Positions 1 to 64,000 of a stretch of DNA of 64,000 nt are shown here, in pieces (position 1 is the stretch's first letter; every line of letters starts with the position of its first letter). A program made the translations under genes and the position numbers. Source of the DNA: Streptomyces sp. NBC_00483. GTDB lineage: Bacteria > Actinomycetota > Actinomycetes > Streptomycetales > Streptomycetaceae. A model generated the notes under the pieces. The model ran no database searches. It saw nothing but the letters and a program-made list of their open reading frames with translations, and was not told the origin of the DNA. The stretch is taken from NCBI RefSeq assembly GCF_036013745.1, contig NZ_CP107880.1, forward strand, positions 930,001 through 994,000, in the 5' to 3' direction.

Positions 1-862
1 CCGCGCGCGCGGCACCGAGCAGATCGGGGAACTGCTCACCCGGCGCGAGGCCGGCACCCGTGGCCGGCTCCGCTCGACGACCGTGAAGATCATGCAGGAC
101 GGGGTGGCTGAGAACGGCACGGCGGCGCTGCTCGGCCCGTATCTCGACGGCTGCGGCTGCCGGTCGGACAACAGCGGGATCAGCTTCGTACCGCCCGAGG
201 CGCTGAAGAAGTACGTGACCGAGCTGGACGCCCACGGTTTCCAGGTGCACTTCCACGCGCTCGGCGACCGGGCCGTCCGCGAGGCACTCGATGCCGTGGA
301 AGCGGCACGGGGGGCCAATGGTTGGACGGATACCCGCCCGCACCTGGCTCACCTTCAGGTCGTGCACCCCGATGACATCGGCCGGTTCCGGGAACTGGGC
401 GCGACGGCGAACATGCAGGCGCTGTGGGCCGCGCACGAGCCGCAGATGGACGAGCTGACGATCCCGTTCCTCGGGGCGGAGCGCTCGGCCTGGCAGTACC
501 CGTTCGCGGCGCTGCTGGGGGCGGGGGCGACGCTTGCGGCGGGCAGCGACTGGCCGGTGAGCAGCCCGGATCCGTTGCAGGGGATCCATGTCGCGGTGAA
601 CCGGGTGCTGGCGGATGCGCCTGCGGGGACGCCGGTGTTCCTGCCGGAGCAGCGGATCGGGCTGGGCGATGCGCTCGCGGCGTATACCTCCGGTAGCGCG
701 TACGTGAATCATCTTGACGCGGATACCGGGGTCATCGCGGGCGGGTGCCTCGCAGACCTCGTGGTCCTTGACCGGGACCCGTTTGCCGGGCCCGCGACGG
801 AGATCGGCGCGACGCGTGTCGAGCAGACCTTCGTCGGGGGTCAGCGAGTGTTTGCCAGTTGA
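1..862 (+). CDS. amidohydrolase family protein, C-terminal part (5' end outside window)
   Basis: The reading frame is open from base 2, so the N-terminus lies outside the window and the ATG at 83 is internal. The visible protein resembles the Amidohydrolase_3 (YtcJ-like) family: it has the VKIMQDGV segment, HFHALGDRAV (a metal-ligand His region), HLAHLQVVHPDD, AAGSDWPVSSPDPL (the conserved Asp near the metal centre), and a C-terminal beta-sandwich return with GCLADLVVLDRDPF. Members are metal-dependent hydrolases acting on C-N bonds, usually cytoplasmic, and the substrate cannot be told from sequence. The gene ends in TGA at 860-862 and is followed directly by a GC-rich hairpin repeat. Confidence 0.85.
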   Translation, partial: RARGTEQIGELLTRREAGTRGRLRSTTVKIMQDGVAENGTAALLGPYLDGCGCRSDNSGISFVPPEALKKYVTELDAHGFQVHFHALGDRAVREALDAVEAARGANGWTDTRPHLAHLQVVHPDDIGRFRELGATANMQALWAAHEPQMDELTIPFLGAERSAWQYPFAALLGAGATLAAGSDWPVSSPDPLQGIHVAVNRVLADAPAGTPVFLPEQRIGLGDALAAYTSGSAYVNHLDADTGVIAGGCLADLVVLDRDPFAGPATEIGATRVEQTFVGGQRVFAS

Positions 863-867
863 CGCCC

Positions 868-931
868 AACGGGGCTGGGGCCTCGGGGCTCTGCCCCGGA
901 CCCCGCGCCTCAATCGCCGGCGGGGCTTGAG
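868..931. repeat. Streptomyces dispersed GC-rich intergenic repeat, copy 1
   Basis: The segment carries GGGGCTCTGCCCCGGACCCC followed by a CGCCGGCGGGGCTTGA end. Sequences of this shape recur between genes in Streptomyces genomes. The GGGGC-TCT-GCCCC hairpin directly follows the amidohydrolase stop and may act as its terminator. A related copy lies inverted at 62894-62946 in this window. Confidence 0.7.
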
Positions 932-946
932 AAACCCGACCCGGCG

Positions 947-1123
947 TCAGTCCACGCTGGGCAGAATGTGCGGCTCCGCAAGATCGTCCTCGTAACCCGC
1001 GAGGCGAATCGGCGCCGACCTCGCCCAGACGTCGAGACTGCCAAGCTTCTCCGGCCTGCGTCGGCCGGCCCGCTCGGCTCGGTCCTTCGGGCTCTGTTCG
1101 CGATTCGTCTTCTCTGGTGTCAC
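947..1123 (-). CDS. small hypothetical protein, 58 aa
   Basis: A GTG start at 1123 is preceded by AAGGAG with a 6-nt spacer, a near-ideal ribosome site, and the frame ends in TGA at 947. The N-terminal half is highly basic and hydrophilic (Lys, Arg, Glu). The C-terminal half changes character to a mixed aromatic and acidic segment, SLDVWARSAPIRLAGYEDD, ending EPHILPSVD. There is no signal peptide or membrane segment. The two-part layout (charged leader, distinct tail) resembles some modified-peptide precursors, but no maturation enzyme is adjacent and I do not recognise the family. It could equally be a small regulatory or stress protein. The strong ribosome site and non-random tail make it likely real. 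Confidence 0.6.
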   Translation of the reverse strand: MTPEKTNREQSPKDRAERAGRRRPEKLGSLDVWARSAPIRLAGYEDDLAEPHILPSVD

Positions 1124-1592
1124 CGCGCACTCCTTGTGTGTCGGGTAACCCGCTTCGGCGGTCCGTCCCTGCGTCGCGCGGGGTCCGGCGCCCGATCGGG
1201 CTTGTGTAGAGGGCCAGTTCGGGCGCGGTGGCGCCGGTTGTCGCTCGTTGGGTCGGCCGTGGTTCTCGGTCTGTCCCTGTACGGCCACCATGGGTCGAGG
1301 TGTCGGACCCACTTGCGGTAACCGTGCGGCTACAGCCTAACCATATGAGCGGGGGTCCGCTCACTGGGGCTGGAATCTCTGGGTCTTTCGGAGGTCGCCT
1401 GGCGTTCATTCAGCCATGGACACCCGTCCAGGCGCGAAGGGTTTTCGCTCGTACGGGGGCACTTCAGGACATCACGGCGTGTCGCCAGGTGGTGTTGACG
1501 CGGCCCCAGGCGTCACCCGGGGCCGACGAGGCGCGTGGGACGGGGCGGCCGACGCCGAAGATTGGCGTCAACTCGCCCCCTGCCGCCGGAGG
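1124..1592. other. 469-bp region without a gene
   Basis: This lies upstream of the 58-aa gene and downstream of the CcdA-like gene, both on the minus strand. No reading frame here has a convincing ribosome site or protein-like composition. A GC-rich inverted repeat, CGGCCCC (1501-1507) with GGGGCCG (1519-1525), could be a weak terminator for the CcdA-like gene. On the minus strand, TAGGCT around 1338-1343 is a possible -10 box for the small gene, with no clear -35. Confidence 0.4.
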
Positions 1593-2435
1593 CTAATCGC
1601 TCTCGACCGGAACGTTCGCTGCTCGCCCGCGCAGGGTCCGTACAAGGAAGAACGCCCCCACCAGCACGACGACCGCGACCAGGACGAGCAGGTCCGGGAC
1701 GCGGTCGCCCATGCCGCGCGCCCACTGCTCGGCGGCGAACGAGTTGTCGACGTCGAGGAGTCCGGGAAGCGCCGTCGTCCCGTCGAAGACCAGAAACAGC
1801 GTGCCGAGCGCCAGGAAGAACAGACCGGAAGCCAGCGACGTCGAGTGCGTTTCGAAACGGCCGATGCGGACCGGACGGCCGCGCAGCCACCGCTTCCCGC
1901 CAAGGTCGAACCGTTCCCACAACAGCGCGAGCAGGAACAGCGGTACGGCCATGCCCAGGGCGTACACCGCGAGCAGCGCTCCGCCGTACACCGGGTGCCC
2001 GCCGAGCGCCGCGACCGTGAGGACGCTGCCGAGGATCGGTCCCGCGCAGAAGCCGGCGAGGCCGTAGACCGCCCCGAGCGCGTACACCGACACCGCGTTG
2101 GTGGGGCGGATGCGGCCGGAGAGTTCCGACATGCGGCGGGAGGCGAAGCCGCGTCCCGCGATCTGCAGCACCCCGAGCGCGATGATCAGCCAGCCGCCGA
2201 TGGAGACGAGCAGGTCACGGTTGCCGTAGAAGAATCGGCCCGCGTACGAGCCGGCGGCGCCGAGCGGGACCAGGGTGGTGGCGAGCCCGAGGTAGAAGAC
2301 TCCAGTGCGGGCGACGAGCCGCGTCGGGCTGTCGATGGAGTACGCGAAGAACGCGGGCAGCAGCAACGCGCTGCACGGGCTGAGCAGCGCGAGCAGGCCG
2401 CCGAGGAATGCCGCGAAGTAGCCGATGTCGCTCAC
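1593..2435 (-). CDS. CcdA/DsbD-type transmembrane thiol-disulfide transporter
   Basis: This 280-residue integral membrane protein matches the cytochrome c biogenesis CcdA / DsbD transmembrane family, which carries electrons from cytoplasmic thioredoxin across the membrane to extracytoplasmic thiol proteins. About six hydrophobic segments are visible. The two characteristic Cys lie in LLSPCSALLLPAF near the N-terminus and in AGFCAGPILGSV in mid-protein. The GTG start overlaps the TGA of the upstream thioredoxin gene (GTGA), so the pair is translationally coupled and this protein probably reduces or recycles that partner. A Dsb-like function in copper or cytochrome maturation is inference. Confidence 0.85.
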   Translation of the reverse strand: MSDIGYFAAFLGGLLALLSPCSALLLPAFFAYSIDSPTRLVARTGVFYLGLATTLVPLGAAGSYAGRFFYGNRDLLVSIGGWLIIALGVLQIAGRGFASRRMSELSGRIRPTNAVSVYALGAVYGLAGFCAGPILGSVLTVAALGGHPVYGGALLAVYALGMAVPLFLLALLWERFDLGGKRWLRGRPVRIGRFETHSTSLASGLFFLALGTLFLVFDGTTALPGLLDVDNSFAAEQWARGMGDRVPDLLVLVAVVVLVGAFFLVRTLRGRAANVPVESD

Positions 2436-3199
2436 TTGCCGCCGCCGGACTTCGCGGACTGTTCCTTCGCGGACCGGTCCTTCGCCGCCTCGATGGCCTG
2501 CTCGAAGGCGGCCTCGGGCTGCGCGCCCGCGATGGGCTGGCCGTTGATGAGGAAGGACGGCGTGGAGGTGGCTCCGAGCGCGTACGCCTCGTCGCTGTCC
2601 TGCTTCACCGCCGCCTGCGCCGCCTTGCCTGCGCGGTCGGTGCGGAACCGGTCGAGGTCCTTCACCCCGGCCTCGCGGGCGAGCGCGTCGAGGCGGTCCG
2701 CGCCGAAGCCCTTGTCCTTGGCGCCGTCGGCGTACGCCGCCTTGTGGAACTGCCAGAAGCGGCCCTGCTGTCCGGCGGCCCACGCGGCGCGCGCGGCGGA
2801 CTGCGAGTCGGCGCCGAAGATCGGGAAGTTGCGCCACTCGATGCGCAGCGTGCCGTCGTCGACGTACTTCTTCACCAGGTCGGGTTCGGTGTCGCGAGCG
2901 AACTTCCCGCAGTAGCCGCACTTGAAGTCGGCGTACTCGATGAGCACCACGGGCGCGTCGGCGCGGCCCTGCGCGAGCGGGTCCTTGGCGTCGCGCCGGG
3001 CGAGCTTCACGAGCTTGTCGGTCAGCTCGTCGTTGGCCTCGGTGGTGTCCGCCTGCTGCTGGTCGGCCACGTCGGTACGGGCCTCGGGCCTGGTCGCGGT
3101 GTACGAGACGGTGCCGAGGAGGATCGCGGCCACGGCGACGGATGCGGCGATCGCGGCGGTGCGGCGCTGCTTGGCGCGGATGGAGGTGTTCTTGGGCAT
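2432..3199 (-). CDS. DsbA-like membrane-anchored thioredoxin-fold protein
   Basis: The protein has 255 residues. A basic N-terminus (SIRAKQRR) is followed by one hydrophobic segment at about residues 14-33, an anchor or uncleaved signal. A thioredoxin_4/DsbA-type domain starts near residue 75. The active site is FKCGYCGKF (Cys94 and Cys97) and the cis-proline loop is GATSTPSFLING. It probably catalyses disulfide exchange outside the membrane. ATG 3199 is chosen because AAGGA lies about 10 nt upstream and the basic-hydrophobic N-terminus begins there; upstream in-frame sequence looks non-coding. The gene overlaps the CcdA-like gene by 4 nt, so the two form a redox unit. Confidence 0.88.
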   Translation of the reverse strand: MPKNTSIRAKQRRTAAIAASVAVAAILLGTVSYTATRPEARTDVADQQQADTTEANDELTDKLVKLARRDAKDPLAQGRADAPVVLIEYADFKCGYCGKFARDTEPDLVKKYVDDGTLRIEWRNFPIFGADSQSAARAAWAAGQQGRFWQFHKAAYADGAKDKGFGADRLDALAREAGVKDLDRFRTDRAGKAAQAAVKQDSDEAYALGATSTPSFLINGQPIAGAQPEAAFEQAIEAAKDRSAKEQSAKSGGGK

Positions 3200-3233
3200 G
3201 ACGAAGTCGTCCTTGCGTGCGTGAGGAATGCGT

Positions 3234-3259
3234 GATGACGGGTGGGGCGGGGCGTCATC
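3234..3259 (-). terminator. hairpin after the 3259-3624 gene
   Basis: GATGACG (3234-3240) pairs with CGTCATC (3253-3259) across a G-rich loop, starting at the stop codon of the minus-strand gene. It is a plausible weak terminator with no U-tract. Confidence 0.4.
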
Positions 3260-3624
3260 TACACGCGCAGGACGGACAGTTCGACCGGTGAGGGCGGATC
3301 GTTGGGCGGCGGCGGGCCGCGACCCGCCGGGGTCGGCGGCACGATGCCCGTGAGCGGCGCGGCGGCGCCGTGCCCGTGGGCGTACGCGAGCGGGGCGAGG
3401 AGTTCGTGGGCGCTCGTGCCGCGCGTGGGCACGCCCTGGCGACTGTCGGGGGCGTGCTGTCCCTGCGGGTCGCAGTCCGGTGTGCCGGGCGACGCCAGTT
3501 GCTGTACGGACGCGAGGGCCGGGGCCGGTTCGACGGGCGCGCCGCCGAAGTCGCTGCCCCATGCCGTGCCCAGCACGGTGACCAGGAGGGTCACCAGCAG
3601 AGCGGGAACGGTGAGGCGGCGCAT
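3259..3624 (-). CDS. hypothetical secreted protein, about 121 aa
   Basis: The protein opens with a signal-like segment, MRRLTVPALLVTLLVTVLGT, and continues as a Pro/Ala/Gly-rich, low-complexity chain with a His-containing stretch (LAYAHGHGAAAP) and a Pro-rich end. No catalytic motif is visible. It sits just upstream of the DsbA-like/CcdA-like pair on the same strand, so an extracytoplasmic role is plausible. The start is uncertain: ATG 3624 gives the cleanest signal peptide, ATG 3642 adds six residues, and neither has a good ribosome site. Function unknown. Confidence 0.5.
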   Translation of the reverse strand: MRRLTVPALLVTLLVTVLGTAWGSDFGGAPVEPAPALASVQQLASPGTPDCDPQGQHAPDSRQGVPTRGTSAHELLAPLAYAHGHGAAAPLTGIVPPTPAGRGPPPPNDPPSPVELSVLRV

Positions 3625-3753
3625 GCGGCAATTCTGCACCATGGGAGAAAGGGGACAGCGTTCACGTCCTGTTGACCGGTGGGTCGGCTCGGCCTCAGTT
3701 CGCCATGGTCTGCTTCCGGACAGGCTGCGGAAGAGCTTCGGGAGGAGCCGTCC

Positions 3754-4317
3754 ATGGAACGCGTCGAACTGCGCACCGTCGAGGAATTGATGGCCGCCCT
3801 GCACGCCTGCCGGGGCGCCTGGGACGCCCCGGACCGCAGCGGCGACCCCGTCGATCTGCACGACCACGCGCTGCAGACGGCGGCGTTGCTGCGCCGCTCC
3901 CGGCCCAGCGACAAGGAGTTGCAGGTCGCGGGCCTCGTCCACGACCTCGGACATCTGCTGTGCCCGGGCGACGACGCGGGACACGCGGACCGGGCGGCGG
4001 ACGCGGTGCGCGGCCTCCTTGGCGAGCGGGTGGCACAGCTCGTACGGCTGCACGTGCCGGCGAAGCGGTATCTGGCGACGACCGAGCCGGGGCGCGGCCT
4101 GTCCCCGCAGAGCGCGCTGACGCTGGGCGTTCAGGGCGGGCCGATGACGCCCCGGGAGGTGGCGGCGTTCGAGGCGGACCCGCATGCCGAGGACGCGGTG
4201 ACGGTGCGGCAGGCGGACGACGCGGGCAAGGTGGTGGGCCTCGACGCGGGGGTCATGGAGGACTGGCGCCCGGTGCTCGAACTCGTGGCGGCCACCCACG
4301 CCTCGTACGTCCGCTAG
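3754..4317 (+). CDS. HD-domain protein related to PhnZ (phosphonate operon HD family)
   Basis: This 187-residue protein starts at ATG 3754, six nt after GGAGGAG. Its metal-ligand pattern follows the PhnZ/TIGR03276 type of HD protein: His38, the His63-Asp64 pair in AGLVHDLGHLL, His77, His100 and Lys104 in VRLHVPAKRYL, and an Asp near 156 in RQADDAGKV. The stretch LGVQGGPMTPREVAAFE is also typical. PhnZ is a mixed-valent di-iron oxygenase that cleaves hydroxylated aminoethylphosphonate. The Tyr/Glu lid residues of PhnZ are not evident here, so the substrate may differ. No other phosphonate gene is adjacent; the next gene is a short-chain dehydrogenase on the same strand. Plain phosphohydrolase activity is the alternative. 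Confidence 0.75.
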   Translation: MERVELRTVEELMAALHACRGAWDAPDRSGDPVDLHDHALQTAALLRRSRPSDKELQVAGLVHDLGHLLCPGDDAGHADRAADAVRGLLGERVAQLVRLHVPAKRYLATTEPGRGLSPQSALTLGVQGGPMTPREVAAFEADPHAEDAVTVRQADDAGKVVGLDAGVMEDWRPVLELVAATHASYVR

Positions 4318-4400
4318 GTCGGCGGCCTCCACAAACGACCCACGAAGCGTGCACAACTGACACATCGTCATACACCGTGCGCCCGTGAGACCGTACGCGC

Positions 4401-5249
4401 ATGGCTGCGTCCCCGATGGCTCCCACGGATCACCCGCGCGTGCTCGACGGCAGGGCGGCCGTCGTGACCGGTGCCTCGCGCGGCATCGGCCGCGCGATCG
4501 CGGAGGAACTCGCAGACTCCGGCGCCCTGTTGTGCGTGACGGCGCGGGATCCGCACGGGGTACGCGAGGCCGTCGCGGCGCTGCGGGCGCGGGGCGCGGA
4601 GGCGGTGGGTGTGCCCGGGTCCGTGGCCGATCCGGCGCATCTGTGGGAGGTGACGGAGCGGACGATGGCCGAGTTCGGGCGGGTCGACATCGTCGTGAAC
4701 AACGCCGCGACCAACCAGCCGTACGGCCCGCTCATGGACGCCGACCCGGACGTCTGGCGCACGGCCTTCACGATGAACGTGGAGGCGCCGCTGCGTCTGG
4801 TGCAGTGCGCGTGGCGGGCGTGGATGAGCGAGCACGGCGGCGCCGTCGTCAATGTGTGCACGGAGGGCGCGGGCCATGTCGGCCCGAACGTCGGCGCGTA
4901 CGGCACCAGCAAGGCGGCGCTGCTGCACCTGACCGCTCAACTGGCGGGCGAGATGGGCCCGTTGGTGCGCGTGAACTCCGTCTCCCCCGGCCTGGTCCGC
5001 ACCGAGATGGCCCGCTTCGTGTGGGAGCGGGCCGAGGAGTCGGTGGCGGCGGGCCTTCCGGCCGGGCGGATCGGGGAGCCGGAGGACGTGGCGCGCGCAG
5101 TGCGCTGGCTGGCCTCGGACGAGGCGTCCTGGATCACCGGGGCGGAGCTGCTCGTGGACGGCGGTACGCGGGTGCGCGCCGCCTCAGCGGGCGGCGCGTC
5201 GAACGACGCCGTCCACAAGCAGCTCCGTCACCACTTGCCGGGCTCGTAG
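4401..5249 (+). CDS. SDR family NAD(P)-dependent oxidoreductase
   Basis: This classical short-chain dehydrogenase has 282 residues. The cofactor motif TGASRGIG is at 24-31 and NNAA at 100-103. The catalytic Tyr167 and Lys171 lie in YGTSK, and the usual PG motif is in VSPGLVRTEM. The residue in the catalytic Ser position (13 before Tyr) is Thr154 (NVCTEG), a conservative swap that keeps a hydroxyl. The C-terminal LLVDGGTRVR is typical. The N-terminal Met has no clear ribosome site, and ATG 4416 is an alternative start. The 3' end overlaps the next, convergent gene by 22 nt. The substrate is unknown. Confidence 0.9.
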   Translation: MAASPMAPTDHPRVLDGRAAVVTGASRGIGRAIAEELADSGALLCVTARDPHGVREAVAALRARGAEAVGVPGSVADPAHLWEVTERTMAEFGRVDIVVNNAATNQPYGPLMDADPDVWRTAFTMNVEAPLRLVQCAWRAWMSEHGGAVVNVCTEGAGHVGPNVGAYGTSKAALLHLTAQLAGEMGPLVRVNSVSPGLVRTEMARFVWERAEESVAAGLPAGRIGEPEDVARAVRWLASDEASWITGAELLVDGGTRVRAASAGGASNDAVHKQLRHHLPGS

Positions 5250-6751
5250 TCCTTCAGGAAGACGCCGTACACGTCGTCGCCGGCCTCGCCGCGGACGACG
5301 GGGTCGTAGACGCGGGCGGCGCCGTCGACCAGGTCGAGCGGGGCGTGGAAGCCCTCCTCGGCGAGGCGCAGCTTGTCGTAGTGCGGGCGTTCGTCGGTGA
5401 TCCAGCCGGTGTCGACGGAGGTCATCAGGATGCCGTCGGCCTGGAACATCTCGTGGGCGCTGGTGCGCGTCACCATGTTCATCGCGGCCTTGGCGGCGTT
5501 GGTGTTCGGGTGGCCCGCGCCCTTGTAGCCGCGGCCGAAGACACCCTCCATCGCCGAGACGTTCACGACGTACGCGCGTCCGCTCTCCGCCTTCTTCGCG
5601 GCGTCGGACATGGCCGGGCGCAGCGCGCTGATCAGGATGAACGGCGACGTGTAGTTGCAGAGCTGGGTCTCGAGCAGCTCGACCGGGGAGATCTGGTCGA
5701 TGGTCTGCACCCAGGTGTTGGAATCGACGACGTCGGGGACGAGGCCGCCCGCGTCGATCGCGGAGCCGTCGAGGTGCCGCTCGACGCTCGCGTTGCCCGC
5801 GACGAGCGCCAGGTCGGCGACCTTCTGGGCGTCGATGCCGCTGGTGCCGATGGGCAGCGCGGCGATGCCGTCGACGGAGCCCGAGTTGAAGGCGCCGATG
5901 ACGTGGTGCGGCGGCAGCTCTCCTGCGGGCAGCGGCGCGCTCTCGCCGTCGACGAGGGCGGCGTAGGCGGAGGGCAGGCGGCGCACGGTCTGCGTCGCGT
6001 TGTTGATGAGGATGTCGAGCGGGCCCGCGGCGGCGACCTGCTCGGCGAGGGCGACGGCCTGGCCCGGGTCGCGCAGGTCGAGGCCGACGACCTCCAGGCG
6101 GTGGATCCAGTCCGCCGAGTCCTCCATCGCCTTGAAGCGGCGGATGGCGTCCTTGGGGAACCGGGTGGTGATCGTGGTGTGCGCGCCGTCACGGAGGAGG
6201 CGCAGCGCGATGTACATGCCGATCTTGGCGCGGCCGCCGGTGAGCAGGGCGCGCTTGCCGCTGAGGTCGGCGCGGGCGTCGCGCTTGGTCCGGTTCAGGC
6301 GGGCGCAGTCGGGACAGAGCTGGTGGTAGAAGTAGTCGACTTCCACGTACCGGGTCTTGCAGGTGTAGCAGGAGCGCGGGCGCTGGAGTATCCCCGCGAA
6401 CCTGCCCTCCTCGGTCTGCGAGGAAGGCAGGATGCCCTCGGTCTCGTCGTCGATGCGCTGCGCGGACCCGGTCGCCGTCGCCTCGGTGACCGCCTTGTCG
6501 TGGGCGGTCTTGGCGGCGCGGCGCTCCTGGCGGCGGCGCTGCTTCACGGTCCGGTAGATGCCGGCGGTGGCCCTGCGGACGGTGATCGCGTCGGGATGGT
6601 CGACGTCGATCTCGTCGAGCTCCTCCAGCACACTGAGGCAGACGGCGAGCCGCTCGGGGTCGATGCCGGGGCCGAGGTCGGCGTCGCCGCTCTCGACGGC
6701 GTCCGTGGCCTCGACGACCTCGTCGGCCTGGTTGTCCTCTGTCACGGTCAT
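5228..6751 (-). CDS. large SDR-fold protein with a four-cysteine N-terminal extension
   Basis: The protein has 507 residues, about twice a classical SDR. Residues 1-150 form an acidic then basic extension ending in a CYTC...CPDC pair (Cys128, 131, 146, 149), a likely zinc site. The Rossmann part begins near 163 with LLTGGRAKIG and has a later NNATQ motif. In the catalytic segment the expected YxxxK reads TNAAK (HPNTNAAKAAMNM): Lys is kept, Tyr is replaced by Thr. Ser is present in VNVSAMEG. The cofactor fold is therefore clear but classical dehydrogenase chemistry is doubtful. GAGGAA lies about 12 nt before the ATG. It is tail-to-tail overlapped with the preceding SDR gene. Confidence 0.85.
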   Translation of the reverse strand: MTVTEDNQADEVVEATDAVESGDADLGPGIDPERLAVCLSVLEELDEIDVDHPDAITVRRATAGIYRTVKQRRRQERRAAKTAHDKAVTEATATGSAQRIDDETEGILPSSQTEEGRFAGILQRPRSCYTCKTRYVEVDYFYHQLCPDCARLNRTKRDARADLSGKRALLTGGRAKIGMYIALRLLRDGAHTTITTRFPKDAIRRFKAMEDSADWIHRLEVVGLDLRDPGQAVALAEQVAAAGPLDILINNATQTVRRLPSAYAALVDGESAPLPAGELPPHHVIGAFNSGSVDGIAALPIGTSGIDAQKVADLALVAGNASVERHLDGSAIDAGGLVPDVVDSNTWVQTIDQISPVELLETQLCNYTSPFILISALRPAMSDAAKKAESGRAYVVNVSAMEGVFGRGYKGAGHPNTNAAKAAMNMVTRTSAHEMFQADGILMTSVDTGWITDERPHYDKLRLAEEGFHAPLDLVDGAARVYDPVVRGEAGDDVYGVFLKDYEPGKW

Positions 6752-6843
6752 CGCCGCTGCTGTTCCTCGTGTCGCTCGTGCCGCGGCGACACCTGGGGGC
6801 CGCGGCTGCCAAAAGGCGGCACCTTACAGGTCACTCGGTTGAT

Positions 6844-6871
6844 CCCGCCAGATCCGGAGGATACTGGCGGG
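6844..6871 (-). terminator. hairpin after the acyltransferase gene
   Basis: CCCGCCAG (6844-6851) pairs with CTGGCGGG (6864-6871), and the loop can extend the stem with ATCC/GGAT. It lies between the stop of the minus-strand acyltransferase gene (6916) and the start of the large SDR gene. Confidence 0.6.
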
Positions 6872-6915
6872 AGCGGCGTCGACCCAAATGACGGCCGTCG
6901 GCACCAGCGGCTACG

Positions 6916-8292
6916 TCAGGTCGCCGCCTTCTCGCACGCCGCCCCGAGCGCGGCCACTTCCTCCCGGATCGCCCGCGCCAGCACGTCGAGGTCCGGTACG
7001 GCGCTCGCGTCGGCGACGAGGCCGTAGTGGACCCGCCCGCGGTACGTCGACACCGCCACCGCGAGGGACTGGCCCTGGGCCAGCGGCGCCAGCGGGAAGA
7101 CCTCGGTGAGCGGGCAGCCGCCCAGTTTCAGGCCGAGGCTGGGCAGCGGCACGCTCGTGACCAGCAGGTCGAAGAGGAGGCGCGCGTTCTGGCCGACGAG
7201 GCCGCCGCCGAGCCGGAGGCCGAGCGGTGGGACGTGGTCGGCGAGCAGGGCGACGGCGCCCGCGCCGCGCGTGGGCCCGACGTCCTTGCGCCGGTTCATG
7301 GCGGCCCGTACGACCCGCAGCCGCTCCACCGGGTCCGGCTCGGCGACGGGCAGGCGCAGGAGGTAGCCGGAGAGCCGGTTGCCCTGCGGGTGGGCGGTGC
7401 GGGGCCTGCGCCGGGAGACCGGGACGAGGGCGCGGGGCTCGACGCCCTCGCTGCCGTCGCCGCGCTCGTCGAGCCAGCGCCTGACGGCTCCGGCGACCAC
7501 GGCTATCAGCACGTCGTTCACCGTGCCGCCGACCGTCTTGCGGATGCGGTGCACGTCGTCGAGGTCGAGCACGACCCCTGCGGTGCTCCGGGTGCCGCTG
7601 GCCTTCGAGGTGAGCGCGGGCGACGTGCGGACGCCCCAGGTGGCGCGGGCGACGGACGCGCCGATGGACACGGCCTGTGTGGCGCTGGTCGCCAGCGCCC
7701 GCACATGGTCGGGGTAGCGGCGCGGGTCGAGGTCACCGAGGGTGATCTCGCGCAGGCCGGGAAACGGGAGGCGCAGGCCGCGGCGCGGCGCGGGCGCGTC
7801 CTTCGGGGCGCGACCGGCGGGCAGGTCGATCGGGTCCATGACGCCGGCGGCGAGGGTCAGGGCGCGCAGCCCGTCGGCGAGGGCGTGGTGGAACTTGAAG
7901 AGCACGGCGAACGACGCGCCGTCGGCGGCCGGCAGCACATGCGCCTCCCACGGCGGGCGGCCGCGGTCGAGCGGGCGCTCCATCAGCGCGCCCGCGGCGG
8001 CGTGGAAGTCGTCGACGGGCCCGGCCATCCACACGTGGTCGAGCGGGTCGAAGTCGGCGGCCGGCACGCGGGCCGCGCCGCCGACCGGCACGAGCACGCC
8101 GGCGATCCGCATCCGCAGGCCCGCCACGCCCGCGGCGCGGGTGGCGAGCAGCTCGAAGGCGTGCCGGGCGGCTCCGGGGTCGTCGGCCTCGAACACGCCC
8201 AACGCCCCGAGGTGCATGGGGTGTTCGGCGGTCTCGATGTTCCAGAAAGTCAGGTCGAGTGGAGCGAGCAAGTCCGAACTCAGAGAGGTCAT
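6916..8292 (-). CDS. wax ester synthase/diacylglycerol acyltransferase (WS/DGAT) family
   Basis: The 458-residue protein matches the bacterial WS/DGAT family, which esterifies fatty alcohols or diacylglycerol with acyl-CoA to form storage lipid at the inner membrane face. The condensing motif HHALADG (His135, His136, Asp140) is intact. The N-terminal LAPLDLTFWNIETAEHPMHLG, the PPWEAHVLP segment and the later VNDVLIAVVAGAVRRWL and SGYLLRLPVAEPDP stretches are characteristic, and the length is normal (about 450-470). The start at 8292 follows a GAG-rich site; an upstream in-frame codon at 8355 would add an implausible tail. Streptomyces use such enzymes to store triacylglycerol. Confidence 0.9.
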   Translation of the reverse strand: MTSLSSDLLAPLDLTFWNIETAEHPMHLGALGVFEADDPGAARHAFELLATRAAGVAGLRMRIAGVLVPVGGAARVPAADFDPLDHVWMAGPVDDFHAAAGALMERPLDRGRPPWEAHVLPAADGASFAVLFKFHHALADGLRALTLAAGVMDPIDLPAGRAPKDAPAPRRGLRLPFPGLREITLGDLDPRRYPDHVRALATSATQAVSIGASVARATWGVRTSPALTSKASGTRSTAGVVLDLDDVHRIRKTVGGTVNDVLIAVVAGAVRRWLDERGDGSEGVEPRALVPVSRRRPRTAHPQGNRLSGYLLRLPVAEPDPVERLRVVRAAMNRRKDVGPTRGAGAVALLADHVPPLGLRLGGGLVGQNARLLFDLLVTSVPLPSLGLKLGGCPLTEVFPLAPLAQGQSLAVAVSTYRGRVHYGLVADASAVPDLDVLARAIREEVAALGAACEKAAT

Positions 8293-8390
8293 GAAGGGCT
8301 CTCGCGTCGACGACGGTGAGCCCGCAGTCAACCGCCAGCAGTCGATTACGGTCAAGTACGATCATGCCACTCTGCGTTAACAACTGATGA

Positions 8391-8419
8391 AGACCCGCCC
8401 CTCTGGGAGAGGCGGGTCT
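8391..8419. terminator. strong hairpin between GH92 and WS/DGAT genes
   Basis: AGACCCGCC (8391-8399) pairs perfectly with GGCGGGTCT (8411-8419) around an 11-nt loop. It lies downstream of the minus-strand GH92 gene and upstream of the acyltransferase start, so it probably ends GH92 transcripts. Confidence 0.7.
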
Positions 8420-8438
8420 CATGTGACTCAGTAGACCA

Positions 8439-8469
8439 CTCAAGTGGCGTGTCGTTTACGTCACTTGAG
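8439..8469 (-). terminator. hairpin spanning the GH92 stop codon
   Basis: CTCAAGTG (8439-8446) pairs with CACTTGAG (8462-8469), so the 3' codons and TGA of the GH92 gene are in one arm. Together with the 8391-8419 hairpin it gives a tandem terminator. Confidence 0.55.
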
Positions 8470-10809
8470 GGCGGGCGGCGCCGCGTCGGCACCGGTCCCC
8501 CACGCCGACGGTTCGCCGCCGACGGTGAAGGACAGGTTCCGCAGGCCCCGCAGATCCTCCGTGGTCAGATACGTCTTGTCGTACGCGGCGCCGTCCGTCC
8601 GCGCCGACTGGATGTACCGGTTGCCCTCCGAGGTGCCGGGCGCCCGGACGGTCAGCGCGCCCTTCGGGTAGTAGCGCCGGTCGAGCGTGACGTCGACCCG
8701 CTCGAAGACGGGCGTCGACAGGCTCCACGTGTCCGTGCCGGGCTGCACCGGGAAGATCCCGATCGACGACAGGACGTTCCAGGCGGACATCGTGCCCAGG
8801 TCGTCATTGCCGGTCATGCCGGTCGGGGTGTCGGTGAACAGGGTCAGCGCGGCGTGCACCACGTCGGTGGTCTTCCACGGCTGACCGGTGGAGAGGTACG
8901 TGTAGGGCGCGATCAGGTCCGGCTCGTTCTGCGGGTTGTACTTGTCCGCGTTGTAGTAGTCGTACGGGCCGTTGACCCACACCTCGCGGGCGGTCTTCGC
9001 GGGGTCCTTCACCAGCTCGTCGTAGGCGAAGAACGAGTCGAGGCGCTTGTTCGCGGCCTCCTTCCCGCCGATCAGATCGACCATGCCGGGCAGGTCCTGC
9101 GGGACGAGCCACTGGTACTGCCAGGACGTGCCCTCGTGGAAGCCCTCGCTCTTGGCCGGGTCGGCGGGGCCGGTGAAGGCACCCGAAGCGTCGCGCGCGC
9201 GGAAGAATCCGGTCGAACTGTCGTAGATCTTCAGGTAGTTCTGCGCCCGCTCGGTGTACCGCTTCGCGTCGTCCTTGTGCCCGAGCTCCTTCGCCATCTG
9301 GCCGAGCATGGCGTCGGACAGGGCGTACTCGAGGGTGGCCGAGGCACCGTGGTCGTAATCGGAGTCGCCGGGCTTCACGTGCTCGCGGTCCTTGATGTAC
9401 GGCGCGAACCCGTCGGCGAGGTACTCCTTGTTGGCCTCGCGGCCCACGGGGGCGGAGTCGGCCGGCGGCACGCCGTCGGCGTTCTTCTTCAGCGCCCGGT
9501 AGGCGTCCTCCTCGTGCCCCTTGAGCAGACCCTGCTGGTAGGCGTTGGTGAGGAAGGGGGTGACCGGGTCGCCGGTCATGATGTTCGTCTCGACCGTGCC
9601 GTAGCCCCACTTGGGCAGCCAGCCGCTGTCCTTGTCGATCCGGATCACCGACAGCGCCATGTCCCGCGACTCGCGCGGGGCGAGCAGCGAGAGCAGCTGC
9701 GCCTGGGTGCGGTACGTGTCCCAGAGCGACCAGTTCTGGTAGTACGTGAATCCCTTGGCGCGGTGGATCTTCTGGTCCCAGCCGGTGTAGCGGCCGTCGA
9801 CGTCGCTGCCGATGTTCGGCGCGAGGAACGAGCGGTACAGCGAGGAGTAGAACGTGCGGCGCAGGGTCTCGCTGCCGCCCTGTGCCTTGACGTCGTCGAG
9901 CCGGTCCTCCCACGCGGACTGGGCCGCGGCGTGCACGGAGTCGAAGGAACGGGCGCCCTCCGTACGGAGGTTGAGCGCGGCGCCGTGGGCGTCCACGTAG
10001 GAGATCGCGGTCGTCGCCTCGACGGTGCGGTCCTTGCTGGTGTCGAAGCGGAGATACGCGCCGTTGCGCTCGGCGTCCGCGGCCGAGGACTTGGAGCCCT
10101 CGGTGACGGTGTCACCCTTCCAGGTGCCGGACGTGGCGAAGGGCCGGTCGAACTTGGTGATCGTGTAGAGCGTGTACTGCTTGGTGTCCTGGCAGAAGCC
10201 GCTGCCGGTGATGGCGGTGCGCACAGTCCTGCTGTCGAGGATGTCGACCTTGGTGTGCACGGTCTTGTGCAGCGACTGGCCCGCGTTGATCATCACGTTG
10301 GCCTTGTCGGTGGCCGGGAACGTGTACTTCTGCACGCCGGTCCGCTTGGTGGCGCTCAGCTCGGCGTCGATGCCGGTCTTCAGGCCCACCTTGTAGTAGC
10401 CGGGCGACGCCTTCTCGTCGTCGTGGCTGAACTCGGCCGCGTACTTCGCGTAGTCCGTGCTGCCGATGTCGCCCACGGTCGGCAGCACCGGCAGGTCGCC
10501 GCCCAACCCGCAGCCCACGCCGGACAGATGGACGGTGGAGAAGCCGCGGATGTGGTTCTCCGAGTAGTCGTATCCGGTGTTGTGCCCGGTGTCGGGCGAG
10601 AACTGCACCATGCCGAAGGGGACGGCGGCGCCCGGATAGGTGTTGCCCTCGTTCTCCGTGCCGATGAACGGGTTGACCAGATCAGTCAGTCGGCCGTCCT
10701 TGGACGGGGCCGAGGCCGCGGCGGGTGTCGCAAGGCCGGCGCCGAGCAGCGCGGCGGCCGCGGCGAGCACCCCCAGTGTGCGGCGGACGGGTCTTCTGCG
10801 GCTTCTCAT
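8461..10809 (-). CDS. secreted GH92 family glycosyl hydrolase (alpha-mannosidase type)
   Basis: The protein has 782 residues. A basic-hydrophobic signal peptide ends near ATPAAASAPS (about residues 1-34), so it is exported. The mature part follows the GH92 family: LTDLVNPFIGTENEGNTYPG, PFGMVQFSPDTG, GYDYSENHIRGFSTVHLSG and VGCGLGGDLPVLP at the N-terminus, then the all-helical catalytic part with GTSWQYQWLVPQDLPG, GYGTVETNIMTGDPVTPF and LDRRYYPKG. GH92 enzymes are calcium-dependent exo-alpha-mannosidases on mannan or N-glycan side chains; the linkage cannot be read from sequence. AAGGG lies 7 nt before the ATG. A LacI-type operator sits 11 nt upstream of the start. Confidence 0.92.
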   Translation of the reverse strand: MRSRRRPVRRTLGVLAAAAALLGAGLATPAAASAPSKDGRLTDLVNPFIGTENEGNTYPGAAVPFGMVQFSPDTGHNTGYDYSENHIRGFSTVHLSGVGCGLGGDLPVLPTVGDIGSTDYAKYAAEFSHDDEKASPGYYKVGLKTGIDAELSATKRTGVQKYTFPATDKANVMINAGQSLHKTVHTKVDILDSRTVRTAITGSGFCQDTKQYTLYTITKFDRPFATSGTWKGDTVTEGSKSSAADAERNGAYLRFDTSKDRTVEATTAISYVDAHGAALNLRTEGARSFDSVHAAAQSAWEDRLDDVKAQGGSETLRRTFYSSLYRSFLAPNIGSDVDGRYTGWDQKIHRAKGFTYYQNWSLWDTYRTQAQLLSLLAPRESRDMALSVIRIDKDSGWLPKWGYGTVETNIMTGDPVTPFLTNAYQQGLLKGHEEDAYRALKKNADGVPPADSAPVGREANKEYLADGFAPYIKDREHVKPGDSDYDHGASATLEYALSDAMLGQMAKELGHKDDAKRYTERAQNYLKIYDSSTGFFRARDASGAFTGPADPAKSEGFHEGTSWQYQWLVPQDLPGMVDLIGGKEAANKRLDSFFAYDELVKDPAKTAREVWVNGPYDYYNADKYNPQNEPDLIAPYTYLSTGQPWKTTDVVHAALTLFTDTPTGMTGNDDLGTMSAWNVLSSIGIFPVQPGTDTWSLSTPVFERVDVTLDRRYYPKGALTVRAPGTSEGNRYIQSARTDGAAYDKTYLTTEDLRGLRNLSFTVGGEPSAWGTGADAAPPALK

Positions 10810-10820
10810 CCTGCACCCTT

Positions 10821-10832
10821 CGACAACGTTGT
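10821..10832. promoter_or_regulatory. LacI-family-type operator upstream of GH92
   Basis: GACAACGTTGTC is a perfect 12-bp palindrome with the central CG and flanking bases typical of LacI/GalR-family operators. It lies just before the GH92 start. An identical copy is at 15679-15690, and no lacI-type gene is in the window. Confidence 0.6.
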
Positions 10833-10872
10833 CAGCATGGCTGGTCATTCTTCGTGCGCCCCAACGGCCCGT

Positions 10873-10926
10873 CAAGACTCCGGCGCCCACCAAGACTCCA
10901 GCACCCATCAAGACTCCTGCGCCCAT
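10873..10926. repeat. 18-bp tandem repeat, three copies
   Basis: Three near-identical 18-bp units (10873-10890, 10891-10908, 10909-10926) start with CAAGACTCC and end with CCCAC or CCCAT. They fill the space between the GH127-like stop and the GH92 operator, the last unit touching the stop codon. As RNA of the minus strand each unit contains GGAG, so it could also affect ribosome loading. Confidence 0.75.
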
Positions 10927-13328
10927 CAGGAATCCAACCGCCACAGGTGGTCCTCCGTCCCGTTGTCGGCGAACTGCACGACCTGTGCGCTGTCGGCCGT
11001 GGACATGCCGTCGACACCGAGCACCTTGCCGCTGTGCCGGTTGCGCAGCAGGAACCAGCCGTCGCTCTGCTCCTCCCGCTCCCACAGCAGATCCTCGCGG
11101 CCACTGCCGTCGTCCTCGTACTGCACGACCAGCGCGCTGTCGGCGGTGGAACTCCCCTTCACTGCCAGGTACTTACCGCTCTGGCCGTTGCGGATCCGGA
11201 GTGCGCCCGCGTCGGCCGGCAGGAGCTGCCACGCATGGTCGCCGGTGCCCGCATTGCGGAACTGCACGACCCGCGCGTCGTTGTCCGTCGACATGCCGTC
11301 GACCGCGAGGACCTTGCCGCTGTGCCGGTTCAGCACACGGTGGTGGCGCGGCTGTGGCGTCCACGAACTACCACTCGGGGCCGCGGTCGGGAACGCGGTG
11401 ATCCGCAGCCGGGCCACGCCCATCGGCACCAGGGTCACGTCCTCCACCACCGCCCGGCTGCGCGCGGGGCTCGGTTGCAGGGGTGCGACGACGCCCTCCT
11501 CGTCGGCGATCCACTCGGGGATGCGGCGGGCCCGCGCGGTGAGCGTGAGCGGCGTGCCGTCCAGGGTGAACGGGTTGTCCGCGAGCGGCCCCTCCTTGCG
11601 GTGCACGGTGGCCGAACTGCCCGGAACCAGGCCGTAGTTCCAGGGGGTGGTGGCGTGCGCGTCGTACTCGGGGAACGTGTCGTCGCCACCCGTGCGCACA
11701 TATCTCTCGCCGATCCGCAGCGAGTACGTGAGCGGGCCGTGGTCGACGCTGACGCTGTCGTGGTTGCCCTTCCAGGTGCGCAGCGCGGTCCTCTGCGGCA
11801 GTCGCAGCCGCACCTCGTCGCCGTCCCGCCAGGTGCGCCGGACCTCCGCGAACGAGGGCCCCTTCGCGGCCTTCACCGGGCGCCCGTTGACCGTCAGGCG
11901 CGGCGCCTCGCACCACCCCGGAATGCGCAGGCGCAGCGGGAACTCCACCGCACGCTCCACGCCGACGCTCAGGGTCACCGTCTCGTCGAAGGGATACTCC
12001 GTCTCCTCCCGCACCGTGGCCTTCACCCCGTCGCCCACCTCGGCGCGTACCTCGCACGGCGCGTACATCGCGGCCACGAGCCCGCCGTCGGGCCCCGCGA
12101 GCCACAGTTCCTCGGCGAAGTAGGGCCAGCCCATGCCGTAGTTGTGCGGGCAGCACCGGTACTGGTCGACGCCGGGCTGGTAGGACTGCATGGCGAAGCC
12201 GTTCTGGAACTGCCCGTCGGTCTTGCGGGTGTTGTCGAGGTCGATGCCGTTGGCGCTGGTGACGTAGTGGATTCCCTTGCCGGTCGGGTCCAGGGCGGCC
12301 GGGAGCATGTTGAAGGCCAGGTCCTCGCAGCGGTCCGCCCACACGGGATCGCCGGTGATCCGGGTGAGCAGCTCGTGGCTGGCCATGAACTCGACGATGC
12401 CGCAGGTCTCGAACCCCTGGCGCGGGTCGCCGAACCCGGGCCGGGCGTTCTCGTCCCCCGCCATGCCGCCGCCGGGGAACTGCCCGTATTCGTGCAGCAC
12501 TTGGTCGTACGTGCGGTAGGTGGCGCGGCGCAGTTCCTCCGCCCCTTCGGTGGCCCACTGGGCGTACTGGGCGGGTTCGCGGAAGCCTTGGGCGATGTTG
12601 ACGTTGTGCGGGGTGGGGAGCTTTCCCGTCCAGTCGGCGCCGTAGCGGTGCATCTTGCCGACGAGATCCACGAGGAAGGCGTCGCCGGTCCGCTCGTACA
12701 GCCAGCGCGCGGTGTCGATGCCGTCGCCCCAGCGCACGGAGACCCAGCTGCTGTCGAAGGCGCCCTTTCCCTGGGCCGCCATGTAGGTCATGAAGCGGGT
12801 CAGGAACGGCACGATGCGCTCGTCGTGGGTGTACTCCTCCCATGTGCGCAGCGCCATAAGGAGCGGCAGGAACGGCCAGAAGTCCGGGCCTCCGTTCAAC
12901 GACGTGCGCAGGGCGCGCGGCCCGAAGAATCCGTCGGACTGCTGGGTGGCGAGGATGGGGTCGATCCAGCGCCTGCACGTGGCAAGCGCGTTGGCGTCGC
13001 GAGTGGCGATAGCGAGGGGCACGAACCCCCGCAGCCAGTACGGGACTTCCTCCCAGCCGGCGAGTTCCGGGTGGATCCAGCCACACGTGTCCATGTCGAG
13101 GAAGTGGGACTTCTGCTCGTACCGTCCGCACAGTCCGGCCAGTTCCAGGCGCAGTTGGCCGGCGAGCCACCCGTCGGCGGTGACACTGCCGACGGGCAGG
13201 CGCGTGAACGCGTCGGCGGCCGGTCCCGACGCGTCCGCCCGCGCCGTCGCGGTGGCCGCGCCGCCCCACGCGGTGGCCGCACAGGCCACCGTCGCGGCCT
13301 GGAGCACGCCGCGTCGAGTCACAGTCAT
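10926..13328 (-). CDS. secreted GH127-like (DUF1680) glycosidase with C-terminal ricin-type lectin domain
   Basis: The protein has 800 residues. A Tat-like signal (TRRGVLQAATVACAATAWGG) ends near residue 31. Residues about 35-640 match the beta-L-arabinofuranosidase/DUF1680 (GH127) family, including the glutamate-cysteine segment GFETCGIVEFM and the paired-Cys RCCPHNYGMG that supply the zinc-cysteine active site in this family. Residues about 665-800 are a beta-trefoil with three repeats (HSGKVLAVDGMST, QSGKYLAVKGSST, HSGKVLGVDGMST), each followed by a QW-like end, which likely binds polysaccharide. AGGAGG lies 6 nt before ATG 13328. It probably trims L-arabinose or a related sugar from plant glycan, together with the GH2 and GH92 neighbours. 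Confidence 0.88.
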   Translation of the reverse strand: MTVTRRGVLQAATVACAATAWGGAATATARADASGPAADAFTRLPVGSVTADGWLAGQLRLELAGLCGRYEQKSHFLDMDTCGWIHPELAGWEEVPYWLRGFVPLAIATRDANALATCRRWIDPILATQQSDGFFGPRALRTSLNGGPDFWPFLPLLMALRTWEEYTHDERIVPFLTRFMTYMAAQGKGAFDSSWVSVRWGDGIDTARWLYERTGDAFLVDLVGKMHRYGADWTGKLPTPHNVNIAQGFREPAQYAQWATEGAEELRRATYRTYDQVLHEYGQFPGGGMAGDENARPGFGDPRQGFETCGIVEFMASHELLTRITGDPVWADRCEDLAFNMLPAALDPTGKGIHYVTSANGIDLDNTRKTDGQFQNGFAMQSYQPGVDQYRCCPHNYGMGWPYFAEELWLAGPDGGLVAAMYAPCEVRAEVGDGVKATVREETEYPFDETVTLSVGVERAVEFPLRLRIPGWCEAPRLTVNGRPVKAAKGPSFAEVRRTWRDGDEVRLRLPQRTALRTWKGNHDSVSVDHGPLTYSLRIGERYVRTGGDDTFPEYDAHATTPWNYGLVPGSSATVHRKEGPLADNPFTLDGTPLTLTARARRIPEWIADEEGVVAPLQPSPARSRAVVEDVTLVPMGVARLRITAFPTAAPSGSSWTPQPRHHRVLNRHSGKVLAVDGMSTDNDARVVQFRNAGTGDHAWQLLPADAGALRIRNGQSGKYLAVKGSSTADSALVVQYEDDGSGREDLLWEREEQSDGWFLLRNRHSGKVLGVDGMSTADSAQVVQFADNGTEDHLWRLDS

Positions 13329-13348
13329 GAAGTGCCTCCTACGAAAGA

Positions 13349-13378
13349 GGGGCGGGCCCGTGAGTACGGGCCCGCCCC
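13349..13378 (-). terminator. strong hairpin between GH2 and GH127-like genes
   Basis: GGGGCGGGCCCGT (13349-13361) pairs perfectly with ACGGGCCCGCCCC (13366-13378) around a 4-nt loop. It follows the GH2 stop (13392) closely and sits just upstream of the GH127-like ribosome site, so it could terminate GH2 mRNA or attenuate the downstream gene. Confidence 0.75.
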
Positions 13379-13391
13379 AAGGGCGTACGGG

Positions 13392-16040
13392 TCAGGAGCA
13401 GTTCGCCACGGTGTCCTGCGAGGCGTCGCGGATCAGCGCCTGCTGGGCGTCGTGCACCCGCTTCACGTCGGGCTTGACGACCCGGCGGTCATAGGTGAGC
13501 AGACCGTTCAACTCGCCCTCGACGTCGGAGATCTGCGTGTAGACGGCGCCGTTGCCGCCCTTGCAGGCCAGCTTGTGCACCTCGTCCAGCTTCTCGAGGT
13601 AGCCGTCCGTGTACGTCGCCGGGTCCACGTCGACGTAGGACTGCTGGACCGACCAGGCGTGGCCCGGCACCGCGAGGCCGAGGCCGCCGTACTCGCCCGC
13701 GACCAGGGCGCGTTCGCCGTCCGGCTTGGGTGGCAGGGCGGGGCTCGGGTAGCCGTGTTCATCCATGATGTCGCCGGTGCCGCCGTCCTTGCCGAGGTTG
13801 AGGCCCGACATGCCGTTGATGAGGCGGGTCGGGTCCCAGGACTTGGCCTGGGTGGCGAGGCGGCCCTCGTCGTACTGGCCCCAGCCCTCGTTCAGGGTGA
13901 CCCACATGACGACCGACGGGTGGTTGATGTGCTGGTCGATCATGATCTTCATCTCGCGCTCGAACTCGGCGCGGGCGGCCGTCGACGGGTTCGTGCCGGC
14001 CTCCATCGCCGGCATGTCCTGCCAGACCATCAGGCCGAGCTTGTCGGCCCAGTAGAACCAGCGGTCGGGTTCGACCTTGATGTGCTTGCGGACCGAGTTG
14101 AAGCCCATCTTCTTGTGCATCTTCAGGTCGTACGCGAGCGCGTCGTCGCTGGGCGCGGTGTGCAGGCCGTCGGGCCAGAAACCCTGGTCGAGGGTGGCCA
14201 TCATGAAGACCGGCTTGCCGTTGAGGATGGTGCGCGGCGTGCCGTTCACCTTCTCGACGGAGATCGAGCGCATCCCGAAGTAGCTGCCGACCTTGTCCTC
14301 GCCTACGCCCACCTTGAGGTCGTAGAGGAAGGGGTCGTCGGGCGACCACAGGTGCGGCTTGGCGATCTTCAGGGTGAGCGGTCCGCCGGAGGTTCCGGTG
14401 GCGGTGGCGACCTTCTTGCCGTCCGCGTACGCCGTCGCCGTGACGGGGACACCGTCACGAACACCCGTTGCGGAGACGGCCACTTCGCCCGTCTTCACAT
14501 TCGGCGTCACCTTCAGGTCGGTGGCGTGGTCTGCGGCGACCGGCTCCATCCACACGGTCTGCCAGATGCCGGAGGACGGGGTGTACCAGATGCCGCTGGG
14601 GTCGAGCCGCTGCTTGCCCATGGGCGGGTTCTCGGCGTTGTCGGCGTCGGTCGGGTCGTAGACACCGACGATGAGTTCCTGGGTGCGGCCCGGCTTGAGG
14701 GCGTCGGTGACATCGGCGCTGAACTTGTCGTAGCCGCCCTTGTGATCGGCGACCTTCGTGCCGTTCACGTAGATCTCCGACTTCCAGTCCACGGCACCGA
14801 AGTTGAGCCGCAGCCGCCGCTTGTCGCCGACCTTCCAGTCGGCGGGCACGGTGAAGGTGCGCCGGTACCACATGCGGTCCTCGTGGCGCTGGACGCCGGA
14901 GAGCTGGGACTCGACCGGGTAGGGCACGAGGATCTTCTCGCCGAGCTTCTTGCCGACCGGCGGCTGCTCGCCCTCCTTGGCAGCGGCGAACTCCCAACTG
15001 CCGTTGAGGTTCTTCCACTTGTCACGGGTGAGCTGGGGCCGCGGGTACTCGCGGTGCGCGTTGGCCGGGGTGACGTCGTCGCCCCACTTGGTGGTCAGCT
15101 CGTGCGTCGAGTGGTTGGGCCCGCTCGACCAGAAGGAGCCGATGGCCGTGCCGTCGCTTCCGGCCAGCCCGCCCTTGCCGTCGTACGTCACGTCGGCCTG
15201 GCCCGAGGCGTCGCCGTCCTTGTTGCCGACGACCGGCTCGTCGAGGCCGACGATCAGCGCGCGCGGGTCGTCGGGGTCCGCTTTCGCCGTGCCGAGCGGC
15301 CACTTGGCGCCGCCGATGACGGCCTTCAGGTGATCGTTGATGTCACCGGGGACGGCGCCCAGCTTCTGCGCGAAGTCCAGCTTCAGGGTGCGGCCGTCGC
15401 CGAGCACGGTGGTGCCGATGGCACCGTCGTACTTCCAGTCGTCGGGGATCCGGAACGCGGAGGACGGGATGGCCTCCTTCTTCTCACCGGGCTCGGTCCA
15501 GCGCAGGTGGAGGTTGGAGCCGCCGATGTGCTCGAAGTACTCGACCTTGATGTCGACCGCCTTGCCCGCGGTCAGGTCGACGGGCTGGGAAGTCTGTTCC
15601 TTCTCCCAGTCGTCGACCCAGTGGTCGATGACCAGCTTGTTGTCGACCCACAGCCGGAAGCCGTTGTCACCGATCATAGACAACGTTGTCGGCCCGGACT
15701 TCTCCGGCACCAGCTTCCCGGTCCAGCGCACGCTCGCGTCGTCCGCCTGGCCGGTCGCGGACGACAGACGGGAGTCGAGGCTGTTGAAGTCGATCTGCGG
15801 GTCGAAGCCGGTGGCCTTGAGCTTGTCGAAGTCGAAGGCGCCGGAGGCGGACTGGGTGTAGTACTCGCCCTTCAGTCCGTGCGGCACGACCGGGTCGTCG
15901 TCCGCGGTGGCGGCGGCGCCGGACGGGGCCACCGCGAGGGCGCTGAGGCCCAGGGCCGCGGTGAGGAGCAGGGACAGATGCCTTGCGTGACGTCTGAGGG
16001 TTCGGGGCTGTCCGGATTTTCTGGGGGTTCTTGTGCGCAC
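13392..16040 (-). CDS. secreted PA14 domain-containing GH2 glycoside hydrolase
   Basis: The protein has 882 residues with a GTG start 4 nt after AGGAGG. The signal peptide (residues about 1-45) ends near SGAAATADDD. A PA14 carbohydrate-binding domain follows (about 52-200: LKGEYYTQSASG, DNGFRLWVDNKLVIDHW, GGSNLHLRWTEPG). GH2 then starts near 330 with the sandwich domain (NLNGSWEFA, MWYRRTFTVPADW, VDWKSEIYVNG), an Ig-like domain, and the TIM barrel (FNSVRKHIKVEPDRWFYWADK). The acid/base Glu is in VTLNEGWGQYDEG and a likely nucleophile Glu in VAGEYGGLG. The family covers beta-galactosidases, glucuronidases and mannosidases, and the specificity is not resolved. A LacI-like operator lies inside the coding region at 15679-15690. 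Confidence 0.9.
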   Translation of the reverse strand: MRTRTPRKSGQPRTLRRHARHLSLLLTAALGLSALAVAPSGAAATADDDPVVPHGLKGEYYTQSASGAFDFDKLKATGFDPQIDFNSLDSRLSSATGQADDASVRWTGKLVPEKSGPTTLSMIGDNGFRLWVDNKLVIDHWVDDWEKEQTSQPVDLTAGKAVDIKVEYFEHIGGSNLHLRWTEPGEKKEAIPSSAFRIPDDWKYDGAIGTTVLGDGRTLKLDFAQKLGAVPGDINDHLKAVIGGAKWPLGTAKADPDDPRALIVGLDEPVVGNKDGDASGQADVTYDGKGGLAGSDGTAIGSFWSSGPNHSTHELTTKWGDDVTPANAHREYPRPQLTRDKWKNLNGSWEFAAAKEGEQPPVGKKLGEKILVPYPVESQLSGVQRHEDRMWYRRTFTVPADWKVGDKRRLRLNFGAVDWKSEIYVNGTKVADHKGGYDKFSADVTDALKPGRTQELIVGVYDPTDADNAENPPMGKQRLDPSGIWYTPSSGIWQTVWMEPVAADHATDLKVTPNVKTGEVAVSATGVRDGVPVTATAYADGKKVATATGTSGGPLTLKIAKPHLWSPDDPFLYDLKVGVGEDKVGSYFGMRSISVEKVNGTPRTILNGKPVFMMATLDQGFWPDGLHTAPSDDALAYDLKMHKKMGFNSVRKHIKVEPDRWFYWADKLGLMVWQDMPAMEAGTNPSTAARAEFEREMKIMIDQHINHPSVVMWVTLNEGWGQYDEGRLATQAKSWDPTRLINGMSGLNLGKDGGTGDIMDEHGYPSPALPPKPDGERALVAGEYGGLGLAVPGHAWSVQQSYVDVDPATYTDGYLEKLDEVHKLACKGGNGAVYTQISDVEGELNGLLTYDRRVVKPDVKRVHDAQQALIRDASQDTVANCS
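15679..15690. promoter_or_regulatory. second LacI-type operator, inside the GH2 coding sequence
   Basis: GACAACGTTGTC repeats exactly the palindrome at 10821-10832. It encodes the end of PTTLS using TTG and TCT, both disfavoured codons in such GC-rich genes, followed by ATG and ATC, which suggests selection for the DNA sequence. It lies about 350 bp inside the gene and could form a repression loop with a promoter site. Confidence 0.45.
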
Positions 16041-16125
16041 GGATCCTCCTGTGCTGGGACGCGTCGAGGATGAGTGGCGGCTCGCCGCTCGGGTCTGTGC
16101 AACTGCGGTGTATTACGTTGGACTT

Positions 16126-16141
16126 CGTTGAACATTGTTGC
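16126..16141. promoter_or_regulatory. possible degenerate LacI-type site upstream of GH2
   Basis: GTTGAACATTGTTGC keeps half of the ACAACGTTGT palindrome found twice downstream. It lies about 90 bp upstream of the GH2 start in the shared GH2/drrA upstream region, next to an AT-rich TAATAC on the minus strand that could be a -10 box. Confidence 0.35.
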
Positions 16142-16208
16142 GGGGACGGGCAGTTGGCATCACAGCACGGGCGCGCGTCCCCGGCAAGACCGCGGGACCC
16201 GGATGGCC

Positions 16209-16235
16209 ACTGAAACCACACTGAAACCAGCCTGA
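16209..16235 (+). promoter_or_regulatory. 11-bp-phased direct repeats upstream of drrA (SARP-type site)
   Basis: ACTGAAACCA occurs twice (16209-16218 and 16220-16229), and the CTGA core appears a third time at 16232-16235, each exactly 11 bp apart. SARP/AfsR regulators bind direct heptamer repeats spaced by one helical turn next to the -10 region. The gene for such a regulator is at 18014-21151. No clear -10 follows, so the assignment is inference. Confidence 0.5.
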
Positions 16236-16261
16236 GTGCGCCGTGCCACAGCCTCTGCCGC

Positions 16262-17239
16262 ATGACCACCACGACAGCGACACCCCCTCCCCTCGCCATC
16301 GCGGCGAAGGGGCTCCGCAAGGCCTACGGCGACAAGGCCGTGCTCGACGGCATCGATCTCGCGGTGCCGGCCGGCTCCGTCTTCTCGCTGCTCGGGCCGA
16401 ACGGCGCGGGCAAGACCACCGCCGTCAAGATCCTCTCCACGCTCGTCACCGCCGACGCGGGCGAGCTGTCCGTCGGCGGCCACGACCTCGCCGCCGACCC
16501 CCAGGCCGTGCGCGCGGCGATCGGGGTGACCGGGCAGTTCTCGGCCGTCGATGGCCTGATCACCGGTGAGGAGAACATGCACATCATGGCGGATCTGCAC
16601 CATCTGCCCCGGCGCGAGGGCCGCCGGCTGGCCGCCGGGCTCCTCGACCGCTTCGACCTCTCCGAGGCGGCAAGCAAGCCCGCGTCGACGTACTCCGGCG
16701 GCATGACGCGCCGCCTCGACATCGCCATGACGCTGGTCGGCTCCCCGCGCATCCTGTTCCTCGACGAGCCGACGACCGGCCTCGACCCGCGCAGCCGCCA
16801 CACGATGTGGCGCATGATCCGCGAACTCGTCGCCGACGGTGTCACCGTCTTCCTCACCACGCAGTACCTGGACGAGGCCGATGAACTCGCCGACCGCATC
16901 GCCGTGTTGAGCGAGGGCCGGATCGCCGCCACGGGCTCCGCCGAGGAGCTGAAGCGGCTCGTGCCGGGCGGCCATGTGCGGCTGCGGTTCACCGATCCGG
17001 CCGGCTACCGGGCCGCCGTCGCCGTGCTGCGCGATGTCACCACGGACGACGACGCGCTGACGGTACGGATTCCCAGCGACGGCACCCAGCGCGAACTGCG
17101 CTCCGTACTCGACTGGTTGGACGCGGCGGGCATCGAGGCGGACGAGCTGTCCGTGCACACCCCCGACCTCGACGACGTGTTCTTCGCCCTGACCGGCGGC
17201 GCCGAGCAGACCTCCCGGCCCGAGGAGGCCCTCCGATGA
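16262..17239 (+). CDS. drrA: DrrA-type ABC transporter ATP-binding protein
   Basis: This 325-residue nucleotide-binding subunit resembles the daunorubicin-resistance DrrA family. Walker A is LLGPNGAGKTTAVKIL, the signature YSGGMTRRLDIAMTL, Walker B ILFLDEPTTGLDP and the switch His equivalent lies in LTTQYLDEA. DrrA-type proteins power two-component exporters of drugs or lipids, and the last 80 residues (LSVHTPDLDDVFFALTG) are the DrrA-specific C-terminal domain. The stop overlaps the permease start (ATGA). The start has no strong ribosome site; 11-bp-phased repeats lie 30-50 nt upstream. The exported compound is unknown; the symbol denotes family only. Confidence 0.9.
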   Translation: MTTTTATPPPLAIAAKGLRKAYGDKAVLDGIDLAVPAGSVFSLLGPNGAGKTTAVKILSTLVTADAGELSVGGHDLAADPQAVRAAIGVTGQFSAVDGLITGEENMHIMADLHHLPRREGRRLAAGLLDRFDLSEAASKPASTYSGGMTRRLDIAMTLVGSPRILFLDEPTTGLDPRSRHTMWRMIRELVADGVTVFLTTQYLDEADELADRIAVLSEGRIAATGSAEELKRLVPGGHVRLRFTDPAGYRAAVAVLRDVTTDDDALTVRIPSDGTQRELRSVLDWLDAAGIEADELSVHTPDLDDVFFALTGGAEQTSRPEEALR

Positions 17240-18033
17240 GCAGCACCGCCCTGTCCCTCGCAGTTCGCGACTCGTCCACGATGCTGCGCCGCAACTTCCT
17301 GCACGCCCGCCGCTACCCGTCGCTCACCCTGAACATCCTGCTGACACCCATCGTTCTGCTGCTGCTCTTCGTGTACGTCTTCGGCGACGTGATGAGCGCG
17401 GGGATCGGTGGCGGCCCCGCCGACCGGAGCGCGTACATCGGCTATCTCGTGCCGGGGATCCTGCTGATGACCATCGGCGCCACTCCGGCCGGGACCGCGA
17501 TCTCGGTCACGATGGACATGACGGAAGGGATCATGGCCCGTTTCCGTACGATGGCCATCCACCGCGGGTCCGTGCTGATCGGGCATGTCGTGGGTAGCGT
17601 GCTGCAAGCGGTCGCCGGCGTCGTTGTCGTCGGCGCGGTCGCGGTGGCCGTCGGCTTCCGCTCCACGGACGCGACCGCCCTGGAGTGGCTGGCGGCGTTC
17701 GGCCTGACGGTGCTGGTGGCCGTGGCGCTGAGCTGGGTGGCCGTCGGAATGGGCCTGGCCAGTCCGAACGCCGAGGCGGCGAGCAACAACGCGATGCCGC
17801 TGATCATCCTCCCGTTCATCTCCAGCGCCTTCGTGCCGATCGACGCGATGCCCGGCTGGTTCCGGCCGGTCGCCGAGTACCAGCCGTTCACGCCCTTCAT
17901 CGAGACACTGCGCGGACTGCTGCTCGGCACGCCGATCGGTCACAACGGGTGGCTCACGGTCGCCTGGTGCCTGGGCCTGACCGCACTCGGGTTCTTCTGG
18001 TCGAGGGCGCTGTTCAACCGCGATCCGGCGTAG
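17236..18033 (+). CDS. drrB: DrrB-type ABC-2 family permease
   Basis: This 265-residue membrane protein has about six transmembrane segments and the ABC-2 family pattern: an N-terminal amphipathic stretch, YLVPGILLMTIGATPAGTAIS, and the loop FISSAFVPIDAMPGWFRPVAEYQPFTPFIETLR that is typical of DrrB permeases. It overlaps drrA by 4 nt, so the two form one exporter of two ATPase and two permease subunits. The 3' end overlaps the convergent regulator gene by 20 nt. Confidence 0.9.
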   Translation: MSSTALSLAVRDSSTMLRRNFLHARRYPSLTLNILLTPIVLLLLFVYVFGDVMSAGIGGGPADRSAYIGYLVPGILLMTIGATPAGTAISVTMDMTEGIMARFRTMAIHRGSVLIGHVVGSVLQAVAGVVVVGAVAVAVGFRSTDATALEWLAAFGLTVLVAVALSWVAVGMGLASPNAEAASNNAMPLIILPFISSAFVPIDAMPGWFRPVAEYQPFTPFIETLRGLLLGTPIGHNGWLTVAWCLGLTALGFFWSRALFNRDPA

Positions 18034-21000
18034 CGGCGGCGCGGGCCGCGTCCCGCAGTTCGTCCCGCCCGAGGGCGGCGTACTCGGCCACCGCGTCGGT
18101 GTACGCCGCCCGGTCGGCGCTCTCGGCCGCCTGTCGGGCACGGGCCGCCGCCATCGTGGGCTGGAAGTCCCGCAGCACCCACAGCCGTTCGGCCAGGGCG
18201 AGCGTCCGTACGGCTTCCGGGGTACGGTCCGTGAGCCCGGCCGCGCCGAGCGCGTGCAGCACGGTGCCGAGGACGGGGAGTGCCAGCTGGTCGGCGGTCG
18301 GCCCCGCGTGCACGGCCCGCAGCCGGTCGACCGTGTCGGCGACCGGTGCGAGCCGGTCCGCGTACGCGTGCGCCGTCACCGCCGTCGCCTGGATCTGCAG
18401 AGCCCACGGGTCGTGCCACAGCTCCCCGTCGTGCTGTGCGCCGGCGGCGGGCAGCCGTGCGACGGCACGGCGCCACAGCTCAAGACCGGCCTCGGTGTCG
18501 CCGCGGGCGAGCGCGATCTCGGCGCGTACTCCCAGGTCCGGGCTGTAGAAGGGGTCCTTCTGCGCGGTGCCCTCGGCCTGTGCCCGCCGCTGCCAGGTCT
18601 CGGCCTCGTCCGGGTCCGCGCGTTGCAGGCAGGCGAGCGCGAATCCCCAGCGGATGCCGACGTAGTCGTTCTCGTCGCCGAACCGGGGCAGTGCCTCGCG
18701 GGCCGCCCCGAGGTAGCGGTACGCGGCGTCGCCGTCGCCCGTCGTCAGACACAGCTGGCTCAGCCGTGAGTAGCCCATGACCTCCAGGGGCGGGCTGTCG
18801 ACCGCCGCCAGGACGTCGACGACCCGCCGCGCCGATGCGAGCGTGCGGCCGATGTCGTGCTCGTACTCCCAGACGTACGTGGCGACGCTCTCGGCGACGG
18901 AGACGACCAACGGGTAGTCGCTGTCGCAGAGTTCGCGCAGCACGTCGTAGTCGGGAGGCAGCATCTCCGGTACGGCGACCAGCACGACCGCGATGGCGCG
19001 CAGCAGCGTGTCCGGCGGGGCCGCGGGCAGCCGACGCAGGGTGACGAGGTGGCGCAGGACGCGCGGTGCGTGGTCCACGATGAGGCTCGCCGCGCACAAC
19101 ACCGCGGCGGCCCGGGCCACTTCGACGTACCCGGGTTCGGGGCGGTAGTGCGAGAGCGGGGCGCCGGTGTCGGCCGCGAGGGCGAAGAGGCGGGCGAAGT
19201 CCGAGTCCGTGGACCACAGGGCGGCGAGTACAGCGGTGACGGCCGCGGTGGTGGCCCCCTCGCCGCGGGCCAGGGCGTGCCGGAGGGCGGTGACGAGGTT
19301 GTCCTGCTCGGACTTGATCAGCTCGCGAGTGTCGGGGGAACGCGGGCCGAGCAGTGTGTCGTAGTGAGCGACACCGAACTCGCGTGCCCAGGAGCAGAGT
19401 TGACCGAGAGCCCGTTCCTCCTCGCCGGATTCCGCGAGCCGGGCCGCGCTGAACTCCCGTACGGTCTCCAGCATCCGGAACCGGACCCCTGAGGGGGCGT
19501 CGGCGACGGTCAGGAGTGACTGCTCGGCGAGCTGCTCCAATACGCCCAATACGTCCAGCACGCCCAGCGCGTCCTTGCCGAGGACCCGTTCCGCCGCGTC
19601 GGCGGAGAACCCGCCGGGGAAGACGGACAGCGTGCACATGGCGGCGCGGGCCTCGTCCGCGAGGAGGTTCCAGCTCCACTCCACGACGGCGTGCAGGGTG
19701 CGGTGCCGCTCGGGGACGTCGCGTACGCCGCCGCGCAGCAGGGCGAAGCGGTCGCCGAGGCGGCGCGCGATCTCGGGCACGGACAGGGCCCGCACCCGCG
19801 CCGCGGCCAGCTCCACGGCGAGCGGCAGCCCGTCGAGGTGTCCGCACAGTTCGGCCACCGCGTCCGGCGGCAGGTCGACGCCGGGCCGCGCGGCCCTGGC
19901 CCGCTGGCCGAACAGCTCGACGGAGGTGTCGGGCCCCAGCTCCGGCAGCGCGTGCACCGCCTCCGACGTGAGCCCGAGCGGCGACCGGCTGGTGGCGAGC
20001 ACGCGCAGGTCGCGGGCGCGGGACAGCAGCGCCTGGACGAGGTCGGCGACCGCCCCGACGACGTGCTCGCAGTTGTCGAGGACCAGCAGCGCGGGTCCGG
20101 CACCGAGCGTCCGGACGATGCCGGACACCGGGTCGGCCGGGGCATGCCCGGCGACGGCGCCGTGCCGCCCCTCCCCCACGCCGAGCGCGGAGGCCACCTC
20201 CGCGGCGATGTCCGCGTCCGCGGGGACACCGGCCAACGGCACGGCGTGCACGACGCGTTGCCCGGCCCGGCGGGTCACGGCGTACGCGAGCCGGGTCTTG
20301 CCGAGTCCGCCGGGGCCGACAACGGTCACGGCGCGCGCCTCACGCAGCAGTCTCTCCACCGCGGCGATGTCCTGTTCACGGCCGAGGAGTTGGTTCGGTT
20401 CGTGCGGTACGCCGTGCCGGACGACGGCCGGTTCGTCCCGCAGCAACTCGGCCTGAATGTGACGGAGTTGAGCACCGGGCTCGGCACCCAGTTCCTCCCG
20501 GAGCCCACTGCGGTACGTCTCGTAACGGGCGAGCGCGGTGGAAGGGCCGGCCGTGGCGGCCTCGGCGCGGAGCAGTTCGGCGAGCACCTCCTCGTCGCGC
20601 GGCAGCCGTACGGCGGTCTCCGCCAGCGGGCCCGCGGCCTCCGCGTACCGGCCGAGCCGGGCGAGCGCGAGGGCCCGCGCGCGGGCGAGTTCCCGGCGGA
20701 CCGGGCCACGTTCGGCGCGCAGCGCGGCCACGGGATCGTGCGTGCCGCCGGCCTCCTCCGGGGCGCCCTCCCACAGGGCGAGTCCGGCCTCGGCCCCGGC
20801 CAGCGCGCCTGCGTGGTCCCCGGCCCTGGCCCGCTCCGCGCACACGGCGGCGTACCGCAGCAGCGCGGAGCTGTCGACCTGGTCATCGGCGAGGCCGAGC
20901 CGGTAACCGGTCGGCGTGCTCGCGATGACGTCGGCGCCCAGCTGGGCCCGCACCCGCGCGACGAGCACCTGCACCGCCTTGCCCGGGTGCTGCGGCAGCT

Positions 21001-21151
21001 CCTCAGGCCACAGCCCCGCCACCAGCCGCTCCGTGCTGCACCCGGTGCGCGGCTCGCTCGCGAGGAGGGCGAGCAGGCCGCGCAGCCGGGGCGCGGTGAC
21101 CTCCTGCCCGCGGTGGGCGACGCGGGGCAGGAGGGTCAGGTCGGTGGCCAT
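18014..21151 (-). CDS. AfsR/SARP-type transcriptional regulator with BTAD, NB-ARC ATPase and TPR-like domains
   Basis: The protein has 1045 residues. The N-terminal winged helix-turn-helix (about 1-85) is followed by the bacterial transcriptional activation domain (about 93-240: LLRYAAVCAERA, YETYRSGLREELG). A STAND/NB-ARC ATPase follows, with Walker A GPGGLGKTRL near 279-288 and LLVLDNCEHV as Walker B, and the C-terminal half is helical and repeat-like. Such proteins sense signals through the ATPase and activate promoters with 11-bp direct repeats. It is convergent with drrAB and may control them through the repeats at 16209-16235. The start overlaps the 3' end of the small membrane gene by 16 nt. 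Confidence 0.9.
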   Translation of the reverse strand: MATDLTLLPRVAHRGQEVTAPRLRGLLALLASEPRTGCSTERLVAGLWPEELPQHPGKAVQVLVARVRAQLGADVIASTPTGYRLGLADDQVDSSALLRYAAVCAERARAGDHAGALAGAEAGLALWEGAPEEAGGTHDPVAALRAERGPVRRELARARALALARLGRYAEAAGPLAETAVRLPRDEEVLAELLRAEAATAGPSTALARYETYRSGLREELGAEPGAQLRHIQAELLRDEPAVVRHGVPHEPNQLLGREQDIAAVERLLREARAVTVVGPGGLGKTRLAYAVTRRAGQRVVHAVPLAGVPADADIAAEVASALGVGEGRHGAVAGHAPADPVSGIVRTLGAGPALLVLDNCEHVVGAVADLVQALLSRARDLRVLATSRSPLGLTSEAVHALPELGPDTSVELFGQRARAARPGVDLPPDAVAELCGHLDGLPLAVELAAARVRALSVPEIARRLGDRFALLRGGVRDVPERHRTLHAVVEWSWNLLADEARAAMCTLSVFPGGFSADAAERVLGKDALGVLDVLGVLEQLAEQSLLTVADAPSGVRFRMLETVREFSAARLAESGEEERALGQLCSWAREFGVAHYDTLLGPRSPDTRELIKSEQDNLVTALRHALARGEGATTAAVTAVLAALWSTDSDFARLFALAADTGAPLSHYRPEPGYVEVARAAAVLCAASLIVDHAPRVLRHLVTLRRLPAAPPDTLLRAIAVVLVAVPEMLPPDYDVLRELCDSDYPLVVSVAESVATYVWEYEHDIGRTLASARRVVDVLAAVDSPPLEVMGYSRLSQLCLTTGDGDAAYRYLGAAREALPRFGDENDYVGIRWGFALACLQRADPDEAETWQRRAQAEGTAQKDPFYSPDLGVRAEIALARGDTEAGLELWRRAVARLPAAGAQHDGELWHDPWALQIQATAVTAHAYADRLAPVADTVDRLRAVHAGPTADQLALPVLGTVLHALGAAGLTDRTPEAVRTLALAERLWVLRDFQPTMAAARARQAAESADRAAYTDAVAEYAALGRDELRDAARAAATPDRG

Positions 21152-21567
21152 CCGTGCAGGTTAGCCAAGCGAGCCGGGCGCGGGCGCCGCCCCGGCTCCA
21201 CGCGGCGCCGCACGAGGGCGACTCCCGGCACGGAGACTGCTACACCCAGGGCGAGCCAGAACACGAGCTTGCCCGACGGCCCGTTGGCCGTCCTCAGTTC
21301 CCCGTCGTCGTGCCGGCAGAACGAATCCGGCGGCAGGTACCGCGAGACCGGCGTACCGGCGCCGTGGCACGGCGAGGTCTCCGGGAACAGGGCCGGTTGC
21401 GCACGCTGTGAGAGGAACCCGCCGACGAGCACCGTCAACCACCCGGCGGCCAGGAACACGGTCAGCATCCAGGCCGGGACCTTCGCTCGTCGCCCCAGCA
21501 GCCACAGGCCGCACGTCGGCAGGGCGAACACCAAGAGCGGCACGGACAGCACCAGCAGCGCTTTCAT
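21136..21567 (-). CDS. small membrane protein, 143 aa, unknown
   Basis: Three hydrophobic segments are visible: LLVLSVPLLVFALPTCGLWL, MLTVFLAAGWLTVLVGGFL and LVFWLALGVAVSVPGVALV. A short exported loop between the second and third contains two Cys (SPCHGAG and FCRHDD) that could form a disulfide. The C-terminal tail is Arg-rich and presumably cytoplasmic. The stop lies 16 nt inside the SARP-type regulator gene, so the two are probably cotranscribed; a signalling link to the regulator is possible but unsupported. No family is recognised and the ribosome site is weak. Confidence 0.6.
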   Translation of the reverse strand: MKALLVLSVPLLVFALPTCGLWLLGRRAKVPAWMLTVFLAAGWLTVLVGGFLSQRAQPALFPETSPCHGAGTPVSRYLPPDSFCRHDDGELRTANGPSGKLVFWLALGVAVSVPGVALVRRRVEPGRRPRPARLANLHGWPPT

Positions 21568-21612
21568 GAGCCAAGTACAGCACCGGCCACCGGCGCGCCC
21601 TCCCCTTTCTGC

Positions 21613-22830
21613 TCAGTGCACCGACTGCCCCTTGCCGAGCGCGATGACTCCCGACTTCGACACGGTGTAGAGCTCCGCGTCGCGGCCCGGGTTGACGCCG
21701 ATGGTTGCGCCGACCGGGACCTCCACGTTTTTGTCGAGGACGGCGCCGCGTACCACCGCTCCTCTGCCGACCCGTACGTTGTCGTGCAGGACCGAGCCCT
21801 GGACGACCGCGCCGTCCTCGACGACGACGCCCGGTGAGAGTACGGAGCGGGTGACCTGGCCGCGGATGACGCAGCCGGGGCTGACGATGGACTCGGCCGC
21901 GATGCCGCCCGCGCAGAACTTGGCGGGCGGCAGCTGGCCGGGGTGGGTGTAGATCGGCCAGCGGCGGTTGTCGAGGTTGAAGACCGGGGTGTCCGAGATG
22001 AGGTCCATGTGGGCCTCGTAGTAGGCGTCGAGGGTGCCGACGTCGCGCCAGTAGCCGTGGTCGCGGTCCGTCTCCCCCGGCACGTGGTTGCCGTCGAAGT
22101 CGTAGAGCTGGGCGACGCCTCGCTCAGTGAGCATCGGCACGATCGAACCGCCCATGTCGTGCGCGGAGTTGGCGTCCTCGGCGTCGGTCGTCAGCGCGTC
22201 GACGAGGACCTTCGAGGTGAACAGGTAGTTGCCCATCGATGCAAACACCTGGTTCGGGGTGCCGGGCAGCGGCGGCGGATCGGTCGGCTTCTCCAGGAAG
22301 GCGTCGATGCGCGTGCCGTCACGGGCCGGCGTGATGATCCCGAACTGGGACGCCTCCCCGCGCGGCACCCGGATGCCCGCCACCGTGACGCCCGCGCCCG
22401 ACTCGATGTGCTGGGCGAGCATCTGCCGCGGATCCATCCGGTACACGTGGTCGGCGCCGAACACCGCGATGTAGTCGGGCTGTTCGTCGTGGACCAGGTT
22501 GAGGGACTGCAGGATCGCGTCTGCGCTGCCCGAGTACCAGCGCGGCCCGAGTCGCTGCTGGGCCGGGACCGGGGTGACGTAGTTGCCGAGCAGGCTCGAC
22601 ATCCGCCAGGTGGTCGTGACGTGCCGGTCCAGCGAGTGCGACTTGTACTGCGTCAGGACGCAGATGCGCAGGATGTCGCCGTTGACGAGATTGGACAGGG
22701 CGAAGTCGACCAGGCGGTAGGTCCCGCCGAACGTCACCGCGGGCTTCGCCCGGTCCGCGGTGAGCGGCATCAGCCGCTTGCCCTCCCCACCTGCCAGCAC
22801 GATCCCGAGCACCGAAGGTCCGCCGCGCAT
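21613..22830 (-). CDS. glgC: glucose-1-phosphate adenylyltransferase
   Basis: This 405-residue enzyme makes ADP-glucose from glucose 1-phosphate and ATP for glycogen synthesis. The nucleotidyltransferase signature [16 protein letters not shown] is at the N-terminus, followed by the [19 protein letters not shown] stretch and [10 protein letters not shown] (substrate binding), [10 protein letters not shown] (metal Asp) and [17 protein letters not shown]. The C-terminal left-handed beta helix ([24 protein letters not shown]) is complete. ATG 22830 follows a G-rich site, and GTG 22851 would add seven residues. It is 17 nt downstream of glgA in one transcription unit. Confidence 0.95.
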
Positions 22831-22847
22831 CCCAACCCCCCTGTGAT

Positions 22848-24011
22848 TCACGTACCGTTGAGAATCTCCTGGTACACGTCGACCGTGCGCCGGGCGATCG
22901 CGTCCCAGCCGAACTCCGCCGCCGCCCGCTCCCGACCCGCCTCTCCCATCGCCCGCGCCGCACCGGGATCGGCGACGACCCGGTTCAGGGCGACCGCGAG
23001 CCCCGCCTCGAAGGCCTCGGGCTCCGCGGCCGCGTACGGGACGAGCAGCCCCGTCTCACCGTCCGCGACGACCTCGGGGATGCCGCCGACCTGCGAGGCG
23101 ACCACCGCGGTGCCGCAGGCCATCGCCTCCAGGTTGACGATGCCGAGCGGCTCGTACACGGAGGGGCACGCGAACACCGAGGCGTGCGTGAGCAGTTGGA
23201 TGACCTCGGCGCGCGGCAGCATGGCGGGGATCCAGCGCACCCCGTCGCGCGTGGCCTTCAACTCGTCGACCAGCTCCCGGAACTCGCGCCCGACCTCCGG
23301 GGTGTCGGGCGCGCCCGCGCAGAGCACGACCTGGACGTCCTTCGTCAGCCCCTTTGCCGCGCGCAGCAGATGGGGCACGCCCTTCTGCCGGGTGATGCGG
23401 CCGACGAAGAGGATGTAGGGGCGCTGCGGGTCGATGTCGTAGCGGCGCAGCACGTCCGTGCCGGCGTCCGCGTGGTAGAGCGAGACGTCGATGCCGTTGT
23501 GCACTACACGGACCTTCTTCGGCTCCAGGGCCGGATAGCAGGCGAGGATGTCCTTGCGCATCGCGTGCGACACGGCGATCACGCCGTCCGCGGCCTCGAT
23601 CGCGGTCCGCTCGGCCCATGCCGACAGCGCGTAGCCGCCGCCCAGCTGCTCGGCCTTCCAGGGGCGCAGCGGCTCCAGGGAGTGCGCGGTCATCACGTGC
23701 GGTATCCCGAGGTGCAGCGCCGCCAGATGCCCGGCGAGGTTCGTGTACCAGGTGTGGGAGTGCGCGAGGTCGCGGCCTTCGATGGCCGCGGCGATGGCCA
23801 GGTCCACGGAGAGCGTGCGCAGCGCGTCGTTCGCACCGTCGAGCGCGGGCCAGGCCCGGTGCCGGCGCACGCCGTCGGCCGCTCCCTCGCCCCACGTGTG
23901 CACCTCGAGGTCGACGAGGGGGCGCAGCTCGCGCGCCAGGAACTCCACGTGCACTCCGGCACCGCCGTAGACATCCGGCGGGTACTCCCTGGTCAGCAGT
24001 CCCACACGCAC
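22848..24011 (-). CDS. glgA: glycogen synthase, corynebacterial/actinobacterial GT4 type
   Basis: This 387-residue GT-B glycosyltransferase matches the actinobacterial GlgA form (TIGR02149): [20 protein letters not shown] at the N-terminus, [44 protein letters not shown] and the nucleotide-sugar binding [17 protein letters not shown] with its E-x7-E pair. In mycobacteria the relative (GlgM) can make maltose 1-phosphate from ADP-glucose for the GlgE pathway, so either polymer extension or maltose 1-phosphate formation is possible. GTG 24011 is chosen because it begins the conserved domain and gives the usual length; ATG 24077 is less likely. Confidence 0.92.
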
Positions 24012-24179
24012 GCGCGGCCCCCGTAGTCGTCGGTCGGCGACACTCGCTCCGGATCGCTGTTCGAAAGCGCACCTCATGGTCACCCATGGAGGGCCCGTGC
24101 GGAAGAGCGCGGACCGTAACGGGCCCGAGTCTCCCCCGGGTCCCTGGGGCACCCGCCCTGGGGATGAATCAGGATGCGG

Positions 24180-24199
24180 CCTACTCCAACGGGAGTAGG
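24180..24199. promoter_or_regulatory. hairpin/palindrome in the divergent glgA-DMT upstream region
   Basis: CCTACTCC (24180-24187) pairs with GGAGTAGG (24192-24199) around a 4-nt loop. It lies between divergent genes, so it is more likely an operator or leader structure than a terminator. Confidence 0.4.
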
Positions 24200-24302
24200 A
24201 CCCAATGCGTGCTCAAGTCGGACGACAGGGAGAGGTGAAAAGAGCGATCGTAGAGAGTATGAGAAGCGACCGTGCGCCACGCTGCACCCCCAGGGGCGCC
24301 TC

Positions 24303-25310
24303 ATGAGCGACCTGGTGCTTTCCGTGCTGCTCTCGCTCGTCTCCGCCGTCGCGTACGCGGGCGGGGCGATCGTGCAGGAGCGCGTGGCCGTGACGTCGCC
24401 CAAGGCGGCGTACGCCCCCCTGCGCCGGCCCGCCTGGTGGGGCGCCGGATGCCTGAACGGCCTGGGTGCGCTGCTGCACGTCGCGGCGCTCGCCTTCGGC
24501 CCCCTCAGCGTCGTACAGCCGCTGGGCGCCCTCACGATCGTGCTCGCGCTGCCGATGTCGGCGCTCCTGGTGGGGCGCAGGGCCGGGGCGACGGCCTGGC
24601 GCGGCGCGATCATGGCGACGGTCGGCCTCGCGGGGCTGCTCTCGCTGACCGGGTCCACGACCGAGCAGTCGCTGGACGGGACGCAGCGCCTGTTCGTCGG
24701 TCTGATCACGGTGGGCGGCGTGCTGACCCTGATGTCGTCGGCCCGCGTGGCGCACCGGCACCCCGTGGTGCGCGCGGTGCTGCTCGCGGTGGCGGCCGGC
24801 GGCGCGTTCGGCATGGCGTCGGTGTTCACGAAGTCCGTGACCGAGGACTGGACCGGGCAGCCGCTGGAACAGCTCGCCACGCTCCTCGCGATCGCGGGCC
24901 TGGCCGTGACCGGGATGCTGCTGTCGCAGGCCTCCTACCGGGGCGCAGGGCTCGCCGCACCACTGGCGACCGCGACGGTCGTGAACCCCGTGGTGGCGGC
25001 GACCATCGGCCTCACCATGTTCGGCGAATCGTTCCGGTACGGCACGATCGGCACGATGCTCGCGCTCGCCTGCGGCGTCGTGGCGGCGGGCGGCCTGATC
25101 CTGCTGACGACGGAGCGCATCGGGCGCGGCCGCCGGTCGCGCGCCTCGGTCGTCACCACCCTCCCGCACGGAGCGTCACCGGTGATCCCGCCCGTGGTGC
25201 CGGACAGCCCGGCCGGGCTCGACTCCGTGCCGCTGCCGCAGCGCGCGCCGGGCCCCCGGCAGAAGCCGCCGTGCGGGGGCTGGACGGCCGAGGACATCCG
25301 GTCGTCCTGA
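24303..25310 (+). CDS. DMT-superfamily integral membrane protein (EamA/NIPA-like)
   Basis: The protein has 335 residues and about nine or ten hydrophobic segments in two similar halves, as in drug/metabolite transporter proteins. Features are SLVSAVAYAGGAIVQERVA at the N-terminus, AALAFGPLSVVQPLGALTIV in the first half, and GLAAPLATATVVNPVVAATIG with GESF in the second, where DMT proteins keep conserved Gly/Pro and Glu. The last 60 residues are a hydrophilic Pro-rich tail, presumably cytoplasmic. The substrate is unknown; NIPA-like members move magnesium, others move metabolites. CAGGGG lies 6 nt before the ATG. Confidence 0.82.
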   Translation: MSDLVLSVLLSLVSAVAYAGGAIVQERVAVTSPKAAYAPLRRPAWWGAGCLNGLGALLHVAALAFGPLSVVQPLGALTIVLALPMSALLVGRRAGATAWRGAIMATVGLAGLLSLTGSTTEQSLDGTQRLFVGLITVGGVLTLMSSARVAHRHPVVRAVLLAVAAGGAFGMASVFTKSVTEDWTGQPLEQLATLLAIAGLAVTGMLLSQASYRGAGLAAPLATATVVNPVVAATIGLTMFGESFRYGTIGTMLALACGVVAAGGLILLTTERIGRGRRSRASVVTTLPHGASPVIPPVVPDSPAGLDSVPLPQRAPGPRQKPPCGGWTAEDIRSS

Positions 25311-25361
25311 TACCGGCCCTGAGGCCTCTCGGACACTCGGTCCCTGAGGCCTCTGGGACGC

Positions 25362-26555
<1,194 letters not shown>

Positions 26556-27527
26556 TCAGCCCCTCAAGTGCCCAGGAATCCAACGAAGTTGTGCGGCCTG
26601 CTGGAAGGGGCCGCCGCCCTCGTGGTCGTTGAACGTGTACACCTCGATCGACTTCTCGGCGCCCGCCCAGTGGTTGTACGCGCCGAAGACCGTGGACGGC
26701 GGGCAGGTCAGGTCCTCCAGGGCGGCGGAGAACAGGGTCGGCGCCGTGGCACGCGCCGCGAAGTTGATGCCGTCGAAGTAGGAGAGCGTGCGGAAGGCGC
26801 GCTCGTCCTCGCCGATGTGGGCCTTGAGGTAGAGGGCGATCTCCCGGTACGGGTGACGCTCGGTGAGCGTGGCCGCGCGCCGGAAGTCGCACAGGAACGG
26901 CACGTCGGGCGCGGCAGCCCGCAGGTCGGGCACGAGGCCCGCCACGGCGATCGTGATGCCGCCGCCCTGGCTGCCGCCGGCGACGGCGACCCGCGAGGCG
27001 TCCACGAGCGGGTGCGAGCGGGCCGCGTCGACGGCGCGCACGGCGTCCGTGTAGACGCGGCGGTAGTAGTACTCGTGCGGGTCCTGGATGCCGCGCGTCA
27101 TGAAGCCCGGCTGGGACGGCGTGGAGCCGACCGGGTCGGGGGTGTCGCCGACGCTGCCGCCGCTGCCCTGCCCGCGGGTGTCCATCACGAAGTGCGCGAA
27201 CCCGGCGGCCGCCCAGCGCAGGTGGGTGTGCGGCAGGCCGCGGCCGCCCCCGTAGCCGATGTACTCGACAACGGCCGGAAGCGGCTCGTTCGCGCCTGCC
27301 GGAAGGACCAGCCAGCCCTTCACGGGATGCCCGCCGAAGCCCGCGTACGTAACGTCGAATACGTCGACTGCCGTGTACGGGACATCGACGGGCTCGAAGC
27401 GTGCGTCCAGGTCGTGCTCCCTGGCCTCGACCAGGGTCTTCTCCCAGAAGGCGTCGAAGTCGTCGGGGGCGGTCAACTCCGGCTGATAAGTACGCAACGC
27501 ATCGAGTGACAGGTCGAAATGAGGCAC
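26556..27527 (-). CDS. acetylxylan esterase / cephalosporin-C deacetylase family (AXE1)
   Basis: The 323-residue alpha/beta hydrolase fits the AXE1 family, which removes acetyl groups from xylo-oligosaccharides or cephalosporin C in the cytoplasm. Visible marks are PELTAPDDFDAFWEKTL at the N-terminus, VEYIGYGGGRGLP (oxyanion region), FVMDTRGQGSGG, the nucleophile elbow VAGGSQGGGI, the Asp in ALEDLTCPPSTVF and the His in NDHEGGG. No signal peptide is present. GTG 27527 is chosen because TTGGAG is 7 nt upstream and the family N-terminus begins there. It may use oligosaccharides released by the extracellular glycosidases encoded nearby. Confidence 0.9.
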   Translation of the reverse strand: MPHFDLSLDALRTYQPELTAPDDFDAFWEKTLVEAREHDLDARFEPVDVPYTAVDVFDVTYAGFGGHPVKGWLVLPAGANEPLPAVVEYIGYGGGRGLPHTHLRWAAAGFAHFVMDTRGQGSGGSVGDTPDPVGSTPSQPGFMTRGIQDPHEYYYRRVYTDAVRAVDAARSHPLVDASRVAVAGGSQGGGITIAVAGLVPDLRAAAPDVPFLCDFRRAATLTERHPYREIALYLKAHIGEDERAFRTLSYFDGINFAARATAPTLFSAALEDLTCPPSTVFGAYNHWAGAEKSIEVYTFNDHEGGGPFQQAAQLRWIPGHLRG

Positions 27528-27571
27528 GCACGGCTCCAATTTCGTAGAGAGTCCACGGTGGAGAGAATCCA

Positions 27572-27610
27572 TGGTGGGGTCGGATCGCCAACCTAACTCG
27601 ACCCCCACCA
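27572..27610. promoter_or_regulatory. long imperfect inverted repeat between esterase and gnd
   Basis: TGGTGGGGTCG (27572-27582) pairs with CGACCCCCACCA (27599-27610) with one bulged base. It lies in the divergent upstream region shared by the esterase gene and gnd, and could be an operator or an mRNA leader hairpin of gnd. Confidence 0.4.
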
Positions 27611-27673
27611 GAAATGAACAAGATCTTTCATTTTCCGCAGGCACAAGCAACAGAAGCGACAGGAGCGGCAGGC

Positions 27674-29113
27674 ATGAGCGACACAGCCCAGATCGGTGTC
27701 ACAGGGCTCGCTGTGATGGGGCGCAATCTCGCCCGGAACTTCGCCCGCAACGGCTACAGGGTCGCCCTTCACAACCGCACGGCGTCCCGTACGCACGCGC
27801 TGGTCGAGGAGTTCGGCGAGGAGGGCATCTTCGTACCGACCGAGACGGCCGAGGAGTTCGTGGCCGCGCTGGAGCGGCCGCGGCGCCTGGTCATCATGGT
27901 GAAGGCGGGCGAGCCGACGGACGCGGTGATCAAGGAGTTCGCGCCGCTCATGGAGTCGGGCGACATGATCATCGACGGCGGCAACGCGCACTTCGCGGAC
28001 ACCCGTCGCCGTGAGAAGGAACTGCGCGAGCAGGGCATCCACTTCGTCGGCACCGGCGTCTCCGGCGGCGAGGAGGGCGCGCTGCACGGGCCGAGCATCA
28101 TGCCCGGCGGCAGCGTCGAGTCGTACGCCTCGCTCGGCCCGATGCTGGAGAAGATCTCCGCCAAGGCGAAGGACGGCGCGCCCTGCGTGACGCACGTCGG
28201 CCCCGACGGGGCGGGCCACTTCGTCAAGATGGTGCACAACGGCATCGAGTACGCCGACATGCAACTCATCGGCGAGGCCTACCAGTTGCTGCGCGACGTG
28301 GCCGGGTACTCCCCGGCACAGATCGCCGACATCTTCCGCACCTGGAACACGGGCCGCCTCGACTCCTACCTGATCGAGATCACGGCCGAGGTCCTCTCCC
28401 ACGTGGACGAGGCGACCGGCAAGCCCTTCGTGGACGTCGTCCAGGACCAGGCCGAGCAGAAGGGCACCGGCCGCTGGACGGTGCAGATCGCGCTCGACCT
28501 GGGCGTGCCGGTGTCCGGCATCGCGGAGGCGGTGTTCGCGCGCTCCCTGTCCGGGCACGCGGAACTGCGCACCGCTTCAAGCGAGTTGGCGGGGCCGACG
28601 GCCGTGGCACTGAGCGAGTCGGAGGCGGCCGCCTTCGCCGACCGCGTCGAACAGGCCCTGTACGCCTCGAAGATCGTGTCGTACACGCAGGGCTTCCACG
28701 AGATCTCCGCGGGCAGCGAGGAGTACGACTGGAACATCGACTCCGGTGCGGTGGCCCGGATCTGGCGCGGCGGCTGCATCATCCGTGCCGCGTTCCTCGA
28801 CCGGATCACGGCGGCGTACGAGGCGGAGCCGAACCTGGTCTCGCTGCTGTCCGACAAGGGCTTCGCCGACGAGATCGCCGCGGCGCAGGACGACTGGCGC
28901 TCGGTCCTGGTCGCGGCGACCACGCAGGGTGTGCCCACGCCGGGCTTCGCCGCCGCGCTCGCCTACTACGACGCGCTGCGCGCCGAGCGCCTGCCGGCCG
29001 CGCTCACACAGGGCCAGCGGGACTTCTTCGGCGCGCACACGTACCGCAGGGTCGACCGGGAGGGCTCGTTCCACACGCTGTGGGGCGGTGACCGCTCCGA
29101 GGTCGACGCGTAG
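27674..29113 (+). CDS. gnd: 6-phosphogluconate dehydrogenase, decarboxylating (NADP-dependent type)
   Basis: The 479-residue enzyme oxidises and decarboxylates 6-phosphogluconate to ribulose 5-phosphate in the pentose phosphate pathway. The N-terminal Rossmann motif GVTGLAVMGRNLARN and NADP-region HNRT, the VSGGEEGALHGPSIMPGG substrate segment, GAGHFVKMVHNGIEYADMQ (catalytic Lys and the family signature), and the C-terminal ASKIVSYTQGF and RGGCIIRA stretches are all present. Length is normal for the long tetramer-type family (about 470-480). ATG 27674 follows AGGAG by 8 nt; an ATG at 27614 would add an unrelated leader. Confidence 0.96.
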   Translation: MSDTAQIGVTGLAVMGRNLARNFARNGYRVALHNRTASRTHALVEEFGEEGIFVPTETAEEFVAALERPRRLVIMVKAGEPTDAVIKEFAPLMESGDMIIDGGNAHFADTRRREKELREQGIHFVGTGVSGGEEGALHGPSIMPGGSVESYASLGPMLEKISAKAKDGAPCVTHVGPDGAGHFVKMVHNGIEYADMQLIGEAYQLLRDVAGYSPAQIADIFRTWNTGRLDSYLIEITAEVLSHVDEATGKPFVDVVQDQAEQKGTGRWTVQIALDLGVPVSGIAEAVFARSLSGHAELRTASSELAGPTAVALSESEAAAFADRVEQALYASKIVSYTQGFHEISAGSEEYDWNIDSGAVARIWRGGCIIRAAFLDRITAAYEAEPNLVSLLSDKGFADEIAAAQDDWRSVLVAATTQGVPTPGFAAALAYYDALRAERLPAALTQGQRDFFGAHTYRRVDREGSFHTLWGGDRSEVDA

Positions 29114-29116
29114 CCG

Positions 29117-29326
29117 CTAAGCCGGTGAGGGCTCGGGCTCCGGTGGGTGTGGATCGGGGTCCGGGTCCGGCAGCGGCGGCGTCGGTGACGGCGAGGGCCG
29201 CGGCGAGGGCTCGGGCACCGGCGTCGGGAATGGGTCCGGCATCGGACCGGGATCCGGCCGGTCGGGACCGGGGCCGGGCCCGGGCGTGGGGGTCGGCGGG
29301 ACGGAATCGGGGAACGGTTGGGTCAT
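29117..29326 (-). CDS. proline-rich repeat peptide, 69 aa
   Basis: The start MTQPFPDSVPP follows GGAGGA by 8 nt. The rest is almost wholly Pro with Gly, Asp, Ser, Thr and Glu (PTPTPGPGPGPDRPDPG and onward), a flexible acidic polyproline chain. There is no signal peptide or membrane segment. Similar Pro-rich small proteins occur in streptomycetes with no assigned role. It is tail-to-tail with gnd, 3 nt apart. The good ribosome site argues for translation; low complexity forbids a functional guess. Confidence 0.6.
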   Translation of the reverse strand: MTQPFPDSVPPTPTPGPGPGPDRPDPGPMPDPFPTPVPEPSPRPSPSPTPPLPDPDPDPHPPEPEPSPA

Positions 29327-29404
29327 CGTTGGTTCCTCCAACGGTTCGGAGGGGACCTTTCCACTGTCTCCCGGCTCGCGTGCCCACGCCCGCCGAGTCC
29401 ACGC

Positions 29405-30205
29405 CTACGACCCGTCGAGTGGCCGGCCGAGGTCGGCGAGCAGCTCGTCGAGCGCCTGCGCGAGGGCCTCGACGTTGGCCGGATCGAACCAGGTGGTGCG
29501 GATGCGTTCGTTGTTCCCGTTCGGCGTCTCGTGGTCGGCCGCGAGTCGGTCCAGGGAGCGGGTCCCGTCGCCCAACGAGCGGCCGACGCCCTGGAAGAGG
29601 CCGCGGACGTAGCGGTCGGCGTCGTCGGGGGCGATGCCGTGGTCGGCAGCCCATGCGGCGAGCGTCGCGAGATACGCGTAGTGGGTGGTCAACGTGCCGG
29701 TCAGCGCGGAGAGAACGTTGAAGGCGGCCTCGTCCGCGACGGGCAGCGCGCCGCCCATTCGCGCGAAGAAGGCATCCACCTCCGGGTGCGAGGGGTGCAC
29801 GACCGTGACGGAGCGGCGTTCGCGGATGGTCGGCAGGGGGATGGCGCGGACCAACGGGACGTCGGTGCCGAGCGTTCGACGCAGTTCGTCATTGCCGACG
29901 CCGGCCATCACGTTGACCACGACCCTGTCGCCGTCGATCCGTAGTCCGGCCACGGCGTCGTGCCGGTCCCGGCGGCGCACCGCGAGGAGCACCAACTCGG
30001 AGCGGTCCAACACCTCTTGGTTGTCGGCGCACACCGTGACACCCGCGTACTGCTCGGACAGTGCCTCGGCCGTGCGGGCTCCCCGCGGGGAGAGGAACAC
30101 ATCCGGCCAAGCACCGCCCTCGTGGCGCAGGCCCTCGACGACGGCCCGGCCGATCTCGCCCACCCCGATGATGCCGACGCGTCGCACCGTCTCGTCCTCC
30201 ACCAC
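29405..30205 (-). CDS. pyrroline-5-carboxylate reductase family protein (ProC-like)
   Basis: The 266-residue NAD(P)-binding protein has the N-terminal VGIIGVGEIGRAVVEGL, a VVNVMAGVGNDELRRTLG stretch and VRAIPLPTIRERRSVTVVHP, which match the ProC/F420-oxidoreductase-like family. ProC makes proline from pyrroline-5-carboxylate, but housekeeping ProC normally has an invariant ACPNxP-like VRxMPNTP motif, here changed to VRAIPLPT, so a different imine or keto substrate is likely. GTG 30205 follows GGAGGAG closely, and a second GTG is the next codon. It lies downstream of the HSL-type hydrolase gene but a 32-bp palindrome separates them. Confidence 0.75.
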   Translation of the reverse strand: MVEDETVRRVGIIGVGEIGRAVVEGLRHEGGAWPDVFLSPRGARTAEALSEQYAGVTVCADNQEVLDRSELVLLAVRRRDRHDAVAGLRIDGDRVVVNVMAGVGNDELRRTLGTDVPLVRAIPLPTIRERRSVTVVHPSHPEVDAFFARMGGALPVADEAAFNVLSALTGTLTTHYAYLATLAAWAADHGIAPDDADRYVRGLFQGVGRSLGDGTRSLDRLAADHETPNGNNERIRTTWFDPANVEALAQALDELLADLGRPLDGS

Positions 30206-30245
30206 CTGTCTCCTCCTCCATGGGTCCGTGATCACGTCGAGGCGG

Positions 30246-30277
30246 GTGCTGCGCGACAGGCCTGTCGCGCAGCACCT
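30246..30277 (-). terminator. 32-bp perfect palindrome after the hydrolase gene
   Basis: GGTGCTGCGCGACAGG is followed directly by its complement, a perfect 16-bp-arm palindrome ending 4 nt from the hydrolase stop (30281). It is a strong intrinsic hairpin for minus-strand transcripts, although it could also bind a dimeric protein. Confidence 0.7.
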
Positions 30278-30280
30278 CGT

Positions 30281-31243
30281 TCAGTCCGCCAGAGCCGCAC
30301 CGAGGAACTCGCGGATCTCCGTACGGGCGACCTCGGCCTGCGGTTCCATGCCCGGCAGGGAGAGGAACGCATGCTTCGCTCCCGGGTATTCGGTGAGCCT
30401 CACGGGTGTCCCGGCCTCCCGCAGTCGTTCGGCGTAGCGACGGCCGTGGTCGGCCACCGCGTCCTGGGTCGGCACCACCACGAGCGCCGGCGCGAGTCCG
30501 CCCAGGTCGTCCGCGTACAGCGGCGAGTACGCGCGGGCATCGATCCCCGGCGGGACGGACAGTCGCCGCAGGAAGCGCAGTAGCGGCAGGGCGCGGGTCG
30601 GGCTGTACGCGTACTCGGCCGTCGAGGGGTGGTCCTCCATCGTGTCGGTCACGTCGACCGCGGGATTGACCAGGACCTGCGCCCTGAGCCGCAGGCCGGC
30701 CTCGCGGGCCCGGATCGCGCTCAGGGCACTGATCAGCCCGCCGAAGCTCTCGCCGAAGACGGCCGTGCGCGCCGGGTCGACGCCCCACCGCTCGGCGTTC
30801 CGCACCACGTGCCGCAGCACGTCCCAGCCGTCGTCGGCGGCATGCGGGAGCGTGCTGTCCTGGGCGACGAGGCGATGCTCGACCGAGACGACGACCGCGG
30901 GGAGCCGGGCGGCGAGGTGACTGTTGGCCCAGTCACACTGCGCCGCCGTGCCCACGAAGCCTCCTCCGTGCACATGGATCACGAGCGGCAGATCGACCCG
31001 GCCGCCGGCCTCCGCGTCCCGCGTCGCCACCGGCCGGTACACCCGGACAGGCAGGTCGCGGCCAGGCAGCGCCACGTTCCGCCAGTCGACGACCGCGTCC
31101 GGGTCCGGCTCGCCGAGGACCGCCCGAGCCGCGCGGGACGCCCTGAAGCGGTTCTCCGCCTCGCGGTAGGCGATCAGTTCCTCGTTGGTGATCGCCGAGA
31201 AGTCCGGCTCCGGCGGCCGCTCCACAGCAGTGGTCTCACTCAT
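30281..31243 (-). CDS. alpha/beta hydrolase, hormone-sensitive-lipase family
   Basis: This 320-residue hydrolase of the HSL/alpha-beta hydrolase_3 family has the oxyanion motif VIHVHGGGFVG, a nucleophile elbow FGESFGG, a catalytic Asp region VVVPTQDAVADHG and a His in YPGAKHAFLSLPG. Members cleave short-chain esters or lactones in the cytoplasm. GGGGAG lies 8 nt before ATG 31243. It is divergent from a TetR regulator gene across a region with a perfect palindromic operator, so it is likely repressed by that protein. Confidence 0.88.
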   Translation of the reverse strand: MSETTAVERPPEPDFSAITNEELIAYREAENRFRASRAARAVLGEPDPDAVVDWRNVALPGRDLPVRVYRPVATRDAEAGGRVDLPLVIHVHGGGFVGTAAQCDWANSHLAARLPAVVVSVEHRLVAQDSTLPHAADDGWDVLRHVVRNAERWGVDPARTAVFGESFGGLISALSAIRAREAGLRLRAQVLVNPAVDVTDTMEDHPSTAEYAYSPTRALPLLRFLRRLSVPPGIDARAYSPLYADDLGGLAPALVVVPTQDAVADHGRRYAERLREAGTPVRLTEYPGAKHAFLSLPGMEPQAEVARTEIREFLGAALAD

Positions 31244-31325
31244 GTCCCGTCTCCCCTGCGTCTGTTCGCTGCTTCGTCTCTTCGCTGCTCCCGATCGGGA
31301 GGCCCGGTCGGGCATGTGTCCTTAG

Positions 31326-31346
31326 TATGCACGCGGTGCGTGCATA
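31326..31346. promoter_or_regulatory. 21-bp palindromic operator between hydrolase and tetR genes
   Basis: TATGCACGC (31326-31334) and GCGTGCATA (31338-31346) form a perfect palindrome with a 3-bp centre. A second, shorter one, ACTGAG and CTCAGT with a 7-bp centre, lies about 20 bp further on. Its position in the divergent promoter and TetR-like size suggest binding of the adjacent regulator. Confidence 0.6.
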
Positions 31347-31437
31347 ACCAAGTGCATTACTGAGAACTACGCTCAGTGCAGTGCCGGGTGCATGGCCATG
31401 TGCATGAGCTAGGCTCGGCCGGGACGAGAGGGGAAAA

Positions 31438-32091
31438 ATGGCAGCCCGAAGGCGCTGGTCGACCGAGGAGATCCTGGACACGGCGGCGGAGCTGCTGCGC
31501 ACGAGCGACGCCGAGTCGTTCAGTGTGCGCAAGCTCGCCGGCGCTCTCGGGACGGACTCCTCCAGCCTGTACCGGCACTTCCGCAACAAGACGGAGCTGC
31601 TGCGCGCGGTCGCCGACCGCATCCTTGCGGCCGCGATGGAGGGCTACCGCCCCGAGGGTGACTGGAAGCAGCGCATCACCGCGACGGCCCTGCGTCTGCG
31701 GGAGTCCTTCGGCGAGCACCCTCAACTCGCCGCGGTCTGGGGGCGCTACGCGTCCGGAGGTGCCGGCTCCCGGCTGGTCATGGAAGAGGTACTACAGGCC
31801 TTGCGGACCTCGGGCCTGCCCGATGAGGAGATTCCGGCCCGCTACCACCGGATCGTGATCCTCGTCGCCTCGCTGATCGCCTCCGAGGCGGGCATCGGCA
31901 GCCTCACCCCCGGCGAGTACGAGCAGGGCATGGAGCAGTTCCGGGTCGCGGTGCTGGGTGCCGACCCCGAGCGCTTCCCCGCCCTGGCCCACTTCGCCCG
32001 CGAGATCCGCCCCCTCGGGGCCGACCGCGGTGCGGCGTTCGACGAGATCCTCGCCGCCCACCTCGCCCGGATCGAGGCCGCGATTCCCTGA
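31438..32091 (+). CDS. TetR family transcriptional regulator
   Basis: The 217-residue protein has an N-terminal TetR helix-turn-helix: STEEILDTAAELL, FSVRKLAGALGTDSSSLYRHFRNKTELL. The C-terminal part is helical and variable, as expected for the ligand pocket, and resembles the TetR_C class with two central conserved helices (IVILVASLIASEAGIG). GAGGGG lies just before the ATG. It is transcribed divergently from the HSL-type hydrolase gene; self-repression and control of that gene through the palindrome at 31326-31346 is inference. Confidence 0.9.
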   Translation: MAARRRWSTEEILDTAAELLRTSDAESFSVRKLAGALGTDSSSLYRHFRNKTELLRAVADRILAAAMEGYRPEGDWKQRITATALRLRESFGEHPQLAAVWGRYASGGAGSRLVMEEVLQALRTSGLPDEEIPARYHRIVILVASLIASEAGIGSLTPGEYEQGMEQFRVAVLGADPERFPALAHFAREIRPLGADRGAAFDEILAAHLARIEAAIP

Positions 32092-32132
32092 CGCGGGCGG
32101 GGTGGTGCGGCGAGTGACGACCGGGCCGATTC

Positions 32133-32576
32133 TCAGCCTTCGGTGCGGCGCAGCCGTACGACGGGAATGTCGCGGCTCGTCTTCTTCTGGTAGACCGCGT
32201 AGTCCGGGAACAGCTCCACCAGGGAGTCCCACACCCGCGCCTTGTCCTGCGGCGACAGGGTCTCGGCGCGCGCCGTGAACCGCTCGGTTCCCACACGCAG
32301 CCGGACCTCGGGGTTGGCCTCAAGGTTCAGGTACCACTGCGGGTGCTGGTCCGAGCCGCCGTACGACGCCACGATCAGCTGGTCGTCACCGTCCGTGCCG
32401 TAGATCAGGACGGTGCGCCGCCACTGGCCGCTCTTGCGGCCCTCGTAGTCGAGGAGCAGGCACGGGGCGCCGTGGATGCTGGTGCCCTTGGTGCCGCCGG
32501 ACTCCTCGTAGGTGCGGGCCTGTTCGGCGACCCAGCCGGTGGGGCTGATGACGACGTCGGTGCCGGGGTCGGTCAT
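32133..32576 (-). CDS. nitroreductase/deazaflavin-dependent (Ddn, F420-type) oxidoreductase
   Basis: The 147-residue split beta-barrel protein matches the deazaflavin-dependent nitroreductase (Ddn) family common in actinobacteria, which uses coenzyme F420 for hydride transfer. Supporting segments are PCLLLDYEGRKSGQWRRTVLIYGTDGD (F420 phosphate-binding region), IVASYGGSDQHPQWYLNLEANPEV and RVWDSLVELFPDYAVYQKKTSRDIPVVRL. AGGAGG lies 8 nt before the ATG. The substrate is unknown. Confidence 0.9.
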   Translation of the reverse strand: MTDPGTDVVISPTGWVAEQARTYEESGGTKGTSIHGAPCLLLDYEGRKSGQWRRTVLIYGTDGDDQLIVASYGGSDQHPQWYLNLEANPEVRLRVGTERFTARAETLSPQDKARVWDSLVELFPDYAVYQKKTSRDIPVVRLRRTEG

Positions 32577-32596
32577 GCGGACTGCCTCCTGGTTCG

Positions 32597-32627
32597 GGGA
32601 GCCGGCCGGTCGCGCCGGCGGGCTCCC
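32597..32627 (-). terminator. hairpin after the racemase-like gene
   Basis: GGGAGCC (32597-32603) pairs with GGCTCCC (32621-32627), with further GC pairing inside (GGCCGG with CCGGC). It lies between the stop of the racemase-like gene (32652) and the Ddn-type start. Confidence 0.5.
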
Positions 32628-32651
32628 GGGTTCCGGGTAACTCCCTTCAAG

Positions 32652-33302
32652 CTAAGCGTTATTGGCGCTCGCGCATTCCGACGCGGCGGCGCCGAGTCCG
32701 GGGCGCGGGCTGGAGAGCACGGGCAGGGCGGTGTGGGCGCGCTCGGCGGCGTCGGTCAGGGAGGCCTGGGCCAGGACGATCACGTCGGCCTCGGCGATGC
32801 CGTCGATGGCGGTGGCGACGAGCGCGAGATACCCGTCCCTGTCCCCGGCGAGGAACAGCTCCCAGGCACCCTCGACGAACACGGTGCGCACGTCCACCGC
32901 GCGCCCGGCCCGCCGGGCCTCCTCCTCGACCAGGTCGACCGTCGGCCCGAAGGTGCTGCGCACCGTGGCGACCACGGCGATCCGCTCCCCCTCGGCGACG
33001 GCCCGCGCGGCCATCGGCCGGTCCACGCGCAGCACGGGCACACCGGCGTCCGCGGCGAGGCCCTCCGCGACGGCGCCGAGCGTGGAACACGTGCACAGCA
33101 CGGCGTCCGCCCCGTCGGCGACGGCCGCGACGAGCAGCTCCCGGACCTCGTCGGTGACGGCCTCGGGCCCCTCAGCGCCGGCCCGCACGAGCAGTTCCTC
33201 GCGTACGACGTGACGCAGCTCCAGGCCCGGGTGGTCGGCGTCGCGCAGGGCGTCGAAGACCGGCACGTGGACGGGCGAGGTGTGCACGAGCGTCAGGTTC
33301 AT
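32652..33302 (-). CDS. aspartate/glutamate racemase-like family protein
   Basis: The 216-residue protein has the Asp/Glu/hydantoin racemase fold pattern. The first catalytic Cys region reads DAVLCTCSTLGAVAE. The place where the second Cys is expected reads VIVLAQASLTDA, with Ala instead of Cys. One-Cys members of this superfamily include decarboxylases and isomerases rather than two-base racemases, so true racemisation is doubtful. The start ATG 33302 is chosen because the beta-strand MNLTLVHTS begins the fold; its ribosome site is weak. Confidence 0.75.
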   Translation of the reverse strand: MNLTLVHTSPVHVPVFDALRDADHPGLELRHVVREELLVRAGAEGPEAVTDEVRELLVAAVADGADAVLCTCSTLGAVAEGLAADAGVPVLRVDRPMAARAVAEGERIAVVATVRSTFGPTVDLVEEEARRAGRAVDVRTVFVEGAWELFLAGDRDGYLALVATAIDGIAEADVIVLAQASLTDAAERAHTALPVLSSPRPGLGAAASECASANNA

Positions 33303-33346
33303 GACCGGCACCCTATGCGCGGATGATCACCGGGCGCAGGGCCGTC

Positions 33347-33691
33347 TCACCACTTGTCGGGGTCGGCCTCGAGGGCGGCCTTCGCGGCGAGCAGCAGGCC
33401 GGCGGAGGCCTCGGGCGCCTCGCCGGGGTGCCGCTCGGCCCACCGGACGACGAACGGGCACAGCGGCGCCACGGCCACCGACTCGGCGGCGGCGATGCCG
33501 TACAGCTCGCGGGCGAGCGAGCCCGCGATCCCCTTGCCCTCGTGTTCCGGCTCCACGACGGTGTGCACCGCAACGAGGGCCCGCTCGGGCTCGTCCAGGA
33601 CGAAGTACTGGATGCGGCCGACGACTTCGCCGCCGGAGCGGGCCTGCAGCAGCCCGTGCTCGCGGTCGTCGCGGATCTCGATGTCACTCAT
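33347..33691 (-). CDS. small GNAT-type N-acetyltransferase (Gcn5-related, YjdJ/GNAT_C type)
   Basis: The 114-residue protein matches the short N-acetyltransferase family PF14542: MSDIEIRDDREHGLLQARSG, VVGRIQYFVLDE, LVAVHTVVEPEHEGKGIAGSLARELY (acetyl-CoA binding loop) and PFVVRWAERHPG. These act on small molecules or protein amines, and the target is unknown. AGGAG lies 5 nt before the ATG. It is downstream of the thioesterase gene on the same strand, separated by 104 nt, and is probably not part of that cluster. Confidence 0.88.
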   Translation of the reverse strand: MSDIEIRDDREHGLLQARSGGEVVGRIQYFVLDEPERALVAVHTVVEPEHEGKGIAGSLARELYGIAAAESVAVAPLCPFVVRWAERHPGEAPEASAGLLLAAKAALEADPDKW

Positions 33692-33795
33692 GGGCTCTCC
33701 TGCGTCGTGGGCGACCCCGGTCGGCCTGCACGACACACGGCCGCACGTCGCGGGCCTCGGCCTCCTCGACCCGACCGTAACTGATGATCGCGATG

Positions 33796-34521
33796 TCAGG
33801 TCACCGCGTACGCGATGTCGCGCACCGCCGTCCGCGGGTGGGTGAAGCAGCCGAAGTGGCCGCCGTCCAACAGGCGGGCCTCCGCCGTGTTGTCGGTGAC
33901 GGTGTGCCAGGCGCGGTCGGTGTCCTGCGAGAGGTCGTGGTCGTCCGTCCCGCGCACCGAGGTCAGCGGCACGCTCAGTGGCGGGCCTGTCGTGGGGCGG
34001 TAGTCCGTGAGGAGCGCGAGGTCGGCGGTCAGGGTCCGGGTGGCCAGTGTGGCCGTCTCGGTCGTGGTCAGGTCGGGGGTGTCCAGCCACTGGGGAGGCG
34101 TGTCGGCCTCCGCGCGGCAGGCGGCCGCGGCCTCGGCAGGGGGCGGGCTCCCGGAGACGATCAGGCGGCGCGGCTGCGGAAGGCCGAGCAGTGCGAGGTG
34201 GCGGCAGGTCTCGTAGGCGACGACGGCTCCCATGCTGTGGCCGAACAACGCGTACGGCTTGTCGGCCGCCCATTGCAGGGCGAAGGCGATCTGCCGGGAG
34301 AGTTCGCCGAGGCCCGACGGGTGCGGTTCGCCGACGCGGTCCTCACGGCCCGGGTACTGCACGGCCCACAGCTCGTACGCGTCGGGCAGATGGGGCAGCC
34401 AGCGCCGGTAGACGCTCGCCGCTCCCCCGGCGTGCGGGAAGCAGACGAGGCGGACGTCGGCGGTGGGAGAGGTCCGCAGCGGGCGCAGCCAGCGGGCCGC
34501 GGGCCCGGCCGCGGCGGTCAT
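33796..34521 (-). CDS. type II thioesterase (TEII)
   Basis: The 241-residue alpha/beta hydrolase matches NRPS/PKS editing thioesterases: WLRPLRTSPTADVRLVCFPHAGG at the N-terminus, VQYPGREDRVGEPH, the nucleophile elbow LFGHSMGAVVAYE, the Asp region VRGTDDHDLS and the His in LDGGHFGCFTHP. TEII proteins clear misprimed or stalled acyl groups from carrier proteins, and where no terminal TE exists they may release product. The ATG overlaps the NRPS stop (ATGA), so the two are coupled. The NRPS itself has no terminal TE, so release by this protein is possible. Confidence 0.92.
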   Translation of the reverse strand: MTAAAGPAARWLRPLRTSPTADVRLVCFPHAGGAASVYRRWLPHLPDAYELWAVQYPGREDRVGEPHPSGLGELSRQIAFALQWAADKPYALFGHSMGAVVAYETCRHLALLGLPQPRRLIVSGSPPPAEAAAACRAEADTPPQWLDTPDLTTTETATLATRTLTADLALLTDYRPTTGPPLSVPLTSVRGTDDHDLSQDTDRAWHTVTDNTAEARLLDGGHFGCFTHPRTAVRDIAYAVT

Positions 34522-37500
34522 GACCGGCCCGCCGAGGTGGTGGTCTGCGCGGTGTCGACGGCGCGTGCCATGTCGGCCAGGGTGGCCGAGGCCTGGAGTT
34601 CGCGCAGCGGGATCTCGGTGCCGAAGCGGTCGTTGACGGCGAGTGCGAGGCGCATGGTGAGCAGGCTGTCGGCGCCGAGGTCGTAGAAGTTGTCGTGGCG
34701 GGAGGCGGGGGCCGGGCCGAGTACGCGGGCCCATTCCTGTGCGAGGGCCTGCTCCGTGCCGGGCCGTGGTGGTTCCTGTGGCGTGGGTTCGCGTGGCGGC
34801 GCCGCCCAGGAGATGAGCTGTTTGCGGTCGACCTTTCCGTTGCCGTTCAGGGGGAGTTCGGGCAGCAGCAGGTAGTCGGCGGGCTGGGTGTAGGAGGGTA
34901 GCCAGCGCCGGGCGTGGTCGCGTACGTCGTCGAGGTCCACGCCGTCGCCCTGGGGCACGAGGTAGGCCACGATGCGGCGGCCCGCTCCGGTGCCGGCCAG
35001 GACGGCGACGGCCCTGCCGACGGCCGGGTGCCTGCCCAACACCCCTTCGATCTCGCCGAGTTCGATGCGGTATCCGTTGAGTTTGATCTGGTGGTCGGCG
35101 CGGCCGAGGAACTCCAGGACGCCGTCGGGCCGGTAGCGGCCGAGGTCTCCCGTCAGGTACCAGCGCATGCCGTCGCGCTCGACGAAGCGTTCGGCGGTGC
35201 GGTCCGGGTCGGCGCGGTAGCCGAGGGCCACGCCGGTGCCGCCGATCCACAGTTCGCCGGGCACCCAGTCCGGGCAGTCGCGTCCGTAGGCGTCCACGGC
35301 CCGGTAGTGCTGGTTGCGCAGTGGGGTGCCGTAGGGCACGGACGGCCAGTCGGGGTCGGTCTCGGTGACTTCGTGGAAGTTGGAGTAGACGGCGCCTTCC
35401 GTCGCCCCGCCGCAGGCCACGAAGTGGCAGGAGGGCAGCAGGCGGCGCAGGCGTCCCGGCAGGTCGGTGCCGATCCAGTCGCCGCCGGTGAACACCAGGC
35501 GCAGGCTGTCGGTCGCGCCGCGCAGCTCGCCCGCGGTGATCAGCATGTCGAGCAGTACGGGGACGGAGTCCCAGACGGTGACGGCGTGCGTCTCGATGAG
35601 GCGGAGCCATGCCTCGGGGTCGCGTCGTTCCTCGGGACCGGGCATGACGACGCGGCCGCCCGCCATCAGCGGACCGAAGATCTCGTAGACGGACAGGTCG
35701 AAGTCGAGCGCGGAGACGGACAGACAGCAGTCCGCGGGGCCGACGTCCCAGCGCCCGTTGAGGTCCTCCAGGGAGTTCACGGCGGAACGGTGACTGACCT
35801 CGACACCCTTGGGGGTGCCGGTGGAGCCGGAGGTGAAGATGATGTATGCGGGCGCCTCACGGTCACCCAACACCGGTGCGGGCAGCAGTGGTTGGGCAGG
35901 ATCGAGGGCGGCCTGCCACGACAGACGCAGCGGCCCGTCGTCGGGTCGCCGCCCACTGGGCGTCGCGGCGTGCTCGGGATCACGTATCACCACGCGCGCC
36001 CCGGACACCCCGAGCACCTGGCCCCTGCGCTGCTCGGGCTGTTCGGGGCCGATGGGGACGTAGCAACCACCGGCCGCCAATACACCCAGGGCGGCAGTGA
36101 CTTGGGCCTCTCCTGAGGTCAGACAGATCCCGACGGGTTCGCCGCCGCGCACCCCGAGGTCGCGCAGGCGGGCCGCGAGACGCAGGGCACGCTCGGCGAG
36201 CGCGCCCCGGGTGAGGGTCGTGTTCTCGTGGTGCAGGGCGGGAGGGGTGGCGTCGGTGGCGGCCAGTTCGAAGAAGCGCTCGTGCAGCAGCAGCCCGCTC
36301 TCGGGCCCGGTGGTGTCGTTGACCCGGGCGCGGGTCTGCCGCTGGCGCGCCGGAAGCCGCTGCGGGACCGGCGAGCTCCAGTCACGGTCGGCGAACGCCC
36401 GCAGCACGTCGTCGCAGTACTCGGTCATCGCGTCGAGCGTTCCGGGCAGGAACACCTCCTCCACGGCGTCCCAGGCCAGCACGTAGCCGTCCGCCGGATC
36501 GTCGGAGACGGGGTGGGCCAGACAGTCGAGCCAGACCTGCGGAGTGTGCGAGAGCATCCAGGTCAGCGAGCCGAACCGGCGCGTGAACCGGCGGGAGACC
36601 CAACTCTGTTCGAGTTCCGTGTAGACGACGCCGAGCATGCCCGTGCGCTGCCCATGACCGCGCGCCGCCTGCTGGAAGTCGTCCACGGTGGGCGCTTGTG
36701 CGCGCAGCACCCCCTCGGAGCCGTGGGCGAGTGCGCGGAGATCGGACGGCGCTCCACCGGGCACCCGGGCAGCCGTCAATCGGCTGAAGTCGCCGACGGT
36801 CCGCTCTAGTTGGGGATTGCCACCGGGCCGGTCGAAGGTGGGCATGTTGAGGACGAATCCCGCTGCCGGGTCCGCCTGCCAGCGGTGCAGGGTCGCGCAG
36901 AACGCGGCGAACGGGACGGCCCGCGCGGAGATGCCGCAGGCCCGCGCCCGGTCCTGGATACGCCGCCACACCGCGCCCGGCACGGGCACCTGGCGCCGGG
37001 TGAACCGGGGGACGCCCGCCAGTTCCTCGGGTTCGGTGGCGTACGGCAGCCGGGGCGCGGTGCGCGGCGCGGAGGTGCCGTCGCCACCCTCGCCGATCCG
37101 GCGCTCGTCCCGCTCCCCGTTGTCGTCGGAGCTACGGCGCCGGTGGTCCGCGAAGTCGTGGGACACGTCCGGGAGTTCACCGTCATACAGCGCCACCAGG
37201 TCCTCGAAGAGTACGCGGATGGCCACCGGGTCGGCCGCCAGCAGGTCGATGTCGGCGTGCAGCCGGGATCCGCCGCCGGGCAGGAGGGTGAGGCCGAGGT
37301 CCATCACGCGTCCGGCGGCGACATCCAGGCGGCGGTGCGCCATCCGCTCGCGGATGCGGTCCAGTTCGCCCGCGACGGTGGCGGGGTCGGCGCCGCGCAG
37401 GTCGTCGACGACGAGCCGGCCGGTCGGCGACGCCAGCGGGGCCCCTTGGTCGAGGCCGTTGAACGCGGTGCGCAGGGACACGTGCCGTTGCTGGAGCCGG

Positions 37501-37685
37501 TGGTAGGCGTCCTGGAGCCGGGTCTGGTCCGGCGCCCGGTCGTGGTCGAACTCGAAGGTCATGTGGCAGCCGGTCCCGCCGAGCGGCGTGCCGTCCTGGC
37601 GGCCCAGCAGATACGCCCGCTGGACGTCGGTGAGCGGATAGGGGGCGAGGTGGGAGGCGTAGGAGGTGTGGGGGGCCTGCGTCAT
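34518..37685 (-). CDS. single-module nonribosomal peptide synthetase, Cy-A-T
   Basis: The 1055-residue protein has three domains. A heterocyclisation (Cy) domain at about 15-440 begins YPLTDVQRAYLLGR, has the DxxxxD core (DLLAADPVA), and ends with GVVYTELEQSW and SHTPQVWLDC. An adenylation domain at about 460-960 has AYIIFTSGSTGTPKG, LDFDLSVYEIFG, GGATEGAVYSN, YLTGDLGRY and GRADHQIKLNGYRIELGEIE. A carrier domain near 970-1040 has DLGADSLLTM for phosphopantetheine. There is no epimerase, oxidase or TE. Cy domains condense and cyclise Cys, Ser or Thr to thiazoline or oxazoline; the binding-pocket residues (read by hand as D, L, Y, D, F, G, C, V) fit no code I know. The start overlaps the aminotransferase stop (ATGA). 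Confidence 0.9.
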   Translation of the reverse strand: MTQAPHTSYASHLAPYPLTDVQRAYLLGRQDGTPLGGTGCHMTFEFDHDRAPDQTRLQDAYHRLQQRHVSLRTAFNGLDQGAPLASPTGRLVVDDLRGADPATVAGELDRIRERMAHRRLDVAAGRVMDLGLTLLPGGGSRLHADIDLLAADPVAIRVLFEDLVALYDGELPDVSHDFADHRRRSSDDNGERDERRIGEGGDGTSAPRTAPRLPYATEPEELAGVPRFTRRQVPVPGAVWRRIQDRARACGISARAVPFAAFCATLHRWQADPAAGFVLNMPTFDRPGGNPQLERTVGDFSRLTAARVPGGAPSDLRALAHGSEGVLRAQAPTVDDFQQAARGHGQRTGMLGVVYTELEQSWVSRRFTRRFGSLTWMLSHTPQVWLDCLAHPVSDDPADGYVLAWDAVEEVFLPGTLDAMTEYCDDVLRAFADRDWSSPVPQRLPARQRQTRARVNDTTGPESGLLLHERFFELAATDATPPALHHENTTLTRGALAERALRLAARLRDLGVRGGEPVGICLTSGEAQVTAALGVLAAGGCYVPIGPEQPEQRRGQVLGVSGARVVIRDPEHAATPSGRRPDDGPLRLSWQAALDPAQPLLPAPVLGDREAPAYIIFTSGSTGTPKGVEVSHRSAVNSLEDLNGRWDVGPADCCLSVSALDFDLSVYEIFGPLMAGGRVVMPGPEERRDPEAWLRLIETHAVTVWDSVPVLLDMLITAGELRGATDSLRLVFTGGDWIGTDLPGRLRRLLPSCHFVACGGATEGAVYSNFHEVTETDPDWPSVPYGTPLRNQHYRAVDAYGRDCPDWVPGELWIGGTGVALGYRADPDRTAERFVERDGMRWYLTGDLGRYRPDGVLEFLGRADHQIKLNGYRIELGEIEGVLGRHPAVGRAVAVLAGTGAGRRIVAYLVPQGDGVDLDDVRDHARRWLPSYTQPADYLLLPELPLNGNGKVDRKQLISWAAPPREPTPQEPPRPGTEQALAQEWARVLGPAPASRHDNFYDLGADSLLTMRLALAVNDRFGTEIPLRELQASATLADMARAVDTAQTTTSAGRS

Positions 37686-38881
37686 GAAGTCCTCTCCAGT
37701 CGGTCTGCGGCCTGGGCCGCGGCGACGAGCGTCTCGGCGCCGCGCCGCACTTCGTCGTCCGTCACGGTCAGCGGCGGCATGACCCGCACGCAGTTCCCGG
37801 CGCTGCCACCAAGACCCACCAGGAGCCCGCGGGTCCGGCACTCCTCCTGCACGGCGGCGGCCGTCGCCGGGTCCTGGAACGCGACCGCGAGCAGCAGCCC
37901 CCGCCCCTGCACCCGCCGTACGCCGCCGACGCCCGCGAGCCCCGTCTCCAGGAGGCCGCGCAGGAGATGCCCTGCCGTGTGCGCCCGAGCCGGGAGGTCA
38001 CGGTCCTCGATCACGTCGAGGGTCGCGAGCGCGGCGGTCGTGGACAGCTGATTGCCGCCGAACGTCGAGATCGACGGCATCGGCAGGCAGTTCATGACCT
38101 CACGCCGTCCGACGACGCCGCCCAGCGTCAGCCCGCCGGCCAGGCCCTTGGCGAACACCAGCAGGTCCGGCCTGACGTCGTCGTCCCACTGGTGTCCCCA
38201 CCACCGTCCGGTACGCCCCCAGCCGGTCTGTACCTCGTCGCAGATCAGCAGGGCTCCGTGGGAGCGCACCGCGCGGGCGTAGGCGGCGAGTTGCCCGTCG
38301 GCGAGCGGGACCGCCCCGGCCACGCCCTGCACCGGTTCGGCGATCAGCGCGGCCACCGGACGGTCCGGCTCGCTGTCCAGGACCCGCGTCAACTCACTTA
38401 CTCCATGGGCAACTTGATGCTCGTCCGCCACCTCGCCGGGCCCGACCTGCGGCGGGACGTCCGGCACGAGGTCGACCCGCAGCGGGGTGCGTCCCGCGCC
38501 GTGCCAGCGGTGGTCCCCGGTCACGGCGAGCGCGCCGAACGAGCGGCCGTGATAGCTGTGCCGCAGCGCCACGACCCGGCCGCTGCGCCGGTGCTCGGTG
38601 GCCAGCAGCAGCGCCGTCTCCACGGCCTCGGTGCCCGAGCAGGTGAAGAACACCACCGCGTCGTCGATCCCGGACAGTCGCGCGATGCGCTCGGCCAACT
38701 CCACCTGGGAGGCGATGAGATAGAACGTCGAGGTGTGCACGACGCCGGTCCGCAGCTGCCGCTCGACGGCCTCGCGCACCTCCGGTACGTCGTAGCCGAG
38801 CAGGTTGACGGCGATGCCGGAATAGAAGTCCAGGTACGTACGGCCGTCGCTGCCGCGCACGGTCCGGCCGCTGCCCGACAC
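37682..38881 (-). CDS. class III PLP-dependent aminotransferase
   Basis: This belongs to the fold-type I acetylornithine/omega-aminotransferase family: TYLDFYSGIAVNLLGYD, VFFTCSGTEAVETAL, LRHSYHGRSFGALA, LIAEPVQGVAGAVP, LLICDEVQTGWGRTG (Asp contacting PLP) and the Lys in LVFAKGLAGGL. It probably supplies or modifies an amino-acid or amine building block for the adjacent NRPS. GTG 38881 gives 399 residues, but the frame continues upstream with family-like sequence (RHRAVLPPWSPLSYREPLE) and no ATG, GTG or TTG; initiation could be at ATC 38965, six nt after AGGAGG, giving 427 residues. The 3' end overlaps the NRPS gene by 4 nt. Confidence 0.88.
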   Translation of the reverse strand: MSGSGRTVRGSDGRTYLDFYSGIAVNLLGYDVPEVREAVERQLRTGVVHTSTFYLIASQVELAERIARLSGIDDAVVFFTCSGTEAVETALLLATEHRRSGRVVALRHSYHGRSFGALAVTGDHRWHGAGRTPLRVDLVPDVPPQVGPGEVADEHQVAHGVSELTRVLDSEPDRPVAALIAEPVQGVAGAVPLADGQLAAYARAVRSHGALLICDEVQTGWGRTGRWWGHQWDDDVRPDLLVFAKGLAGGLTLGGVVGRREVMNCLPMPSISTFGGNQLSTTAALATLDVIEDRDLPARAHTAGHLLRGLLETGLAGVGGVRRVQGRGLLLAVAFQDPATAAAVQEECRTRGLLVGLGGSAGNCVRVMPPLTVTDDEVRRGAETLVAAAQAADRLERTS

Positions 38882-38946
38882 GATCTCCAGCGGCTCCCGG
38901 TACGACAGCGGGGACCAGGGCGGCAGGACCGCCCGGTGCCTCTCGA

Positions 38947-40092
38947 TCAGACTGCGGTCACCGATGACGGGCCTCCTTCGTCGTGTGCGCCGGGATGCGG
39001 GACGACAGCGGGCGCCGGCCCGGCGGGCGCTCCCAGCGCCATGCCTCCGACGTGCATCACCTCACTGCCGGACCCGGCCAGGAACGGCGCCGTGACGGGC
39101 GCTTCGAGTGCACCGATGGGGCAGGCGCCGAGACCGAGATCGGCCGCGGTCAGGCACAGCGTCTGCATCAGACATCCGGTGTCGCGGTAGACGAGGCTGA
39201 GCGTCATGCCGCCGTACTTCCATGACGTACGGGTCACGTGGGAGGCGAAGTACAGGCTGACGGGCGGGGCTTGGTCCATCCGTCCCGGCACGGTGACCAG
39301 CCGGTCGACGAGCTCTTCGAGGTGCGCGTCCCACTCACCGCGGCGCTCCAGCGTGTGCCCGAAGGGGTCGTAGTGGTGGACGCCGGGCTCGAGGCCGTCG
39401 ACGGACCTGGCCAGGACGTAGATCTCCAGGCTGTGCCGACCGCCCCCGGAAGGGGATGGCCGCTGGGTCTGCTGGTGCTCCAGTGGCGACAGGTGGCCCC
39501 GCACGCGCGCCGCGCGCCCCAGCAGTGTTCCGAGGAGGTGGAGCGGCACCGGCTCGCTCGTGAACTCGCGCAGACTGCGCCGCTGGGCGAGCACGGTTTC
39601 GAAGGGGTGGGTCGGCGCCGGGGCCGGCGGATCGGGCAGCCGCGTGACGGTTTCCGGCGTGGCCGGTGCCGGTAAGCGGGCCGGGGGTGGTGTGCCCGGC
39701 AGGGAGTCGATGTCCGGGGGCACCATCGAGGCCTCCCGATGTGCGGCGCTCTGGTGCGGGCTGCAGCCGCCGGGACGATCGTGCGGGCTGTCGCGCGCGG
39801 CAGACACGGTGACGAGACCGGCCCGCGCCGCCGCCTCCAACACCTCCTGTAATCGGACGAGTTGTGGGGCATCGGGCCACCGGCGGTGCAGCTCCTCGGC
39901 GGTGGTGGGGGCGCCCAGTCGGGACAGGACGCGCAGCGTGAGTTCGGGGTCACCGGACGGGTCCGGCCAGGGACATCGGCGGCCGCTGCGCGCGTCGATC
40001 AGGAGGACGGGATGGCCCGCCGGATCCTCCTCGTCGGACGCCCACTCCATCAGGAGGTTCGGGTCGCGTTGATAAAGGAGCGGATCACTCAT
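38947..40092 (-). CDS. SagB-type nitroreductase-fold dehydrogenase (thiazoline/oxazoline oxidase candidate)
   Basis: The protein has 381 residues. The C-terminal half (about 165-370) is a nitroreductase-fold FMN domain of the SagB/McbC kind: FETVLAQRRSLREFTSEPVPL, SLEIYVLARSVDGLEPGVHHYDP, SLVYRDTGCLMQTLCLTAADLGLGACPIG. The N-terminal 150 residues are a variable helical region ending in a Pro-rich linker. Such enzymes oxidise azolines to azoles in modified peptides and NRPS products, which fits the Cy module in the same operon. A TTA leucine codon (39850-39852, codon 81) is in frame. As the first gene of the operon, it makes the whole unit a candidate for bldA control. Confidence 0.85.
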   Translation of the reverse strand: MSDPLLYQRDPNLLMEWASDEEDPAGHPVLLIDARSGRRCPWPDPSGDPELTLRVLSRLGAPTTAEELHRRWPDAPQLVRLQEVLEAAARAGLVTVSAARDSPHDRPGGCSPHQSAAHREASMVPPDIDSLPGTPPPARLPAPATPETVTRLPDPPAPAPTHPFETVLAQRRSLREFTSEPVPLHLLGTLLGRAARVRGHLSPLEHQQTQRPSPSGGGRHSLEIYVLARSVDGLEPGVHHYDPFGHTLERRGEWDAHLEELVDRLVTVPGRMDQAPPVSLYFASHVTRTSWKYGGMTLSLVYRDTGCLMQTLCLTAADLGLGACPIGALEAPVTAPFLAGSGSEVMHVGGMALGAPAGPAPAVVPHPGAHDEGGPSSVTAV

Positions 40093-40231
40093 GCAGTCCG
40101 TATGCCTCACAAAAAACGGTACGGAACATGCACACGCCACATTCGGTATAAGTGTGACGATCGCACTTTCGGTGGGCTTTATCCGACTCGGGGACCGGCG
40201 GCGAGGCAGCGGCCGCGCCCCGAGCGGCGAA
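40093..40231 (-). promoter_or_regulatory. promoter region of the NRPS operon
   Basis: This short, relatively AT-rich stretch upstream of the SagB-type gene carries an A-run (plus strand CAAAAAAC) and TTATACC on the minus strand, about 80 nt before the start, that could be a -10 box. No reliable -35 is seen. It also contains the 3' untranslated end of the LysR gene's upstream neighbour space. Confidence 0.35.
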
Positions 40232-41155
40232 CTATTCGGCCCCTGCGCTCGGCACCAGGTTCGACGCCGACGCCTTGATCAGGTCGAGGGCCTGGGCGAC
40301 CACGGGGTGCCGGGCGCCGCCCTTGCGGGTGGCGGCGAGGATGCGGCGGGCGGGGGCGGGTTCGCCGGAGAGGGGGATGCGGGCCACGGGCCATTCGGTG
40401 TTGATGCGGGCGAGGCGCGGCACCAGGATCACGCCCAGGCCGTGCGCCACCATCGCCGTGCCGGTGTCCCACTCGTCGGACTGGTGACCCATGTCGGGCA
40501 TGAAGCCGGCGGCCATGCACGCGGTGACCAGCAGGTCGTGGTACGTGGTGCCCGGTGTGCCCACGATCCAGGTCTCGCGGGCCGCGTCCGCGAGGACCAC
40601 CCGCTCGCGCGCGGCCAGCGGATGGTCGGCCGGGACGACCAGGTCGAGCGGGTCGTCGAGGAGCGGCTGCTGCTCGAAGCGCTCATCGGTCAGCGGCGGC
40701 GAGTCGGCCGTCACGACGACCAGGCCGAGGTCCGCCTCTCCCGTGAGCAACAGCTCGAAGCAGCGCGCCGGCTCCGCCTCCACCAGGCGGACCCCCAGCT
40801 GCGGATGCCGATCGCGCAGGGTCGCCGCGGTGGACGGCAGCAGACGCGTCGCGGCCGTCGAGAAGCCGCAGAGCGTGAACGAGCCGGTCTGCACGTCGGC
40901 CATCGCCGCGAGGTCGCTGCGCGCCCGCTCCCACTGCGCCTCCAGAACGGCCGCGTGCTGGAGCAGCGTACGGGCGGCGGCGGTCAGCTTGATGCCTCGG
41001 CCCGCGGGCTCGAGGAGCACCACGCCGACCTGCTCGGCCAGCTGCCTCAGCTGGTACGAGACCGTCGACGGCTTGAGCCCCGTGGCCTCGGCGGCCGCGG
41101 TCACGCCCCCGTGCGCCTCGACCATCTGCAGCACCTTGAGCTTGGGATCGATCAT
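40232..41155 (-). CDS. LysR family transcriptional regulator
   Basis: This is a 307-residue LTTR. The N-terminal helix-turn-helix reads KLKVLQMVEAHGGVTAAAEATGLKPSTVSYQLRQLAEQVGVVLLEP, followed by the linker helix and a substrate-binding domain (TGSFTLCGFSTAA, LTGEADLGLVVV, DMGHQSDEWDTGTAMVAHGLGVILVPRLA). It is divergent from the membrane protein/MHS transporter pair, and an 8-8-8 palindrome (41162-41185) lies 7 nt upstream of its start. It may sense the substrate of that transporter; control of the downstream NRPS operon is also possible since both are on the minus strand. Confidence 0.92.
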   Translation of the reverse strand: MIDPKLKVLQMVEAHGGVTAAAEATGLKPSTVSYQLRQLAEQVGVVLLEPAGRGIKLTAAARTLLQHAAVLEAQWERARSDLAAMADVQTGSFTLCGFSTAATRLLPSTAATLRDRHPQLGVRLVEAEPARCFELLLTGEADLGLVVVTADSPPLTDERFEQQPLLDDPLDLVVPADHPLAARERVVLADAARETWIVGTPGTTYHDLLVTACMAAGFMPDMGHQSDEWDTGTAMVAHGLGVILVPRLARINTEWPVARIPLSGEPAPARRILAATRKGGARHPVVAQALDLIKASASNLVPSAGAE

Positions 41156-41161
41156 TCGACC

Positions 41162-41185
41162 ATCTTGCACGGTCACATGCAAGAT
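41162..41185. promoter_or_regulatory. LysR-type operator in the divergent region
   Basis: ATCTTGCA (41162-41169) and TGCAAGAT (41178-41185) form a perfect inverted repeat with an 8-bp centre, next to the lysR start. The size and position fit LTTR recognition sites. Confidence 0.6.
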
Positions 41186-41224
41186 TGTGTAATTGTGTCG
41201 ATGGGTTACCGGTGACACCCTGCG

Positions 41225-41815
41225 GTGGTGTTGATCCGCTTTATCGCCCGGGCCACGGTCGGCCTGTTTCTCGCAGTCGTCCCCGCAGTCCTGATCGCCT
41301 CGGAGCAGAGCGATCCGGCCGTCGTCTGCTGTATGCCGTTGTCCGTTCTCGTGTGCTCGGCGCTCGCGCGGCCGCTCGCCGCGGAATGCGGCAGCCGCCC
41401 CGCCCAATTCGCGGGTCTGACCGCTCTGTTGGCGAGCCTTTCCGTGGTGTCGTTGACGGCTGGGCAATGGTCGGCCGGGATGTCGGCCTGGCCGACCGTG
41501 GCCGCCTCCGTGTTCGCCGGATTCGGTCACGGTCTCGCCCGCGGCGGAGCGGGCGCCGCCCTCGGCGTGCGCGCACCCACCGTCTCTTACCTGAGCTTCG
41601 GCCTGCCGGTCGTCGCCACGGGGCTGCTCACGCTCCTGTGTTCGGCGGCGACGGCGACAGCCCTGGTGGCCTCGGTGGTGGCGCTGCTCGTCTTTCCGGC
41701 GACCGGCGCCGCCCTCGGGACCGGCCGCGCCGGGCGCCGCCCGGATCGGCGCATTCATTGGATCGACCTGAACCACCTGTGCGGGAATCCCACCCGCAGT
41801 ACCGCGCAATTCTGA
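41225..41815 (+). CDS. hypothetical membrane protein, possible half-MFS remnant
   Basis: The 196-residue protein has about five or six hydrophobic segments (ATVGLFLAVVPAVLIA, VVATGLLTLLCSAATATALVASVVALLVFPA) and a short basic then polar C-terminal tail. The order of segments and the Gly-rich loop FGHGLARGGAGAALG look like the C-terminal half of a major-facilitator protein, so it may be a truncated permease or an independent small membrane protein. The GTG start has no clear ribosome site. Its stop overlaps the ribosome site of the MHS transporter gene, so they are likely cotranscribed. Confidence 0.55.
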   Translation: MVLIRFIARATVGLFLAVVPAVLIASEQSDPAVVCCMPLSVLVCSALARPLAAECGSRPAQFAGLTALLASLSVVSLTAGQWSAGMSAWPTVAASVFAGFGHGLARGGAGAALGVRAPTVSYLSFGLPVVATGLLTLLCSAATATALVASVVALLVFPATGAALGTGRAGRRPDRRIHWIDLNHLCGNPTRSTAQF

Positions 41816-41825
41816 GGAGTAGTAC

Positions 41826-43232
41826 GTGCCAGCCGCGCACACCGTTTCCGAGCTTCCCGATACAAGGGCGGCCTCGGCCGGCGAAACATTGGTCACCGAC
41901 CCCAAGGTGACCAGAAGGGCCGTCGGCGCCGCAGCCATCGGAAACATCACCGAGTGGTTCGACTTCGGCGTCTTCGCCAATCTGACCCCGGTACTCACCG
42001 CGGTGTTCTTCACCGGCGCGAGCCCGGCCGTCGGCACGATCGGAACCCTCGGCCTGTTCGCGGTCGCCTTCCTGGTCCGCCCGATCGGCGGCATGTTCTT
42101 CGGCCCGCTCGGCGACCGGATCGGCCGCACCAAGGTGCTGTCGATCACGGTCATCATGATGGCCATCGGCACGTTCGTGATCGCGTTCATCCCCGGCTAC
42201 GAGACATGGGGCCCCGCCGCCCCGCTGCTGATGCTGCTCGCCCGCCTCGTGCAGGGCTTCTCGACCGGCGGCGAGTACGGCGGCGCGATGACGTTCATCG
42301 CCGAGTACGCCCCCGACAAGAAGCGCGGATTCCTCGGCAGCTGGCTGGAGTTCGGCACACTGACCGGCTATCTCCTCGGCGGCGTCGCCGGCCTGGTCAT
42401 CCAGCTGCCGGGCGTCATGTCGCACGAGGACCTGCTGTCCTGGGGCTGGCGCATTCCGTTCCTGATCTCCGGGCCGATCGGCATCATCGGGCTCTACCTC
42501 CGCCTCAAGCTGGAGGACACCCCCGCGTTCAAGGCCGTCGTGGCCGAGCAGCAGGGCCGTGAGGGCAATCAGACCCTCAAGGAGATCCGTCGGGTCTTCA
42601 CCGACCACTGGCGGCCCATGCTGATCTGCATGGGTCTGGTGCTCGTCTTCAACGTCACCAACTACATGCTCACGACGTACATGCTGGAGTACATCGACAA
42701 GTTCGCCCCGTCGGTGAGCCCCACCTGGGCGCAGCTCCTGGAGATCTCGGTGCTCGCCGTCGGCATGCTGCTCATCACCTTCGTCGGCCGGCTCTCGGAC
42801 CGCATCGGGCGCAAGCCGGTGCTGTACTTCGGCTGCGGCATGCTGATCGTGCTCGGCGTTCCTTCCGTGCTGCTGATCCAGCAGAACACCCTGATGTCGG
42901 TCTTCTTCGGCCTGGTGCTGATGTCGATGATGCTGCTCTGCTTCAACAGCACCATCCCCTCCACGCTTCCGGCGCTGTTCCCGACGGACATCCGCTACGG
43001 CGGTCTGTCGATCGCGTTCAACCTCTCGGTCTCGCTGTTCGGTGGCACGACCGCCGTCGTCAACGCCCTTCTGGTGGAGGCCACCGGCGACGTCAACGTG
43101 CCCGGGTACTACCTGATGGCGGCGGGCGCGATCGGCGCCGTCGCCGCCTACTTCGCGGCGGAGTCCGCGGGGCGGCCGCTGCCGGGTTCGGCCCCGGCGG
43201 TGGAGGCCCCAGCGGTGGAGGCCCGCGCCTGA
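41826..43232 (+). CDS. MFS transporter, metabolite:H+ symporter (MHS) family
   Basis: The 468-residue protein has 12 predicted transmembrane segments. It matches the MHS family (ProP, KgtP, ShiA-like): AAIGNITEWFDFGVFANL in segment 1, RPIGGMFFGPLGDRIGRTKVL, QGFSTGGEYGGAMTFIAEYAPDKKRG (family signature region) and the second-half RLSDRIGRKPVL. Such proteins import dicarboxylates, shikimate, proline or betaine with protons, and the substrate is not resolved. GTG start with GAGGAG 6 nt upstream. The end carries a small duplicated Ala-Val-Glu-Ala stretch. A strong terminator follows. Confidence 0.92.
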   Translation: MPAAHTVSELPDTRAASAGETLVTDPKVTRRAVGAAAIGNITEWFDFGVFANLTPVLTAVFFTGASPAVGTIGTLGLFAVAFLVRPIGGMFFGPLGDRIGRTKVLSITVIMMAIGTFVIAFIPGYETWGPAAPLLMLLARLVQGFSTGGEYGGAMTFIAEYAPDKKRGFLGSWLEFGTLTGYLLGGVAGLVIQLPGVMSHEDLLSWGWRIPFLISGPIGIIGLYLRLKLEDTPAFKAVVAEQQGREGNQTLKEIRRVFTDHWRPMLICMGLVLVFNVTNYMLTTYMLEYIDKFAPSVSPTWAQLLEISVLAVGMLLITFVGRLSDRIGRKPVLYFGCGMLIVLGVPSVLLIQQNTLMSVFFGLVLMSMMLLCFNSTIPSTLPALFPTDIRYGGLSIAFNLSVSLFGGTTAVVNALLVEATGDVNVPGYYLMAAGAIGAVAAYFAAESAGRPLPGSAPAVEAPAVEARA

Positions 43233-43251
43233 GGCACGCCGTCACTCATCA

Positions 43252-43291
43252 CCCCGGTCACATATGTTGAAACTTGTGTGACCGGGGTTTT
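43252..43291 (+). terminator. intrinsic terminator after the MHS transporter gene
   Basis: CCCCGGTCACA (43252-43262) pairs with TGTGACCGGGG (43277-43287) and is followed by TTTT. This is the clearest rho-independent terminator in the window. Confidence 0.85.
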
Positions 43292-43400
43292 GACGTTGTC
43301 CGGATGATGTCGCGGGGCTGTCACAGGGGAACAAATGAGCGCATCGACATGCCTACGGTGTCGGTGTACCGGACAGCAATCCCCCACGGAATGGACCGCA

Positions 43401-44660
43401 GTGACTCGGCACACCACCTCCCGCCGCTTGCTCTTGGGCGTCTCCGCCTCCGCCCTCCTCACTGCCGCGTGCTCGCCGTCGTCCGACACCAAATCGTCGG
43501 GATCGAAGACCTCGCCGTCGCAGTCGCCGTCGGTCGAGGGCAAGGCAGCCGCGGCCGAGGGCAAGGTCCCGGGCGGCGCGCCCGACGGCGCCCTCGGCGT
43601 GAACTTCAACGAGGACCCCGCGGGCCTCGGCGCCACCCAACTGAAGGCACTCTCGGCCACCTGGGTGCGCGGCTTCGTCCCGATGACGCCGGGCGATCTC
43701 AAGGGTGACGTCACGCAGCAGCGCGCCATCAAGGCGCTCCTGACCGCGCACGGTGACGGCCGCAAGACGATCCTCTCGCTCAAGTTCCCCTATGCGCTGG
43801 GGCCCACGAAGGGCCCGCTCCCCACGCCGGGCAGCGCCGAACTGAAGGATCTGCTGGCCCTCGTGGACCGGGTGCTGGCCGCCGTGCTCGGCAAGGTCGA
43901 CATCCTCACGATCGGCAACGAGCCGTTCCTGGAGACGCTGCCGGAAGAGCGCAACAAGACGCTCAACGTGTTCTACGAGACGCTGGCCCGCCACGTCATC
44001 GAGTACCGGGGGCAGCACGGCGGCGCGGGCTCCGGGACCAGCCTCTACATGGGCGCGCTCAACCACCTCGACGACCCGGCGGGCCGCACGCCCGCGACCG
44101 AGCGGTGGCTGCGGTTCGTCAACAAGACACCCGAGCTCGCCGGCGTCGACATCCACCCGCACGTCACGTCGCTGCAGAACGCCGCCAAGTACTTCAACTA
44201 CGTGGTGCCGACCCTGCGTTCGGACCAGAAGTTCCTCGCCACGGAGTTCTCCCTGGTGCAGTTCTGGAAGGAGCACATGCACGACCCGGTGTCCCCGGCG
44301 TTCGCCAAGCGCTACAACGTGGACCCGGGCCGGAAGGTCTGGCAGGTGATCGGGGACGCCATCCAGCAGCCGTTCCCCCAGGCGAAGTGGAACGACTTCA
44401 TCTCCATGACCCAGTGGTTCGACACCAGCAGGAACTACCTCACCGAGCAGATGAAGGCATTCCGCGACACCGGGAAACTGGCGGTGGCGACCTACGGGGG
44501 CCTGCAGATCGAGTCGATGGCCTCGGGCTGGGACGCCAACAAGATGCCGTGGATCCTCAACCCCCTGTACGCCAACCGGACCGTGCGGCCGGGCGAGGGC
44601 GGCACGCTCGGCCGCAGCGTCTGGTTCGAGCAGTTCAAGGCCCTTCAGAACCGCGCCTGA
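43401..44660 (+). CDS. lipoprotein with TIM-barrel glycoside-hydrolase-like domain
   Basis: The protein has 419 residues. Its N-terminus TSRRLLLGVSASALLTAAC is a lipoprotein (possibly Tat) signal with the lipobox LTAAC and acyl-Cys near residue 24. A Ser/Lys-rich spacer follows, then a barrel-like domain with two carboxylate signposts of clan-A glycosidases: ILTIGNEPFLE (Asn-Glu-Pro) and KFLATEFSLVQF, about 110 residues apart. I cannot assign a GH family. It would act at the cell surface on glycan. GTG 43401 is preferred for the signal peptide, but ATG 43335 has a better ribosome site (AGGGGA) and would add 22 residues. The 3' end overlaps the convergent FAH gene by 16 nt. Confidence 0.75.
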   Translation: MTRHTTSRRLLLGVSASALLTAACSPSSDTKSSGSKTSPSQSPSVEGKAAAAEGKVPGGAPDGALGVNFNEDPAGLGATQLKALSATWVRGFVPMTPGDLKGDVTQQRAIKALLTAHGDGRKTILSLKFPYALGPTKGPLPTPGSAELKDLLALVDRVLAAVLGKVDILTIGNEPFLETLPEERNKTLNVFYETLARHVIEYRGQHGGAGSGTSLYMGALNHLDDPAGRTPATERWLRFVNKTPELAGVDIHPHVTSLQNAAKYFNYVVPTLRSDQKFLATEFSLVQFWKEHMHDPVSPAFAKRYNVDPGRKVWQVIGDAIQQPFPQAKWNDFISMTQWFDTSRNYLTEQMKAFRDTGKLAVATYGGLQIESMASGWDANKMPWILNPLYANRTVRPGEGGTLGRSVWFEQFKALQNRA

Positions 44661-45520
44661 CGCACGTCGTTGGCCACCACCGTGTTGCGCAGCGTTCCGA
44701 GGCGTTCCACCTCCACCTCCACCACGTCGCCGGGGTGCAGCAGCCACGGGGGCGTGCGCGCGTAGCCGACGCCGGAGGGGGTGCCGGTGGCCAGCAGGTC
44801 ACCGGGGCGGAGGGTGAACGTCCGGGAGATGTGAGCGAGCGTGTCGCCGACGCCGTACACCATCTCGTCGGTACGGCCGTCCTGGACGATCTCCCCGTTC
44901 ACCCGGGTCACCACGCGCAACCCCTCGCGCAGGTCGCCGACTTCGGCGGCAGGGACCATCGGGCCGAGCGGGCCCGAGCGGTCGCCGTTCTTGCCGAGGA
45001 TCCACTGCGAGGTGAGCTTCTGGGCACGGCGCGCGGTGAGGTCGTTGAACGTGGAGTAGCCGACGACCGCGGCCAGCGCCTCCTCGGGGGTGGCGTCCAC
45101 GAGCGGCGCCCCGACCCACGCGACGACCTCGCCCTCCCAGTCCAGGCCGTCCTCGCCGGACGGGACGGGGACGTCGGCGCCGTCGACAGTGAGCGACTGC
45201 GTCCAGCGGGCGAACAGCGTGGGGAACTCAGGCAGTTGAGTGTCGCGGAAGGTGCCCTCCGCCACGTGCTTCAGGTAGTTGAGGCCGATGCAGATGACGC
45301 GGGCGTCGGGGCGCACCGGGGGCACGAACGTCACGGTCGAGGCCGCGAGCGTCGGCCCGTCGGCGCCCGCCGCGAGATGTCCCGACGGGTCGGACCAGAA
45401 CTCCTCCACCGGAGCCAGCACGGTCACCTCCCGCCCGTCGTCGGAGAGTTGGGCCACGTCCGTGCCCCTGTCCGAGCCCGGCTGCCGGATACCCACTGTG
45501 CGCATGCGCTGCTCCCACAT
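44645..45520 (-). CDS. fumarylacetoacetate hydrolase (FAH) family protein
   Basis: The 291-residue protein has the FAH/HpcE fold: ARVICIGLNYLKHVAEG, FARWTQSLTVDGADVPVP, the metal-ligand stretch DGLDWEGEVVAWVG, FNDLTARRAQ, and RPGDLLATGTPSGVGYARTPPWLLHPGD. Family members hydrolyse or decarboxylate acylpyruvates or 2-oxo dienoates late in aromatic breakdown. The ATG follows GGAGG by 9 nt, inside an inverted repeat shared with the GntR promoter. It is divergent from a GntR regulator and near transport and monooxygenase genes, which supports a catabolic role. Confidence 0.9.
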   Translation of the reverse strand: MWEQRMRTVGIRQPGSDRGTDVAQLSDDGREVTVLAPVEEFWSDPSGHLAAGADGPTLAASTVTFVPPVRPDARVICIGLNYLKHVAEGTFRDTQLPEFPTLFARWTQSLTVDGADVPVPSGEDGLDWEGEVVAWVGAPLVDATPEEALAAVVGYSTFNDLTARRAQKLTSQWILGKNGDRSGPLGPMVPAAEVGDLREGLRVVTRVNGEIVQDGRTDEMVYGVGDTLAHISRTFTLRPGDLLATGTPSGVGYARTPPWLLHPGDVVEVEVERLGTLRNTVVANDVRQARF

Positions 45521-45567
45521 CGGAGGAAACCTCCAATCCCTTTAAAGGTTCGGAGGTTTGTGCTTCG
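45521..45567. promoter_or_regulatory. compact divergent operator region, FAH/gntR
   Basis: In 47 bp there are nested palindromes: CCTTTAAAGG (45539-45548, perfect), AACCTCC with GGAGGTT (45528-45534 and 45552-45558), and GGAGG-AAA-CCTCC (45522-45534). The last also holds ribosome-site bases for both genes. The arrangement suggests one GntR dimer site controlling both genes. Confidence 0.6.
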
Positions 45568-46299
45568 ATGGCGACTATGCCTGACGAACCAGCGGCCCGA
45601 CAAGCGCTCATCGGCGGCCTGGGCGCCGCGCCCCGTCGTACGCGGGCCGAGCAGCTCGCCGCCGACCTCGATGCCCGCATCCGCGCGCTCGGCCTCCGCG
45701 CCGGCGACCCGGTGGGCACCCTCGACTCCCTGCGGGAGGAGACGGGTTACGCGTATTCGACGGTCAGCGAGGCGGTGCGGATCCTGCGCGACCGCGGGGT
45801 GCTGCAGATCCGTCCCGGCCGGGGCGGCGGCCTCTTCGTCGCCGACCGGGGCCCGGTGGTACGCCTGCGCCACACCTTGCTCGACGTACGGGACGAGCCG
45901 GAGACAGTCGCCGACGCCATCGAACTCCGCGACCACCTGGAGGTGTTGGTCGACATCGGCGCCGCCCGCTGCCGCACCGACGAGGACGTCGCCGAGCTGC
46001 GTACGCTCCTGGAGGGGATGCGCGCGGCGCCGGACTGGGACGCGTTCATGCGGGCCAACTGGGCGCTGCACGAACGGATCGCCGCGATCTGCCCCAACCG
46101 GATGGCCGCCGCCGTCTACACCGGAACGCTCGGCCACCTCAACGCCTCCGCCTCCTCCCGGCTCGACGACGACACGGAGGCCTCGCAGCGATACCGGGCC
46201 GAGCGGTGCGGGGCGCACGAGGACCTCGTCGAGGCCATCGCCGCGGGCGACGAGTCCGCCGTGCGCGCGGCCGTGGCCCGCCACAACACAACCAGCTAG
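45568..46299 (+). CDS. GntR family regulator, FadR/FCD type
   Basis: The 243-residue protein has an N-terminal winged helix (AEQLAADLDARIRALGLRAGDPVGTLDSL, YAYSTVSEAVRILRDRGVLQIRPGRGGGLFV) and a C-terminal helical FCD ligand domain with the metal-binding pattern (AIELRDHLEVLVD, WALHERIAAIC, AHEDLVEAIAAGD). It probably senses a carboxylate and controls the divergent FAH gene and the downstream DUF3500 and transporter genes. The start is ATG 45568, with GGAGG 11 nt upstream; ATG 45577 is the alternative. Confidence 0.9.
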   Translation: MATMPDEPAARQALIGGLGAAPRRTRAEQLAADLDARIRALGLRAGDPVGTLDSLREETGYAYSTVSEAVRILRDRGVLQIRPGRGGGLFVADRGPVVRLRHTLLDVRDEPETVADAIELRDHLEVLVDIGAARCRTDEDVAELRTLLEGMRAAPDWDAFMRANWALHERIAAICPNRMAAAVYTGTLGHLNASASSRLDDDTEASQRYRAERCGAHEDLVEAIAAGDESAVRAAVARHNTTS

Positions 46300-46322
46300 G
46301 GCCCGTCCGGGAGGAACGCCTC

Positions 46323-47573
46323 ATGTCATCCGCCGCGTACCGCGAGTACCTCTTTCCGCCGGACCACCCGCGCATCCGGGAGCTCAAGGGCCTTGACCCG
46401 TACGCCTATCGGGAGGTCGCGCGGGCCGAGGGCACCTTCACGGGTGAGCTGATCCGCGGCTGGACGCCGCTCTACAAGAACGACTTCCGGGGCATCACGG
46501 AGAACGGCTCGCTGCGCGAGGGTCTCCACCCCCTGGAACCGGCGAAGCCGGGCGAGGAGGCACCGGTCGGCGACATGGTCTCCGCGGCAAGGGAGTTGCT
46601 CGACACACTGGACGCGGAGAGCCGGGACCGGATCTGCCACGCGGTGGACGCGGTGGAGTGGCAGACATGGGCCAACCCGGAGTTCATGCAGTTCGACACG
46701 GGCCTGCGGCTCGAGTTCCAGCCGCCCGAGGTGCGCCGCGCGGCGCTCACCCTCGTACGGGAGTCCCTCAGCGCGGAGGGGTACGACGAGGTCCGCACGA
46801 TGATGCGGATCAACGGCTTCCTCGGTGAGGTCGTCGACCTCGAGAACATCCTGGGCGAGTTCAGCTACAACATCGCCCTGTACGGCACCCCCGACGAACA
46901 CGCCCCGTGGGGATGGCAGCTCTTCGGCCACCACTGCGCCGTCAACTGCCTTGTGGTGGAGGGCCGTTCGACCGTCGGTCCGGTCTTCCTCGGCGCGGAG
47001 CCCAACGAGATCGACGCCGGGCCGCACGCCGGGACGACCGCCTTCACCGAACGTATCTCGCTGGGCCGACAGGTCATGGCGGCACTCACCACAGAACTGC
47101 GCGCCGCGGCGACCGTGTACGAGCGGATGGTCGACCCGGGTATGCCGGAGGGCCGGGTGCACCCCGGTGACGAGCGACATCTCGCCGGCGCCTTCCAGGA
47201 CAACCGCGTGATCCCTTTCGAGGGAGTACGTGTGCGTGAAATACCCTCCGCCGCACGTGAGTTGGTGATGGCGACCGTGGAGGAGTTCCTCAAGCTTCTG
47301 CCGCCCGGCCCCCGCGCCGCGCGGATGCGGGAGGTGCGCGCGCACCTGGACGACACATGGTTCTCCTGGATCGGCGGCCACGGCCCCGACGACGTCTTCT
47401 ACTACCGCGTCCAGTCCCCCGCGGTCATCGCCGAACTCGACCACCACTGCGGGGTGTTCCTCGACTACGACTCCCCCAAGCCGTTCCACGTCCACACCGT
47501 GCTGCGCACACCGCACGGCAACGACTACGGACGCAGTTGGGTGCGACAGTGGCAACAGGGGCGTCACCGGTGA
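46323..47573 (+). CDS. DUF3500 domain-containing protein
   Basis: The 416-residue protein matches DUF3500: FRGITENGSLREGLHPL, ALYGTPDEHAPWGWQLFGHHCAVNCLV, FLGAEPNEIDAGPHAGTTAF, TWFSWIGGHGPDDVFYYRVQSPAVIAELDHHCGVFLDYDSPKPFHVHTVLRTP (several shorter blocks). The His-rich clusters (GHHCAVN, DHHCGVF, FHVHTV) look like metal ligands, but no activity is known to me. It has no signal peptide. GGAGGA lies 9 nt before the ATG. It sits between gntR and an AAHS-type transporter, 16 nt from the latter, so it is probably part of the same operon. Confidence 0.85.
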   Translation: MSSAAYREYLFPPDHPRIRELKGLDPYAYREVARAEGTFTGELIRGWTPLYKNDFRGITENGSLREGLHPLEPAKPGEEAPVGDMVSAARELLDTLDAESRDRICHAVDAVEWQTWANPEFMQFDTGLRLEFQPPEVRRAALTLVRESLSAEGYDEVRTMMRINGFLGEVVDLENILGEFSYNIALYGTPDEHAPWGWQLFGHHCAVNCLVVEGRSTVGPVFLGAEPNEIDAGPHAGTTAFTERISLGRQVMAALTTELRAAATVYERMVDPGMPEGRVHPGDERHLAGAFQDNRVIPFEGVRVREIPSAARELVMATVEEFLKLLPPGPRAARMREVRAHLDDTWFSWIGGHGPDDVFYYRVQSPAVIAELDHHCGVFLDYDSPKPFHVHTVLRTPHGNDYGRSWVRQWQQGRHR

Positions 47574-47589
47574 CCGAGGAGGACGCTCG

Positions 47590-48825
47590 ATGACACGCAC
47601 CACTGGCGCACGTGCGGCCACAGCACTCGGTCTGGCCATGCTCTGCATCGAGGGATACGACCTCTTCATCCTCGGCGCGGTCGGCCCCTCCCTCCTCAAC
47701 CACCCCGGCTGGGACGTCACCAAGTCCACGCTCGGCCTGCTGGGCAGCCTCACCGCGCTCGGAATGCCCATCGGTTCCGTCGCGGCGGGCTGGGCCGGGG
47801 ACCTGTACGGGCGGCGGCGACCGATGGTCATCAGTCTGGCCTGGCTCTCCGTCTGGATGCTGCTGAGCGCGGTCGCCGGGACGCTCGGCCTCTTCGCCGC
47901 GACCCGCTTCGCCACCGGCATCGGCCTGGGGGCGCTCATCCCGCTGGTCACCGCGTACGTGAGTGAATCGGCGACGCCCGCACGCCGCAACCTGCAAGTC
48001 GGCACCGCGCTGACCGGCCTCGCCTTCGGAGGCATCATCACGGGTGTCATCGGCCGCGCGCTGCTGCCCGCGTGGGACTTCCACTCCCTGTTCCTCTTCG
48101 GTGTCTTCCCGCTCGTGCTCATACCGGTGGTGTGGCGGCTCGTCCCTGCGTCGGTGCCGTCGGCGGCCGGTGGGGAGCGGCCTACCTCCGCCAACCGCCT
48201 GGGCGAGATCCTCGTCGCCCGGCACCGCAGGGCGACACTCCTCTTCTGGGCGGCCACCTTCACCGGCCTCGTCCTCGTCTACGGTGCGGGCACGTGGCTG
48301 CCGACCCTGATGGTCAAGAACGGCTACGACCTCAGCTCGTCCCTCGAGTTCTCCATCGCGTTCAACGCGGGCGCGGTGCTGGGCACGTTGGCCGCCGTTC
48401 TGTTCGCCGACCGCGGCCTCCTCAAGGCCGCCACGGTGGCGAGCTTCGTCCTCGCCGCACTCGCCATGATCACGTTGAGCACTCCGCAGCCCCGCCCCGT
48501 GCTGCTGCTCGCGTCCGCGGTCGCGGGGCTCGGCGCCCTGGGCACGCAGAACCTGGTCAACATCGCCGTCGCCCACTACTACCCGCCCCACCTGCGCGGC
48601 ACCGGCCTCGGGTTCAGTCTCGGGGTCGGCCGCATCGGCGCCGTGGTGGGCCCGAGCTACCTGGGCGCGGTCACCGTCCTGTTCGCCTGGCCCAAGGCCG
48701 GCTTCTACGCGTTCGTGGTTCCGGCACTGCTGGGGGCGGGGTTGGCGGCGATGTTCAAGGGCACCTCACGCCGCTCCGAGGCAGCCACCCCAGCCCGCGC
48801 GACACCGCGAGCCCGCTGGCGATGA
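47590..48825 (+). CDS. MFS transporter, aromatic acid:H+ symporter (AAHS)-like
   Basis: The 411-residue protein has 12 transmembrane segments. The first has CIEGYDLFILGAVGPSLL, where PcaK-type carriers have DGFD, so the acidic pair is kept in altered form. Motif A reads GDLYGRRRPMV. The second half has YGAGTWLPTLMVKNGYDLSSSLEF, typical of AAHS transporters. It most likely imports an aromatic or related carboxylate for the neighbouring catabolic genes. GAGGAGG lies before the ATG. The 3' end overlaps the convergent iclR gene by 71 bp. Confidence 0.9.
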   Translation: MTRTTGARAATALGLAMLCIEGYDLFILGAVGPSLLNHPGWDVTKSTLGLLGSLTALGMPIGSVAAGWAGDLYGRRRPMVISLAWLSVWMLLSAVAGTLGLFAATRFATGIGLGALIPLVTAYVSESATPARRNLQVGTALTGLAFGGIITGVIGRALLPAWDFHSLFLFGVFPLVLIPVVWRLVPASVPSAAGGERPTSANRLGEILVARHRRATLLFWAATFTGLVLVYGAGTWLPTLMVKNGYDLSSSLEFSIAFNAGAVLGTLAAVLFADRGLLKAATVASFVLAALAMITLSTPQPRPVLLLASAVAGLGALGTQNLVNIAVAHYYPPHLRGTGLGFSLGVGRIGAVVGPSYLGAVTVLFAWPKAGFYAFVVPALLGAGLAAMFKGTSRRSEAATPARATPRARWR

Positions 48826-49534
48826 CCGCGGGCCGCACCGCCCGCAGATCCGCCGTGCCGGCCCGTACGACGACGCCGAGTGCGGCGACCACCGCACCGT
48901 CGGCGTCGAGGACGCGGGTGGCCACGGAGTCCACGCCGGGCGAGGTCTCCCCGTGCACCGTGGCCGCCCCGCTCTCGCGCACCTCGGCGAGCTCGGCGCG
49001 CAGCCGTTCGGGCTCGGTGAGCGTCCGCGGAGTAGGCGCCGGGAGCCCGTCCCGTACGAGTACGTCGATGAGTTCGGGTGCCGCGTGGGCGAGGAGCACC
49101 TTGCCCACGCCCGAGCTGTGCAGGGGCAGCCGCCCGCCGGGCCGGAACTCGACGTCGACCGCGCGCTCGGCCGAGAGCCGCTCGACGAGCACCGCTGACG
49201 TACCGTCAAGGACCGCGATCTGCACGTGCTGGCGCAACGCGGCGTGCAGGTCCTCCATGTACGGCAGCGCGACCGTGCGCAGCGGAAAGCTCAGCGGCGC
49301 CAGCGTGCCCAGCTCCCACATGCGGATCCCCACCGTGAACGTGCCGTCCCGCGCCCGGTCGAGGGCGCCGGCCTCGACGAGCTCGAGGGCGAGCCGGCGC
49401 ACCGAGGCGTGCGGAAGTCCGGTGGCACGGGTCAACTCGGCCAAGGTGAGCCGGGAACGGCCGGCACGGAAGGCGAAGAGGACGTCGAGCAGACGCGCAC
49501 TCACGCTGCGCCCGGGCTGCCCGGTACGCGACAT
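48755..49534 (-). CDS. IclR family transcriptional regulator
   Basis: The 259-residue protein has an N-terminal winged helix (SVSARLLDVLFAFRAGRSRLTLAELTRATGLPHASVRRLALELVEAG, in shorter blocks) and the C-terminal IclR effector domain (LHSSGVGKVLLAHAAPE, VHGETSPGVDSVATRVLDADG). The effector is typically an aromatic or small organic acid. The stop lies 71 nt inside the convergent transporter gene, so antisense transcription is expected there. It is divergent from a flavin monooxygenase gene, across a likely operator. Confidence 0.92.
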   Translation of the reverse strand: MSRTGQPGRSVSARLLDVLFAFRAGRSRLTLAELTRATGLPHASVRRLALELVEAGALDRARDGTFTVGIRMWELGTLAPLSFPLRTVALPYMEDLHAALRQHVQIAVLDGTSAVLVERLSAERAVDVEFRPGGRLPLHSSGVGKVLLAHAAPELIDVLVRDGLPAPTPRTLTEPERLRAELAEVRESGAATVHGETSPGVDSVATRVLDADGAVVAALGVVVRAGTADLRAVRPAVIASGLAVSRGLGWLPRSGVRCP

Positions 49535-49567
49535 TCAGCCCCTCCTTCTCCCTCTACGCATGGGTAG

Positions 49568-49595
49568 TTGACGCCGATGTTCGCTCAATGAACAT
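49568..49595 (+). promoter_or_regulatory. promoter/operator region between iclR and monooxygenase genes
   Basis: A -35-like TTGACG (49568-49573) is followed by an inverted repeat ATGTTC (49577-49582) and GAACAT (49590-49595) where the -10 spacer would be. IclR-family sites often are TGTTC/GAACA-like; the -10 box is not obvious. Confidence 0.45.
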
Positions 49596-49683
49596 AGCGG
49601 TTACGCCGGTCGGCGGGGAGGGCGAGGATCCCCAGGGTGCCGCGAAGACAACGACGTACGCGGCGGAGTCCAGGAGGAAGCCA

Positions 49684-50877
49684 GTGCGCAACAAGCAGCA
49701 GGCAGGACCGCGGACCGCGATCGTGGGCGGTGGCATCGGCGGCATGGCGGCCGCGGCCTTCCTCCACCGCGCCGGACTGGGCGTGACCGTCCACGAGCAG
49801 GCGGCCGCGCTCACCGAGGTCGGCGCGGGCCTGGTGCTCGCGCCCAACGCGGTGCGGCCGCTGCGCGCGCTGGGCGTGGCGGAATCCGCGCTGCGCCGGG
49901 CCGTACCCCTGGACTGGGGCTGGGAGTTCCGCCGCTGGGAGGACGGCACGGTGCTGTCCGCGGAACGCCTCGACGGGGTGTGCGAGCGCCTCTACGGGGA
50001 GCGCACGTACACCGCGCACCGCGCCCACCTGCTCGACGCGCTCAGGTCGGCGGTGCCGGACGAGGCGGTGCGGCTCGGGGCGCGCTGCACGTCCGTCGAA
50101 CCGCATGCCGACGGCGTACGCCTGACCTTCGCCGACGGCACCCGCACCGACGCCGACCTGGTGATCGGCGCGGACGGCATGCACTCCCTCGTCCGCGAGA
50201 CGGTCGCCGAACCGGAGCGCCCCCGCTTCTCGGGCCTGTGCGCCTTCCGTACGGTGGTCCCCGCCGCGGCGGCCCCCGCCTTCGCCCTCCGCCGCGCGCA
50301 GACGCTGTGGCTGGGCCCCGGCCATCACTTCGTGCACTATCCGATCTCCGCCGGCGCGGGCGTGAACGTGGTCGCGTTCGCCCCGGCGACGGACGACACG
50401 GAGGAGTCGTGGAGCGCGACGGCCACGGTCGAGGAGTTCCACGCGGAGTTCGCCGACTGGGACGACCGGGTGACCACCCTCATCAAGTCCGGTTCCCTGC
50501 CCGGCCGTTGGGCCTTGTACGACCGCCCGCCGCTGCCCTCGTGGACCCGCGGCCGCATGGCCCTGCTCGGCGACGCCGCACATGCGATGTTCCCGTTCTA
50601 CGGCCAGGGGGCCGCGCAGGCGCTGGAGGACGCGGCGGTCCTGGCCCGCTGTCTCGCCACCGCCCCCGACACCCCGGACCGGGCCCTCGCCCGCTACGAG
50701 TCGGAGCGCCTCCCGCGCACCACCCGCCTCCAACAGGCGAGCCACGCCCGCGCCGACGCCAACCACCTGCCGGACGGCCCGGAGCAGCGGGCCCGGGATG
50801 CGGCGCTCGGGGACGCGGATCCGTTGGTGGGGAGTGGGTGGATATACGGGTACGACGCGTCGGCGCTTGCCGTGTAG
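49684..50877 (+). CDS. FAD-dependent monooxygenase (salicylate hydroxylase-like)
   Basis: The 397-residue group A flavoprotein monooxygenase has the FAD motif AIVGGGIGGMAAAAFLHRAG, the DG motif LVIGADGMHSLVRE and the second FAD motif GDAAHAMFPFYGQGAAQALEDA. These enzymes hydroxylate aromatic rings using NAD(P)H. GTG 49684 follows GGAGGA by 6 nt; upstream in-frame sequence is not conserved-looking. Its IclR neighbour and the transporter/FAH genes suggest a role in aromatic degradation. The precise substrate is unknown. Confidence 0.9.
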   Translation: MRNKQQAGPRTAIVGGGIGGMAAAAFLHRAGLGVTVHEQAAALTEVGAGLVLAPNAVRPLRALGVAESALRRAVPLDWGWEFRRWEDGTVLSAERLDGVCERLYGERTYTAHRAHLLDALRSAVPDEAVRLGARCTSVEPHADGVRLTFADGTRTDADLVIGADGMHSLVRETVAEPERPRFSGLCAFRTVVPAAAAPAFALRRAQTLWLGPGHHFVHYPISAGAGVNVVAFAPATDDTEESWSATATVEEFHAEFADWDDRVTTLIKSGSLPGRWALYDRPPLPSWTRGRMALLGDAAHAMFPFYGQGAAQALEDAAVLARCLATAPDTPDRALARYESERLPRTTRLQQASHARADANHLPDGPEQRARDAALGDADPLVGSGWIYGYDASALAV

Positions 50878-50937
50878 CGCCCCACCGTGCAGGGTTCTCT
50901 GGCCGACGACGTCCATGAACACGAAGGGGAGTTGACT

Positions 50938-51303
50938 GTGGCGATCGATCCGAAGGGTGCCGATCTCAAGCGACTGCTGGCCGAGGATCCCGGCGGCCCC
51001 GTCGTGATGCTCAACCTGCTGCGCTTCGCACCGGACGGCCGGGCGCTCTACCAGGAGTACGCCCGCCGCGTGGAGGAGGTGTTCCTGCCGCGCTACGGCG
51101 GAGAGGTCCTCTACTCCGGCTCGGGCGAAACCCCGCTGGTCGCCGAGACCGGCCAGGCCTGGGACGCGGTGCTGCTCGTGCGCTACCCGAGCCGCGAGGC
51201 CTTCAGTCGCATGGTGTCCGACCCGGAGTACCAGGAGGTCACCGGGCTGCGTACGCGGGCGTTGAGCGAGGCGGTCTTGCAGCCGTTGTCGGGTGGAGCG
51301 TGA
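50938..51303 (+). CDS. DUF1330 domain-containing protein
   Basis: The 121-residue ferredoxin-like protein matches DUF1330: VVMLNLLRFAPDGRALYQEYARR, GGEVLYSGSGETPLVAETG, WDAVLLVRYPSREAFSRMVSDPEYQEV. GTG 50938 follows GGGGAG by 6 nt. It is 60 nt downstream of the monooxygenase gene on the same strand, so probably in the same operon. The stop codon lies within a hairpin shared with the convergent jetD gene. Confidence 0.88.
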   Translation: MAIDPKGADLKRLLAEDPGGPVVMLNLLRFAPDGRALYQEYARRVEEVFLPRYGGEVLYSGSGETPLVAETGQAWDAVLLVRYPSREAFSRMVSDPEYQEVTGLRTRALSEAVLQPLSGGA

Positions 51304-51320
51304 CGCCCGCGGGGCGTCAC
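51300..51320. terminator. bidirectional terminator between DUF1330 and jetD genes
   Basis: GTGACGCCC (51300-51308) pairs perfectly with GGGCGTCAC (51312-51320) around GCG. The stop codons of both convergent genes (51301-51303 and 51317-51319) are inside the arms. Confidence 0.75.
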
Positions 51321-52696
51321 CGCGACGCCCTCCCCGGCGCCAGGTCGGCGAGGAGTTCGTCCAGCACGGCCTCCTCTTCGACGCGTACACCCATCTCGGC
51401 CAGCGCACCCGGCAGTTCGGGGTCCCAGGGTGCGGCGGCGGGGGCGCCGGTCAAGAGTTCCGCGCCGGTCAGACCGGTGGCGGCGCGGCGATAGTCCGCG
51501 GCCGTGTAGCGCCAGGGACGCCACGCGATGTGCCGGGCGAGGGTGGCCGCAATCCGGAGGCCGCCCCAGTCGAAGTCGCCGTGGTAGCGGAAGCCGACAT
51601 CCGGGTCCGGGTCTTCGGTGCGCGTCCCCGCCAGCAGCGTGAGTGCGGCCGTCGATGGCTGTCCCTGCAGGCACACCAAGGGCGGACAGAACGGGCCGTA
51701 CTCCTCGGCCGCCGCGGACAGGACGGCCGGGTTCTCGCAGATGTACACCGGGCCGGCCACCTCGATGTGGTGCCCACGCGCCAGTTGCCGGAGTGTCAGG
51801 ACAGCCGGTTCGCCCGTATCGGCGAGCCAGTCCAGGGCCGGGGTACCCCGCAGGTTGAGGGTGAGGACGGTGGAGGAGAGGTCATCGCGCAGCAGTCCGG
51901 CGGACGCCCACGCCTCTCGCCGCCACCGGGAACCGCTGCCGTCCGGGAACCCGGTGAGCGCACGGACACCGGACAGGACGAGAGTCGCCAGCGGCGTCCC
52001 GTCGTCCAAGGCATGGGCGGATCCGAGCACGCGGGCCGCATAGGCCGGTAGGGAAACGGGCGGGGCAGCGGGCAGGTGGCGCAGCGCCTGCACCGCGTCC
52101 GCCACGAGTGCGCGCGCCGTGTCCGGGTCGCCGGACAGCCGTCGCACGAGGCCGCTGCGGGGCAACTGCTCCGTCCAGGAGCGAAGTTCAGTGGGCGCGC
52201 CTGCCGCGGCCACCAGATCGTCCAGCGGCCCGTACGCCGATCGCCAGGCCCGCTCCTCGCGCATCCGGGTGGCGGCGAGTGAAGTGACGGCGCCGGTGAG
52301 TGCGACGACGGCCGGAGCAAGGCCGCCCGGGCTGGCTCCGGAACGCCGCAGGAGCGCGTCGACGACATCGAGTCGCACGCTGAGGCTGCGCCCGCCGACC
52401 CGCGGCGGACGCCCCAAGAGCCGCTCCGCTGCGGCCTGTTGAGCGGGGGTGGGGGCGGTCAGGCTGACGCTCCCGGTGAGGAGCTCGTCCCGTTCGAGGC
52501 GCCGCCGCGCACGGTCGAGCAGCCACGCAAGATCGGGGTCGCCGAGCAGGCGTCGCAGGCGGGGGCCGTCGACGGGAGGTACGGCCTGCCCGTCCGGAGC
52601 GGGCGCTGCCCAAGTGGGCCCGGGCGGCGCCGAAAAGCTCGACTCCGGCCTCAGCTCCTGGCCCTGCTGGTGCCGTGGCTGCTCGCTCAGTCCCAC
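51317..52696 (-). CDS. jetD: Wadjet defence protein JetD (DUF2399/TIGR02679 family)
   Basis: The 459-residue protein matches TIGR02679/DUF2399. In the C-terminal half are the Toprim-like marks YICENPAVLSAAAEE (acidic Glu), PLVCLQGQPSTAALTLL and FRYHGDFDWGGLRIAATLA (Asp pair). In Wadjet systems JetD is the topoisomerase VI-like nuclease that cuts plasmid DNA once the JetABC complex has looped and trapped it. The N-terminal 220 residues are variable and helical. GTG 52696 follows AGGAG by 6 nt and overlaps the jetC stop by 10 nt. It is the last gene of the operon. Confidence 0.88.
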   Translation of the reverse strand: MGLSEQPRHQQGQELRPESSFSAPPGPTWAAPAPDGQAVPPVDGPRLRRLLGDPDLAWLLDRARRRLERDELLTGSVSLTAPTPAQQAAAERLLGRPPRVGGRSLSVRLDVVDALLRRSGASPGGLAPAVVALTGAVTSLAATRMREERAWRSAYGPLDDLVAAAGAPTELRSWTEQLPRSGLVRRLSGDPDTARALVADAVQALRHLPAAPPVSLPAYAARVLGSAHALDDGTPLATLVLSGVRALTGFPDGSGSRWRREAWASAGLLRDDLSSTVLTLNLRGTPALDWLADTGEPAVLTLRQLARGHHIEVAGPVYICENPAVLSAAAEEYGPFCPPLVCLQGQPSTAALTLLAGTRTEDPDPDVGFRYHGDFDWGGLRIAATLARHIAWRPWRYTAADYRRAATGLTGAELLTGAPAAAPWDPELPGALAEMGVRVEEEAVLDELLADLAPGRASR

Positions 52697-55600
52697 AGCG
52701 ACTCCTGGGCCGCATCGGCGTCGACTGCCCCGACAAATCCGCCGCTGTACTCGGAGGCTTTGGGCCCTCCCGGTACGGCCCGGGGGCCAGGCACGACGGG
52801 TATGAGCGCCGCGCGCGGGTCCGGGCCTCTCTCCCGCCGCGCGCCGTTCCACTCCCACCGACTGACCAGCACGGCGGCGACCTCGTCGATCCTGGACAGC
52901 TGCGCGATGGCGACGCCCGGCACCTGCGGATAGCACGCCCACTCGCGCTCGCTGGTCATCACCACGTCCAGGTCGAAGGCGTGCAGCAGACCGAGGCACT
53001 TGGCGCGCGAGTCGTCGTCGACGCCCGCGAACGCCTCGTCGAGTGTGACCAGACGCGGCGCCTGTGGATTGCTCGCCGTCTGGTAGTGCGAGGACGCGGC
53101 GGCGAACAGCGGCACCGACACGGCCAGGACACGTTCACCGCCGGAAGCGGGTCCGGTCGCCGGCACCCACTTGCCATGCTGGTGGCGCTCGATGCCGAAC
53201 TCGTGCCAAGAGCGGTAGTCGAGCGCCTCGGTCAGGTACTCCAGCCAGCTTCCCGCACTGTCGCCCTCCTGCTGCGCCGCGATCTGTGTCTGGAGGAACT
53301 CGCCGACGGCGGCGCGGTCCTCGGTCGACCACGCGTCAGCAGACTGCCGCAGGAGTTCGCGGGCCCTGGCAAGCCCGGCCGGCGCCTTGCGGGACGGGCG
53401 CCACACCAGGCGCAGCCGCATACCTGTGGAGGTGGGCCGATCCTCGAGTTCGGCATTCATCGCCACCACCTGCCGCTCCGCAGCACCGATCAGCTCCTGC
53501 AGCGTTCCCGCGACCTCGGTGAGCAGGTATGTCTCCAGGATCTCGCGCTCGTGCGCGGACAGGATCCGCTGGAGTTCGGCCACCTCGGCGGTGAGCGCCC
53601 CGGCAAGCGCGGGCACGGCGCGTTCACTACCCTGGTACACGATGTCGACGACCATGCCGTCCTCGACCATCCGCGCCGACGCGGAGTGCCCGTGCCGGGA
53701 GAGGGCGTCCTGAAGTGCCTTGTACTCCTCGTTCAGGCGCTTCTGTACGCGCTCCCACGCCCCGTCCGAGCTGTCGACCGAGCCCAGTTCCTGCTCGACG
53801 GCGCGGGCGAGCGCGATCGCGGGAGTCGGCGCCCAGGGCCCGGAGTGCTGGTCGGGGACGTCGAGTTCGGGCTGCGCGACAATGAGCAGGCCGGTGCCGA
53901 CGAACCTCTGGAACGCGGCGATGGCGTCCGCACGCTGGGCCGTGGCCGCCGTGATGTCCTCCTGGAGCTGCTCGATGCGGCCCTCGGCCTTGTCCGCGAG
54001 GCGCTGCGCGGTGGTGTGCGCCTCGCGCGCTCTCCGCTCGTCTTCTGCGCAGGTGCGCAGTGCGTCGGCGGTTTCGGCGAGGCGGCGCTCCAGATCGGCG
54101 ACGGCGGCACCGACCGTGGAACGGAGGGTGAGGTGGCGTTCATCGGCGGCGGCTGCCAGGCGCACCGCCTCCTCGGCGCGCGAGGCGAACGCCTCGGCGC
54201 GCTCGGCAGCCTGTCCGGTCTCGGCCCGCTCCTCGGCCAACGCGCTCGCGGCCTCGCCGCGTTCGCGTAGCTCGGGCCAGAGAGCGGCGAGCACGAGGGC
54301 GTGGCCGGTGAGCCCCTGGCGCACGGCATCGAGTCCTTCACGGTCCGCGGGAAGCCCCAAGTCGGCCGCCGTGTCGTCGAGTTCGCGGTCCGCCGACTCG
54401 GCGTACTCGATGGCGCGAGCCAGTCGTCGGGCCTGCTCGGCGTGGCGCTCCCCGGCCCGCTGGGCGGCCGCTGCGGCCGTGCCGGCATGGGCGTAAGCCT
54501 GGCGCAGAGGTGCATCGTCGGGCAGCGCGGCGAGTTCGGTGTCGAGGGTCCGGCGGCGGGCCTGAACACGTCTGCCGGCTTCCTCGATGCGACTCAACTG
54601 CTCGCTCGTGTACTCCAATTCGGCAACGACGACGGCAATGCGCGCACGGCGCGCCGCCTCGCGGGCCCCCTCCCCCACGTACGCGGCGGCCGGCTTGGTC
54701 CAGCGGCCGGTGAGAGCACCGACACGGAAGCGGCCGTCGGCACTGACGGCCGTGAGAACGCCCGCGCTCTCAGCGGAGTCCTCGATGGCCCGCGCGTCCA
54801 GGGCGATGGAGCGCAGCAGTCGGTCGACCGCCGCTTCGGACACGGCGGTCGCGCCCGCGTCCGCGTGGTCGATCGCGGGCCGCAGCACGTCGGCGAGGGT
54901 CGGTCCGGCCAACGGGGCAGAGGCGCGTACGAGGACGTCCTCCGTGTCGACGGTGGTCATGGCGCTGCCGTCGGGCAGCACCCAGGCGTCGAGCAGCCCG
55001 GACGCCTCGAGAGCCGCTTCGAGTCCGGCTCGCGCGTCGGCGTCGAGCCCCGAGGCGTCCGCGCTGTCGTCACGAAAGTCGACGAGTCGCCACAGCGGGG
55101 CTCCCTGCCGCCCTTCCCGCACGCCGTCGCCACGTGTGTACGGCGCGGACGGCCCGCGCTGACCGCCCGCCTCCAACTGCTGGTGTTCACGACGTAGTTC
55201 GGATTCCGCCGAGCGCAGGGCCGCTTCCCTCTGCGCGTTGCCGGCCGCCGCGTCGGCCAGTTCGGCGGCACGCACACGCTGGGCGGCACCCACGGCGGCC
55301 CGGGCGGGCGACGGGCCGTTCAGGTGGCCGGTCCAGTCCTGGAGGCGGTCGAGCATCCCGGTCTGGTCGTCGACCATCAACTCCGTGCATTCGGCGAGGT
55401 GTCCGCGCACGGATTGAACGAGGTCCCGTCCGCGGTCCTCGGCCGCCGCGTCCGCCTCGGCTCTCAGCTCGGCGGTGTGGGTGACTTCCTCCTCCGTCTC
55501 GTCGGCGCGGTGCGCGGCCGCGAGCCGCTCGGCGGAAGCCTCTTCCACGCGTGTGGCGAGGGCGTCGACGTGCGCGACGGTGCGGTGACGCCGCTCCACC

Positions 55601-56934
55601 TCCCCCCCGGCGGCCTTGCGCAGCTCCGCGAGCGGCGCGCCGTCGACGCGGATGTCGGTGGTGATGCGGGCGGCCCGGGCCGTGTCCGTGGCGCGCGACA
55701 GGGTCTCGGCCACGCGCTCCTCGACAGCCCGAAGCCGGCCGGCGGCCGCGTTCTCCCGCTCGAGGGCACGCTGGTGCAGGGCCTCGGCCTCAGCGCGGTC
55801 GCGCGCCACTTGTGCGGCGTCGGCCGCCGTGCGGTGCGCGTCGGCGGCGGCCTGTTCCAGGGCGCGTGCGTCGCGCATTTCGGGGCCTTCGCGCAGCGCG
55901 GTGTCCTGCGCGGCAAGACGGGCGGCAGTCTCGTCGAGCACGGCGAGCCGCGCGGACGCCGCCTCGCGGGCCGTCTCCGCCGCCGCCTTCTCGGCCTGGT
56001 GCCGGTTCAGGTCGCGGTTGAGGGTCTCGTACCGCACGTGTTCCTCACGCGGGAGACGGGCACGACGGCGGGAGGCGACGCGGGCGTAGCGGCGGTAGTG
56101 GTCGAGGAAGGCGGTCGCGGCGCGCTCCGCCTCACCGGCGGCACGCAATTCGTCCTTCTCCTCGTCGAGGGACCGGAACGCCTCGGCGACGTCCGCGACG
56201 ACGGCCTGATCCATCGGCGGCAGCGCCTCGGTCAACGCCCGTGACAGGGCCGCCTCGTTGGGCCGCTTGGACAGCTGCGGCTGGCGGAGCTGGACGAGCA
56301 GGTCGACAAGGGCGGTGTAGCGCTGTTCCCCCAGTCCGAACAGGGCCTCGTCGACGGCCCGCCGGTACGCCTTGGCCGTGTCGTGGACCATGCCGTGCCC
56401 GGCGACGGCCTCGGCGAGCCGCTCCCGGGACAGCGCGGTGCGGGTGGCGTCCAGCAGGTTCAGGTCGCGCCCGATGCGCTGGTCGGTGACGGCGAACCAG
56501 TGGCGGGCGATGCCGCGCCCGGCGACCGCCTTCAGGCCGCACAGGAGCGTGCGGAAGTGTGCCTCGCCCGTGGTCTCGTCGACGCGGCCGAACTCGATCC
56601 AGGTGTAGCCGAGCCGTTCGGAGTGCGGGTGCTCGCCGCCGAGCAGGAGGTTCCACTCCATGCGCTTGTGCGGGTCGCCGTCCGGTTCGACACGGCGTGC
56701 GGAAAGGTCGCCGTCCAGGAGGAACGGCAGTGTCAGGGCCAGGACCTTGGACTTTCCGGTGCCGTTGTTGCCGCGCAGCAAAAGCCGCCCGTCACGGAAC
56801 CAGAACTCCTCGTCGTCGTAGTAGAAGAGGTCGACGAGCCCGATCCGCAGCGGCTTCCAGCGCCCAGGGGCCGGTTCGGGGAGGTCCTTGAGGGGCTGGC
56901 CGGCGGCCGGCGCGGCGGGGTCGGTCATGGTCAC
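52687..56934 (-). CDS. jetC: Wadjet defence protein JetC (TIGR02680, SMC-like ATPase)
   Basis: The 1415-residue protein is an SMC/MukB-like ATPase. Walker A RGNNGTGKSKVLAL is at about residue 55-62. A long Glu/Arg/Ala-rich coiled coil spans about 250-500 and 760-1150, with a hinge-like region between. The ABC signature SGGERVLAVSVPLF starts near 1264 and Walker B LVTLDEAFAGVDDDS near 1296. It works with JetA (kleisin-like) and JetB (KITE-like) as the condensin-type motor that extrudes plasmid loops. GTG start overlaps the jetB stop (GTGA) with GGAAGGG upstream. Length and architecture are complete. Confidence 0.93.
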   Translation of the reverse strand: MTMTDPAAPAAGQPLKDLPEPAPGRWKPLRIGLVDLFYYDDEEFWFRDGRLLLRGNNGTGKSKVLALTLPFLLDGDLSARRVEPDGDPHKRMEWNLLLGGEHPHSERLGYTWIEFGRVDETTGEAHFRTLLCGLKAVAGRGIARHWFAVTDQRIGRDLNLLDATRTALSRERLAEAVAGHGMVHDTAKAYRRAVDEALFGLGEQRYTALVDLLVQLRQPQLSKRPNEAALSRALTEALPPMDQAVVADVAEAFRSLDEEKDELRAAGEAERAATAFLDHYRRYARVASRRRARLPREEHVRYETLNRDLNRHQAEKAAAETAREAASARLAVLDETAARLAAQDTALREGPEMRDARALEQAAADAHRTAADAAQVARDRAEAEALHQRALERENAAAGRLRAVEERVAETLSRATDTARAARITTDIRVDGAPLAELRKAAGGEVERRHRTVAHVDALATRVEEASAERLAAAHRADETEEEVTHTAELRAEADAAAEDRGRDLVQSVRGHLAECTELMVDDQTGMLDRLQDWTGHLNGPSPARAAVGAAQRVRAAELADAAAGNAQREAALRSAESELRREHQQLEAGGQRGPSAPYTRGDGVREGRQGAPLWRLVDFRDDSADASGLDADARAGLEAALEASGLLDAWVLPDGSAMTTVDTEDVLVRASAPLAGPTLADVLRPAIDHADAGATAVSEAAVDRLLRSIALDARAIEDSAESAGVLTAVSADGRFRVGALTGRWTKPAAAYVGEGAREAARRARIAVVVAELEYTSEQLSRIEEAGRRVQARRRTLDTELAALPDDAPLRQAYAHAGTAAAAAQRAGERHAEQARRLARAIEYAESADRELDDTAADLGLPADREGLDAVRQGLTGHALVLAALWPELRERGEAASALAEERAETGQAAERAEAFASRAEEAVRLAAAADERHLTLRSTVGAAVADLERRLAETADALRTCAEDERRAREAHTTAQRLADKAEGRIEQLQEDITAATAQRADAIAAFQRFVGTGLLIVAQPELDVPDQHSGPWAPTPAIALARAVEQELGSVDSSDGAWERVQKRLNEEYKALQDALSRHGHSASARMVEDGMVVDIVYQGSERAVPALAGALTAEVAELQRILSAHEREILETYLLTEVAGTLQELIGAAERQVVAMNAELEDRPTSTGMRLRLVWRPSRKAPAGLARARELLRQSADAWSTEDRAAVGEFLQTQIAAQQEGDSAGSWLEYLTEALDYRSWHEFGIERHQHGKWVPATGPASGGERVLAVSVPLFAAASSHYQTASNPQAPRLVTLDEAFAGVDDDSRAKCLGLLHAFDLDVVMTSEREWACYPQVPGVAIAQLSRIDEVAAVLVSRWEWNGARRERGPDPRAALIPVVPGPRAVPGGPKASEYSGGFVGAVDADAAQESLWD

Positions 56935-58160
56935 AGGCCCTTCCGGGGTGTGGCGGTGCGGGTGGTGCGGGTGTCGAGCACGACGGTCTCGCCGACGGCG
57001 TAGCGGGCGAGCGCGGGCCGCGCGCGCACCGTGGTGCCGTCGCGCGTGATGAGGCCCAGGGCTTCGAGCCGGGTGACGGCTCGCTCGACGAGTTCGGGTT
57101 CGGCACCCGGTTCCTTCGCGGTCTTGGCCCAGTAACTGCCGTGCTCGGTGGCGAGCTCACGTACGCGCACGTGCAGCGTGGCCAGAGTGACGGGCTTGTC
57201 CTGGGCGGCGAGATGCTCGGCGAGGAGCAGGGTGATGTGGCCGTTGGTGCCCTGCTCGGGCATGCGCACGTCTGTCAGGTCGTCCTTCGGGTCGACCATC
57301 GCGATGCCCTCGGCCCGCACCTCCGCGACGAGCCCGGTCAGTTCGGTGATGCGCGCGGTGAGGAAGGAACGCTGACGGGTCAGATACGACAACTCCGCGT
57401 CGGTGAGTTCGTCGTAGTAGAGAACGGGGTCGTCGAGCAGGCGACGAGTGAGGGTGTGCCGGGTGGCACGGAAGCGCAGGTCGTCGCTGTCGAGGGCGGT
57501 CTCCGCGGTGAGCGCGGCGAGGCGCTCCTCGAACGTGGAGGCACTGACGAGCGAGGGGCCGTTGCGCGTGGCGAGCAGCCCGGCGAGCACGCGGCGCTCG
57601 ACGTCGTAGAGGACGTCCCCGGCGCCGTTGACGTACGCGTCCTCGTCCCCGGCGACCCGGCGCAGCACTCCGAGGCGCAGCAGCAGGCGCACGACGGCGG
57701 CGAGGTCGAGGCGTTCGTCGCGCCGGTCCAGGGTGAACTCGATTCCTGTGGCGACCAGTTGGGGATCGGCGGCGTCGAGGACGATGTGGTCGGCGAGTCG
57801 ACCGAGGGCGATCTGTGCCTCGCCGCGCTCCAAGGCAGCGAGGGCGAGGCACAACAGGACGTAGCGGCGCCGCGTGAAGGGGCGGGCCGCGGCGTTCGGC
57901 TCACGCGCGGGGTGGGTGGCGTCGTGCCGGGTACCGGGGGCCTTGCGCAGGCGGGCGGCCTGCGCGTCGACCTGGAGCGACCAGCCGGTGTTGCGGTCGA
58001 ACCAGTCCCGCAGGTCGTCGGCGTGCCCGCGCACCAGCCGGAATTCGTCCGCGTACGGGCCCGTGGCGAGCAGCAACGGCTCGTTGAGCAGGGCCCGCGC
58101 GGCCCGCTGGAAGTCGGCTGCGCGCTGCCCGTCGAGGACTTCGGCGAGGGGCGTGGTCAT
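56931..58160 (-). CDS. jetB: Wadjet defence protein JetB (DUF2398/TIGR02678)
   Basis: The 409-residue protein matches TIGR02678/DUF2398: QRAARALLNEPLL, RDWFDRNTGWSLQVDAQAARLRK, FTRRRYVLLCLALAALERGE, LDDPVLYYDELTDAELSYLTRQR, then DLTDVRMPEQGTNGHITLLLAEHLA and a winged-helix-like C-terminus (LGLITRDGTTVRARPALARY). In Wadjet complexes it plays the KITE/MukE-like part. It overlaps jetA (ATGA) and jetC (GTGA), so translation is coupled and stoichiometry probably fixed. Confidence 0.92.
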   Translation of the reverse strand: MTTPLAEVLDGQRAADFQRAARALLNEPLLLATGPYADEFRLVRGHADDLRDWFDRNTGWSLQVDAQAARLRKAPGTRHDATHPAREPNAAARPFTRRRYVLLCLALAALERGEAQIALGRLADHIVLDAADPQLVATGIEFTLDRRDERLDLAAVVRLLLRLGVLRRVAGDEDAYVNGAGDVLYDVERRVLAGLLATRNGPSLVSASTFEERLAALTAETALDSDDLRFRATRHTLTRRLLDDPVLYYDELTDAELSYLTRQRSFLTARITELTGLVAEVRAEGIAMVDPKDDLTDVRMPEQGTNGHITLLLAEHLAAQDKPVTLATLHVRVRELATEHGSYWAKTAKEPGAEPELVERAVTRLEALGLITRDGTTVRARPALARYAVGETVVLDTRTTRTATPRKGL

Positions 58161-59743
58161 CTGACAGCCCCTTCCGTGGCCGCGGCCGTGTCGCCGATGG
58201 CCAGGTCGACGATCTCCACGAGGTGATCCGGCCCCCGGAAGATCCCGTCCGGCAAGCGGATCTCCGCCTGCCCCGCATCACGAGGCAGGGCGGTCAGGCG
58301 GATCTCCATGGCCCCGTCGTTACTGGTCGCGACGGTTTGCGTCATGCCGGGGCGCCATGTGGCGAGGGCGTCACCGAGCAGTTGGAGGAAGAGCCGGAAG
58401 GCGAGCGTGTCGAGTTCACCGAGCCGGGAGAGGCGTATCTCCCCGTCGGTGACGAGCCGGGCGCGCGCGGCGGCCGTCTGCGCGGACTGCTCTGCGGCGA
58501 GCGCCGCGAGATGGCTTCGGGCCGCCGAGCGGTCCTCGACCCTGCGGGTCTTGCCACGCCGCTCGTAGCTGCCGGTACGGCGCAGCTGGGGGCTGATACG
58601 CAGGGCCGGCGCCTCGGCCCAGGGGGTCGCGGCGGCGACCGGGTCGGCAGCCCGTTCGCTGGCCGTGTCCGCGTCCACGGAGAGGTGCCGGGCCGGGTAG
58701 AGGCCGAAGGCGGTGCGCCACAACCGGTGCCGGGCCGCGTCGTCGGGGGCCTCGGCGAACCAGCGGGCCAGCGTACGGAAGTCCGCCGACCGGTCCGAAC
58801 GGCCGGCCCGGCGGTCGTTCAAGGAACGGACCACCGCGAGGAGTTGAGGGATCGCACCGAGCGCCCGGCCGCGCAGCAGCCGCGCCTGCGATTCCCGCCC
58901 GACCTCGGAGACGAACCAGGCGGCGAGCCCGTCCCAGCGCCCGCTCCACCGGTCGTAGGCCAGCTTCTCGGCCCGGTCGGCCTCCTCGGGCGCAGCGTCG
59001 CCGGCCTCGCGCGCGGCGGCGATCCTCAGCAGCGGTTCGATGCGCCCTTCCAGCTCTCCGATGAGCCGGGCGATCCGCCCACCGAGGGTGATCAGGTCCT
59101 GCACAAACCTCTGGAGGTAGTCGATGAGCTGGTCCTTGTACGCGAGGAACACCTCGACCTCGACGCCGTGGAGGTCGATGGTGCTCTGCAGGGACCCCAT
59201 GAACGCCCTGGCGTTGTCGGCGAGATCGGTGAACCGGCTGGTGAGGGCGTCGAGGGTGAGATGCACCTTCGCCGGGTCGCCCGCGCCCGCCTCGACATCC
59301 GAGGCGATGACCAGCAGGGCCCGCAGCTGCGTGATGATGTCGTGCAACGCGACCGCCTGCAGTGCACCGCGCCGCCCCAGCGCGTTGTCGTACGTCTGCA
59401 GCGCTTCTTCGGCGGCCTCGCCCGCCCGTGTCAACTGATAGATGAACCGTTTGCGGTAAAAGTCCTCGACTGCGGTGACGCGCGCGGTGTCGGGGTCGGC
59501 CCTCAGGTTCCCCCATCGCACCAGGGTGTCGAGTGCCTGCCCGACCTGGTCGACGTCGGCGGGGCGCCGCTGGGTCGGCAGCATCCCGTGCACGTCCTCG
59601 GGGCGCAGGTGTACGGCGAAGCGCTCCTTCGCCTCGAGGAAAGTGCCCATGACGGCGCGATACAGCACGGTGTTCTGCACCGTGAGGTGCGCGAAGGGCG
59701 AGTAGTCCTCCGTGTCGGCGTGCGGTGGTGGTTCTTCGATCAT
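58157..59743 (-). CDS. jetA: Wadjet defence protein JetA (DUF2397/TIGR02677)
   Basis: The 528-residue protein matches TIGR02677/DUF2397: FAHLTVQNTVLYRAVMGTFLEAKERFAVHL, WGNLRADPDTARVTAVEDFYRKRFIYQLTRAGEAAEEAL, and a helical middle (VEVFLAYKDQLIDYLQRFVQDLI). It is the kleisin/MukF-like partner of the JetC ATPase and the first gene of the operon. ATG 59743 begins MIEEPPPHADTEDYSPF. A TTG at 59770 is in frame but less likely. The upstream region holds a G-tract repeat block and a 14-bp inverted repeat, candidates for control elements. Confidence 0.92.
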   Translation of the reverse strand: MIEEPPPHADTEDYSPFAHLTVQNTVLYRAVMGTFLEAKERFAVHLRPEDVHGMLPTQRRPADVDQVGQALDTLVRWGNLRADPDTARVTAVEDFYRKRFIYQLTRAGEAAEEALQTYDNALGRRGALQAVALHDIITQLRALLVIASDVEAGAGDPAKVHLTLDALTSRFTDLADNARAFMGSLQSTIDLHGVEVEVFLAYKDQLIDYLQRFVQDLITLGGRIARLIGELEGRIEPLLRIAAAREAGDAAPEEADRAEKLAYDRWSGRWDGLAAWFVSEVGRESQARLLRGRALGAIPQLLAVVRSLNDRRAGRSDRSADFRTLARWFAEAPDDAARHRLWRTAFGLYPARHLSVDADTASERAADPVAAATPWAEAPALRISPQLRRTGSYERRGKTRRVEDRSAARSHLAALAAEQSAQTAAARARLVTDGEIRLSRLGELDTLAFRLFLQLLGDALATWRPGMTQTVATSNDGAMEIRLTALPRDAGQAEIRLPDGIFRGPDHLVEIVDLAIGDTAAATEGAVR

Positions 59744-59849
59744 CGCCGCCCATTGTCCCCGACGACGCAAGCGCCGGGCCGGGTATTCGCCGCATCACCG
59801 CCGGTCACGACTGCCCGGTGGTAGCGCCATGGCCGCGACTACACCACCT

Positions 59850-59905
59850 GCCGTACCCCCTGGCCCCCGATCCCAGGGTTTTCCCCGTGGCCCAGGGGGT
59901 ACGGC
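59850..59905. promoter_or_regulatory. long inverted repeat upstream of jetA
   Basis: GCCGTACCCCCTGG (59850-59863) and CCAGGGGGTACGGC (59892-59905) are perfect 14-bp arms around 28 nt, about 110 bp before the jetA start. It could be an operator bound by a dimer or a leader hairpin. Confidence 0.6.
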
Positions 59906-59933
59906 CGGGTCCATCGTGGAGACACGAAAGCAC

Positions 59934-60007
59934 ACGGGGGCTTTCGACACGGGGGACCCGACGGGGGAACAACGGGGAACCCACGGGGGATAACGGGGGA
60001 CTGGGGG
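59934..60007. repeat. ACGGGGG direct-repeat block, six or seven units
   Basis: ACGGGGG occurs at 59934, 59949, 59961, 59983 and 59993, ACGGGG at 59972, and a further GGGGG at 60003. Steps are 15, 12, 11, 11, 10 and 10 bp. Such spacing near one helical turn suggests a protein-binding iteron array, and the G-runs could also form a G-quadruplex on the plus strand. Confidence 0.7.
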
Positions 60008-60027
60008 TGCCCGATGCGGGCACCCCC
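60003..60027 (-). terminator. perfect hairpin after the LuxR-type gene
   Basis: GGGGGTGCCCG (60003-60013) and CGGGCACCCCC (60017-60027) form an 11-bp stem with a 3-nt loop, 28 nt after the minus-strand stop at 60055. Confidence 0.8.
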
Positions 60028-60054
60028 ACTGTCTGTGCGCGCTGCGGAGGTACG

Positions 60055-62817
60055 TCAGGGGCGCGCCGACTCGCTGAGCAGGCGCACGAGTTGGGCCCGC
60101 CGGTGCACCCCGTCCAGCTTTCGGTAGATGTTGCCGAGGTGGAACTCGACCGTCTTGACGCTGAGGAAGAGCTGTTCCGCCGCTTCGTGGTTGGTGACTC
60201 CGCGGCCCACCGCCAGGGCCACGCGGAGTTCCTGGGGGGTCAGGCCGTCCAGTGGTGTGGGGCCCGAGTCGACGCGGTCGCCGCCCGCGGCGTGGAGTTC
60301 GGCGGCGGCGCGGCCCGCCCAGCCGGCCGCGCCGAGGCGATCGAAGGTGGCGAGGGCGCGCTGCAGCCGGCGTCGTGCCTCGCTGCGGCGGCCGAGGCGG
60401 CGCAGGAGCTCACCGCACGCGAAGTCGGTCCGTCCCCGCTCGAACGGCGCCTGGATATCGCCGAGTTCGGCGAGCGCCCGGTCCATATGCCGCTCCGCGT
60501 AGGCCGGTTCGAGCATGCCCCGGCAGCGGGCGGCCGCCGCGGCGGTGATGGGGCGCCTGCCCCGGCCCGCCTCGTGGTCCAGGACGCGCAGCACCTCGTA
60601 CGCCTCGTCGGTGCGGTGCAGATGGACGTAGGCCTCGGCGAGGTCGGCGGCCCAGGAGAGATAGAGGCCGTCGCCGCGGCCGTTGGCGAGGGAGAAGGCG
60701 CGTACCTCTTCCAGGTGTGTCGCCGCGTCTTCGTAGCGCCCCAGGCCGAGTTCGAGGAGGCCGAGCGCTCCACGCGCGCGTGCCGCGTCCATGGGGAGTT
60801 CGGCGGCCGCGGCCAAGGAGCGGCACTGTGCCTCGTGACTGCGGCAGTCCGCCTCCCTGCCCAGGACTGCCTCCGTGCGGGCCTGCGCCGCCAGCGCCCG
60901 GCACACCTCGATGACCCGTCCCGTGTCCTCGCCGAGGCGGACGGATTCGTCGGCGTGGGCGAGCGAGGCGTTCCACTCACCGCGCCAGAACTCGACGACG
61001 GAGAGCGTGCCGAGGAGGTGGGCGAGGAGGCCGACCGTGCTGGAGGAGCGGGCCGCGTGCACCGCGCGGTCGAGGAGCGCGTGGCCCTGGTCCAGCTCTT
61101 CCGTGGCCAGGTAGCACAGGCCGCCGACGCCGGAGACCGGGTAGGGGAAGGACAGGTCCGGTACGGCCAGGGGCTTTTCGAGGTCGTGGAGCAGGGCGCG
61201 GCCGTCCTCCGCGTTGCCGCCCAGGAGTTCGACCAGCGCGTGCAGGAGGCGTACCGGCAGGGCCGCCGCCGCGTCACCGAAGGCGTCCGCGAGCTGCATC
61301 GATTCGGCGGACGTGGCGCGGGCTGCCGTGAGGTCGCCGATGGCGAGTTCGGTGAGGGTGATGCCGCCGAGCATGACGGCGGCGAGCGAGGGGTCGACGC
61401 GGCGGGCCTCGTCGACGGCGGAACGCAGCTGCTCGCGCGCGCGGGCGGGGCGGCCGCGCTGGATGTCCACGTAGCAGCGCAGTTGGCGCAGCTCCAGGCG
61501 GGTGCGTTCGTGTGAGGCATGGTCGAGGGCGCGGTCCAGAAGGTCGGCGGACTCGTCGAGCGAGCCCGCGGCCTGGGCGGCGCGGGCGGCGGCGAGCAGG
61601 CGGAGCGCCTTGCCCTCGTCGTCGGGGGTGAAGCGGGCGGCGTGGGCGTAGAGGCGGGCGGCGAGCGGGAAGGTGAGGCTGGCGGGGCCGCCGGACGCCG
61701 CCTTCGTGAGCGCGGCGGCGACCTCTTCGTCCGGATCGGCGCCCGATTCGGACAGGTGCCAGGCGTAGCGTTCGAGCGCGGCGGGGGCGCGGGCGCCCTG
61801 GAGGGCCCGTGCGACGGTGCGGTGGGCGCGCCAGCGGCGGACGGCGGTCGCGCCGTGGTAGACGCCGGAGCGGACGAGCGGGTGCCGGAAGATGTACGCG
61901 CCGCCCTCGACCGTCATCAGGCCTGCCCGCTCGGCCGGTTCGAGGTCCGCGTAGGTCAACTCGTGGGCGCGCAGTACCCGTTCGGTTCCGGCGAGCGGGC
62001 GGGGGCCGAGGACCGCGAGCAGCAGCATGGCGTCCCGGGTGGGGTCGGGGAGCCGGGTGATGGCGCTGTGGAAGGTCCGGGCGAGGATGTCGCCGATGGG
62101 CAACGGAGCGCCGCTGTCGGGGCGGTGGCCGCCGTGGGCGATCAGGGCGGGGAGTTCGACGAGGGCGAGCGGGTTGCCGCGGGCCTCGGACAGCAGCCAC
62201 TGGACGTCGTGCGGCGGCAGCGGCTCCGCGGCCTCCTCGGCGACGAGTTCGCGGGCCGCCCCGGCATCGAGACCGTGGAGGCTGAGCGACTCCACGGGCG
62301 CGAGGCGGGAGGCGGTCTCGTCGGTGTCGCGGGTGGCGAAGAGGGCGACCACGCCCTCGCGGCCCAGACGGCGGGTCGCGAAGGCGAGGGCGTCCAGGGA
62401 GTACGGGTCGAGCCATTGGGTGTCGTCGACGACGAGGAGGACCGGACCGGACTCGCTGATCGCGCCCAGCAGGCTGAGCGTTCCGGCGGCGACCGCGAAC
62501 CGGTCCTGCGCGACGGCGGGCCCCAGGGCGAGGGCGCCGGTGAGAGCCGCGGCCTGCCGTTCGGGGATGCGGTCGAGGTGGTCGGTGACCGGCCGGAACA
62601 GGTCCGCGAGCCCCACGTACGGCAGTTCGCGCTCCGTCTCGATGCCCTGCGTGTGCAGCCGCGTGAGGTCACGGGCGACGGATTCGGCGTAACCGAGCAG
62701 GCTGGTCTTCCCGATGCCCGCCTCGCCACGGACGACCAGGGCGGCGCTGTGCCCGGTGCGCGCGCCGTCGACGAGGTCCGCGAGGCGCGCGCATTCCGCT
62801 GTGCGACCTACCAGCAT
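60055..62817 (-). CDS. LuxR family regulator with N-terminal AAA ATPase (LAL type)
   Basis: The protein has about 920 residues. An N-terminal ATPase has Walker A LVVRGEAGIGKTSLLGYAE and Walker B VLLVVDDTQWLDP. A long helical, TPR-like middle follows, and a C-terminal LuxR helix-turn-helix reads LTPQELRVALAVGRGVTNHEAAEQLFLSVKTVEFHLGNIYRKL (in blocks). LAL regulators activate metabolic or antibiotic genes in response to ligand and ATP. ATG 62817 starts VGRTAECARLADLV, the usual N-terminus; there is no clear ribosome site, so a leaderless or upstream GTG start is possible. Its targets are unknown. Confidence 0.9.
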   Translation of the reverse strand: MLVGRTAECARLADLVDGARTGHSAALVVRGEAGIGKTSLLGYAESVARDLTRLHTQGIETERELPYVGLADLFRPVTDHLDRIPERQAAALTGALALGPAVAQDRFAVAAGTLSLLGAISESGPVLLVVDDTQWLDPYSLDALAFATRRLGREGVVALFATRDTDETASRLAPVESLSLHGLDAGAARELVAEEAAEPLPPHDVQWLLSEARGNPLALVELPALIAHGGHRPDSGAPLPIGDILARTFHSAITRLPDPTRDAMLLLAVLGPRPLAGTERVLRAHELTYADLEPAERAGLMTVEGGAYIFRHPLVRSGVYHGATAVRRWRAHRTVARALQGARAPAALERYAWHLSESGADPDEEVAAALTKAASGGPASLTFPLAARLYAHAARFTPDDEGKALRLLAAARAAQAAGSLDESADLLDRALDHASHERTRLELRQLRCYVDIQRGRPARAREQLRSAVDEARRVDPSLAAVMLGGITLTELAIGDLTAARATSAESMQLADAFGDAAAALPVRLLHALVELLGGNAEDGRALLHDLEKPLAVPDLSFPYPVSGVGGLCYLATEELDQGHALLDRAVHAARSSSTVGLLAHLLGTLSVVEFWRGEWNASLAHADESVRLGEDTGRVIEVCRALAAQARTEAVLGREADCRSHEAQCRSLAAAAELPMDAARARGALGLLELGLGRYEDAATHLEEVRAFSLANGRGDGLYLSWAADLAEAYVHLHRTDEAYEVLRVLDHEAGRGRRPITAAAAARCRGMLEPAYAERHMDRALAELGDIQAPFERGRTDFACGELLRRLGRRSEARRRLQRALATFDRLGAAGWAGRAAAELHAAGGDRVDSGPTPLDGLTPQELRVALAVGRGVTNHEAAEQLFLSVKTVEFHLGNIYRKLDGVHRRAQLVRLLSESARP

Positions 62818-62893
62818 GCGGTCAGGGTAACCCGCGGTCACGTTGCGGCGTGAGTGGTCAACTGGCCGTTCGCGCGGGCGGGTTGGGCACATC

Positions 62894-62946
62894 AAGCCCC
62901 GCTCCGGGACGAGAGCCGGCGGGTCCCGGGGCAGAGCCCCGGGACC
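62894..62946. repeat. Streptomyces dispersed GC-rich repeat, copy 2, with terminator hairpin
   Basis: GGTCCCGGGGC (62922-62932) and GCCCCGGGACC (62936-62946) form a perfect 11-bp stem with loop AGA, followed (minus strand) by a CGGGGCTTGA-like end at about 62894. It shares GGGGCTCTGCCCCGG and the CGGGGCTTGA end with the copy at 868-931, and acts as the likely terminator of the ABC gene. Confidence 0.7.
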
Positions 62947-62971
62947 GCAACCACGGTGACCGTGGCGCCCC

Positions 62972-64000
62972 CTACGCCGCCTCCACGACCTCCGCTCCCC
63001 CGAACTGCGTCCGATACAGCTCCTCGTACCGGCCGCCCCGCACCACAAGCTCCTCGTGCGTCCCGCGCTCCACCACTCGCCCCTCCTCCACCACGAGAAT
63101 CTGGTCGGCGGAGCGGATCGTCGAAAGCCGGTGGGCGATGACCACGGCCGTGCGCCCCTCCAGCGCCTCGGCGAGAGCCTCCTGCACGGCCGCCTCCGAG
63201 GTGTTGTCGAGGTGGGCGGTGGCCTCGTCGAGGATGACGACGCGCTGGCGGGCGAGGAGCAGCCGGGCGATGGTCATGCGCTGGCGTTCGCCGCCGGAGA
63301 GCCGGTAGCCGCGTTCGCCGACGACCGTGTCCAGGCCGTCCGGCAGGTCGCGGACGAGTGCGTCGAGGCGGGCGCGGGTCAGCACGTCCCACAGGTCGTC
63401 CTCGCTCGCCTCGGGGCGGGCGAGCAGCAGGTTCGCGCGGATGCTGTCGTGGAAGAGGTGTCCGTCCTGCGTGACCATGCCGAGCGTGGCGCGCAGCGAG
63501 ACGGCGCTGGTGTCGCGGACGTCGACGCCGCCGATGCGGACGGCCCCGCCATCGGTGTCGTAGAGCCGCGGCAGCAGCGACGCGATGGTCGACTTGCCGG
63601 CGCCGGAGGAGCCGACGAGCGCCACCGTCTGGCCGGGTTCGGCCCGGAAGGAGACTCCGTGCAGCACCTCGGCGCCGCCGCGTGTGTCGAGGGAGGCGAC
63701 CTCTTCGAGCGAGGCCAACGACACCTTGTCGGCGGAGGGGTAGCCGAAGCGGACGTCGTCGAACTCGACGGCGACCGGGCCCTCCGGGATCGCGCGGGCG
63801 TCGGGCTTCTCGTCGATGAGCGGCTTGAGGTCGAGCACCTCGAAGACCCGCTCGAAGCTGACGAGCGCGCTCATCACCTCGACGCGGGCGCCGGCGAGCG
63901 AGGTGAGCGGCGCGTACAGGCGGGTCAGGAGCAGCGCCAGAGAGACGACCGCGCCCGCCTTCAGGGTGCCGGTCAGCGCGAAGTAGCCACCGAGGCCGTA
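62972..64000 (-). CDS. ABC transporter, fused permease/ATPase exporter, C-terminal part (5' end outside window)
   Basis: The frame is open to the window end, so the start and most of the membrane domain are beyond base 64000. The last membrane segment (GAVVSLALLLTRLYAPLTSLAGARVE) and the full nucleotide-binding domain are visible: VEFDDVRFGYP, Walker A ALVGSSGAGKSTIASLLPRLYD, Q-loop VTQDGHLFHD, signature YRLSGGERQRMTIARLLL, Walker B RVVILDEATAHLD and the switch His in VIAHRLST. It is a type I multidrug or lipid exporter half-transporter and likely works as a dimer. An internal ATG at 63877 is not the start. Confidence 0.92.
   Translation of the reverse strand, partial: YGLGGYFALTGTLKAGAVVSLALLLTRLYAPLTSLAGARVEVMSALVSFERVFEVLDLKPLIDEKPDARAIPEGPVAVEFDDVRFGYPSADKVSLASLEEVASLDTRGGAEVLHGVSFRAEPGQTVALVGSSGAGKSTIASLLPRLYDTDGGAVRIGGVDVRDTSAVSLRATLGMVTQDGHLFHDSIRANLLLARPEASEDDLWDVLTRARLDALVRDLPDGLDTVVGERGYRLSGGERQRMTIARLLLARQRVVILDEATAHLDNTSEAAVQEALAEALEGRTAVVIAHRLSTIRSADQILVVEEGRVVERGTHEELVVRGGRYEELYRTQFGGAEVVEAA

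What the first reader, a model, noticed from the sequence alone, without database searches (positions are those of the whole stretch)
33796..40092. Compact orphan NRPS operon: SagB oxidase, aminotransferase, lone Cy-A-T module, TEII
Four minus-strand genes (last three with ATGA overlaps) form a self-contained unit. A Cy domain normally needs an upstream carrier to supply an acyl group, but this module has none, so the Cy donor must come from elsewhere or the domain works differently. Together with an azoline oxidase, a class III aminotransferase and an external thioesterase this predicts a very small thiazole, oxazole or related heterocycle. I know of no characterised cluster with exactly this set.
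Basis: partly seen in the sequence, partly recalled or inferred. Interest (0 to 1): 0.78.

Follow-up and report, generated by a model that had tools for sequence, protein, structure and literature searches.

The report
Orphan one-module NRPS heterocycle operon
A Streptomyces-type bacterium carries four overlapping genes that look able to build a very small ring-containing molecule on a single-module assembly enzyme, and that enzyme belongs to a rare, uncharacterised family whose substrate-reading site differs from those of its better-known relatives.

Summary
Four minus-strand genes lie at 40092-33796: a SagB/ThcOx-type azoline oxidase, a class III aminotransferase (AT), a complete Cy-A-T NRPS module and a type II thioesterase. 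All four overlap if, as seems likely, the AT starts at an ATC codon. The window holds no second carrier domain. A lone Cy-A-T module has precedents: holomycin (HlmE) and azaserine (AzsO with thioesterase AzsB). The module belongs to a 12-protein actinobacterial group of lone Cy-A-T modules (100/100) with its own code, DLYD[FLM]GC[VI]YK, shared by none of 75 other Cy proteins compared, and with the Cy helper glutamine replaced in 12 of 12. The two further SagB relatives examined sit beside YcaO (RiPP-type) genes. The AT is related to the beta-alanine-type aminotransferase of pyrimidine breakdown. I read this as an orphan small-heterocycle pathway, a new variant of a known kind. Substrate, donor and product are unknown; a diamino acid giving an imidazoline or imidazole is a bold, unexcluded reading.

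The parts
38947..40092 (-). SagB/ThcOx-type FMN azoline oxidase, 381 aa, two TTA codons (81 and 140); invariant Lys-Tyr pair K292-Y293
   Evidence: TIGR03605; fold nearest ThcOx, BmdC, McbC; K292/Y293 invariant in 15 of 15 of A2 (that this pair is the catalytic motif is recalled); TTA count
37682..38965 (-). class III aminotransferase, probably from an ATC start at 38965 (the GTG start at 38881, as in the 399-aa record P0129, cuts off a conserved N-terminus)
   Evidence: PF00202 284 bits; N-termini of homologues and the same ATC in L009; separate clade from the housekeeping AT
34518..37685 (-). single-module NRPS Cy-A-T, 1055 aa
   Evidence: Pfam, PchE/FmoA3 alignment, AlphaFold model pLDDT 77 matching PchE, FmoA3 and BmdB
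36357..37646 (-). heterocyclization (Cy) domain; DxxxxD at residues 149/154, dyad T358 and D389 kept, helper Gln replaced by Leu391 (P0001 numbering)
   Evidence: residue roles from PMC9547227 passages
34806..36296 (-). adenylation domain with code DLYDFGCVYK; Asp at GrsA-278 position is codon 35570-35568
34554..34757 (-). carrier (T) domain, motif LGADSL
   Evidence: PF00550 55.8 bits; the only carrier found in the window
33796..34521 (-). type II thioesterase, 241 aa, GHSMG motif
   Evidence: PF00975 125.9 bits; sequence

Best explanation
This is a small, self-contained biosynthetic operon for a very small heterocycle, built on a member of an uncharacterised family of lone Cy-A-T modules. 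Shown: the four genes, their kept catalytic motifs, the family-wide A-domain code, a recurring AT-module pairing, and no second carrier in the window. Inferred: the AT, a relative of the beta-amino-acid aminotransferase of pyrimidine breakdown, makes or processes the unusual amino-acid building block. The A domain loads that non-standard amino acid with a side-chain nucleophile onto T. The Cy domain, whose condensing and cyclising residues are kept, joins it to a donor supplied in trans (another loaded copy of the same module, or a carrier elsewhere in the genome) and closes an azoline-type ring. SagB, probably recruited from a YcaO-type RiPP pathway, oxidises the ring on the carrier as BmdC does in bacillamide synthesis, and the free thioesterase releases the product as AzsB does for azaserine.
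For: Four overlapping genes with kept motifs. A 12-protein family of lone Cy-A-T modules is one group at 100/100 on a long stem in a tree of 40 Cy domains, all reading DLYD[FLM]GC[VI]YK. Of 75 other Cy proteins, 59 read a Cys-type code, 7 a Ser/Thr-type code, 6 something else and 3 have no A domain; Cys322 and Tyr331 occur in none. Cy dyad T358/D389 kept in 12 of 12. AT group of 23 at 100/100, apart from 24 rows with the housekeeping type; the housekeeping copy of this genome lies beside a carbon-nitrogen hydrolase and a dihydropyrimidinase-like amidohydrolase. AT and module listed on a contig of the same length in 4 of 11 relatives (S. kanamyceticus, Haloactinospora alba, NPDC055060, NRRL S-1521). 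SagB model nearest ThcOx, then BmdC; the two further SagB relatives examined (G044, G109) sit beside YcaO genes. Precedents: AzsO/AzsB and HlmE, BmdC acting on the carrier-bound thiazoline.
Against: No donor was identified. The helper glutamine is Leu or Ile in 12 of 12, against Gln in 50 of 75 other Cy proteins (21 of which could not be aligned there), so ring closure could be altered or lost, although BmdB-Cy2 lacks that Gln too. Two of the four shared contigs are whole chromosomes by size, so linkage there is weak. No gene neighbourhood of a diverged family member could be read. SagB is not listed on the four shared contigs, so ring oxidation is at best a feature of one subgroup.
Confidence: 0.5

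Rival explanations
1. A holomycin-like logic with cysteine: the module loads L-Cys despite its altered code, condenses two Cys-derived units using a second copy of itself as donor, and SagB makes a thiazole.
For: HlmE/Hom7 is a lone Cy-A-T that selects L-Cys, in Yersinia ruckeri without a dedicated C domain in the cluster (PMC3826145 passages). The code shares D235, L236, Y239 and K517 with Cys-type codes, and one otherwise Cys-type domain (P0125, DLYDLSLIW) also has Asp at 278.
Against: Positions 278, 301, 322 and 331 differ from the Cys-type code in 12 of 12 and position 330 in 10 of 12. No PPC-DC decarboxylase, acyl-CoA dehydrogenase or globin is among the 13 flanking proteins scanned.
Confidence: 0.2
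2. An azaserine-type acyl transfer: the Cy domain joins a trans donor to a side-chain hydroxyl or amine without closing a ring, and TEII releases an amino-acid derivative; SagB then acts on something else.
For: AzsO is a lone Cy-A-CP with a free thioesterase that forms an ester (PMC10445470 passages). The family's Cy domain lacks the helper Gln. SagB is not listed on the contigs of the four AT-plus-module relatives.
Against: AzsO homologues have the dyad Thr replaced by Asn; here Thr and Asp are kept in 12 of 12. AzsO has a predicted N-terminal docking domain; here only about 15 residues precede the Cy domain and 1-13 are modelled with pLDDT under 50.
Confidence: 0.12
3. A diamino acid (2,3-diaminopropionate or a methyl homologue) is the substrate; the AT installs or removes its beta-amine, the Cy domain closes an imidazoline and SagB makes an imidazole.
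For: Asp at position 278 in 12 of 12 and smaller or altered pocket residues G301, C322, Y331; AT related to the beta-amino-acid AT of pyrimidine breakdown, whose known substrates (beta-alanine, 3-aminoisobutyrate; recalled) differ from diaminopropionate only at C2; Cy helper residue changed in the whole family.
Against: The code does not resemble the one Dab code seen in PMC12283262 (DVWQMIGDDK, passages; its tables were not read), and Asp278 also occurs once with a Cys-type code (P0125). No diaminopropionate-making enzyme was looked for. No imidazoline-forming Cy domain turned up in three paper searches (listings only).
Confidence: 0.12
4. A fragment: the module works as an accessory module for another NRPS of the genome, such as the giant one about 310 kb away.
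For: The genome holds 28 other condensation-type matches, 25 of them in two giant ORFs at 577-655 kb of the contig. No donor carrier lies in the window.
Against: Lone modules of this kind recur as one group in several genera, 4 of 11 with an AT on the same contig. None of the 13 flanking proteins scanned is an NRPS part.
Confidence: 0.06

Closest known systems
AzsO/AzsB of azaserine biosynthesis (Streptomyces fragilis)
   Same: Lone Cy-A-CP module plus a free thioesterase that releases the product; donor supplied on a carrier in trans
   Different: AzsO's dyad Thr/Asp are Asn and it forms an ester; here both are kept in 12 of 12. AzsO has a predicted N-terminal docking domain; none is apparent here. 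The word aminotransferase does not occur in that paper's main text (PMC10445470 passages)
HlmE/HomE, Hom7, HolA of holomycin and thiomarinol (dithiolopyrrolones)
   Same: Lone Cy-A-T module with flavin-dependent oxidoreductases and a thioesterase in the cluster
   Different: Those clusters have a PPC-DC decarboxylase, acyl-CoA dehydrogenase, globin and N-acyltransferase, and the module selects L-Cys; here AT and SagB, and a different A code. HlmE's sequence was not compared (PMC3826145 passages)
BmdB module 2 with BmdC (bacillamide)
   Same: Cy-A-PCP module served by a free wHTH-plus-nitroreductase oxidase that acts on the carrier-bound azoline
   Different: BmdB is multimodular, with alanine upstream and a decarboxylase for the last unit; here one module and an AT; BmdC is only 16% identical in the fold alignment
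FmoA3 (JBIR-34/35)
   Same: Cy-A-T architecture, fold match, non-standard amino acid (alpha-methyl-serine)
   Different: Code read here from the alignment as DAYNVSSCW against DLYDFGCVY; 29-32% identity in the fold alignments
SagB/YcaO gene pairs (azole-RiPP type)
   Same: The SagB of this operon is related to SagB proteins of which the two examined lie beside YcaO genes
   Different: Those two loci show no match to the AT, NRPS or TEII, and no YcaO was seen beside this operon

Membership tests
Heterocyclizing NRPS Cy domain | DxxxxD motif | tested here: met
   D149/D154 in the window; in the family second Asp 12 of 12, first 11 of 12
Heterocyclizing NRPS Cy domain | Thr/Asp catalytic dyad | tested here: met
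   T358 and D389, 12 of 12; in the 75 other Cy proteins 55 Thr and 74 Asp; roles from PMC9547227 passages
Heterocyclizing NRPS Cy domain | helper Gln two residues after the dyad Asp | tested here: not met
   Leu or Ile in 12 of 12; Gln in 50 of 75 others, 21 unaligned there, 4 other letters. Not strictly required: absent in BmdB-Cy2
Heterocyclizing NRPS Cy domain | ring formation on the carrier | not testable with these tools
   needs in vitro assay
AzsO-type ester-forming Cy module | dyad Thr replaced by Asn | tested here: not met
   Thr 12 of 12
AzsO-type ester-forming Cy module | N-terminal docking domain | tested here: not met
   about 15 residues before the Cy domain, 1-13 with pLDDT under 50
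AzsO-type ester-forming Cy module | free thioesterase for release | tested here: met
   TEII gene overlaps the NRPS gene
Dithiolopyrrolone (holomycin) cluster | PPC-DC decarboxylase, acyl-CoA dehydrogenase and globin alongside | tested here: not met
   none among the 13 flanking proteins scanned
Dithiolopyrrolone (holomycin) cluster | module activates L-Cys | tested here: inconclusive
   code DLYDFGCVYK against Cys-type codes; no assay
SagB/McbC-type azoline oxidase | SagB-type nitroreductase domain over the family cut-off | tested here: met
   TIGR03605 114.5 bits, cut-off 78.4
SagB/McbC-type azoline oxidase | Lys-Tyr motif (recalled as catalytic) | tested here: met
   K292-Y293 invariant in 15 of 15 aligned sequences
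SagB/McbC-type azoline oxidase | azoline dehydrogenation | not testable with these tools
   needs assay
beta-alanine-type aminotransferase of pyrimidine breakdown | falls in the housekeeping group | tested here: not met
   on the other side of a 100/100 branch; 46% identical to the own housekeeping copy
Class III aminotransferase | Pfam PF00202 and the PLP Lys and Asp motifs | tested here: met
   PF00202 284 bits; FAKG and DEVQTGWGR present (roles recalled)
Type II thioesterase | free-standing PF00975 protein beside an NRPS gene | tested here: met
   125.9 bits

The most novel reading that the evidence does not exclude
The family is a new class of Cy domain that closes a nitrogen heterocycle: its A domain loads a diamino acid such as 2,3-diaminopropionate, made or trimmed by a beta-amino-acid-type aminotransferase, and the Cy domain makes an imidazoline which SagB oxidises to an imidazole, with the donor carried by a second copy of the same module.
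Probability: 0.12. Interest if true: 0.8.

Novelty: new variant of a known kind. Interest (0 to 1): 0.5.

Why it matters
Lone Cy-A-T modules with a free thioesterase are among the smallest NRPS systems, and the two precedents read here (holomycin, azaserine) gave unusual chemistry. This family has an A-domain code found in no paper of the library searched, a changed Cy active site and, in several relatives, a partner aminotransferase, so it offers a compact, testable case for what Cy domains can do beyond Cys, Ser and Thr. It also suggests that an azoline oxidase of RiPP type was moved into an NRPS operon in one lineage.

Tried and rejected
Rejected: that the 44-45% identical modules of other Streptomyces genomes are the same system. 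Thirteen stretches around such and weaker matches were fetched; none of them matched SagB, AT or TEII above 80 bits, the only level printed, and several hold further NRPS modules. Rejected: that SagB relatives mark the same operon. The two non-own loci found in 111 genomes show no AT, NRPS or TEII match at 1e-5 but hold YcaO. Rejected: that AT DNA matches mark the operon. AT-like DNA rings in 364 of 392 Streptomyces genomes, the own one included; 8 of the best 11 non-own ones and the own paralogue were fetched, all 46-50% identical with no partner genes in 12-20 kb. In 394 genomes of the class 7 rang at 1e-80, the own one included; 2 of the 6 others were fetched (51 and 54% identical AT), with no partner genes. 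One search, around another centre, gave 0 of 392 and seems to have drawn the same genomes; the draws look nested, so genome counts must not be added. The promoter/terminator scan gave nothing. The plasmid searches gave general Cy-A proteins under 60% identity and no SagB match. Weighed and kept low: diaminopropionate from Asp278 alone, because P0125 has Asp278 in an otherwise Cys-type code.

Limits: no neighbourhood of a diverged family member (S. durmitorensis, S. kanamyceticus, H. alba and others) could be read; equal contig length in the listings is the only linkage evidence there. The protein searches scored only the 7998-8000 candidates sharing most words, so the families may be larger. 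The genome-contig scan, made with one protein, found only L009. Only Cy, SagB and AT trees were made; the code and Cy counts rest on pairwise alignments to the window's protein.


Full report
WHAT IS THERE. Four minus-strand genes fill 40092-33796: SagB-type oxidase, class III aminotransferase (AT), Cy-A-T NRPS module and type II thioesterase. Domain scores: AMP-binding 263 bits, PP-binding 55.8, thioesterase 125.9, Aminotran_3 284, SagB TIGR03605 114.5 against a cut-off of 78.4. The Condensation Pfam score is only 31.0 (cut-off 30.6), but PchE aligns over Cy and A with E 7e-181. The ATGA overlaps at AT/NRPS and NRPS/TEII are real. The AT frame has no ATG, GTG or TTG where its homologues begin; an ATC at 38965, six bases after AAGGAGG, sits exactly where P0130, P0135, P0137 and P0140 start, and is the same in a near-identical strain, L009. 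The GTG at 38881 would cut off the conserved RHRAVLPPW segment. If ATC is right, SagB and AT overlap as well. SagB holds two TTA codons.

SURROUNDINGS. The window is G000:C1:930001-994000 of a 10.24-Mb single-contig genome, 98% identical over 23 kb to Streptomyces sp. NBC_01016. Upstream on the same strand is a LysR regulator, then an MFS transporter on the other strand; downstream are a small GNAT, an Asp/Glu racemase-like protein, an F420H2-quinone-reductase-like protein, TetR, an esterase-like protein and an F420-dependent-oxidoreductase-like protein. None of the 13 flanking proteins scanned is an NRPS part. A carrier-domain HMM built from 73 sequences finds only the one carrier in six frames of the window. 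The genome has 28 other condensation-type matches, 25 of them in two giant ORFs. L009 is collinear over its whole length, so it shows conservation but not boundaries.

THE MODULE FAMILY. A database search with the Cy region gave 86 proteins. Eleven of these, with the window's own, are lone modules of 1021-1120 aa; in a tree of 40 Cy domains (the 12, and 28 of the other 75) they are one group at 100/100 with a stem of 0.70 changes per column. All 12 read DLYD[FLM]GC[VI]YK at the ten code positions. Of the 75 others 59 read a Cys-type code, 7 a Ser/Thr-type code, 6 something else and 3 have no A domain (types named from recall; counts); one has Asp278, none Cys322 or Tyr331. In the Cy domain the DxxxxD motif and the Thr/Asp dyad (T358, D389) are kept; the helper Gln is Leu or Ile in 12 of 12, against Gln in 50 of 75 others, 21 of which could not be aligned at that place. 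The roles of these residues come from PMC9547227 (passages). The code strings tried are in no paper of the library.

THE AMINOTRANSFERASE. Its 22 closest listed relatives (55-75% identity) and the window's own form a group of 23 at 100/100, apart from 24 rows that include this genome's other copy. That copy (G000:C1, 7.506 Mb) stands before a carbon-nitrogen hydrolase and a dihydropyrimidinase-like amidohydrolase, which marks it as the beta-alanine-type aminotransferase of pyrimidine breakdown (from established knowledge of that pathway). Eight columns differ between the two groups at the 90% level. By equal contig length an AT of the group and a family module share a contig in four of the eleven module relatives: S. 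kanamyceticus (10,133,897), Haloactinospora alba (3,867,954), NPDC055060 (103,229) and NRRL S-1521 (86,206). The first two are chromosome-sized, so only the last two argue for closeness; for 7 of 11 modules and 18 of 22 ATs no such match is listed. L009 shows all four genes together.

THE OXIDASE. 41 SagB relatives were listed. None has a contig length of those four organisms. The window's SagB groups with P0002, P0003 and P0007 at 100/100 on a stem of 0.72; P0007 is from S. durmitorensis, which also has a family module (P0044). The two non-own relatives found in 111 Streptomyces genomes lie directly beside YcaO genes and have no AT, NRPS or TEII match at 1e-5. The AlphaFold model (pLDDT 74) matches ThcOx, BmdC and McbC. 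So SagB looks like an addition from an azole-RiPP background; this rests on two contexts.

HOW RARE. AT-type DNA rings in 364 of 392 Streptomyces genomes, but the best non-own match is 1e-71, and the eight fetched were of the housekeeping identity level with no partner genes. The A-domain DNA rings at 1e-150 in 1 of 362, the own genome, probably a subset of the same genomes. By protein, 37 of 121 genomes have a match at 1e-150, the own one included, the best other at 755 bits and 45% identity; 13 stretches fetched hold no partner genes above 80 bits.

MECHANISM. Unlike AzsO the dyad here is kept and no docking domain is apparent, so I expect a ring rather than an ester; the missing helper Gln speaks the other way. 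BmdC shows how a free oxidase acts on the carrier-bound ring (PMC8795117, passages). Shown: gene set, motifs, family code, AT group, SagB kinship. Inferred: substrate class, donor in trans, ring closure, oxidation, release. The substrate is the weakest point: Asp278 with altered pocket residues and a beta-amino-acid-type AT point to a diamino acid, but the code does not resemble the one Dab code seen in PMC12283262 (passages; tables not read) and one Cys-type domain also has Asp278.

KNOWN OR NEW. Ten paper searches (listings) and passages of seven papers gave no description of this set. The library lacks most subscription papers and MIBiG was not available, so this is not proof of novelty. 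I rate it a new variant of a known kind: lone Cy-A-T plus thioesterase, with an aminotransferase partner and its own code, and in this lineage an azoline oxidase.

Noticed in passing
window 38965-38963: Probable ATC start codon of the aminotransferase gene, with AAGGAGG six bases upstream and several homologues starting at the same place; unchanged in L009
   Followed up: partly
G000:C1:577276-655061 (outside the window): Two giant NRPS ORFs (open frames of 13,025 and 13,867 codons) with 12 and 13 condensation-type matches, about 310 kb from the operon
   Followed up: no
L062:2518-5977 and L060/L061 (G109): YcaO-SagB gene pairs in Streptomyces; in L062 two ABC-transporter-like ORFs follow (read by eye). 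They look like an azole-RiPP type; no precursor was looked for
   Followed up: partly
L099:8910-14220 (G000:C1 about 7.506-7.511 Mb): Housekeeping paralogue of the operon aminotransferase, with a PucR-like gene (by eye), a carbon-nitrogen hydrolase and a dihydropyrimidinase-like gene after it
   Followed up: yes
proteins P0064, P0071, P0074 (Kitasatospora): 589-590 aa proteins with a Condensation-type (Cy) domain and a carrier but no adenylation domain
   Followed up: no
G000:C1:8229067-8229819 (L014): A second, distant SagB-like frame (33% identity) in the same genome
   Followed up: no
window 18014-21151: Large regulator-like protein with BTAD, an AAA/NB-ARC-type ATPase domain and a weak Trans_reg_C match
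   Followed up: no
protein P0125: A metagenomic pyochelin-synthetase-like protein whose otherwise Cys-type code has Asp at position 278
   Followed up: no
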